Notes under the pieces: generated by a model | Told to the model about the DNA's origin: nothing | The model's input: the letters and a program-made list of their open reading frames with translations, nothing else | The model's database searches: none | From: a virus | Direction: 5' to 3' (one strand) | Virus record (IMG/VR): IMGVR_UViG_3300027996_000113 | Coordinates: 1 to 32,143 of that record | Length of the DNA: 32,143 nt | Position numbers and translations under genes: made by a program | In this document: positions 1 to 32,143 of the stretch, piece after piece | Layout: every line of letters begins with the position of its first letter | Numbering within the stretch: position 1 is the stretch's first letter

Positions 1-1
1 T

Positions 2-304
2 AGTTCAACGGGATTCCCTAATACGCATGAATTAGGAGAAGCTCCATTAGTAAATTATGTGAAAATATCAGAATTAGCAACATTTAGTGGAGATTTAATT
101 TCAGATGCAAATACTTTTCACAATGGAGGTAGTGGAGCATTTGATTTTACTCCTTATAGTCCTAAACAGTGGTACAGAATGGGTGATGGAACTCCATCAG
201 ATTATTCTACATTTCCGTTGATGGCTAACAGGGGAAGTGTGGCAAATGTAGATATGACTATGACCAGTGGCACAATAGGGGAATTTGTGTCAGATGTTCC
301 CTGA
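2..304 (+). CDS. C-terminal fragment of putative virion (tail fibre/tip) protein, partial
   Basis: The reading frame is already open at the first base, so this is the last 100 codons of a gene that begins outside the window. An internal GTG at 59 is only an artificial start. The fragment is rich in Gly, Ser, Thr, Asp and aromatic residues (for example GGSGAFDFTPYSPKQWYRMG) and has no membrane segment, coiled coil or catalytic motif. Such composition is usual for beta-rich receptor-binding or tail-tip proteins. It lies just before the lysis-type genes, where such genes are often found. No family is recognised, and the virion assignment is inference from position and composition. Confidence 0.5.
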   Translation, partial: SSTGFPNTHELGEAPLVNYVKISELATFSGDLISDANTFHNGGSGAFDFTPYSPKQWYRMGDGTPSDYSTFPLMANRGSVANVDMTMTSGTIGEFVSDVP

Positions 305-347
305 TGTTAAACATAAATAAATAAATAACGTATATAATTATAAACCT

Positions 348-635
348 ATGGAGGAAATACTTTTCAAACTTTTAGAGCAAACTCCTACTATTATTGCTTT
401 ATCTTTGGGTATCTTTGTTCTTTGGAAGGATAAAAAAGAGACTAAAAAGGAGACAATAGCAGAGCGCAAAGCTAGTAGAAAGGAGTTAAAAGATGTTAAA
501 GATGCTCAAGCTTTAGAATTAAAAGAGCTTAATGATTATATTAGGCAGAGAGATCTGGAAACATTGGAAGCTCTGGAGGATGTAGTAACTGCTGTTAGTA
601 GTATAAATAGTTTAATAAATGAAAAATTTAATTAA
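348..635 (+). CDS. BhlA/UviB-like small membrane protein, holin candidate
   Basis: This is a 95-residue protein with one hydrophobic segment at about residues 13-26 (TIIALSLGIFVLWK), then a highly charged Lys/Glu-rich stretch and a long helical, probably coiled-coil tail. That order, a short N-terminal membrane helix followed by a KE-rich cytoplasmic helix, is what the BhlA/UviB family of phage and bacteriocin holin-like proteins shows. It sits about 45 bases after a virion gene and faces the amidase and spanin-like genes, so a role in timing or permeabilising the inner membrane is reasonable. A structural membrane role cannot be excluded. The ATG at 348 is the first in the frame. Confidence 0.5.
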   Translation: MEEILFKLLEQTPTIIALSLGIFVLWKDKKETKKETIAERKASRKELKDVKDAQALELKELNDYIRQRDLETLEALEDVVTAVSSINSLINEKFN

Positions 636-744
636 GGCTATGCCTAAAGTAAAAGTAGATCATTCAAAGTGCTTAGAGGATTTTTGTAAAAAGCAAAAAG
701 AAAGGATCAGCAAGCTAAAAAGTAGAACTAAGGAAAAAAAATAG
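619..744 (+). CDS. 41-residue basic peptide, unknown
   Basis: A short open frame begins at an ATG that overlaps the last 17 bases of the holin-like gene in another frame and ends with TAG at 742-744. It encodes about 41 residues, nearly a third of them Lys or Arg, with two cysteines (CLEDFCKKQKERISKLKSR) and an amphipathic helical C-terminus. Its stop codon directly abuts the stop codon of the oppositely oriented gene at 745. The tight packing and overlapping start argue that it is translated by coupling. No family is recognised. It may be a small DNA- or membrane-binding peptide, or a chance frame. Confidence 0.4.
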   Translation: MKNLIKAMPKVKVDHSKCLEDFCKKQKERISKLKSRTKEKK

Positions 745-1173
745 TCATTGCAACAGGCTTATAAGCAGTGCAGTGGTTAGTCCTACAGTTAATACTCCTC
801 CTCCTACCAGAGAGATAGTGTTTTTTACCTTGAGTTTCTTTTTTTCCTTTTTTAGCATCTCAATATACTCCTTATTTACATCTAAGGCTTTTAATTGCTG
901 CTTTTCTATGTCCTGTAGTAGTAGTATCTGCTCCTTTTGGTTGGTAATTGCTCCATTTTGGCTACTTATAAGATCAAACTGCTTAACAGTTAGCAGATTG
1001 CAGGAATCTTTATAGATCATGCACTTATAATTGACCTTTTTTAGCACATCAAAGCTATCTAATCTGTTAGCTACCTGCTCCAGGAGTGATCTAGAAACTG
1101 ATATTTCTTGACAATCTGCTGATAAGGGCAGCATCTGAGCTATCCCGGTAATTAATAGTAGTATATGTCTCAT
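745..1173 (-). CDS. Signal peptide-coiled coil-TM protein, unimolecular spanin-like
   Basis: This protein has 142 residues. It has an N-terminal export signal (about residues 1-20, MRHILLLITGIAQMLPLSA), a central helical region that looks coiled-coil (about 70-118) and a C-terminal hydrophobic segment (about 119-141). This topology, exported N-terminus and C-terminal membrane anchor, is that of unimolecular spanins such as phage T1 gp11, which disrupt the outer membrane at the end of lysis. The residues before the first Cys (SADC) do not fit a normal lipobox, so lipid attachment is doubtful. Its start lies inside the preceding spanin-like gene, overlapping by 83 bases in another frame, much like Rz/Rz1. 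It is the last gene of the amidase cassette. Confidence 0.5.
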   Translation of the reverse strand: MRHILLLITGIAQMLPLSADCQEISVSRSLLEQVANRLDSFDVLKKVNYKCMIYKDSCNLLTVKQFDLISSQNGAITNQKEQILLLQDIEKQQLKALDVNKEYIEMLKKEKKKLKVKNTISLVGGGVLTVGLTTALLISLLQ

Positions 1174-1450
1174 TTAATCTATTTATTTCTTTGCTGATCT
1201 TGTCTAATTTCCTCTTATGGTCAGGAATAGCAAATTTTAAGGAGTCTATTTTGTTGAAAAGTACAGTATTTTCATTGCTTAACTGGTCAAAATCATATTT
1301 TAATATGTTGATAGTCTCCTGCATGTCCATCCTGATCTGATTGTAGTTGATATATGGCTCAGGTTTTTTCTTGAATACTATTACCAGGAACAGTATTAAT
1401 ATAATTACAGCCTGAACTATAAAGGCTATGCTAGTGGTAGATAATTTCAT
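1091..1450 (-). CDS. Rz-like inner-membrane spanin candidate
   Basis: This is a 119-residue protein with one N-terminal transmembrane helix at about residues 8-27 (AFIVQAVIILILFLVIVF), a positively charged cytoplasm-to-membrane boundary (KKKPEP) and a long periplasmic helical region with heptad-like spacing. This is the i-spanin architecture. The ATG follows the amidase stop codon with no gap (TAA then ATG), indicating translational coupling. The last 83 bases overlap the next gene, which has an export signal, as Rz and Rz1 genes often do. Spanins are too divergent to confirm by eye, so the call rests on topology, overlap and the endolysin neighbour. Confidence 0.5.
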   Translation of the reverse strand: MKLSTTSIAFIVQAVIILILFLVIVFKKKPEPYINYNQIRMDMQETINILKYDFDQLSNENTVLFNKIDSLKFAIPDHKRKLDKISKEINRLNETYTTINYRDSSDAALISRLSRNISF

Positions 1451-2014
1451 TTATACCATCTTTTTAATGCTTTCAAAAACCCATGTAGCTATCCTGTCTC
1501 TGCCTGCCTTTGTCATTAGGTACTTTTTGCATTCCTTTTCTGTGTCCATAAAGAAGGATTCAATCAATACGGCAGGCATATTAGTGTTTTTGATTACATA
1601 GAAATCTGACTGCTTAATTCCTCTCCAGCGTTCTCCATCAAAAAGAGGGTAGTACAGATCCTGGAAATCTTCTGCCATTGACATAGACTTACTACTGCAA
1701 TTATTAGATACAAATACTTCACAGCCTGTACCTCCTCCTGCATTGGAATGAATGCTGATATAAAGAGAATTTTGTACTCTATTAGCACGTGTTACACGTT
1801 CTTTAAGTGATATATCAATCTGCTCAGGATTAACATCATAATAGGGCATTCTATGGAACTGCATAAGCTCCATTACTCTATCTTTTATCTGTCTGTTACA
1901 TTCTCCTTCAAAAAGTTGTGATCCATCTTCCCATACCGGAGATCTTTTGCCTTTGGTCTGATAATCTCCATTAATCATTCCTCCATGACCTGCATCTAAG
2001 ATTATTGTTTTCAT
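1451..2014 (-). CDS. N-acetylmuramoyl-L-alanine amidase, endolysin
   Basis: This 187-residue Amidase_3-type enzyme cleaves the bond between N-acetylmuramic acid and L-alanine in peptidoglycan. The zinc-binding motif DAGHGG gives His10, a Glu lies in the FEGECN stretch near residues 36-38, ISIHSN gives His89, and VLIESFF supplies the catalytic Glu152. The domain takes up the whole protein. No wall-binding domain and no signal peptide are visible, so release would depend on a holin. It is the first gene of a leftward three-gene lysis cassette. A possible promoter and the terminator of the upstream operon lie just before it. Confidence 0.88.
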   Translation of the reverse strand: MKTIILDAGHGGMINGDYQTKGKRSPVWEDGSQLFEGECNRQIKDRVMELMQFHRMPYYDVNPEQIDISLKERVTRANRVQNSLYISIHSNAGGGTGCEVFVSNNCSSKSMSMAEDFQDLYYPLFDGERWRGIKQSDFYVIKNTNMPAVLIESFFMDTEKECKKYLMTKAGRDRIATWVFESIKKMV

Positions 2015-2040
2015 ATATTGAGTTTATTTATTGTAATATA

Positions 2041-2071
2041 CAAAATTATTGCCATAAATAAAAAACGGACA
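2041..2071 (-). promoter_or_regulatory. Possible promoter for the lysis cassette
   Basis: On the minus strand TAATTTTG (plus positions 2041-2048) fits the Bacteroidota -7 box TAnnTTTG and lies about 26 bases before the amidase ATG. The -33 position, 20 bases further upstream, reads TGT instead of TTG. The match is therefore partial and it overlaps the terminator T-tract. It would allow the lysis genes to be expressed apart from the recombination genes. Confidence 0.35.
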
Positions 2072-2091
2072 GCCTAAGAGATAGACTGCCC
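2055..2091 (-). terminator. Rho-independent terminator, minus strand
   Basis: On the minus strand GGGCAGTC (plus 2091-2084) can pair with GGCTGTCC (2074-2067) to give an 8-bp stem with two G-U pairs and a 9-base loop, followed at once by GTTTTTTATTT. It lies after the last gene of the recombination operon and before the amidase, so it would separate the two leftward transcription units. Confidence 0.6.
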
Positions 2092-2131
2092 TAATGAGGC
2101 TAATCAGTACGACATGAAAAGGAACCTCATT

Positions 2132-2338
2132 TTATTGACTGTATTTTTTATGGTATAACTCCGCAACAAGATCCCAGTAGGCTTTTTCCCATCCCTCATA
2201 ATTGCTGCACACTTGTATTACAATTTCATCCCATATCTCCTGCTCCCTTATGAATTTACTTTTCCAGGTTCTTTTATCGTGTTCAATTCTTTTTAATTCT
2301 TTTTTTGCCTCTATAAGCATATCTTTATAAAAATCCAT
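2132..2338 (-). CDS. Small hypothetical protein, 68 aa
   Basis: This is a 68-residue protein with alternating Lys/Glu and several Trp residues (TWKSKF, EIWDE, EGWEKAYWD), predicted mostly helical, soluble and without Cys. No family is recognised. It is the last gene of the leftward recombination operon, 4 bases after the preceding gene and followed by the terminator at 2055-2091. Accessory functions in recombination or host takeover are possible, but nothing in the sequence points to one. Confidence 0.55.
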   Translation of the reverse strand: MDFYKDMLIEAKKELKRIEHDKRTWKSKFIREQEIWDEIVIQVCSNYEGWEKAYWDLVAELYHKKYSQ

Positions 2339-2342
2339 AATC

Positions 2343-2588
2343 TTAATTTATTAAAGAGTCAATAGGAATCATACTTACTACATAGAAGAAACCATTTTCA
2401 TCTGTTTTTTGAGTAATAAATTGAACTTTAAAACTACTTTTTGATTGTGTATTATCTTCAGAATAAACAGATATAGAATAAACGTTATCTATTTCAGGCA
2501 AAGAATCAGCTTTATCCCAAAATTCTACTATACTTCCAAAAGAAGGATGATGTACATTGAATAATATTCTCATTTTTAAATATTTCAT
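2343..2588 (-). CDS. Small hypothetical protein, 81 aa
   Basis: This is an 81-residue protein with alternating hydrophobic and polar residues suggesting a small beta-rich fold (SISVYSED, FKVQFITQKTDENGFFYVVSMIPI). The ATG overlaps the stop codon of the exonuclease gene as ATGA, so translation is probably coupled. A second Met at residue 6 (MRILF) is another possible start. No family is recognised. It lies between the YqaJ-like exonuclease and a 68-residue unknown protein in the leftward operon. Its codons look somewhat more AT-rich than those of the exonuclease gene. Confidence 0.55.
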   Translation of the reverse strand: MKYLKMRILFNVHHPSFGSIVEFWDKADSLPEIDNVYSISVYSEDNTQSKSSFKVQFITQKTDENGFFYVVSMIPIDSLIN

Positions 2589-3232
2589 AATCCATTAAAT
2601 TCATTAATAATACTATCTCTCTGCTTACCTGCCTGGTATATGACCTGAGCCATCTCATCCATCAGCTCCTCATTACGCTCTATCCTGACAATATGCAGGA
2701 AGTTCTTAGAGTCTAATAGCCTGGGATCAAAGCTACAGAAGTCTATCCACTTTCTACCTGAGCAGAATAGCTGATGATGTACCTGATAATAGTACTGTTT
2801 TGATAGCTTGTATAGATCAGTATCATCTTTTAAAGATAGTACGTTATTTAGATGATTAATGCGGTTATAAGGGCACTTGATCTCTAGCATTCCATCTATA
2901 CCTATCAATCCATCAGGACTAGATCCTGTATTCTCATCAAAATGAAAAAAACCTCCATTAGTTACCTCCTGATCTGTTACCATCTCATAACAATTAACTG
3001 CGTCAGTCTCATGATCTACTCCATGCTGCATAGCACTATTAGTAAAGCTGTCTATCTGTATAGGGTATATGCTTTCTATAGCTTTCTGAGTTATATAGGT
3101 ATGAGCAGTTTTAGATAGCTCTCCTGCTTTTTTTGCCTTAACAAACAGATTGCAAATGTCTGAAGATGTAAACAGGCCTAATCTTAGATTAAACCAGTCT
3201 ACAGATCTCTGCTCTATATCTAACCATCTCAT
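2585..3232 (-). CDS. YqaJ/lambda-exonuclease-type recombination nuclease
   Basis: This 215-residue PD-(D/E)XK nuclease would resect double-stranded DNA ends to make 3' single strands for annealing. The N-terminal RSVDWFNLRLGLFTSSD segment is the usual YqaJ start. Catalytic candidates are Glu75 (HGVDHETDAV), Asp107 (SSPDG) and Glu117/Lys119 (LEIKCP), and the C-terminal YYYQVHHQLF at 147-156 matches the family helix. The length is normal for the family. The start overlaps the ERF gene stop (ATGA). The ERF-exonuclease pair makes a two-component phage recombinase of the Red/SynExo kind. Confidence 0.88.
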   Translation of the reverse strand: MRWLDIEQRSVDWFNLRLGLFTSSDICNLFVKAKKAGELSKTAHTYITQKAIESIYPIQIDSFTNSAMQHGVDHETDAVNCYEMVTDQEVTNGGFFHFDENTGSSPDGLIGIDGMLEIKCPYNRINHLNNVLSLKDDTDLYKLSKQYYYQVHHQLFCSGRKWIDFCSFDPRLLDSKNFLHIVRIERNEELMDEMAQVIYQAGKQRDSIINEFNGL

Positions 3233-3816
3233 ACTTTTGTAGTTTTATCCAGTGCTAAAATTGTTTTCTTAGTAGCTGCAGATAGTATGTATTTTTGCTC
3301 TACAGCATCAAAATTGCCATCTCTGTTATAAGCAGATAAAGCATGTTTATACATTCCCTTAGGTAATGCTCCTTTCTTTGCAGGAGTGATAGTTTTCATG
3401 CTATTACCATCATCATCAGTATCAACACTTATAGCCAAAATAGCAGATATAGCATAGCGTTTAGCATAGGTTATACCTCCTCCTATTTGCTGCAGGTTGT
3501 TAGTTCCTTTGTTCCCGGCCATAGGATTAAAGTGCATTCCTGATCCTCTGTATTGTCCTGATTCGTGCATGATAGTAGTGATAAGGTAATCTCCTGCCAG
3601 GTCCTGCATTATTGTTAATCCATTTTTGTACAGTAGTGGCCTGACAGTATTCAGGATGTTATCTAGTGATAGATAAGAGTTTCTTAGATGCGGATTCTTT
3701 GCATCCTTTTTTAGACTGGCAGCATCAAAGTCTTTAGCAAAGGTAATTAGTGCTTTACTAAGTTTTGTAATATCTGCAGTTTGCCATAAATTAGGCATTG
3801 GATAAATCAGTTCCAT
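3229..3816 (-). CDS. erf: ERF-family single-strand annealing protein
   Basis: This 195-residue protein belongs to the ERF recombinase family, which anneals complementary single strands during phage recombination and genome circularisation. Family hallmarks are NPHLRNSYLSLDNILNTVRP near residues 41-60, the GLTIMQ turn, and QQIGGGITYAKRYAISAILAI at 109-129 followed by an acidic DTDDDGN. The region after about residue 140 is short and basic. Its ATGA overlap with the exonuclease downstream supports joint expression. The start is preceded by the 13-base word TTAAACATACAAA, also found before two other genes. Confidence 0.9.
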   Translation of the reverse strand: MELIYPMPNLWQTADITKLSKALITFAKDFDAASLKKDAKNPHLRNSYLSLDNILNTVRPLLYKNGLTIMQDLAGDYLITTIMHESGQYRGSGMHFNPMAGNKGTNNLQQIGGGITYAKRYAISAILAISVDTDDDGNSMKTITPAKKGALPKGMYKHALSAYNRDGNFDAVEQKYILSAATKKTILALDKTTKV

Positions 3817-3979
3817 CTTTTTGTATGTTTAATTTGTTAGTAATTAATTTTTGTACATCCTGTTGATATTGCAGGATTACCTTTTGCTGCTCATACTGAT
3901 TGTATAAAGCCATTAACCGGGCCTGTTCATCCTTGCTATGCATGGATCTCTCTTTAGGCTGTTTGTTCTCTTGTTTCAT
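3791..3979 (-). CDS. Small hypothetical protein, 62 aa
   Basis: This is a 62-residue Gln- and Lys-rich protein predicted as a single long helix (ALYNQYEQQKVILQYQQDVQ), possibly coiled coil. It overlaps the preceding gene by 26 bases and the ERF gene by 26 bases, so the three are probably translationally coupled. No family is recognised. A helper or multimerisation role with ERF would be a guess based only on position. Confidence 0.5.
   Translation of the reverse strand: MKQENKQPKERSMHSKDEQARLMALYNQYEQQKVILQYQQDVQKLITNKLNIQKDGTDLSNA
3820..3832 (-). repeat. 13-base leader word TTAAACATACAAA, copy 1
   Basis: On the minus strand TTAAACATACAAA ends 3 bases before the ATG of the ERF gene. Exact copies precede the starts at 9404 and 15476, and a reversed copy lies at 23977-23989. 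It may help translation initiation in a system with weak Shine-Dalgarno use. Confidence 0.5.
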
Positions 3980-4337
3980 CTTTTAGCTGTTTGTTATGTA
4001 TGTTTATAGCTCTAAAACATGCTTTAGAAAATTCCTCTTCTATGAAATCTATCTGAGATCCTGGAACTAAAGCAAGAGTACCAACAATAGAAGCCATTAA
4101 TCCTACGTTATCCATTGCCATATCTGTACTTTGTACTATTTTCTCTCTTGATGTTTTGGAGGCTTTTTGAATCTGTATTAATTGATTTTTGATGTATTTT
4201 AACTTAGAGCTGCAGGTATGCCTATGCTCTCCTTTTATAAGATTTGAGCTTAGTAGTTCTCTATATGCAAACTCCTGAAGGAGCAAAGAGCAAAATACTA
4301 TCTTTTTATTTATGAGGTCTGTATCTGCCTGATTCAT
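3954..4337 (-). CDS. Hypothetical protein, 127 aa
   Basis: This is a 127-residue, mainly helical protein with a moderately hydrophobic stretch near residues 78-92 (VGLMASIVGTLALVPG) that may be a short membrane-associated helix or a buried helix. Cysteines are scattered and form no metal-binding pattern. The start overlaps the preceding stop as ATGA. No family is recognised. It lies in the leftward operon ahead of the ERF and exonuclease genes, and an early accessory role is all that context supports. Confidence 0.55.
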   Translation of the reverse strand: MNQADTDLINKKIVFCSLLLQEFAYRELLSSNLIKGEHRHTCSSKLKYIKNQLIQIQKASKTSREKIVQSTDMAMDNVGLMASIVGTLALVPGSQIDFIEEEFSKACFRAINIHNKQLKDETREQTA

Positions 4338-4570
4338 TTTTTTACTTTTAGACAGTCATTAATATTATCATCCAGTTTGTTAAGCTGATCTACTTCATAT
4401 CCTGCAGATACTAGTATAGCTTTAGTTCGTTTGTGAGATTTAGCATAATCATCAGCTATATCTTTTTTATCAGAAGAAAGTGATACTACTCCTGTAAGCA
4501 CATATTCATATTCTACTTCCTGCTGTAGTTTTTTTAGATCTACCATTAGTCTTTGATTTTGTAAATTCAT
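4334..4570 (-). CDS. Hypothetical protein, 78 aa
   Basis: The frame is open for 93 codons, but I place the start at the Met at 4570 (MNLQNQRLMVDLKKLQQEVE) because that ATG overlaps the upstream stop by one base (TAATG), the usual coupled arrangement in this operon. The protein is short, charged and helical, with a likely coiled coil near the N-terminus. The alternative start at 4615 would lie inside the upstream gene. No family is recognised. Confidence 0.55.
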   Translation of the reverse strand: MNLQNQRLMVDLKKLQQEVEYEYVLTGVVSLSSDKKDIADDYAKSHKRTKAILVSAGYEVDQLNKLDDNINDCLKVKK

Positions 4571-4875
4571 TATAAATATATTTTGATTAGTGTACGAATA
4601 TCCAGGCATCTCCAAGCTTGCTTATCAATATCAAAAAACTTTTGAATGCTCCAGGATGATTTATTATTAGTGGGAACGTAAGGAATGTCAAATTTAAGAG
4701 TACCATAAGCCTCTCTTACTTCTCCTGTACTTTTCTTTGTGAAGTCAAAATGTACCTCTCCTGCTATTAGTCTAGTCTGTAGCTTATACTTTGCCCAAGC
4801 AAATATTAAAGCCTCTGAGAAGGTATTAAAATTGTGTTTTACTTTGTGTGCGAGAATCATTACTGCCTTTTTCAT
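4570..4875 (-). CDS. SH3 beta-barrel fold protein (DUF2693/WYL_2-like)
   Basis: This is a 101-residue protein. An N-terminal helix (NTFSEALIFAWAKYKL) is followed by a beta-rich segment with the signature FDFTKKSTGEVREAYGTL near residues 44-61 and then FFDIDKQAWRCLDIRTLI. This order closely resembles the small SH3-barrel proteins (DUF2693, WYL_2) that are common in Bacteroidota phages and mobile elements. Their biochemical role is not established. Nucleic-acid binding or regulation is usually suspected. It is the first gene after the leftward promoter at 4915-4945. Confidence 0.7.
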   Translation of the reverse strand: MKKAVMILAHKVKHNFNTFSEALIFAWAKYKLQTRLIAGEVHFDFTKKSTGEVREAYGTLKFDIPYVPTNNKSSWSIQKFFDIDKQAWRCLDIRTLIKIYL

Positions 4876-4914
4876 GTCATTTGGTTTTGATTATTTAATC
4901 CTTTTGTCGTGTTA

Positions 4915-4945
4915 CAAAGATATGTTAACTTTTGATTCTTTGCAA
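4915..4945 (-). promoter_or_regulatory. Leftward early promoter
   Basis: On the minus strand TTG (plus 4945-4943) and TATCTTTG (4922-4915) are separated by exactly 20 bases, a full match to the Bacteroidota consensus TTG-N~20-TAnnTTTG. The -33 element is embedded in AAAACTTGCAAA, shared with the promoter at 5662. It would drive the leftward operon starting at 4875. Confidence 0.72.
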
Positions 4946-4960
4946 GTTTTTGGCTTTTTT

Positions 4961-4992
4961 TTTGCATTTTGATATAAAAATACTTAGTTTTG
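4961..4992 (+). promoter_or_regulatory. Rightward early promoter
   Basis: TTTG at 4961-4964 and TAGTTTTG at 4985-4992 are separated by 20 bases, matching the Bacteroidota promoter consensus. The expected start is about 25 bases before the ATG at 5025. It diverges from the leftward promoter, with only 15 bases between the two -33 elements, so one bound protein could control both. Confidence 0.72.
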
Positions 4993-5024
4993 TGTATAGT
5001 TATTAATTCACAATCAGCAAAACA

Positions 5025-5282
5025 ATGAGAAAAAAAACCAAAAAAATACTAGCTAAGATGATCAGGGATTACATGTACCATAATAGTATAGTACATCTTC
5101 AGGAGAAAAATCCTTTTCCGGTATCCTGGCGGACCATAAGCAGTATTAAAAAAGAGGGGCCTCAGTGCTTTAGTAAAGCTACACAAAGAAAATTATTAGA
5201 TTTCTTTTGTCTGGCCTATAGATTAGATGGTAGAGATTTTGAAGTAATAGAGCTGCAGCATGAGAACGATCATAGAAATTAA
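5025..5282 (+). CDS. Putative small HTH regulator, 85 aa
   Basis: This is an 85-residue basic protein and the first gene after the rightward member of the two divergent promoters. The stretch VSWRTISSIKKEGPQCFSKATQRKLLDFFCLAY (about residues 33-65) resembles the recognition-helix half of XRE-type helix-turn-helix domains: a Ser/Thr-rich helix, a Gly-containing loop, then a helix with KLLDFF. The basic N-terminus could add DNA contacts. A Cro/CI-like control of the divergent promoters fits the position. The similarity is weak and the call is tentative. It overlaps the resolvase gene by 23 bases. Confidence 0.4.
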   Translation: MRKKTKKILAKMIRDYMYHNSIVHLQEKNPFPVSWRTISSIKKEGPQCFSKATQRKLLDFFCLAYRLDGRDFEVIELQHENDHRN

Positions 5283-5622
5283 AGGAGTTATTCCTGGCCT
5301 TAATGGTAGTGATGGCTTGATCAGGGAACATTGGGGATCAGCTAAAAAGAGGAAAACAAAGTATCAGCTCCTTATCCGGTCCCAGACTAAGAACAGGCAT
5401 AAGGGATCTGTCAGGATTCAATACATAGGATATAAAAGTATCCTTATGGATTGGGATAATTTTGCTGCATCCTTTAAACATATAGGAGATAGCTTAGTAA
5501 ATGCTAATGTTATAGTAGATGATAAGCCTAGTATTATAGTAGAATTTCTACCAAAACAGATAAAATGCAAAAGAAAAGAGCAAAAAATAGTAGTTATTAT
5601 AGAGGATTTAGGCAGTTTTTAG
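5260..5622 (+). CDS. rusA: RusA-family Holliday junction resolvase
   Basis: This 120-residue protein has the RusA layout: an N-terminal beta strand with Pro (IKGVIPGLNG), a basic segment (SAKKRKTKY), and acidic active-site candidates in MDWDN (Asp64, Asp66), IGDSL (Asp77) and VDDKP (Asp87, Asp88). RusA dimers cut four-way junctions, which here could resolve replication and recombination intermediates made by the ERF/exonuclease pair before packaging. Length is normal for the family. It overlaps the upstream gene by 23 bases, consistent with coupled translation. Confidence 0.85.
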   Translation: MRTIIEIKGVIPGLNGSDGLIREHWGSAKKRKTKYQLLIRSQTKNRHKGSVRIQYIGYKSILMDWDNFAASFKHIGDSLVNANVIVDDKPSIIVEFLPKQIKCKRKEQKIVVIIEDLGSF

Positions 5623-5661
5623 ACTATTTGCATAAAAAAGAGTAGAAAGTTTGCAGAAAAC

Positions 5662-5693
5662 TTGCAAAAGCTAATAGTTTTATATTATCTTTG
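5662..5693 (+). promoter_or_regulatory. Second rightward early promoter
   Basis: TTG at 5662-5664 and TATCTTTG at 5686-5693 are separated by 21 bases, and the ATG of the next gene is 41 bases after the -7 box. The -33 element sits in AAAACTTGCAAA, identical to the leftward promoter, and an AAGTTT/AAACTT inverted pair surrounds positions 5647-5663, so the two may share a regulator. Confidence 0.68.
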
Positions 5694-5733
5694 AGTATAG
5701 CAATTATGCAAAAGGAATTAAAAAATTAAGATC

Positions 5734-6018
5734 ATGGCACATATTAAAAACAATGATACGGTAAAAATTATTAAAGGAATCAATAAAGGCATAACAGGAA
5801 TGGTACAAAACCATAGAGTAAATGGCATAGAAATATTTGAAGTTGTATGCGAATTTACTGGAGCTAATTTAGCTTTTAATACAAAAACAATTTTATTCAG
5901 TAGTGCAGATGTTGAACTGTTAGAAACCGAAAAAGATTTTGATGAAAATTCATTAGTTCCAGATTATATTAAAATGGATTTTGATAAAAATGGATTGCCA
6001 ATAATAACAATTAAGTAA
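5734..6018 (+). CDS. Small protein with KOW-like N-terminus, 94 aa
   Basis: This is a 94-residue acidic protein. Residues 6-23 (NNDTVKIIKGINKGITGM) match the KOW pattern seen in ribosomal proteins and NusG: a hydrophobic strand, Gly at the turn, then a second Gly. The rest is beta-rich with an acidic C-terminal half. KOW domains bind RNA or RNA polymerase-associated proteins, so a transcription or translation factor is possible, but the motif is short and the similarity may reflect only a small barrel fold. It is the first gene after the promoter at 5662-5693. Confidence 0.5.
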   Translation: MAHIKNNDTVKIIKGINKGITGMVQNHRVNGIEIFEVVCEFTGANLAFNTKTILFSSADVELLETEKDFDENSLVPDYIKMDFDKNGLPIITIK

Positions 6019-6052
6019 CTAAAATAATTTTTTAATCATATAATCAAACGAC

Positions 6053-6664
6053 ATGCAGCAAGATATTAAAAACTCCGTAATAGTAAACATTGAGCATCTA
6101 GGTTTAGGAATAGCCTATGAAATTCAATTCTTAGAAGATGATACCTATGAAACATTTTATGTAGATTATCATGCACTGGCTAATCACTTTGATGAGAACT
6201 TTAATACTGATCTGATAGCTAATCTGTCAGATAGCACTATCATTGATATGATAGATGAGGATATAGAATATGAGGAGATGGATTTTTACAGGCTTATAGA
6301 TGGTTTAATAGTATCTATAGACCATCCGGTTAAAGATGTTAAAAATGATGAGATGACCTTTTATTATTTTGACTATGTAAGAAGGAATAAATTTTCATAT
6401 GCCTATTATATTCAGCGATGCGCTGATGAGGACAGGAACTTCTTTAGATGGCTGTTTGATGATGAGAGTATAGAGGATCATGGTAAGAATTTACCTTCAA
6501 AATATCAGGAGCTGTATAATGAATACCTTTGGGATAATATGACTATGGATAGCAGAATAGACAGCATTCTTACTGTTATTAAAGATAGTGATGATGCAGA
6601 GTATTACATGGAATGTAATTATTCAGGAACTCCTGATCACATGAGTATAATAATCAACAAATGA
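6053..6664 (+). CDS. Highly acidic hypothetical protein, 203 aa
   Basis: This is a 203-residue protein with about 45 Asp/Glu and only about 15 Lys/Arg, many Tyr and Phe residues, and acidic runs such as MIDEDIEYEEMDF. It has no membrane segment or known catalytic motif. Very acidic, aromatic-rich early phage proteins sometimes imitate DNA and block restriction enzymes or other host DNA-binding proteins (Ocr and ArdA are known examples), but no specific similarity is visible here. The stop overlaps the next ATG as ATGA. The function is unknown and the mimic idea is inference from composition. Confidence 0.6.
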   Translation: MQQDIKNSVIVNIEHLGLGIAYEIQFLEDDTYETFYVDYHALANHFDENFNTDLIANLSDSTIIDMIDEDIEYEEMDFYRLIDGLIVSIDHPVKDVKNDEMTFYYFDYVRRNKFSYAYYIQRCADEDRNFFRWLFDDESIEDHGKNLPSKYQELYNEYLWDNMTMDSRIDSILTVIKDSDDAEYYMECNYSGTPDHMSIIINK

Positions 6665-7134
6665 AGGATAAGTATATAATGAAACTCACGCATAACAAAT
6701 GCAAGAGCTGTTATGATGGATACCTGATCCAAAAGACAGAACATAAATTTTATTGTAGTGGATGCAGGACCAGATACAAAAGAGCAACTAAAGGAGCTTT
6801 GATATTGCCTGATACTCCTGCTGTGCATATCCCTATAGATAAAAGTCAAATAGTTATGAAGGCTCCTAAAAAAGAAGATACTCCAAAGCCAAAAACAGAT
6901 GAAAGTCTAAAAAAAGATCTATGGAGAAAAGCTAAGGACCAGACCTTAAAGGAGTATCAGGAGTATCTCAATGATCCTGGAATAGACATAAATGAAAGGA
7001 GTCAGATCAGCGACATGCTTATACAATATCATAGATTTGGATCTGCTCCTCAATTCTCTTTAAGAGCTATAAACTTATACAAATTATATTTAACTCAATT
7101 AAACATAGAAAATAATGAAGATAGTACTAAATAA
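6661..7134 (+). CDS. Zinc-ribbon protein, 157 aa
   Basis: This 157-residue protein opens with a four-cysteine zinc-ribbon: CKSC at about 15-18 and CSGC at about 32-35, separated by 13 residues and followed by basic RTRYKRATKG. The middle is a Pro/Lys-rich linker (KKEDTPKPKTDESLKK) and the C-terminal third is helical. A nucleic-acid or protein contact through the ribbon is likely. No named family is recognised. ATGA overlap with the acidic protein before it and a 20-base overlap with the next gene show a tightly packed early operon. The Met at 6679 (MKLTHNK) is another possible start. Confidence 0.6.
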   Translation: MKDKYIMKLTHNKCKSCYDGYLIQKTEHKFYCSGCRTRYKRATKGALILPDTPAVHIPIDKSQIVMKAPKKEDTPKPKTDESLKKDLWRKAKDQTLKEYQEYLNDPGIDINERSQISDMLIQYHRFGSAPQFSLRAINLYKLYLTQLNIENNEDSTK

Positions 7135-7339
7135 TGTGCAGGCGGTTAAGCTGTCTCAGATCCTGGCAAGAGTAAAGGACCAGATAATACAGAAGGGAAA
7201 AGAGTCTCTATCAGATCATCTATTAGTAGATGCTATAGATGACTTTTTAGATCAAGTTCCTTTTGCAGATATTTATGATGAGGTTAGGTTAGAGGTATCT
7301 ATCCTGGAGGAAATCTATAACATAGAAAAAAATAATTAA
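7115..7339 (+). CDS. Hypothetical protein, 74 aa
   Basis: This is a 74-residue helical acidic protein (LLVDAIDDFLDQVPFADIYDEVRLEV) that starts inside the preceding gene and ends on the base where the next gene begins (TAATG). No family is recognised. It is soluble, has no Cys, and could be a small adaptor or inhibitor, though nothing specific supports this. Confidence 0.5.
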   Translation: MKIVLNNVQAVKLSQILARVKDQIIQKGKESLSDHLLVDAIDDFLDQVPFADIYDEVRLEVSILEEIYNIEKNN

Positions 7340-7701
7340 TGACTATCCAGTACTTCTATTATAACCCTAGAGATAAGCAGATCTACTGCATTACTAATAA
7401 AGGAGTCTATAGGTTTTATCTATATCATTTTACATCCCTTATTCCTTTTCAATGGGATGGAGGCAGTGACCTGCTAAAAAATCCAAAGATAGAACAAATG
7501 TTTATCGGCATAATGCAGGATATGTATGTAGAGAATCCTGAGATCTTTGAGTATGTACAATACACAATCTTCTATACTTACAGAGGAAAGAAAAAAAGTG
7601 TTTCATATAACATCTACCTGGAAGCTCTTAAGGCCTGGCAGAAAATGAAGGATTTTTCTATGTATGAAAACATTACTACAAATTTTGATCATAACCTTTA
7701 A
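7339..7701 (+). CDS. Hypothetical protein, 120 aa
   Basis: This is a 120-residue protein rich in Tyr and Phe, with a beta-rich first half (MTIQYFYYNPRDKQIYCITNKG) and a helical second half. The ATG overlaps the upstream stop by one base. No catalytic motif, membrane helix or signal peptide is visible, and no family is recognised. It is followed 12 bases later by the glucosaminidase gene. Confidence 0.5.
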   Translation: MTIQYFYYNPRDKQIYCITNKGVYRFYLYHFTSLIPFQWDGGSDLLKNPKIEQMFIGIMQDMYVENPEIFEYVQYTIFYTYRGKKKSVSYNIYLEALKAWQKMKDFSMYENITTNFDHNL

Positions 7702-7713
7702 AAACACTAACCA

Positions 7714-8514
7714 ATGATAAAGACAATCAACATTACCTTAAAAGTATTAATATGTTTCTCAGTAGCATTAATTATCCAGTATGGATTAAGCAGTGCATTT
7801 ATTCCTGTACCGGAAGCTCCAGTACAAATAAAGGTAGATACAATTGCTGATATAGACTGCGAGGTATATGCCTGTAGAAACGAAGTAGCAGAAGATCATA
7901 GATACTCTGATATAGGACTTCCTTTGAAAAGAGAATGGCTTACTAGCAGAGAATGGAAAGGAGATCATATAGCAGAGATTAAAGGCAATACAAAGGAGAT
8001 CCGGGCAAAGTTTAAAGAATGGAAGAAATGCCACATCATAAAATTCATTGAGTTTATGGCTAAAAGCTGCATAGAGGAGTGCAAAGTATATCCGGATCTT
8101 AAGCCATCAGTTATTATAGCTCAGGCAATTTTAGAGAGCAATTTTGCATTATCAAGAATAGCAAAACAAGGGAATAATTATTTCGGCCACAAATACAGAG
8201 GTACTAATTCTGCTTTCATAATTGCTATGGATGATTCTCCTACAGACCGCTTTACAGTCTTCACTTCTGTCTGGTATTCACTCAGAAATCACTCTAAGAT
8301 CATGATGGCAACATACAGAAAAAGGATTAAAGGTAAGCCTACTATGGATGCCTGGCTTAGTGCTTTATGTGGAGGCCTGACAGCTAAACAGAGCAGAGCA
8401 TGGAGGAAAAAAGGAGGTACTGTATATGCTACCTCCTGCCTTACAGAGGTCTGTTATGCTCAGAAATTAAAGAAAGTAATTAAGGCTTATAACCTGGAAA
8501 GATTTGACAAATGA
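7714..8514 (+). CDS. Membrane-anchored GH73-type glucosaminidase
   Basis: This is a 266-residue peptidoglycan hydrolase of the FlgJ/GH73 kind. An N-terminal membrane segment or uncleaved signal lies at about residues 8-29, then a spacer to about 105. The catalytic domain contains the IIAQAILESNFALSRIA motif with Glu141 as the probable acid, GNNYFGHK at 153-160 and the C-terminal YATSCLTEVCYAQKLKKVI. Such enzymes cut the beta-1,4 link next to N-acetylglucosamine. It lies in the early operon rather than with the amidase or the tail genes. A signal-anchored second lysin, a role in host wall remodelling, or a virion enzyme are all possible. It overlaps the next gene as ATGA. Confidence 0.8.
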   Translation: MIKTINITLKVLICFSVALIIQYGLSSAFIPVPEAPVQIKVDTIADIDCEVYACRNEVAEDHRYSDIGLPLKREWLTSREWKGDHIAEIKGNTKEIRAKFKEWKKCHIIKFIEFMAKSCIEECKVYPDLKPSVIIAQAILESNFALSRIAKQGNNYFGHKYRGTNSAFIIAMDDSPTDRFTVFTSVWYSLRNHSKIMMATYRKRIKGKPTMDAWLSALCGGLTAKQSRAWRKKGGTVYATSCLTEVCYAQKLKKVIKAYNLERFDK

Positions 8515-9392
8515 ATAATACATCCACAGTAGGAGCATATGATCAGCAGGGTAATCTGGTATTCATTGAGGATGCAGAAAAAAAGAGCATCTATAAGTGT
8601 CCGGGATGCAGTGGAGACCTGATACCAGTAAAAGGAAGGATCAATATACACCACTACAGGCATAAGGTAATGATAGACTCCTGTAGTGGTCCTATGACTA
8701 TGCTGCATAAATTAGCACAGGATATATTATTGAATATGATACATCTGCATATGCCTGCTTTATATTATATGGACCATAAGGTGCATTCTGCTCATAAACT
8801 GGCTATAGCAAATGTACAAAAAGAACCATCTTTGGAAGATACCAGGTATAGACCTGATCTTATATGTAACTCATTAGGTAGAGATATATGGATAGAGGTA
8901 ACGGTAACTAATAAAACCAAAGGAGACAAGCTGCAGTACATCCAGGATAATAATATTCTCTGTATAGAACTGGATCTATCAAAAGTAGATAGGGTAATAA
9001 GCAGGGAGGATCTAAGTGTTATCTGTAGATCTCCTAAATATTTAAGCTACCTGAATAATCCAAAGATAGAACAGGGTAAGAAGAAGATAACAGAGCGGAG
9101 AGCCAAATTCAATGCTGATGCTGTAAAGAGAGAGGAGTGGAAATATAAGGAAAAAAAACGACAGGACAAGCTTAACAAAATGACCAAAAAAGAGGTCTGG
9201 GCATATCTTAGAAAACAAGAAAACAGGGATATTAACACAGAAAAATATATAGATTCTCTGCAGTGGTATCCTGATAAGTTTGGAAGTAAAGAGAGTGAAG
9301 TGGACTTCTGGATAGATATATCTGATCATTATGATATACCTTTACCGGATAAATTAAAACATGCTTTTGATTATATTATAAATAAAAATTAA
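8511..9392 (+). CDS. CoiA-like protein with zinc finger and PD-(D/E)XK nuclease-like domain
   Basis: This is a 293-residue protein. An N-terminal zinc-finger-like segment (CPGC at 30-33, HHYRH at 47-51, CSG at 58) is followed by a nuclease-like core with RPDL (Asp116) and IWIEVTVTNKT (Glu129). The order matches CoiA-family proteins, which pair a Cys/His module with a restriction-like nuclease. The usual Lys or Gln after the Glu is Thr or Val here, so activity is uncertain. The C-terminal half (after about 185) is a Lys-rich helical region with WIDISDHYDIPLPDKL near the end. It may process DNA in replication, or degrade or tag host DNA. Downstream genes follow closely. Confidence 0.65.
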   Translation: MNNTSTVGAYDQQGNLVFIEDAEKKSIYKCPGCSGDLIPVKGRINIHHYRHKVMIDSCSGPMTMLHKLAQDILLNMIHLHMPALYYMDHKVHSAHKLAIANVQKEPSLEDTRYRPDLICNSLGRDIWIEVTVTNKTKGDKLQYIQDNNILCIELDLSKVDRVISREDLSVICRSPKYLSYLNNPKIEQGKKKITERRAKFNADAVKREEWKYKEKKRQDKLNKMTKKEVWAYLRKQENRDINTEKYIDSLQWYPDKFGSKESEVDFWIDISDHYDIPLPDKLKHAFDYIINKN

Positions 9393-9401
9393 ACATACAA
9401 A
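9389..9401 (+). repeat. 13-base leader word TTAAACATACAAA, copy 2
   Basis: This exact copy includes the stop codon of the CoiA-like gene and ends 2 bases before the ATG at 9404. It is in the same position relative to a start codon as the copies before 3816 (minus strand) and 15476. Confidence 0.5.
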
Positions 9402-9403
9402 AC

Positions 9404-9646
9404 ATGCAGGAATATAACAAAGAACTGGAAAAGAGACAGTTCAAATACAGACTAGAAAAAAAGGATAAAGAGATAAAAAGACTAAAGGAGTTGATGATGT
9501 ATAGAGCTTTAAAAATATCTAATCTTAATGGTCAATTAAACAAGAAAAGAGATAAAATAGAATACTATAAAAGCAGAATAAAAGATCTGGAATCTAACTA
9601 CCGGGATCTTATTAATTATAACAGATTTAAAACATGCAAAAAATGA
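9404..9646 (+). CDS. Small coiled-coil protein, 80 aa
   Basis: This is an 80-residue, very Lys/Arg/Glu-rich protein that is probably one continuous helix (KYRLEKKDKEIKRLKELMMYR and later KRDKIEYYKSRIKDLESNYR) with heptad-like hydrophobic spacing. It is basic overall. No family is recognised. It lies 11 bases after the CoiA-like gene and overlaps the helicase gene start by 13 bases, so it could assist one of these enzymes, but this is inference from position. Confidence 0.55.
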   Translation: MQEYNKELEKRQFKYRLEKKDKEIKRLKELMMYRALKISNLNGQLNKKRDKIEYYKSRIKDLESNYRDLINYNRFKTCKK

Positions 9647-11007
9647 AGTACCAGGAATTTTTAAAAACAAAAAAGCATAAGTTAGGGAGCTTCGGTTTTG
9701 AACCTAATTTTATACCAGATATTGCTTTTGACTTTCAAAGAGAGATAATAACAAGAGCAGTAAAAAAGGGTAGGATAGCAATATTTGCGGATACTGGATT
9801 AGGTAAGACATTAATACAGTTAGCAATAGCTCAAAATATTGTTAATTATACCAATAAAAAAGTATTAATATTAACTCCTTTAGCTGTAGCGTTTCAGTTT
9901 ATAAAAGAAGCTGAGAAAATAGGGATAGATGATATTGAATATTCAAGAGATGGCAGCCATACAAAAAAGATAGTAATTTGCAATTATGAAAGATTACATC
10001 TATTAGATTGTAATGATTTTGAGGGTATGGTATTAGATGAATCTAGTATACTAAAAAACTTTAAAGGCAAAATAAAAAGCCAGGTTAATACTTTTATTAG
10101 GAAGATAAAATATAGATACCTAAGTACTGCTACTCCTAGTCCTAATGATTTTATAGAATTAGGTACAAGCTCTGAGGCTTTAGGGTATATGGGTTATATG
10201 GATATGTTAGGAAAGTTTTTTAAAAACAATCAAAACTCTTCAGACTCAAGAAGTAACAATATAGGAGAAAAATTTTACCTAAAGCCTCATGCAGAAGAGG
10301 ACTTTTTTACATGGGTTAATCAATGGGCAATTATGATTAAAAAACCATCTGATTTAGGATACTCAGATGATAGATATAATCTACCTAATTTGACGATCAA
10401 TAAACATGAGGTTAAAAATCAATCATTGATAGCTCATGATGGTCAGATATTAATGTTTACTCCTATAGCTAAAACTATGACAGAGGTTAGGCATGAACAA
10501 AAACAAACTACTAACCAAAGATGTGAAAAAGCTGTAAAATTAGCTGATAACAAAGTATCTGTTTATTGGGTTAATACTAATTTAGAAAGTAATATAATAA
10601 ATAAATTAGATAGTGATTCTGTAGAGATATTAGGGAGTATGTCTATAGATAGAAAAGAGGATATACTTATAAATTTTGCTCAGGGGAATATAGACAGAAT
10701 AATAACTAAAGCTAAAATGACTGGAATGGGTTTAAATTGGCAGCATTGTAATCATTCTGTATTTTTTCCTACATGGAGTTATGAGCAGTATTATCAAGCT
10801 ATTAGAAGGTTTTGGAGATTTGGACAGGAAAGAGATGTTACTATTGATTTAGTTATATCTGATGGTCAAAAAAGAGTAATAGATGCACTAGATCAAAAAA
10901 CTAAAAAAGCAATAGAACTATATCAAAAACTATCAGACTCTGTTAATGGAGTTTATGAAAATAAAGTAAGAGAATTTAATCAAAAAATTATTCAACCAAA
11001 ATTTTAA
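9634..11007 (+). CDS. SNF2/DEAD-like superfamily 2 helicase
   Basis: This is a 457-residue superfamily 2 ATPase of the phage SNF2-like group. Motif I is DTGLGKT (53-59), motif II is LDESS (134-138, in place of DEAH), motif III STATPSPND (164-172), and the C-terminal half has GMGLNW (364-369) and motif VI QAIRRFWRFGQ (388-398). It would translocate on or remodel DNA using ATP. The next gene, 5 bases away, is a DNA methyltransferase, a pairing I know from many phages. All Leu codons I counted here avoid CTG (0 of about 35), unlike the replication gene at 13427, suggesting a separate origin. The Met at 9643 is another possible start. Confidence 0.85.
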   Translation: MQKMKYQEFLKTKKHKLGSFGFEPNFIPDIAFDFQREIITRAVKKGRIAIFADTGLGKTLIQLAIAQNIVNYTNKKVLILTPLAVAFQFIKEAEKIGIDDIEYSRDGSHTKKIVICNYERLHLLDCNDFEGMVLDESSILKNFKGKIKSQVNTFIRKIKYRYLSTATPSPNDFIELGTSSEALGYMGYMDMLGKFFKNNQNSSDSRSNNIGEKFYLKPHAEEDFFTWVNQWAIMIKKPSDLGYSDDRYNLPNLTINKHEVKNQSLIAHDGQILMFTPIAKTMTEVRHEQKQTTNQRCEKAVKLADNKVSVYWVNTNLESNIINKLDSDSVEILGSMSIDRKEDILINFAQGNIDRIITKAKMTGMGLNWQHCNHSVFFPTWSYEQYYQAIRRFWRFGQERDVTIDLVISDGQKRVIDALDQKTKKAIELYQKLSDSVNGVYENKVREFNQKIIQPKF

Positions 11008-11012
11008 TTAAA

Positions 11013-12020
11013 ATGACAAAACAACAATTAATTACAGATGAATATGCAATCTATAATAGTGATTGCATGGAGATATTACCAACCTTAAAAGATGAGAGCA
11101 TAGACCTATCTGTTTACTCTCCTCCTTTTGCAGGATTATATAATTATTCAAGCTCTCATAGAGACTTTAGTAATTGTGACAATGAAGAGGAATTTATGAA
11201 TCAATATGAATTCCTAATAAAGGAGATGTCAAGAGTTACTAAAAAAGGCAGGATAAATTGTGTACATGTTACTGAGGTAGTGCAAAATAATGGATCATCA
11301 TGGGACTTCCCAAATGAGGTAATAAGAGTACATGAGAAAAATGGATTTTTATATAAAGGTAGGATCACAATATGGAAAGAACCTTTAAAAGTTAGAATGA
11401 GGACTATGGTAAAAAGCTTAATGCATAAACTAATAGTAGAAGATGCTACTCAGTGCTTTCCTGCTCAACCTGATTATCTATTGCTATTTAAGAAAAAAGG
11501 AGATATAGAAACTCCAGTTACTCATAAGTTTGGTATGGAAGATTATTTTGGAGATACTCCTATATTGCCAAATATATTAAGAGCTTGGAATAATGCAAAT
11601 AATACCAATTTAGATTCTGAAGAACTTTGGGATCATTTGAATACAGTAAATGAAGATGATAAAATAACAAAGCTAAATCATTATGTATGGCAGCGTTATG
11701 CTTCTAGTGTATGGGATGATATACGTATAGATAATGTTCTACCTTTTAGAGACTCTAGAGAGGATGACGATGAGAAACATGTACATCCTCTGCAATTAGA
11801 TGTTATTGATAGATGTATATCATTATGGTCTAATCCCGGAGAAGTAGTATTAACTCCTTTTATGGGAGTAGGATCAGAGGTTTTTAGTCCTGTATCATTG
11901 GGTAGAAAAGCTATAGGAATAGAGCTAAAAGATAGTTATTACAAACAAGCTATTATCAATTTAGACCATGCTAAAAGTAGATTTAAAAATAAAAAAAATC
12001 AATATGAATTAAATTTCTGA
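11013..12020 (+). CDS. DNA methyltransferase, beta class, orphan
   Basis: This is a 335-residue DNA amino-methyltransferase. The catalytic motif IV is SPPF (36-39) in YSPPFAGLYNYSSSHRDFSN, and the AdoMet-binding motif I lies at the C-terminus (TPFMGVGSEVF about 281-291, then GRKAIGIELK). This order, catalytic before AdoMet motif, marks the beta class, which makes N4-methylcytosine or N6-methyladenine. SPPF/SPPY is more usual in N4-cytosine enzymes. No restriction endonuclease gene adjoins it, so protection of phage DNA from host restriction is the likely use, with the helicase gene just upstream. Like the helicase it nearly lacks CTG Leu codons (one seen). Confidence 0.87.
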   Translation: MTKQQLITDEYAIYNSDCMEILPTLKDESIDLSVYSPPFAGLYNYSSSHRDFSNCDNEEEFMNQYEFLIKEMSRVTKKGRINCVHVTEVVQNNGSSWDFPNEVIRVHEKNGFLYKGRITIWKEPLKVRMRTMVKSLMHKLIVEDATQCFPAQPDYLLLFKKKGDIETPVTHKFGMEDYFGDTPILPNILRAWNNANNTNLDSEELWDHLNTVNEDDKITKLNHYVWQRYASSVWDDIRIDNVLPFRDSREDDDEKHVHPLQLDVIDRCISLWSNPGEVVLTPFMGVGSEVFSPVSLGRKAIGIELKDSYYKQAIINLDHAKSRFKNKKNQYELNF

Positions 12021-12100
12021 ATAAAAAAAGCCTGATGCTCTAGCAAACATCAGGCTACAGAATACAAATAGTAACAGATTCCTAAATCTATTAAAACCTT
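12021..12100 (-). ncRNA. Candidate minus-strand small RNA (about 75 nt)
   Basis: Between a TATCTTTG -7 box (plus 12106-12113) and a strong terminator (12022-12056) lie about 45 bases with no usable reading frame. The predicted transcript would start near 12100 and contain a small AGATT/AATCT hairpin before the terminator stem. There is no protein-coding gene on this strand for the terminator to serve, which is the main argument for a small RNA. Its function is unknown, and no known family is recognised. Confidence 0.4.
12022..12056 (-). terminator. Strong rho-independent terminator, minus strand
   Basis: On the minus strand AGCCTGATG pairs perfectly over 9 bases with CATCAGGCT (plus 12056-12048 and 12037-12029, 10-base loop) and is followed by seven T residues (plus 12029-12023). 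On the plus strand no T-tract follows, so it acts for leftward transcription. It begins two bases after the methyltransferase stop codon. Confidence 0.75.
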
Positions 12101-12105
12101 TAGTT

Positions 12106-12136
12106 CAAAGATAAAATAAATACCATTATTTATCAG
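12106..12136 (-). promoter_or_regulatory. Candidate leftward promoter for small RNA
   Basis: On the minus strand TATCTTTG (plus 12113-12106) is a perfect -7 box, identical to those at 4915 and 5686. At a spacing of 20 the -33 position reads CTG instead of TTG, a two of three match. It would drive a short transcript ending at the terminator at 12022. Confidence 0.45.
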
Positions 12137-12162
12137 TATTTCATACTTTTTTTTTACATTTG
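12132..12162 (+). promoter_or_regulatory. Candidate rightward promoter for leader RNA/replication genes
   Basis: TACATTTG at 12155-12162 fits the TAnnTTTG -7 box. The -33 position 20 bases upstream has no TTG (it reads ATC), so the match is partial. It shares its spacer region with the leftward candidate promoter, giving two divergent start sites. Transcripts would enter the structured leader before the replication operon. Confidence 0.4.
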
Positions 12163-12167
12163 TTCTC

Positions 12168-12314
12168 AGTAAATTTATTGGTACAGTTTACTACAACAAC
12201 TCTGGATACATACTAAAACATATAGATTCAATAGGTCTGTATAAGTAGCTAATAAGGGAGTACATTCAGAGGCTCCATACCAAACTTATAGCTACTTATG
12301 CAGGCTTTTTTTTT
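12168..12314 (+). ncRNA. Candidate structured leader RNA or small RNA
   Basis: This segment lacks a usable reading frame. It ends with a 17-bp stem (12235-12251 with 12289-12305), formed by an 11-bp perfect inverted repeat ATAAGTAGCTA/TAGCTACTTAT extended by six pairs including two G-U, followed by nine T residues (12306-12314). Inside the 37-base apical region GGAG (12257-12260) can pair with CTCC (12273-12276). The large size distinguishes it from simple terminators. It could be an attenuator controlling the replication genes that start 16 bases later, or a free-standing RNA. Confidence 0.5.
12235..12314 (+). terminator. Large terminator/attenuator hairpin before replication genes
   Basis: A 17-bp stem with a 37-base loop ends in a run of nine T residues at 12306-12314. 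The arrangement satisfies the stem-plus-U-tract rule for intrinsic termination on the plus strand. As the next ATG is only 16 bases away and no promoter fits between, read-through or antitermination would be needed to express the replication operon. Confidence 0.6.
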
Positions 12315-12329
12315 GCTAATTTTTAGAAG

Positions 12330-13430
12330 ATGATAGGACATATTTCTACAAGCAGGACAATAATGGAGCTGCCATTTTATACAGATGATAAAGCCTTTAA
12401 GCTGTTTTATCATTGCCTTATAAAAGCTAATTTTAAACCTAGATACTGGAAAGGAGATCTAATAAAAAGAGGGCAGTTCATAACATCCATATCCAATTTA
12501 GCGGATGAATTAGGCTGGTCATTGCAAAGCATAAGAACGTATGTTAGTAAGCTCGAAAAATACAAGGAACTAACAAAGGAGTCAACAATGCAATACACTA
12601 CCATAACTGTCTGTAACTATGAGGTTTATGCATCTTGCAATAATGAGACTAACGTACCTACTAACATACTGTTAACAAACGAGCAACAGACGAGTAACAG
12701 ACGAGTAACAACAAGAGAAGAAAGAAAGAAAGAAATAAATAATACTAAAAATGATTTTTTTGATTATTCAAAATTACTGCCTCAGGACATCAATGATGCT
12801 TTTGTTAGGCTATACGGAAAAGAAGAGGATCAGGTAGAAGAAATTATCCAACAGTTCAAAACCTTTAGCTGTGGAATATCTCTAGATTCTACCTTTGCCC
12901 TGATGCAGATAGCAAAATTTAAAACCATGAACTTTGAAAAGTATAAATACAAAATGCATGATGATAGAAACATAGAAGCATCACTGTTTAAGTTCCTTAC
13001 CAAAGGATACCAGTATTCCAAGAATAAAAAAACAACATCTCTAAGGAATCAGAACGATTATGAAAAGTATCTTCTGGATTGGGTAATATCATACCAGGGG
13101 AAAGAGGATGGTACTTTTAAGTTTAACTATTGGAAAAAAAATAAGGAATTAGATACATGGGTAAAAGGATATAAAAAAAATAAAGAAAATTTATTATCAA
13201 TACACAAAGAGCATTTTAAAGACTATCCTAACCTTACACTATTTACGTTGTACGATGTGCTGTACCTAAATGTCTGGAATAAATGCTCTAAAACTCCCGG
13301 AAGTATTCCTAACACTATCAAGGAATTTAAAGGATGGCTAAAGAGAAATAGCAAAAAGAATAACTACAAAATGAACAAAACACATATGAGAACAAATATT
13401 TATGACCATCTAGATAAGCAAAGACTATGA
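12330..13430 (+). CDS. Replication initiator-like protein with winged-helix N-terminus
   Basis: This is a 366-residue protein. The first 100 residues look like the winged-helix domain found in phage replication proteins (KRGQFITSISNLADELGWSLQSIRTYVSKLEK, about 46-77), where a Gln/Ser-rich helix contacts DNA. A hydrophilic linker (about 105-145, TNEQQTSNRRVTTREERKKE) is encoded by tandem DNA repeats, as in the lambda O gene where the origin lies. The C-terminal part is helical and basic. It overlaps the prim-pol/helicase gene as ATGA. Role as origin-binding protein and helicase loader is inferred from domain type and position, and the exact family is not recognised. Confidence 0.65.
   Translation: MIGHISTSRTIMELPFYTDDKAFKLFYHCLIKANFKPRYWKGDLIKRGQFITSISNLADELGWSLQSIRTYVSKLEKYKELTKESTMQYTTITVCNYEVYASCNNETNVPTNILLTNEQQTSNRRVTTREERKKEINNTKNDFFDYSKLLPQDINDAFVRLYGKEEDQVEEIIQQFKTFSCGISLDSTFALMQIAKFKTMNFEKYKYKMHDDRNIEASLFKFLTKGYQYSKNKKTTSLRNQNDYEKYLLDWVISYQGKEDGTFKFNYWKKNKELDTWVKGYKKNKENLLSIHKEHFKDYPNLTLFTLYDVLYLNVWNKCSKTPGSIPNTIKEFKGWLKRNSKKNNYKMNKTHMRTNIYDHLDKQRL
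12649..12716 (+). repeat. Six tandem 11-12 bp repeats (iterons)
   Basis: Units read CTAACGTACCTA, CTAACATACTGT, TAACAAACGAG, CAACAGACGAG, TAACAGACGAG and TAACAACAAGA without gaps. The period of 11 is not a multiple of three, so each unit is read in a different frame of the gene and the repeat must matter as DNA rather than as protein. The period is close to one helical turn, as expected for initiator-binding iterons. Confidence 0.7.
12649..12775 (+). other. Candidate replication origin
   Basis: The six iterons at 12649-12716 are followed by purine-rich GAAA repeats (12717-12735) and a very AT-rich stretch to about 12775, inside the initiator-like gene. Iterons beside an AT-rich unwinding region within the initiator gene is the plan of the lambda origin in gene O. 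Replication activity itself is inferred. Confidence 0.55.
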
Positions 13431-15229
13431 AAGAAACAGCAATACAGCTCCATAAAGCAGGATTCCGAATTATTCCAACTAATAACCCTAAGCTGCCGGA
13501 TGGTAAAAAGCCTCTGTGTAAGTGGAAAAAATACCAGTTTGAACAATCAGAAAAAGAAGTTATAACCCTATTTAGCAATCCAAACATAGGAGGGATAGCA
13601 CTGATAACCGGATCAGGGATAGAAGTGATAGATGTAGATCTTAAATATTCCTTAGATCCTAACTTCTTTGAGAAGTTTACAGATGAGCTGATGGATAACC
13701 TGGGCCATGAGTGCTACAATAATCTGATATTCACTAAAACCATATCAGGAGGATACCACATAATCTACAAAACCTCTATCTCAGAAGGAAACCAGAAGCT
13801 GGCATCAAGGCTAACATTGGATACTGAAAAAAAGAATCAGCATGATAAGACCAGAGTCCTGCTGGAGACAAGAGCAGAAGGTGGATATATTCTTATCCCT
13901 CCTGCTCCGGGTTATACCTACCATTCACAAAAAACCATAGAAGACATTAAAAGCATATCAGACTGGGAACGTAACACGATCATAGATGTATGTAGGTTTT
14001 TTGATGATACCAATGAGATCTATACCCAGACAAGTCATACTCCTGTAGAGATAGTAGGAAGTCATAAAACAACTATAGAGGCATTCAATGAAGCTCATAC
14101 TCCTAAAGAGTTTATAGAGATGGCCGGATGGCAGTTTAAGTATACCAGAGGAAACAATTATCACTATGTAAGGCCAGGTAAGAACCTAAAGGAGGGGACC
14201 GGAGCATGCTACAATGAAGAAAAAAGACTTTTGTATATCTTTACATCCTCCTCAGAGTTTGATCCTGGAAAAGCATACAATGCATTCCAAACTTATGCCT
14301 ATCTGGAGCATAATGGAGACTATAAAAAAGCTGCTAAAGTCCTCTATAACCTCAATTATGGAGACAGATTAAGCAAAAACAGAGATACATACCTGGATAA
14401 ACTTACTGCCCTGACATCTACCAACCAGGCACAAAAGGAAAAAGCATCCAATGAGGACAAAATGCAGCAGATATTTAATACTAGATTCTCTATTAAGAAT
14501 GTTCCTGACAAGATAGAGCATATCCTGACAGTGAAAAACTTTGATACTGAAGATATTATCCCATTTGGAGCATTCGGAGATTGGATAACCATCGTAGGAG
14601 CAGCAAAGAGTAGAAAATCCGCTCTATCCAATTCCATAGCAGCATCATTATTGTCTGATGGTATGCAGTCTGTTCTAAACTTTTCAGGAATGATCAAGGG
14701 CAGGAATATGATAGTCATAGATACAGAGCAAAACGCTCCTGACTACTACACATCACAGAAACAGATATACAAACAAGCAGCAGTAGAAACAGGAATAGAT
14801 CCTGAAAACTTCTACTCTTTTTGCCTGACAGATTGCAGAATATCAGAAAGACTGGAGTTTGTAGAGTATGTAATGAACAAAGTAGGAGATGTAGGAGTAT
14901 TAGTGCTTGATGGAATAGTGGACATCTGTGAAGATTACAACGATCAGAGGCTCAGCAGAAAACTGATAGACCATCTGAAAGTACTTACTGCCAGGCATAA
15001 TACGCTATTCATTCCAGTGCTGCATAATGCCAGGTCTACAGGATCTGCCAGAGGACATCTTGGAACAGAACTGATAAACAAATCTAAAGCAGTGATCAAG
15101 GTAGCTAAGGAAAAAGATGCTAACTACTCTGTGATCTCATTTGAATATATCAGAGGATCTCATGAACCTCCACAGTTTAAATTTGAGCATGATCAGGATG
15201 GTCAGCTTGTTATCATAAATGAATTATAA
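13427..15229 (+). CDS. Prim-pol primase fused to RepA-like helicase
   Basis: This is a 600-residue fusion. Residues 1-190 form a primase-polymerase domain with the metal-binding DVD (69-71) in GIEVIDVDLK, SGGYHIIY (107-114) and ETRAEGGYILIPPAPGY (147-163). A linker region to about 375 contains a helical primase C-terminal part. Residues 380-580 form a RecA-like ATPase with Walker A GAAKSRKS (391-398), DTEQNAPDYY (432-441), Walker B VLVLDG (491-496) and VLHNARSTGSARG (531-543). It would prime and unwind phage DNA. The Walker A has Arg where Gly is usual. It starts inside the initiator stop (ATGA). Confidence 0.85.
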   Translation: MKETAIQLHKAGFRIIPTNNPKLPDGKKPLCKWKKYQFEQSEKEVITLFSNPNIGGIALITGSGIEVIDVDLKYSLDPNFFEKFTDELMDNLGHECYNNLIFTKTISGGYHIIYKTSISEGNQKLASRLTLDTEKKNQHDKTRVLLETRAEGGYILIPPAPGYTYHSQKTIEDIKSISDWERNTIIDVCRFFDDTNEIYTQTSHTPVEIVGSHKTTIEAFNEAHTPKEFIEMAGWQFKYTRGNNYHYVRPGKNLKEGTGACYNEEKRLLYIFTSSSEFDPGKAYNAFQTYAYLEHNGDYKKAAKVLYNLNYGDRLSKNRDTYLDKLTALTSTNQAQKEKASNEDKMQQIFNTRFSIKNVPDKIEHILTVKNFDTEDIIPFGAFGDWITIVGAAKSRKSALSNSIAASLLSDGMQSVLNFSGMIKGRNMIVIDTEQNAPDYYTSQKQIYKQAAVETGIDPENFYSFCLTDCRISERLEFVEYVMNKVGDVGVLVLDGIVDICEDYNDQRLSRKLIDHLKVLTARHNTLFIPVLHNARSTGSARGHLGTELINKSKAVIKVAKEKDANYSVISFEYIRGSHEPPQFKFEHDQDGQLVIINEL

Positions 15230-15275
15230 AAAAAACAAATTATTTTATTAACTTACAGATCCATAAATAACTATT

Positions 15276-15464
15276 ATGACAGAAAATCAAAAAGAACTAT
15301 CATTAACCCTAAGGAATATTAGCATCAAAGAGGATAAATATGGACATCACATAATAATAAAACAAGTAGGAGTTTATCAAGATGGAAAATTTATTAAAAA
15401 TGCTAAGATAAATCAGGCTTTAATAGAGCAGATAAAGAAAGGAAAAATCATTTTTAACCATTAA
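15276..15464 (+). CDS. Small hypothetical protein, 62 aa
   Basis: This is a 62-residue protein that looks like a small beta-rich fold (GHHIIIKQVGVYQDGKFIKN) with a charged N-terminus. It lies between the prim-pol/helicase and the SSB-like gene, 46 bases after the first, and its stop codon lies in the 13-base leader word of the next gene. No family is recognised. A replication accessory role is only suggested by position. Confidence 0.5.
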   Translation: MTENQKELSLTLRNISIKEDKYGHHIIIKQVGVYQDGKFIKNAKINQALIEQIKKGKIIFNH

Positions 15465-15473
15465 ACATACAAA
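15461..15473 (+). repeat. 13-base leader word TTAAACATACAAA, copy 3
   Basis: This exact copy spans the stop codon of the 62-residue gene and ends 2 bases before the ATG at 15476, the same arrangement as copy 2 at 9389-9401. Confidence 0.5.
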
Positions 15474-15475
15474 CA

Positions 15476-15847
15476 ATGGAACTACAAATAAAAGCAAAAT
15501 TAGTGCAGAAATTTCCTGCTACTACACATGGAGAAACATTTAAAAAGATGGAATTTATTATTGAAATAGATGATAAATATCCTCAAACTGTGAAAATGGA
15601 AGTCCATAACGACAACATATCCACAATAGAATCTCTTCCGGAGGGAACTATAGCAAACTGGCATTTTAACCTAAGAGGTAGAAAGTGGACCAATCCGGAA
15701 ACTAAAAAAGTAGTTTTCTTTAATTCTCTGGTAGTATGGAGAGCAGAAGTAGTAGAAACTGATCTAGTAGAGCTTAATGATGATGATAATCTATCATTAC
15801 CTTTGCCATTAAAAACCTCTGAAGTAACAGATGATCTTCCATTTTAA
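15476..15847 (+). CDS. DUF3127-like single-stranded DNA-binding protein
   Basis: This is a 123-residue OB-fold-like protein. The order LQIKAKLVQKFPATTHGETFKKMEFIIE, then KYPQTVKMEVHNDNI and LPEGTIANWHFNLRGR, then VVWRAEVVE, is that of the DUF3127 family, common in Bacteroidota. The protein ends in an acidic tail with the tip DDLPF, like the SSB C-terminal peptide that recruits partner proteins. It would coat single-stranded DNA made by the helicase. It sits with the replication genes. Confidence 0.75.
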   Translation: MELQIKAKLVQKFPATTHGETFKKMEFIIEIDDKYPQTVKMEVHNDNISTIESLPEGTIANWHFNLRGRKWTNPETKKVVFFNSLVVWRAEVVETDLVELNDDDNLSLPLPLKTSEVTDDLPF

Positions 15848-15851
15848 AACC

Positions 15852-16040
15852 ATGATTAAAGACATGATACAAGACCTAAAAGATAAACTAGAAAGAGAAA
15901 AGTCTAAGAATAAAGTACTTTTACAGATCCTGGAAGATACTCAAAAATGTATAACAAATGGAAAAAAGTTCTTAGAGGAGAATCCTGTAATAATAGCTAA
16001 AGTGTATGATCCATACAAAAGACAAGAGCAACATGAATAA
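15852..16040 (+). CDS. Small coiled-coil protein, 62 aa
   Basis: I place the start at the ATG at 15852 (MIKDMIQDLKDKLEREKSKN), 4 bases after the SSB-like stop, since the upstream Met at 15831 lies inside the SSB gene. The protein is charged and helical with a probable coiled coil over the first 45 residues. No family is recognised. Confidence 0.55.
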   Translation: MIKDMIQDLKDKLEREKSKNKVLLQILEDTQKCITNGKKFLEENPVIIAKVYDPYKRQEQHE

Positions 16041-16060
16041 ATATAGTTTTTTTATATTTG
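16030..16060 (+). promoter_or_regulatory. Possible rightward promoter of the late region
   Basis: TATATTTG at 16053-16060 fits the -7 box TAnnTTTG and lies 32 bases before the ATG at 16093. No TTG is found about 20 bases upstream. It is one of the few gaps in the right half, between the replication genes and the late genes. Late promoters may also use a phage factor. Confidence 0.3.
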
Positions 16061-16092
16061 TGTGTTAAAATAGTTTTTTATATATTATCAGC

Positions 16093-16536
16093 ATGCTAAT
16101 ATACCTAAACTCAGGGCATGAAATACCAGTAGGGGCAAAAATAGAAGTACCTAACATGATGGTTTTATTCCAGGAACTAATACACGCTGTAACAGAAGCT
16201 ACCTTAGATAAAAAAAAAGATAGTGAAGCTTATACCTATGCTGCTATAATTGATGAACCTCTGCATGATCCTTTAGTGCAAAAACAGATAGATGCTGTAT
16301 ATGTGCCTAATCCGTTAGGACTGTATCCTGCTAACAATAAAGGAGGATTGATATATAATGATTTTATAAAGGCAATAACCAATGTTAGATCATCAATGCA
16401 GGTATTTATGGTTGATAGAATCCTGGATCAGATCAGAGATATAGGATTTAGTGGAGTTTGGGTATTTGATGATCACAAAAGGCAGGTAATAACACTAAAA
16501 CCATTTAATGCACTGATAATAAAAGAGATAAAATAA
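16093..16536 (+). CDS. Hypothetical protein, 147 aa
   Basis: This is a 147-residue soluble protein with mixed helices and strands. It has a conserved-looking YVPNPLGLYPANNKGGLIYN stretch near 76-95 and no metal or nucleotide motif. No family is recognised. It is the first gene after the replication block, and its TAA overlaps the ATG of a 33-residue membrane peptide. Confidence 0.5.
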   Translation: MLIYLNSGHEIPVGAKIEVPNMMVLFQELIHAVTEATLDKKKDSEAYTYAAIIDEPLHDPLVQKQIDAVYVPNPLGLYPANNKGGLIYNDFIKAITNVRSSMQVFMVDRILDQIRDIGFSGVWVFDDHKRQVITLKPFNALIIKEIK

Positions 16537-16637
16537 TGCTATTTAATATAATATTTGTCCTGGCATGTTTCTATATTGGATTCAAAATAGGAAATTACAT
16601 GATCAAAAAATACAAAAAAAATGGTAACAACTCCTAA
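16536..16637 (+). CDS. 33-residue single-membrane-helix peptide
   Basis: The ATG overlaps the preceding stop by one base (TAATG), and the frame ends at TAA 16635-16637, overlapping the next gene by 17 bases. The peptide is MLFNIIFVLACFYIGFKIGN followed by a Lys-rich tail, the picture of a single-pass membrane protein with the positive end inside. Tight coupling on both sides suggests a real gene. A regulatory or holin-like role is possible, but nothing specific is visible. Confidence 0.45.
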   Translation: MLFNIIFVLACFYIGFKIGNYMIKKYKKNGNNS

Positions 16638-16971
16638 AGATAGATTCTGTAAAAAAGCATACCAACTATCAAAACTAGTAAAACCTGTAATAGGATGCAA
16701 ATGGTATAAGTTCTATAATCAGCAACAAAAAGATATTCTATTGGATATTTGCTATATGCCTGAGGACCTGATAGAGTTCCTTTTGATAGACAAATTTACC
16801 TGCCTGGAAGATTATTTAGGTAGCATAGACATATTTTTTATACTTGAATGCAAAACATTTGAATACAAAAACCCGTTAAACTATGAGATAGGCAACATGC
16901 AACAGATCACTAAGCAAATGTATCTGCAGCATGATTACCTTGATATTAGATTAAAGCTAGGTATTAATTAA
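16621..16971 (+). CDS. Hypothetical protein, 116 aa
   Basis: This is a 116-residue protein, helical, with a hydrophobic middle (LIEFLLIDKFTCLEDYLGSIDIFFILE) that looks buried rather than membrane-spanning. No family is recognised. It is 29 bases before the small-terminase candidate and may belong to the packaging genes or be the last of the early set. A small TTCCGT/ACGGAA hairpin (16973-16990) without a T-tract lies after it. Confidence 0.5.
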   Translation: MVTTPKDRFCKKAYQLSKLVKPVIGCKWYKFYNQQQKDILLDICYMPEDLIEFLLIDKFTCLEDYLGSIDIFFILECKTFEYKNPLNYEIGNMQQITKQMYLQHDYLDIRLKLGIN

Positions 16972-17000
16972 CTTCCGTACAAAAACGGAAAACAACGGTT

Positions 17001-17321
17001 ATGAGGGATAATAACGGTAGATTTACATCAGGCAATACAGGAAGGCCATTAGGATCTAAAAACAAAGACCTGTCAGTATTCAAAACTGCTCTAAAATCTG
17101 GACTAATAGAAAGATTAGGAGACTTCTTTCAATGGCTTGATAGTCCTGATCTGTCAGAAAAGGAAAAGATAGCAAGTTACCTAAAAGCATTAGAGTTTGT
17201 ACTTCCTAAGCAGCAAAAGATAGAGCTTGATGCAGACCTACATACTAACCTGATCAAGGTAGAATTTACTCCTACTAATGTACTCCCGGTACATAGTGAA
17301 ACAGACTACCTAGATGATTAA
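17001..17321 (+). CDS. Putative terminase small subunit
   Basis: This is a 106-residue protein. The N-terminus NNGRFTSGNTGRPLGSKNKD is a basic, Gly-rich arm of the kind often found in phage DNA-binding small terminase-like proteins. The middle is helical, and the C-terminus is an extended, acidic tail. It overlaps the large terminase gene by 8 bases, the standard position for TerS, whose role is recognising phage DNA for packaging. There is no firm family match, so the call rests mainly on position. Confidence 0.6.
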   Translation: MRDNNGRFTSGNTGRPLGSKNKDLSVFKTALKSGLIERLGDFFQWLDSPDLSEKEKIASYLKALEFVLPKQQKIELDADLHTNLIKVEFTPTNVLPVHSETDYLDD

Positions 17322-18495
17322 TCCTTTTCCTATATCTCCTGTATTTGAATGGAACTACAAAAGCAACAGTCCAGTAAATGTCAATCAGGGAGGTACATCT
17401 TCCGGAAAAACTTATAGTATTCTGCAGGTACTACTATGCAAAGCTGCAGAGCAATCTAACCAGATCATCACTGTAGTAGGCCAGGATATACCTAATTTAA
17501 AAGCAGGAGCAATGAGGGATATAGAGAGCATCCTTAATGATCCTTTCTTTAGGTCCATGATCAGAAGCACTAACAAAACAGATAGGATATATACGCTGAA
17601 TAATGGAACAGTGATAGAATTTAAGAGCTTTGAAGATGAGCAGGATGCTAAGAGTGGTAAAAGAGATTACCTGTTTTTAAATGAGGCTAATGGTATTCCT
17701 TACAGCGTATACGATCAGCTACAACTAAGGACCACAAAGCAGATCTACCTTGACTATAATCCTACTTCTCCTTTTTGGGTACATGATAAGCTGATAGGAT
17801 ACAACAAAACAAAGCTATTTATATCTACATACAAAGATAATCCTTTTTTAAAAGACTCAATCAGAAGGAAGATAGAAGCTCTGCAGTATTCTGATCCTAT
17901 GAAGTGGAAGGTATACGGACTAGGGCAAACTGGCAGAGTGCAGGGTACTATATTTTCAGGGATTAACTGGATACCTGAGCTACCTATAGAGGGCAAACGT
18001 GAGGCTTATGGTATGGATTTTGGCTACTCAAATGATCCTACTACCCTAGTTAGAATTGTTTTAGATCAGGGAAAACTATACGGCAAATTACTGCTATATG
18101 AGACAGGACTAACTAACCAGGATATAGCTCAGGAGTTTAAAAGGCTAGGTATAAGATCAGGATTAAGGACCGGATCTATAGTGATGGCAGATAGTGCAGA
18201 ACCTAAGTCTATCAAGGAGCTAAGGAATCTGGACTACCGGGTAAAAGGATGCAAAAAAGGTAGTGATTCTATCCGGGCAGGGATAGACTGCCTGAAAAGT
18301 TATGGACAATTAAATCTAGTTTCTAATGAATTATGGAAACAAGAGCAGCAAAAATACGTATGGAGTATAGATCGTAAGGATGGAACAGCAAAAAATAAAC
18401 CTGTAGATAAATTTAATCATATTTGGGATGCTTTCAGATATGGAGAGCAAGGTATTAGAAAAAACAAATTAAATTTAGTATCTTACGGACATTAA
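17314..18495 (+). CDS. terL: Terminase large subunit
   Basis: This is a 393-residue packaging motor. The ATPase half has Walker A GGTSSGKT (26-33), Walker B DYLFLNEAN (118-126) and the coupling LDYNPTSP (147-154). The nuclease half has YGMDFGYSNDPT (234-245) with Asp237, VMADSAEP (292-299) with Asp295, and FNHIWDAFRYG (369-379) with Asp374. The arrangement is that of PBSX/Terminase_6-type TerL proteins. It would pump DNA into the prohead and cut it to length. Confidence 0.93.
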   Translation: MINPFPISPVFEWNYKSNSPVNVNQGGTSSGKTYSILQVLLCKAAEQSNQIITVVGQDIPNLKAGAMRDIESILNDPFFRSMIRSTNKTDRIYTLNNGTVIEFKSFEDEQDAKSGKRDYLFLNEANGIPYSVYDQLQLRTTKQIYLDYNPTSPFWVHDKLIGYNKTKLFISTYKDNPFLKDSIRRKIEALQYSDPMKWKVYGLGQTGRVQGTIFSGINWIPELPIEGKREAYGMDFGYSNDPTTLVRIVLDQGKLYGKLLLYETGLTNQDIAQEFKRLGIRSGLRTGSIVMADSAEPKSIKELRNLDYRVKGCKKGSDSIRAGIDCLKSYGQLNLVSNELWKQEQQKYVWSIDRKDGTAKNKPVDKFNHIWDAFRYGEQGIRKNKLNLVSYGH

Positions 18496-18506
18496 CAATC
18501 TAATAT

Positions 18507-19139
18507 ATGGCATTTGTATTACAGGCATCTCAATTTGTAACAGGACTACAGAGTCAAACAGCTCTATTATTACAATCGTTGAGACAAATAGCGTTAGTTA
18601 GTCCGTTTAATATCCCTGATGTTAAGACAGCATTAGAGCTTAGTCAGATAACAACATTTAGTACATCAGGTTTTGATCAGTTTCTTTTGCAGATGTATAG
18701 CCTGGATCTGGACTATGCTAGTTTGACAGCAGCAGAGATAACGATCTTAAATGTTATGCGGGATTACTTAGATCCTGCTCCTGCTCTAAATTGTTGTGGT
18801 ACTGATACTCCTGCTGCAGCAAATACTACAGAGTCATTTAATGCTAGAGTAGGTACTGCAAGTTTTGAGAAAGAGGCTAAAATGGATCTATTAGATACGG
18901 TAACATGTGATGTATTTAATATAGAATTATCCTTAGCTCCTCTTGGTTTAGCTCCTGCATTAGTAGCTAGTCCGGTAACACTTGGATCATTAGGATGCGT
19001 AGGAGGGGTATCAGTTTATAGCAAACTTTGGATAGACTTTGTGGCAGATCCTGCTACTCATTCATATGATCTAATATATGACTTCAAAGATTCCGTAGGG
19101 GCGAGTCTTGGAACAGTTGTAACTTTTGTAACTTTTTAA
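18507..19139 (+). CDS. Putative virion protein of unknown family, 210 aa
   Basis: This is a 210-residue Ala/Leu/Thr-rich protein. The first 90 residues look helical (SQTALLLQSLRQIALVS, YASLTAAEITILNVMRDYLD), followed by ALNCCGTDT with a Cys pair and a beta-rich second half (VYSKLWIDFVADPATHSYDL). Few charged residues suggest a structural protein. Its place between terminase and portal is unusual. No family is recognised. It may be a decoration, tail or other head-associated protein. Confidence 0.5.
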   Translation: MAFVLQASQFVTGLQSQTALLLQSLRQIALVSPFNIPDVKTALELSQITTFSTSGFDQFLLQMYSLDLDYASLTAAEITILNVMRDYLDPAPALNCCGTDTPAAANTTESFNARVGTASFEKEAKMDLLDTVTCDVFNIELSLAPLGLAPALVASPVTLGSLGCVGGVSVYSKLWIDFVADPATHSYDLIYDFKDSVGASLGTVVTFVTF

Positions 19140-19149
19140 TTATTAAACT

Positions 19150-19812
19150 ATGAATTTATTAAATTCTTTTTTGTTGGACTGCTGCCCATTGGCTACAGCT
19201 CTGACTGACATTCCTGCAAGTACCTGCCCTGAAAATATGGGACAAATACAGCGTTATTGGTTTGTACGTAGAGGCTCAGTTATTTGGGATATAGCTACTC
19301 CTGCAAATAATATTCCTGCTACTATCACAGGTAATGCAGCTACTGTAGTGGCAGGATGGACTATACTTTTTGCTGCAGCAGATGATACGCATGTAGTAAC
19401 ATCTCCATTAATAGGAGGAGATTCAGTAATAGAAGCAGGTAGTGTAGTTAGCCAGGGAGGAGGAGACAATTCTACTCTATCCGGATCTACTCTGATCAAT
19501 GGCATTAATCCTGCTACTGGTAAAGCTCGCTTTGATTCTCTTACAGGCGCACAAATTGCTGCTATGAGGCTGTTAGTTTGTGAAGGAGCTAATATGGAGG
19601 TCTACATGATCAATCAGCAAGGTCTAATATGGGGCCAAAGAGTAGGAGATCTGTTTACTGGCTTTGACTGTGAAAATGTAGTTATAGAAACTATGACTAA
19701 TAACGGTTTTGGAACTAGAGATAATAATAATCTAACATTCCAACTACCTTATGACTATGATGAAACAAAAGGATCTATTGCTCCTACAGATTTCAATGCT
19801 TTAACTGTATAA
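19150..19812 (+). CDS. Putative virion protein (tail-tube-like?), 220 aa
   Basis: This is a 220-residue Gly/Thr/Asn-rich protein that looks beta-sandwich-like, with a Cys pair near the N-terminus (LLDCCPLATA) and another Cys in STCPEN. The stretch GQIQRYWFVRRGSVIWDIATP and the later GKARFDSLTGAQIAAMRLLVCE resemble self-assembling beta-rich phage structural proteins, possibly a tail tube or decoration protein. No family is recognised with certainty. It is 10 bases after the preceding gene and 2 before the next. Confidence 0.5.
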   Translation: MNLLNSFLLDCCPLATALTDIPASTCPENMGQIQRYWFVRRGSVIWDIATPANNIPATITGNAATVVAGWTILFAAADDTHVVTSPLIGGDSVIEAGSVVSQGGGDNSTLSGSTLINGINPATGKARFDSLTGAQIAAMRLLVCEGANMEVYMINQQGLIWGQRVGDLFTGFDCENVVIETMTNNGFGTRDNNNLTFQLPYDYDETKGSIAPTDFNALTV

Positions 19813-19814
19813 GT

Positions 19815-20018
19815 ATGGCTGATACACTAGTCCAACTAAAAACAAAGACAGGAGCATGTACTAAATTAACTTTGGTACATGCTCAGGCTGTTTTACAACT
19901 ACAGGCAAAGCAAGGTAGGGAAGATTGGGAGCTTGTTTCTAAAAAATATCAATTTGTAGACAATGTTATTAAGCGAAAGTCAACTAATAAAGCTAGTAAA
20001 AAGTCAGAAAAGGAGTGA
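19815..20018 (+). CDS. Small hypothetical protein, 67 aa
   Basis: This is a 67-residue basic protein whose first half is helical and hydrophobic (CTKLTLVHAQAVLQLQAKQG) and whose C-terminal tail is rich in Lys and Ser (KRKSTNKASKKSEKE). No family is recognised. It sits directly before the portal gene. If the portal began at its earliest ATG the two would overlap by 56 bases. Confidence 0.5.
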   Translation: MADTLVQLKTKTGACTKLTLVHAQAVLQLQAKQGREDWELVSKKYQFVDNVIKRKSTNKASKKSEKE

Positions 20019-20028
20019 AGTAGGACAT

Positions 20029-21705
20029 ATGCTAGACTATGAAAGTAGGCTAAAAGTAATGTCTGAACCTTTATTCTTTAGTGAGCTTGAATCAGAGGCC
20101 GGATGGTCTGAGATCAAGAGAGCTATTAGAAATAGTGTAACTCAGGAAAAGTATAACAGAGTATTAAACTACTTTAGTTATCCTTTAGCTATTGTATCTA
20201 TATCAGATGATATATTAGGGGATCTTAACAGAGTTTTTAATGGCAGGAATGCAAATTTTAGCGTACAATATCCCAATAAAAGAGCAGAAGCTCAGGCAAA
20301 TGAGCTGCTTTTGTACCTGAATACAAGAGGATACATAGAAAAAGTAGGTAGGAGAGCATTCAAGTGTAAACCTCAGACCATAGTAGTAGTAGATAAGGAT
20401 GCAGATGGAATACCTTACTATGTTACTGTAGAGGCTGATAAGCTGATAGGGTATAAATTATCACAGTGTAAGAGTCATTTTAAGTATATTATCTTCGATC
20501 ATTCTCATGGAGTAGATGAGTTAGGGAAGTACTATAGAGTAGCTTTTTATGATGATGAGTTCTATAGAGTTTTAGAGGTCAGGGATAAAAAATATACTTT
20601 GATCCTGGAGAATCCTCACAATCTAGGGTACTGTCCTGCCCGGTGGTTTATAGATGAGCCATTGAATACTACAGATGATGTTAAGCGTTATGCTCCATTA
20701 TCTGCAGTACTGGGTAGCATGAGTGAGTGGCAGCAGTTCCATGCTTATAGCTATTATGCTGAGCATTATGGAGTATTCCCGGTAGTGGAATATGCTGCAG
20801 CAGTATGTGAGGATGATCATTGTGTTAATGGCCTGGTTAGTGTTCCATTGGATAATGGAGAGATGTCTACTCCTACAAACTGTCCTACCTGCTCATCTAA
20901 TAAGTTTAGTGGAGCAGGTACAGCTATCCAGATCAATCCAAAGATAGACAATGAGGAGAATGATGTTAGTGGTTACTTCCGTTTTATATCTCCTCCTACT
21001 GCTAATTTGGACTTTGAGCAAAAGAAACAGGACCAAAGAGAGAACTTTATAAAGGTAAATACTACAGGATTCAATGATCTGATCAATAAGGAAGCAGTTA
21101 ATGAGGATCAGGTAAGGTCATTAATGGAGGATAGAAAAAAGCCTCTGTTAAGGTTAGCAGGGATCTGTAATAGATTGCATAAGTGGTTAATTAAAACTGC
21201 TGTAAAGTTAGCAATAGATACTACAGTTAAGGTCCATGCTAACTATGGTACTGAATGGTTTTTATTAACAGAGGCACAACTACAACAGCTATTTGTAGGA
21301 GCAAAAACTGCCGGGATGCCTGAGTCTGAGATAGATCAGATATATAAGCTGCTGATAGAAACAAAATATAAGGGAGATCCTCAGACAGTACAAAAGCTAA
21401 TGATAGAAAATAATCTTAATCCATCTCCATATTATACTCTGGAAGAGTGCTATAAAAAAGCAGAGCAGGGAGTAATGTTAGATCATGACTTATATATTAA
21501 AGCAAATTTTATTAAGTTTGTATCTAAGTTTGAGCGTGAAAACGGATCATTAGTAGAATTTGGATCAGATATTACCTTTGAGCAAAAAATAGAAATTATT
21601 TATAATACTTTTTTAAACTATGTAAAAGATGAAACAGCACAAAATGATAGCAGGGAATCTATCCAAGAGCAAGGAACTAACTCAAGTGATCAATCAGTTT
21701 CCTAA
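20029..21705 (+). CDS. Portal protein
   Basis: This is a protein of about 558 residues with the size, helical/beta mix and gene position of a phage portal, the dodecameric ring through which DNA enters the capsid. I prefer the ATG at 20029 (MLDYESRLKVMSEPLFFSEL), 10 bases after the upstream stop. An earlier ATG at 19963 would add 22 residues and overlap the upstream gene. Residues 260-288 hold Cys260, Cys265, Cys285 and Cys288, a zinc-ribbon-like set unusual in portals. The C-terminal helical part (after about 340) fits the stem and wing. Assignment is by position and general features, with no exact family motif. Confidence 0.72.
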   Translation: MLDYESRLKVMSEPLFFSELESEAGWSEIKRAIRNSVTQEKYNRVLNYFSYPLAIVSISDDILGDLNRVFNGRNANFSVQYPNKRAEAQANELLLYLNTRGYIEKVGRRAFKCKPQTIVVVDKDADGIPYYVTVEADKLIGYKLSQCKSHFKYIIFDHSHGVDELGKYYRVAFYDDEFYRVLEVRDKKYTLILENPHNLGYCPARWFIDEPLNTTDDVKRYAPLSAVLGSMSEWQQFHAYSYYAEHYGVFPVVEYAAAVCEDDHCVNGLVSVPLDNGEMSTPTNCPTCSSNKFSGAGTAIQINPKIDNEENDVSGYFRFISPPTANLDFEQKKQDQRENFIKVNTTGFNDLINKEAVNEDQVRSLMEDRKKPLLRLAGICNRLHKWLIKTAVKLAIDTTVKVHANYGTEWFLLTEAQLQQLFVGAKTAGMPESEIDQIYKLLIETKYKGDPQTVQKLMIENNLNPSPYYTLEECYKKAEQGVMLDHDLYIKANFIKFVSKFERENGSLVEFGSDITFEQKIEIIYNTFLNYVKDETAQNDSRESIQEQGTNSSDQSVS

Positions 21706-21979
21706 TCATCAATTCCCTACAGACATTCCTGAACATAACCAAACAGCTTATAACTTTATAGGCATTAGAGTTAAGCAAGGAAAAGGATTAAGCCAGGAAC
21801 TACAGATACATCAGTTCTGCAAGTCTAGTGCAGCATGGGAAGCTCTGTCAGAAGAATTCAAAACTCCTCAATATATGGGTAATTATACTCAGGTTATTAT
21901 GATCCATAACCCGGAGATAAAGCCAAAAAGAAAGGCTAAGCCAAAGGTTAAAAAGCCAATAATAGAAGAAACTAAATAA
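21629..21979 (+). CDS. Hypothetical protein overlapping portal end, 116 aa
   Basis: This is a 116-residue protein that starts inside the portal gene in the +1 frame. The overlap is 77 bases, or 62 if the Met at 21644 is used. The middle is mixed alpha/beta (YNFIGIRVKQGKGLSQELQI) and the C-terminus is a Lys/Pro-rich tail (KPKRKAKPKVKKPI). No family is recognised. It lies between portal and scaffold, so a head-morphogenesis role is likely but unproven. Confidence 0.55.
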   Translation: MKQHKMIAGNLSKSKELTQVINQFPNHQFPTDIPEHNQTAYNFIGIRVKQGKGLSQELQIHQFCKSSAAWEALSEEFKTPQYMGNYTQVIMIHNPEIKPKRKAKPKVKKPIIEETK

Positions 21980-22003
21980 TTAACAAAACATAATAGTGAC
22001 GTT

Positions 22004-22900
22004 ATGGAAGATCAATTTAAAGAGAATTTAAGCACAGATCCTAAGCTACAAGCTCAGGTCCTGGACATTTTAAAGAGTACAGAAGTAGGTAAGGCATATG
22101 CTAAGACAATAGCTCAAAATTATTTTGATGAGAATATAAGCTCTGAACACAAGAAGATCTATGATTATATGGACAATGCTCTGCAGGTATCAGGACTAGA
22201 GAAGCCTGCAGGAGTAAAGACTTCTGAATGGGCAAAGATGATAGCTAATCAGAATAAGGAACTACAGGAAAAGATCAATACTTTAAATAGTAACTCTAAT
22301 CCTAATGAGACATTAAAAAAACTGGAAGAGCTAAAAGCAAAACACATAAAAGAAAAGACAGAGTTAACAAATGCTGCACAAAGTCAAATTAAGGAGAGGG
22401 AGCAGATAATAAATACTTTAAAAGATAAAGAGAAAAGTCTTTTAAGAAACTCAGAAATGCAAAAAGTAATTAGTACTATGGATTTTAATAAGGGATTGGA
22501 TGAATCTCTTATTAGTGATATATTAACCTTAAAAACTCAGGTACTTATAGCTAATAGCAGTGAGGAAGATGGTAAGGTTATATGGAATAAATCTGATGGT
22601 ACTCCTTACAAAGATGGTATAATGAATGCCTCTTTAGAGTTTGTATTACAGCAGGAGTTACAATCAATTATAAATAAGAATGCTGCAGGAGGTGGAGCAG
22701 GGAACGCTCCTACCAATAACGGCGATTATAACGGATCTCAGGTTATCATATCTGAATCTACTTTTAAAACTCAGGAACAATTTTTAATTGAGTTTGACAA
22801 AATAGCACAAAGGAAGGGAATACCTAAGGGCGAAAATTATGATAAATTATATTGGGAAGCATTTGAGAGGTACAGCATAAAGACCTTAAAAGAATACTAA
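22004..22900 (+). CDS. Scaffold-like protein
   Basis: This is a 298-residue, highly charged helical protein with a long predicted coiled coil at about 75-150 (NKELQEKINTLNSNSNPNET and on to KEREQIINTLKDKEKSLLRN) and a glycine-rich flexible hinge AAGGGAGNAPTNNG before the C-terminal helix. It lies between portal and major capsid protein. Scaffold proteins have this make-up and place and direct capsid shell assembly before leaving the head. No protease gene is visible nearby. Confidence 0.7.
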   Translation: MEDQFKENLSTDPKLQAQVLDILKSTEVGKAYAKTIAQNYFDENISSEHKKIYDYMDNALQVSGLEKPAGVKTSEWAKMIANQNKELQEKINTLNSNSNPNETLKKLEELKAKHIKEKTELTNAAQSQIKEREQIINTLKDKEKSLLRNSEMQKVISTMDFNKGLDESLISDILTLKTQVLIANSSEEDGKVIWNKSDGTPYKDGIMNASLEFVLQQELQSIINKNAAGGGAGNAPTNNGDYNGSQVIISESTFKTQEQFLIEFDKIAQRKGIPKGENYDKLYWEAFERYSIKTLKEY

Positions 22901-22920
22901 CCATACAAATACTTTAAAAA

Positions 22921-23964
22921 ATGAGTATAGTAAATTTAAGACGGCAGAATGCCAGAGGATCATATCCTTCTGATCTGGATCGTCAACAGTTAAGACAGCA
23001 AGAATATGGATTCTTAGACCTTGCTGCAAGATCAACATCAGGATTAATTACACAGGCTAACCAGGAGACTATCTGGTATTCATGGGGAGCTCCTGCTGTA
23101 CAGATTCCTGTATTTTCTAAGAACGTAGTAGGTGCTACTGTAGGCAGTATGACATGTGCATTCCCTGTAGAGGATGCTCTGGCTGCCTTAGTTAATGTTA
23201 CCTTTGTAAAAGCATATACAGGCTTCAGAGTTATACCAAGATTAACGGATCAATCAGGCATAGTAGATGAGGCTCAGGATTTCATGCGCCAGTACACAGA
23301 TGCAGAGTTATCACTGGCTACCTACCTGGAGACTCAAGTATATAACACAGTAGATGCTGCTGTAGCTACTACATATAATTCAGCTTTTGTGGGAGCAGCA
23401 GCACGTTATCCATTATTGGCTAATGCATTGCAGGTAGCAGTGGCACAGCAACCATTTTTCTTTAATGATGCCAAGTCTATCATGATGGCCGATGATTTCA
23501 GCAGGTCAGGACTTACAGTAATTGGAGATGCTCAGTTGCCTTCTTATGTAAATCAATATGTTAATCAGGGATCTGGTAATAATCAGAACACTGCAGCACA
23601 ATTTAATGGATTTACATTCGGGTATTCACGCACTACTACTACATCTGCTGCTGCAGTTTCTACAGGCTACGTTATGCCTGAGGGATCTTTGGCAGTTATT
23701 TCTAGAGTTTCTCCTGATGCTCAATTCAACAGGTCAAGCGAATCAGGAATTAGATGGACTGTAGAAAAGTCGGAGCTACTTGGAGGTCTGGATATGGAAA
23801 TGATGATCAAGGATGAGTGTGCTGATATGAGTCTGGTAACAGGTAACGGAGATGATACCAATACCTTAGTAAGAAGTTATCAATTAGGTATTAATGCTGC
23901 GATCATTACTCCTTACAATACTGGAACTAATGGAGGTATCAAGAAATTTGATTATCTACCATAG
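22921..23964 (+). CDS. Major capsid protein
   Basis: This is a 347-residue, Ala/Gly/Thr-rich protein with mostly beta and short helical segments. An N-terminal arm (MSIVNLRRQNARGSYPSDLD) leads to a helical segment (EAQDFMRQYTDAELSLATYL) and a C-terminal part containing EGSLAVISRV and the RSSESGIRWTVEKSELLGGL region. It fits the HK97-like fold in size and in position after the scaffold and before the strong terminator at 23996, which would raise its mRNA yield. The call rests on position and composition. Confidence 0.75.
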   Translation: MSIVNLRRQNARGSYPSDLDRQQLRQQEYGFLDLAARSTSGLITQANQETIWYSWGAPAVQIPVFSKNVVGATVGSMTCAFPVEDALAALVNVTFVKAYTGFRVIPRLTDQSGIVDEAQDFMRQYTDAELSLATYLETQVYNTVDAAVATTYNSAFVGAAARYPLLANALQVAVAQQPFFFNDAKSIMMADDFSRSGLTVIGDAQLPSYVNQYVNQGSGNNQNTAAQFNGFTFGYSRTTTTSAAAVSTGYVMPEGSLAVISRVSPDAQFNRSSESGIRWTVEKSELLGGLDMEMMIKDECADMSLVTGNGDDTNTLVRSYQLGINAAIITPYNTGTNGGIKKFDYLP

Positions 23965-23976
23965 AGTTAATTGATT

Positions 23977-23989
23977 TTTGTATGTTTAA
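23977..23989 (-). repeat. 13-base word TTAAACATACAAA, copy 4, on minus strand
   Basis: This reads TTTGTATGTTTAA on the plus strand, so it is the reverse complement of the plus-strand copies at 9389 and 15461. No start codon follows it on the minus strand here. It lies between the capsid gene stop and the terminator. Confidence 0.4.
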
Positions 23990-23995
23990 TAGGTG

Positions 23996-24027
23996 GGGAA
24001 GTAGTTCTCTTGCTACTTCCCTTTTTT
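23996..24027 (+). terminator. Strong rho-independent terminator after capsid gene
   Basis: GGGAAGTAG (23996-24004) pairs perfectly with CTACTTCCC (24013-24021) around an 8-base loop and is followed by six T residues. It follows the major capsid gene by 31 bases. Partial read-through would still supply the downstream neck and tail genes in lower amounts. Confidence 0.85.
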
Positions 24028-24038
24028 AAAAAATAATT

Positions 24039-25181
24039 ATGTTTGATAACCGAGTAATAGCAGAGTTAAAGAAGGTTGTAGGATGGAAAGATCATTGGGA
24101 CCTGACAGAGATTCCTGCTCTATCTGCAGCATTAACTACTACTGAATCCGGGCAACATTACCAGGATTATCATCCATCTGTCAGACTGGACTATATCCAG
24201 GCACTACTACCTAGTAATTATCCATTAGCTACTTTTTTAGATGATATAGAATCCTCTGCCATCAATCAGATGTTAGAGAAGATGATAACACAAAAAAAGC
24301 TGAATAATGCAGGTATGGACCTGGCTAGGAATGATCTTATCTATGATAATATTCTCAAGGATAAACCTATCATTAATGAGAGCAGATTTGTAGGAGTGGA
24401 GTTTTCTTTAAATTCTGATTCCATTGGATTAAGGGCTATGATCCATCGGATAGGATTATATCTTACAGTAGCGCAGCCTTCCTTAAAATTACATTTATTT
24501 AATAGTTTGCAAAGCAGCGAAGTTGCATATTATACATTTACAAGTACTAGTGCTGATGTCTTTACTTGGTTAGATCAGATAATTAATATAGACTATTCAG
24601 ATGGTAGTGATAACTCCGGAGCAGTCTGGTATTTTGGGTATTACCAGCATGATCTTGTAGGCCAGGCTATACAATATGATTCTCTGAACTGGAAAAATGG
24701 ATATTGCCGTACATGTGATGGAGGCAACAGATCCACAAAATATAATTCTATAAGCAGGTATATTACTATGTCTCCATTTTATATTCCTGCTGCTAGTGTT
24801 CCTACAGTGGGAATTATGTTTGATACTGATGATATGGTCTATACTTATAATAATAATTATGGATTCAATTTTAATATTTCAATTGTATGCAATCTTACTC
24901 AGTTTTGGATAGACAATAGATTAACTATGACTAATGCAATAGGGAAAATAGTAGCATTAAAGGTACTGCAGATGATGAAGGCCAGTAGTCAGGTATCAGC
25001 TATTGAGCAGAATGTACAGATAAACATCATCCGGGATCTGGAAGGAGACAGTGATACTAGGCAAGTACCATTTTGGGCGCAGGTAGAGAGGGCAGTTAAA
25101 ACAACTAATTTAGATCAGGCAAATGTTAATACTACATGTGTTCCATGTGCTAGAAAAGGAGCAATATATGGGGCTGTATAA
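24039..25181 (+). CDS. Putative head/neck structural protein, 380 aa
   Basis: This is a 380-residue protein. The N-terminal third is helical (AINQMLEKMITQKKLNNAGM) and the rest beta-rich with many Tyr and Asn residues. It has CRTC near 229 and CVPC near 368, two CXXC pairs that could bind metal or form disulfides. It directly follows the capsid terminator and overlaps the next start by one base. Adaptor or head-tail joining proteins usually occupy this spot. The family is not recognised. Confidence 0.55.
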   Translation: MFDNRVIAELKKVVGWKDHWDLTEIPALSAALTTTESGQHYQDYHPSVRLDYIQALLPSNYPLATFLDDIESSAINQMLEKMITQKKLNNAGMDLARNDLIYDNILKDKPIINESRFVGVEFSLNSDSIGLRAMIHRIGLYLTVAQPSLKLHLFNSLQSSEVAYYTFTSTSADVFTWLDQIINIDYSDGSDNSGAVWYFGYYQHDLVGQAIQYDSLNWKNGYCRTCDGGNRSTKYNSISRYITMSPFYIPAASVPTVGIMFDTDDMVYTYNNNYGFNFNISIVCNLTQFWIDNRLTMTNAIGKIVALKVLQMMKASSQVSAIEQNVQINIIRDLEGDSDTRQVPFWAQVERAVKTTNLDQANVNTTCVPCARKGAIYGAV

Positions 25182-25633
25182 TGGCAATAGATACTACTAT
25201 ATTAGACAATTTACAACAAACTGTATTAACACTACAGCAAAGCATAAACCTATCAATACAGCAATCTATCAACAGCAATCAGGAAAGGATAAAGGAGCTA
25301 CAGACTCAGGAGCAAATGTATCAGGGCATGGATTCAAAAGGGATAGATATAAAACCTGCTTATGCTGATTCTACAATTAAGATAAAGAGAAGAAAAGGAC
25401 AGCCTACAGATAGAGTTACACTGTTTGATAAAGGAGATTTTTATAACTCTTTAGAGGTCGTAGCAGGAAAAAGTGACATGATCATTAGGACAGTAATTAG
25501 CTATTCTGTTTATATTGTAGCAAAGTATCAGGATGTATTAGGTCTGGATCAGGAGAGTTGGACTAAGTTCCTGGATCAATATACTATACCAATTATTAAA
25601 AATAACTTTGATGATATTATTACAAAATCCTAG
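25181..25633 (+). CDS. Putative head-tail connector protein, 150 aa
   Basis: This is a 150-residue protein. An N-terminal Gln/Ser-rich helix (QSINLSIQQSINSNQERIKE) is followed by a middle with GQPTDRVTLFDKGDFYNSL, where the hydrophobic and Asp/Gly order recalls HK97 gp10-type head-tail connectors. The end is helical (LDQYTIPIIKNNFDDI). The next gene starts inside it (26-base overlap). Its position among neck genes supports the call, but the similarity is weak. Confidence 0.5.
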   Translation: MAIDTTILDNLQQTVLTLQQSINLSIQQSINSNQERIKELQTQEQMYQGMDSKGIDIKPAYADSTIKIKRRKGQPTDRVTLFDKGDFYNSLEVVAGKSDMIIRTVISYSVYIVAKYQDVLGLDQESWTKFLDQYTIPIIKNNFDDIITKS

Positions 25634-26924
25634 CATACCTGTAGCTACTAATGCTATAGAAATAGATGCAGCTATCATTGATATACAAAGTCATTTAGAT
25701 AGTGGATTGTTATGGCTGACTAATGGATATGGCCGGGCATATAAGAATGTAGATTCTACTCAAGGCAATACAGTATATTATCCTGAGGTATATTTAGGTA
25801 CTCAAAACAACAGCCAGAGATATACTAATATTTCTCCTGACAATGATAAGCAAGGGCAATGTTTTTTCTTTGTCACAAAAGAAACTATATCACAGTTTCA
25901 GCCTGGTATGTATTCTTTCCTGACTTATGATACTGCTATAATATTCTCAGTAAACTTAGAGCTAATTAATTCTGCTTTGTTAGGTACAGAGATCTATCAG
26001 CAGATCTTAGTGGCTCAGGTCCGGGATGTACTGACCAGGCAGTTATTAGGTAGCTCCTATCAGCTAAAGATCAATTCTGTAGATCTGCTTTTTGATAATG
26101 TCTTTAGTGAGTTTGATCTAAAGGATGCTGCTCAATTAGAAAAAGCTCCTTTGTCACATTTTAGATTTAATTGCAGTATTACACTACCTGAGGCCTGCCC
26201 TGTTCCATCTTTGGGAGTTTGTCTGATAGGATCTACTTATTCTACTCCTTTTGATGGAGTAAATAGTTATATAATAACAAAGGATGCTTTGAGTGTTTAT
26301 GATTTAGAGGGTAATCAAAAATTTAGCTTTTCTTTTTATATTAAGCCAGATGTAATGCAGGATGGAGATGTGATCAATAAGTTTACTGCTGCATCACCTA
26401 CTGTTGCAAGTGGTTACTTTGTTAGAATGACTGCAGCAGGCAATATAAGGGTAGTATTAATGGCAGATAATATATCAGATAAAATAGATATAAGCTCAGT
26501 AGGTACAGTATCTTCTGGAGTATGGTCGCATGTTGTTGTTACTAATGATGGAAGTCAAACGGCAGCAGGGATAAAAATATACATAAACAAGGTAGTACAA
26601 ACTACGACTATTGCCTTTGATGGATTATCAAGTCCTATAAATAATGCAGGGGAGATATTAAAAATAGGTGCTAATACTGGAAATTCCAGATACTTCTCAG
26701 GGTTAATAGATGATGTAAAAATATGGAATATTGAATTAACAGCAGATCAAAGCAGTTGTCCTACATCATTTGCTGCAACTTCTTTAGTTTTTTATAATAA
26801 GATGGGAGAGGGATCATTATTTGGATTTAGCAATAGACATTATCCTGATGAAACAGGGCTTTCAAATGGTTATTCATCACAGAACATGAGTGTAGCAGAT
26901 ATATCAACAGATACAATTAATTAA
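25608..26924 (+). CDS. Neck/tail protein fused to LamG-like lectin domain
   Basis: This is a 438-residue protein. Residues 1-200 look like a tail-terminator or neck domain (AAIIDIQSHLDSGLLWLTNG, then GTEIYQQILVAQVRDVLTRQ). Residues 210-400 look like a LamG/concanavalin A-type jelly roll: FSFSFYIKP, SSGVWSHVVVTNDGS, GIKIYINKVVQTTTIAFDG and GEILKIGANTGNSRYFSGLIDDVKIWN are the expected strands. Such domains bind sugars or Ca2+. The fusion would put a possible glycan-binding module on the head-tail region. The Met at 25611 is another start. Confidence 0.6.
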   Translation: MMILLQNPSIPVATNAIEIDAAIIDIQSHLDSGLLWLTNGYGRAYKNVDSTQGNTVYYPEVYLGTQNNSQRYTNISPDNDKQGQCFFFVTKETISQFQPGMYSFLTYDTAIIFSVNLELINSALLGTEIYQQILVAQVRDVLTRQLLGSSYQLKINSVDLLFDNVFSEFDLKDAAQLEKAPLSHFRFNCSITLPEACPVPSLGVCLIGSTYSTPFDGVNSYIITKDALSVYDLEGNQKFSFSFYIKPDVMQDGDVINKFTAASPTVASGYFVRMTAAGNIRVVLMADNISDKIDISSVGTVSSGVWSHVVVTNDGSQTAAGIKIYINKVVQTTTIAFDGLSSPINNAGEILKIGANTGNSRYFSGLIDDVKIWNIELTADQSSCPTSFAATSLVFYNKMGEGSLFGFSNRHYPDETGLSNGYSSQNMSVADISTDTIN

Positions 26925-26926
26925 AA

Positions 26927-27157
26927 ATGGAAACCAGATATTTTATAATAGATGCAAATGATCCAAACATAGAGGATATTTTTGCAGTAGTGGTAGGTCA
27001 AAGCTCATCACAAAGATATTCTATTGATGGTCTTAAAGTTGTTGTAAAGCTAAAGCAGGGAGATACAAGTGATTATCCTTTTTTATCACAATATGACGAG
27101 TATGATCATGTGCAGATCTTAGAGCAGTTAAATAATTCAGAATGGCAATCTTTTTAA
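26927..27157 (+). CDS. Small hypothetical protein, 76 aa
   Basis: This is a 76-residue, acidic, beta-rich protein (YFIIDANDPNIEDIFAVVVG, LKVVVKLKQGDTSDYPFL). It starts 2 bases after the LamG fusion gene and overlaps the membrane protein gene by 16 bases. No family is recognised. It may be a small neck or tail accessory. Confidence 0.5.
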   Translation: METRYFIIDANDPNIEDIFAVVVGQSSSQRYSIDGLKVVVKLKQGDTSDYPFLSQYDEYDHVQILEQLNNSEWQSF

Positions 27158-27405
27158 TACAATTTGTTCCGTTTTTTTTGGTTTTTTGGTGGCTAATGCT
27201 TATCATATATAAAATTAATCTACCTCAAAAGTTATACAATAGATTCAAATACAAATTTATTGATAAGCTTACTTCCTGCGAGTTTTGCATGGAATCTCAT
27301 TTAGCCTGCCTTTTAGCTATTCCTTTAGCACTTTATTACCTGAATCCTAAACTATTATTATTTGGCATTATGTCAGCATCACTATCAAACATACTAAAAA
27401 GATGA
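27142..27405 (+). CDS. Small membrane protein with Cys motif (DUF1360-like)
   Basis: This is an 87-residue protein with hydrophobic segments at about 4-24 (FLIQFVPFFLVFWWLMLII) and about 50-80. A CEFCMESH motif at 46-53 precedes the second segment. This CXXC-(x)-H arrangement ahead of a membrane helix is typical of the DUF1360 group of phage and bacterial membrane proteins. A role in membrane contact during infection or lysis is possible. It lies between neck and tail chaperone genes, which is odd for a holin. Confidence 0.5.
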   Translation: MAIFLIQFVPFFLVFWWLMLIIYKINLPQKLYNRFKYKFIDKLTSCEFCMESHLACLLAIPLALYYLNPKLLLFGIMSASLSNILKR

Positions 27406-27881
27406 TCAAGTTATCCAAGAAAAAAGTAGAGGTTATATTTTTTGACAGCATAGAGGAGATGCCTCATAGAAGATACATGAAATTTAATAAGGAGATGATG
27501 AGAGCAAACGAGGTAGGCAATACTGTAGCTGACATGATGAAAAGAGTAGACCGGGCAATGTCATTTATAGGGGCAAAGGAGAACGATAAAGCCATGAAGG
27601 AGCTGAGCAATGCAAAGATGAGCTACAGTTATGCTCAGAATCAGCTAGAACCTAAAGGACTAGCATTAGCTGCTATGGTAAAGAGCATTAACGGAGTGCA
27701 GAAGGATGATATTACTACATCAGGACTGCAGGATACATTATCTTTCCTGCAGGATATAGGAATCACTAAAAAAGAGCTAGATGATACATCCGGAAGTATA
27801 AAAAAAAAGTTGAGAGGGAGCTTAAAATTTTCTTTCCTCTCCAATTTGAAGGACAAAATATCATCTATAACCAAGCATTAA
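27402..27881 (+). CDS. Tail assembly chaperone, short form (G-like)
   Basis: This is a 159-residue mainly helical protein with Met-, Lys-rich helices (VADMMKRVDRAMSFIGAKEN) directly upstream of the tape measure gene, the position of the gpG chaperone in long non-contractile tails. It binds the tape measure protein and recruits tail tube subunits. It ends at 27881. Near its end, A_AAA_AAG at 27803-27809 can shift ribosomes by -1 to give a G-T fusion. The zero frame ends in SGSIKKKLRGSLKFSFLSNL. Confidence 0.75.
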   Translation: MIKLSKKKVEVIFFDSIEEMPHRRYMKFNKEMMRANEVGNTVADMMKRVDRAMSFIGAKENDKAMKELSNAKMSYSYAQNQLEPKGLALAAMVKSINGVQKDDITTSGLQDTLSFLQDIGITKKELDDTSGSIKKKLRGSLKFSFLSNLKDKISSITKH

Positions 27882-28153
27882 TTAAGAAGTTAGATAGTCA
27901 GTTGGCAGTAATAATTGAGGGAGATAAAGCACTGGACAAGAATCAAATAGCAACCAATGAACTGTTAAGGCTAATAAATCCTAACTACTGGAATCTGAAT
28001 ATAGACAAAAATGCAGAAAAGGATATAGAATTGGGTTTTGAGGAGTTCATGTTAACAGTAAAAGAGCATACTACTGAGGACCTGGACAACATAACTACAT
28101 TTAGATTCTATTCTCTTTTGGATTACATAAAAAAGAAACAAAATGGCAGATAG
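27402..28153 (+). CDS. Tail assembly chaperone, -1 frameshift fusion (G-T-like)
   Basis: A -1 shift at the A_AAA_AAG heptamer (27803-27809) joins 136 residues of the short form to 114 residues of the -1 frame, about 250 in all. The -1 frame is open from 27785 to 28153 and reads VERELKIFFPLQFEGQNIIY after the slip. Its early part has no ATG. The only start-like codon near 27902 is TTG, which argues that it is not a separate gene. Lambda gpG/gpGT works in the same way: the T part recruits the tape measure and tail tube. The downstream hairpin and gene order support the call. Confidence 0.78.
27803..27841 (+). promoter_or_regulatory. Programmed -1 ribosomal frameshift site
   Basis: The slippery heptamer A_AAA_AAG (27803-27809) lies in a run of nine A residues. 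An 8-bp stem GAGAGGGA (27812-27819) with TTCCTCTC (27834-27841), one G-U pair and a 14-base loop follows after 2 bases. A close stimulatory structure of this kind is expected for efficient shifting, though the spacing is shorter than the usual 5-9 bases. Confidence 0.72.
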
Positions 28154-30869
28154 TATAATTTCATATGAGGATCTGATAGGCCAGGATGATACATTTGATG
28201 TTATCTTCCAGAATATAGACCAACTAAAGAAGGAATTAGTAGAGTTAGCTCAGATGCAAAAGAGTCAACTAGGCCTAATTAATCCTAATGATGAGGAAGC
28301 AGTAAGGAATGCTACTAAGGAAGTGCAGAACCTTACCAATGCCATGAAAAAGCTAGAAACTGAGGAGAAAAAAGCACAAAAGACTAAGAAAAAATCCAAT
28401 GATCTTACCAATGAGGAGCTAATAGCCAGAGAAAAGCAGAAGATAGCCAATAGGGAACGCATTCAGGTAGCTAAACAGATGGCTATACTGCAAAGTAAGG
28501 AGTCCGGAGAGATAGAAAAGCTCAGAGCAAAGCTATCATTAACTACTTTGCAGTGGAAAAAGCTAACTAAAGAGGAGTTAAACAATACTAAGAAGGGCAA
28601 AAACCTTATTAAAACAAAAAAAGACCTTACTAATCAGCTCAAAAAGTTAGAGAAACAGACAGGAGATAACAGAAGGAATGTAGGTAATTATACTGCAGCA
28701 CTAGGGAAGATGGGTAAGATGGCTGCAGGTATCTTTATAGGTCGGGGACTGGCTCAGGGGATCAGGAAGATGGGCGCTGCATTGGGAAAGCTAGTAGAAA
28801 AGAACAAAGATAGCTCAGCATCTGCCAAATCACTATCAGAATCATTTGAGAAAGTAGGTACTATCCTGGAGAAGTTAGGACTGTTTGTTATAGAAGTAAT
28901 AGCAGGACCATTACAGGCTCTTATTAGTGGCTTTCAAACCTTTGCAAGTGCAGTATTAGGAATAGATCTTAGTGCTAAGAAGGCTAGTGAGGGAGTTCGA
29001 GAGCTACAAATTGAATTTAATGCAGAGATAGAAACATTAAAAAGAGGCAATTTATCCAATGAAGCCAGGAAGCAGTTAATAGATGATATAAACAAAAAAT
29101 ATAAGGATTATCTTCCAAATTTATTAACAGAGAAGTCTACACTTGATGAGATTACTGCAGCTCAGAATAGTGCAAATGCAGCAATGGAAAAGAAAATCTT
29201 GCTATTAGCTAGTGAGGAGATGATGGTAGATATAACAAAGAAAAGATTAGAGTTAACGAGGGAGCAGATAGGATTAGAGCAAACGGCAAATAAAACTACT
29301 GCAGAAGCAACAAAACAAAATGATAGATTAGCTGCTGCTATGGAGGGGGCAGATGTTAGAATGCAGGAAGCAGGAATAACTGCCCAAAGAAATGCTGCAG
29401 ATGCTAATAATTCAGCACAAACAGCATTAAGATTAAATAAAGAGAAATTAGCACAACTAGATGAGGAGAAAAAATCTATAAAAGATATATTAGCAGCTCA
29501 GGGATTATCTTCTAAGGACTTCTTGGGACTTGAAAAAAAGAAAACGGAGGCAGCAAAGAAAACAAGGAAAGCTGCAGCCAAAGTATACAAAGATAATGAA
29601 GCACAAAGGATAGCAGCAGTAGAATCATTACAGGCTAAGATAGAAAAATTAGAGGCATCAAATGAGGAGGACAAAACAGAAAGACTATTAGCTTTAGAAG
29701 ATGTTAGATTTCAGGCATTACAGAGGCAAAGAAAGAAGGATTTTGAGAAGTTTAAGCAATTATTGATTGATCAGGAAGCTAATGAATTGGCTTTTTATGG
29801 GGAGGGTAGTGCTGAGTTAATAGCGTTCCAGAAGTTTGCAGGGGAGGAATTATTAAGAGTAGAGGCAATAACTCAGAAGCTATCAGAGGAGCAGCTACAG
29901 GCATCTGAGAATAAAAAGCTACAGATAATAAAAACTGCAAACGATAAAAGAGAGGCAGCAGCTACAAAAACAGTTAAAAAAGCTCAGAATATTGTTAAAA
30001 AACAGACAGCAAAAGATGAAAAGCTGATCTTAGATAGCATTAAGCAAATAGATGGAGAGCAGGAAAAAGCAGATAAAAATAAAGAGGAGAGATTGAAAAA
30101 GAAGGCAGATATGGAAAAACAGTTAATGGAAGGAATACAACAAACTGCAGAAAAAGTAGGAGCTGCAATAGTGGATACATTTAACAAACAGGCAGAAGGA
30201 GCAGCATCATTAGTAGAGCAGCAATCTGCAGCAGTAGAAACACAAAGAGAAAGAGCAGAACAAGGGTTATCTAATACTCTGAAGTTTGAGCAGGAACAAT
30301 TAGCACAAAGGGAAGCAGAAAGAATCAGAGCAGAGAAGAAAGCTAAGCAGGCTGCAGAGTTAGTAGCACTGTTTAATTTAGTTAGTGCTTATGCTGCCTC
30401 AGGAGATTCTAATGCTTTAGCCAGAGGCTTGGTGGACTGGAGCTTACTAAAGGCATTAAGTGAGGGATTCGAAGAGGGAGGATATACAGGCTCAGGATCT
30501 TCCAATTCAGACGTAGCAGGATTGGTCCATAAGAATGAATATGTAGTTACTGCAGATGATGTAAAAAGATATGGTCTTACAGGAAGAGCAGGAGGAGACT
30601 TTGGAGAGGCCATGAGTGATTACTTCTATTCTCCTCTGCAGCGTAATATGTACCTGGATCAGAAAGGTAGGTTTAATGATGGCCTAAATAGTCCTGCTAA
30701 TACTTTCAGCAGATTAGAAAATGAGGTCCGGGCAATGCGTAGAGCTTTTGAGGATATGCCTAAAAATGACTTTGATATTATGCAGATGACTGATTACTTT
30801 GTAGAGATCAGCAAAAGAGTTACAAGCAATAGAATGACTAATATAAGTAAACAGAGAAAAAGATTATAA
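28143..30869 (+). CDS. Tail tape measure protein
   Basis: This is a 908-residue protein that is mostly helix, with long coiled coils (about 10-180 and 400-780), a Gly-rich hydrophobic patch near 185-280 (MGKMAAGIFIGRGLAQG and LFVIEVIAGPLQALISGF) and a C-terminal region with GFEEGGYTGSGSS and VHKNEYVVTADDVKRYGL. Tape measures set tail length at roughly 0.15 nm per residue, which gives about 135 nm here. It follows the chaperone pair with an 11-base overlap, and the tail-tip gene starts within its stop codon (TAATG). Confidence 0.9.
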   Translation: MADSIISYEDLIGQDDTFDVIFQNIDQLKKELVELAQMQKSQLGLINPNDEEAVRNATKEVQNLTNAMKKLETEEKKAQKTKKKSNDLTNEELIAREKQKIANRERIQVAKQMAILQSKESGEIEKLRAKLSLTTLQWKKLTKEELNNTKKGKNLIKTKKDLTNQLKKLEKQTGDNRRNVGNYTAALGKMGKMAAGIFIGRGLAQGIRKMGAALGKLVEKNKDSSASAKSLSESFEKVGTILEKLGLFVIEVIAGPLQALISGFQTFASAVLGIDLSAKKASEGVRELQIEFNAEIETLKRGNLSNEARKQLIDDINKKYKDYLPNLLTEKSTLDEITAAQNSANAAMEKKILLLASEEMMVDITKKRLELTREQIGLEQTANKTTAEATKQNDRLAAAMEGADVRMQEAGITAQRNAADANNSAQTALRLNKEKLAQLDEEKKSIKDILAAQGLSSKDFLGLEKKKTEAAKKTRKAAAKVYKDNEAQRIAAVESLQAKIEKLEASNEEDKTERLLALEDVRFQALQRQRKKDFEKFKQLLIDQEANELAFYGEGSAELIAFQKFAGEELLRVEAITQKLSEEQLQASENKKLQIIKTANDKREAAATKTVKKAQNIVKKQTAKDEKLILDSIKQIDGEQEKADKNKEERLKKKADMEKQLMEGIQQTAEKVGAAIVDTFNKQAEGAASLVEQQSAAVETQRERAEQGLSNTLKFEQEQLAQREAERIRAEKKAKQAAELVALFNLVSAYAASGDSNALARGLVDWSLLKALSEGFEEGGYTGSGSSNSDVAGLVHKNEYVVTADDVKRYGLTGRAGGDFGEAMSDYFYSPLQRNMYLDQKGRFNDGLNSPANTFSRLENEVRAMRRAFEDMPKNDFDIMQMTDYFVEISKRVTSNRMTNISKQRKRL

Positions 30870-32143
30870 TGGCTGATATTAGGCACTATAGGAATGGAGT
30901 ATTAGTTAATCCCAGAGACTTTGATCAGGCTAAGATTACTATGGATTGGGCAGGCAAAAAAGAGGCTGCCAATATTACTATCAATAGCATCAAGTTAGTA
31001 GCTGAGGAAGGCCAGGCATTAAAGGAGAGGATCTTATCAGGGTTAACCGGAGGAGTAGGATTCTTTGAAGGAGATCCATACCGGATAGAGGTAGGAGATC
31101 TATCCAATCCTCATAGCTTTGAAGGGTTTTTAGATTTCAGTGCAGGAGTAACTTTTATAGATAAGTGCGAGGTAGAGTGCAGCATAAAACGTGAGCAGGG
31201 AAGTGACTGGTTGAATGATGTAGCAGGAGGATTTAGTTATAGATACCTGCAGGATATAGGAGTTATTACAGATGCAGACTTTGTAGGAGTTCCATATGTC
31301 ATAAATTATATACCAGATGGAGCGCAATTGCTGATCTTAGGGATCAGTACCTTTATGATGACTAAAGAGTTAGTAGAAAGTATAAAGGCTATTAGTGATA
31401 GAGTTAGTGACCTGACAGATGCAGCAGTACCGGTAGTAGGTATTAGTGCAGGAGCAGGGGCAGGAGTGGTAACAGCATATGATATAGGTAACATAATCCT
31501 CGCTGCCTTGAAGCTCATAGCTCAGGTAGCATATACTGTAGCTATTGTTTATGCATTGGTAAAATTAACGGAGCAGATCATAGATCAGTTAATGCCTGCA
31601 AAGAGATACCATAAAGCAATGCCTGTAAAGTTATTATTTACAAGAGCATTGGACCACTTAGGATTAACTCTGCAATCTACTCTACTGGATAGCATAGATA
31701 CAGGATCTAACAAGTGGGTTTTGATTCCATCCAAAGGACATAGAGGAGGAGAAAAGCCTACAGCAGCAGATGCATCCTGGAGAGAAACAGGAGTACCATC
31801 ACAGCAGGATGTAACAGATACATTTGCAGGAGTGGTAAGGACTTTTAAAGAGATGTTTAATGCAGATTTTCAATTACAAAATGGAGTTTTTATATTTGAA
31901 AGAAGGGATCACTTCCAAAAATCTGCAGGATATGTTATTCCTGATACCTTTATTGATCAGGATAAGCTATTTGATAGTAATGGATTTAATACAGATCAGC
32001 TAAAAAGCTCATATTCAATAAACTGGAATTTTGACAGCCAGGATATGAATACTCTTGATAATCAGGATGGCCGGGTATTCCAGGCTGTACTGAGTCCAAA
32101 GATCACTATTAATGCAAAATTAACTACCTTAACAGGACTGCAG
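30869..32143 (+). CDS. Putative tail-tip/baseplate protein, partial (3' end missing)
   Basis: The frame opens with an ATG that overlaps the tape measure stop by one base (TAATG) and runs through to the last base, giving 425 residues with no stop, so the end lies outside the window. The N-terminus (RHYRNGVLVNPRDFDQAKIT) and the segment GGVGFFEGDPYRIEVGDLSN are beta-rich, a hydrophobic helical patch lies around 175-245, and a beta-rich part follows (FKEMFNADFQLQNGVFIFER). Position after tape measure suggests a distal tail or tail-tip (Dit/Tal-like) protein. No family is recognised. Confidence 0.65.
   Translation, partial: MADIRHYRNGVLVNPRDFDQAKITMDWAGKKEAANITINSIKLVAEEGQALKERILSGLTGGVGFFEGDPYRIEVGDLSNPHSFEGFLDFSAGVTFIDKCEVECSIKREQGSDWLNDVAGGFSYRYLQDIGVITDADFVGVPYVINYIPDGAQLLILGISTFMMTKELVESIKAISDRVSDLTDAAVPVVGISAGAGAGVVTAYDIGNIILAALKLIAQVAYTVAIVYALVKLTEQIIDQLMPAKRYHKAMPVKLLFTRALDHLGLTLQSTLLDSIDTGSNKWVLIPSKGHRGGEKPTAADASWRETGVPSQQDVTDTFAGVVRTFKEMFNADFQLQNGVFIFERRDHFQKSAGYVIPDTFIDQDKLFDSNGFNTDQLKSSYSINWNFDSQDMNTLDNQDGRVFQAVLSPKITINAKLTTLTGLQ

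Follow-up and report, generated by a model that had tools for sequence, protein, structure and literature searches.

A putative transcription attenuator with two mutually exclusive RNA folds ahead of a phage replication operon

Introduction

In attenuating riboswitches, the 5' leader of a transcript can form either an antiterminator or a terminator, and the two structures are mutually exclusive. The same holds for the leaders of the RAT (BglG/LicT) family, in which the antiterminator overlaps the base of the 5' arm of the terminator. In the CI RNA immunity of satellite phage P4, a leader RNA lies ahead of a primase/helicase operon, complementary segments occur within one transcript, and transcription ends prematurely; P4 has separate seqA, seqB, and seqC segments and a processed RNA. 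A fourth system is IsrK of prophage Gifsy-1, in which one promoter gives rise both to a short RNA that ends at a terminator and, by read-through, to a phage mRNA (PMC4825925).

Here, we describe a leader in an IMG/VR virus record of 32,143 bases. This whole stretch of DNA is referred to as the window, and its nearest named relatives by DNA, via its methyltransferase gene, are mostly Flavobacterium phages. As in the RAT leaders, the predicted antiterminator takes in the base of the 5' arm and so excludes the terminator; unlike in those leaders, a second helix also takes up the apical loop. No RAT match at gathering score was obtained with Rfam in the window, and the permissive search lists no such antiterminator family. 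The leader shares with attenuating riboswitches the mutually exclusive pair of structures, but it contains no known aptamer (Rfam), and two sequences define no ligand-binding core. It resembles the P4 system in its position and in a predicted complementarity between the terminator loop and an upstream leader segment (element b), a likeness of setting; P4 itself has its three named segments and a processed RNA. The double product of IsrK, a short RNA plus a read-through mRNA, is what we propose for this leader as well, whereas IsrK pairing activates translation and concerns another phage and other genes (PMC4825925). The element appears to be a new RNA family with a mechanism of a known kind, as no tested family includes it (no Rfam match).

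Promoter and genomic setting

The features of the leader and of the operon behind it are as follows. L005 is a diverged relative of the window (IMG/VR 3300027861_000270) whose primase is 73% identical to that of the window.

12155–12162, plus strand: flavobacterial sigma-A type -7 box TACATTTG, a match to TAnnTTTG; predicted start 12167/12168
12168–12192, plus strand: 5' hairpin HP1 from the predicted +1 (fold); its loop holds UUGGUA (12178–12183, element a)
12200–12207, plus strand: leader element b CUCUGGAU, complementary to the terminator apical loop AUUCAGAG (8 pairs, one G-U)
12220–12228, plus strand: leader element c AUAUAGAUU, antiterminator strand against the base of the terminator 5' arm (truncated-leader MFE, both homologs)
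12233–12250, plus strand: terminator 5' arm (fold, covariation); 12234–12242 (GGUCUGUAU, element c') doubles as the antiterminator partner
12252–12276, plus strand: upper stem (AUAAG), inner hairpin GGAGU/GCUCC, and apical loop (fold); AUUCAGAG at 12264–12271 is element b'
12277–12284, plus strand: internal loop of 8 nt (AUACCAAA) on the 3' side of the stem, conserved and identical in L005
12285–12307, plus strand: terminator 3' arm (fold, covariation)
12306–12314, plus strand: T run of the intrinsic terminator, nine T's, read from the sequence
12330–13430, plus strand: DnaD-like helicase-loader gene, first in the putatively controlled operon (phrog_2514, E 6e-24)
13427–15229, plus strand: Prim-Pol primase/helicase gene, second in the operon (PF09250, E 9.7e-10; phrog_19930, E 4e-51)

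Behind the Prim-Pol gene come a short frame and then a DUF3127 protein with a match to a single-strand-binding family of phages.

In Flavobacterium promoters that have been mapped, TAnnTTTG lies at -12 to -5 (PMC9723704). The start predicted from the box at 12155–12162 coincides with the beginning of the interval at 12168; the -33 region of this promoter is weak. L005 has TATATTTG at the matching place (2718–2725), with a predicted +1 at 2730. In both phages the predicted +1 is, within one base, the first base of the 5' hairpin, and the hairpin of L005 also has UGGUA in its loop. The window contains 69 copies of the motif TAnnTTTG, compared with 38.6 ± 6.7 in shuffled sequences. Other intergenic copies ahead of genes (2041 and 4915 on the minus strand; 4985, 5686, and 16053 on the plus strand) stand 27–41 bases from a start codon and mark likely operon starts. 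The box at 12155–12162 stands some 168 bases ahead of its gene, and the structured RNA lies in between.

Fifteen bases separate the end of the T run from the loader ATG at 12330. An earlier note on this DNA had given 16 bases and no visible promoter; the distance is one base shorter, and there is indeed no room for a promoter. In three lineages the T run is separated from the ATG by 15–19 nt, a gap too short for a separate promoter of the downstream gene. As a consequence, the loader, the primase, and the genes up to ~16040 would rely on read-through, barring intragenic promoters. The hairpin therefore lies between a predicted promoter and the first gene, with no space for a second promoter.

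The terminator hairpin and its conservation

The arms at 12235–12251 and 12289–12305 (GTCTGTATAAGTAGCTA / TAGCTACTTATGCAGGC) pair over 17 bp, two G-U pairs among them, and 11 bp of the repeat are perfect. The 37 bases between the arms contain a small inner stem, GGAGT/GCTCC, and the nine T's follow directly at 12306–12314, so that the arm coordinates, the apical region with a second stem, and the T run are all as the earlier note had read them from the letters. In the predicted fold, the stem reaches 12233–12307 and continues for 5 more pairs past a one-base bulge. The hairpin (12233–12316) has an energy of -33.1 kcal/mol compared with -17.1 ± 3.1 for dinucleotide shuffles (z -5.2; 0/200 shuffles as stable), and the longer fold 12167–12312 has a z of -5.3 against shuffles of the same type. 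A stable hairpin with a T run directly after it, conserved with compensatory changes as set out below, has the form of an intrinsic terminator.

Conservation can be judged from two independent full-length sequences in the searched collections, the window and L005. Contigs L002/L004 and L003 are identical to the window across the interval, so that L002 and L003 contribute no independent sequence. In L005, the element is found at 2815–2891, 19 bases ahead of the same gene; its hairpin alone has a z of -8.9, and its full leader plus hairpin folds with a z of -7.6. The L005 stem has its one-base bulge where the window has it and shares the 8-nt internal loop AUACCAAA. A third relative, L082 (primase 73%), retains the 3' end of the element: its contig starts within the 3' arm (agaccTTTTTTT), 16 bases ahead of the gene. 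By gene order, the other end of this contig maps just upstream of the element, which suggests an assembly break within the hairpin. For the phage contig IMGVR_UViG_3300006079_000001 (37,450 bases; L245 at its start, L097 at its end), both ends map to the element by gene order, and its assembly seems to be broken within the hairpin.

When the window and L005 are aligned, 96.4% of cells are paired over the 28 pairs counted, and 2 pairs fail in one sequence; if the partner strand is slid by 1–3 columns, pairing falls to 31–46%. The earlier note had made its idea depend on compensatory changes in homologous phages. Four pairs of the stem have changed on both sides, and six have changed on one side only, each of the latter being an exchange of A-U or G-C with G-U. 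A simple shuffle control of this covariation gave 36/500, a control that two sequences cannot make strong. The base of the 5' arm, GGUCUGUA, is invariant between the two phages, and the double changes are higher in the stem.

The N-terminal ~64 residues of the loader (window 12330–12520) cannot be aligned with those of L005 or L082, in contrast to the conserved hairpin alongside, and the remainder of the protein is ~30% identical. A domain swap directly 3' of the conserved RNA is possible.

An alternative fold of the leader

Folded without the 3' arm, the leader adopts the same antiterminator-like topology in both phages: element b pairs with the apical loop, and element c (AUUUGUAUAGAU in L005) pairs with the base of the 5' arm. 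In these truncated leaders, the base of the 5' arm is paired to the leader with a probability of 0.80–1.0. When the arm is held fixed and the leader shuffled, 6/1000 shuffles for the window and 0/1000 for L005 fold equally well. These alternative structures came to light upon inspection.

Taken on its own, the pairing of b with the loop is matched by 12/3000 shuffled leaders for the window and by 27/3000 for L005 (UUAAUCGGU : ACCGAUUAG); the b and loop segments have little sequence common to both phages, and 8–9 pairs are retained in each. Helix a, in which bases 12278–12283 (a') of AUACCAAA pair with the loop of HP1, is present in both phages and is not significant alone (258/3000 and 327/3000 shuffles as good for the window and L005, respectively), nor is helix c alone in the window (491/3000). 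Helices a, b, and c nest within one another in order, and shuffled leaders equal their summed strength in 4/3000 cases for the window and 1/3000 for L005. Tiles elsewhere in the window match the summed score of the leader at two places.

The antiterminator is the first structure to form in stepwise folding. Its inner c helix, in the window, stays in place while the middle part of the terminator stem is built and is lost only when the final pairs, next to the T run, are made. At full length, the terminator is far more stable than the antiterminator (-38.5 vs -20.4 kcal/mol); therefore, read-through would require kinetics or some factor. In the computed folds of both homologs, an alternative structure ties up part of the terminator, and the two states exclude each other. 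The invariance of GGUCUGUA, with double changes higher up, would follow from a dual use of the 5' arm base. These models suggest that the hairpin is one half of a two-state RNA, a point absent from the earlier note.

Proposed mechanism and alternative explanations

On balance, we favour the explanation that the interval is a transcription attenuator leading the replication operon, which also yields an RNA of ~146 nt upon termination. In this mechanism, RNA polymerase would start near 12168 and the 5' hairpin would be made. Before the 3' arm exists, c (12220–12228) would pair with 12234–12242 and b (12200–12207) with 12264–12271, forming the antiterminator. Once 12285–12307 is transcribed, the more stable terminator could displace the antiterminator from the free middle of the stem. 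Polymerase would then halt in the T run and release the ~146-nt RNA, which would carry a hairpin at either end. If the antiterminator persisted, the replication genes would be transcribed, the operon being the DnaD-like loader, the Prim-Pol primase/helicase, and the DUF3127 single-strand-binding-like protein. Candidate signals for the switch are kinetics alone, a phage or host protein, and the RNA itself in trans. Computation shows both structures, their exclusion of each other, their retention in a diverged phage, and the lack of room for another promoter, and from there we infer the start site, the actual termination, and the control of the operon.

The earlier note had offered an attenuator or antitermination target on the one hand and a small RNA on the other. 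The former gains support from the covariation of the stem, the conserved and exclusive antiterminator, and the absence of room for a downstream promoter. The two are not exclusive, as the terminated product would itself be the ~146-nt RNA with a hairpin at either end. As a diverged relative retains both folds despite its different letters, the modelled switch probably does turn phage replication on and off. To our knowledge, little is known about gene regulation in phages of Bacteroidota; if the attenuator works as proposed, such a phage would control its replication through an RNA switch carried in its leader. The two states and the compensating changes are defined base by base.

It is unlikely, though worth weighing, that the interval is a standalone phage small RNA, in which case the hairpin would end its own short gene, the operon would be expressed by constant leakage, and the long-range pairing would be a pseudoknot acting elsewhere. 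The RNA would have a -7 box of its own, hairpins at both ends, and full folds with z of -5.3 and -7.6, and the complementarity between leader and loop fits the terminator state too. However, in three lineages the gap between terminator and replication gene is too small for a promoter, so that the operon depends on transcription through the terminator, and helix c engages the 5' arm of the terminator, for which a pseudoknot has no need.

More doubtful is an attenuator that regulates itself in trans, the apical loop of the terminated RNA (AUUCAGAG) pairing with element b of the next leader, blocking its antiterminator and thereby raising termination. The P4 immunity RNA pairs with its own leader in a comparable manner. 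Two segments able to pair within one molecule could also do so between two, their complementarity is kept despite sequence change, and within the window the sense-orientation complement of the loop occurs only in this leader; complementarity, however, cannot tell cis from trans. It is just as speculative that the bistable leader serves as its own sensor, in which terminated copies would build up with phage genomes, and their loops would pair with new leaders, turn off antitermination, and thus cap expression of the replication genes without any protein regulator.

We consider it very improbable that the hairpin is only the terminator of the upstream methyltransferase operon. It does lie downstream of the methyltransferase gene and on the same strand, but it ends ~290 nt past the stop codon, and this explanation leaves the -7 box, the 5' hairpin, and the antiterminator unaccounted for. 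Moreover, the upstream gene differs in L002, yet all sequence from 12023 onward is identical to the window, so that the element stays with the replication genes and is not tied to the methyltransferase. This suggests that the element belongs to the replication module. An equally slim chance attaches to an origin hairpin or recombination site acting as DNA, which would suit the adjoining replication genes and the L082 contig broken within the hairpin but not the one-sided changes to G-U, which pairs in RNA and not in DNA, the T run on one side only, or a cumulative GC skew without a turn here.

Searches for homologs and rejected candidates

Rfam gave no match at gathering score in the window and none up to E 5 in L005, and permissive thresholds yielded nothing acceptable. 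A PyrR match on the minus strand (29 bits against a cut-off of 54, E 0.03), an AgvB match (E 0.41), and matches to two miRNA-precursor models (E 0.1 and 4.5) were judged to be chance. When viral contigs were scanned for the pattern of the conserved core, the window clade and L005 alone were recovered, among many chance matches judged by context. A pattern scan of genome contigs gave at least 119 matches, and among the matches listed none of those inspected had the flanking stem and T run. Covariance-model searches covered 399 genomes of one Bacteroidota family and 395 of the phylum. Their sole match (L249, 41 bits) is a long perfect inverted repeat of 55% GC without a T run or the conserved loop, and it was rejected. 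Primase homologs in the genomes are partial or distant. No RNA homolog was found in named phages and plasmids, and the RNA model detected no further homolog in phages, plasmids, viral contigs, and about 800 genomes.

Two other kinds of element were considered and found no support. A leader peptide is not conserved: L005 has an ATG frame, MDKWYYPIYC, and in the leader of the window no ATG precedes the stem. The L005 frame (2735–2767) lies inside the 5' hairpin and is probably there by chance. A 6S-like promoter mimic was suggested by TAAGTTTG on the minus strand of the window hairpin, which is not kept in L005.

Upstream boundary and neighbouring RNA candidates

Compared with window 9634–12020, the upstream helicase and methyltransferase genes are absent or replaced in L002 and L248. 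The junction of this replacement, at 12022/12023, falls at the edge of a minus-strand terminator and marks a module boundary. That terminator belongs to a divergent RNA candidate on the minus strand (window 12022–12113), which has a -7 box TATCTTTG (12113–12106), a length of ~77 nt, two hairpins, and a strong terminator (12056–12029) at its end, and folds with a z of -4.6. The candidate is absent beside the L005 element, and its pairing with the leader RNA is no better than that of shuffles (230/500). A weak PyrR-model match, below the cut-off, falls at the same place. Upstream of the same region in L097, the intergenic stretch 1205–1292 is promoter-like and terminator-like and is a further small RNA candidate.
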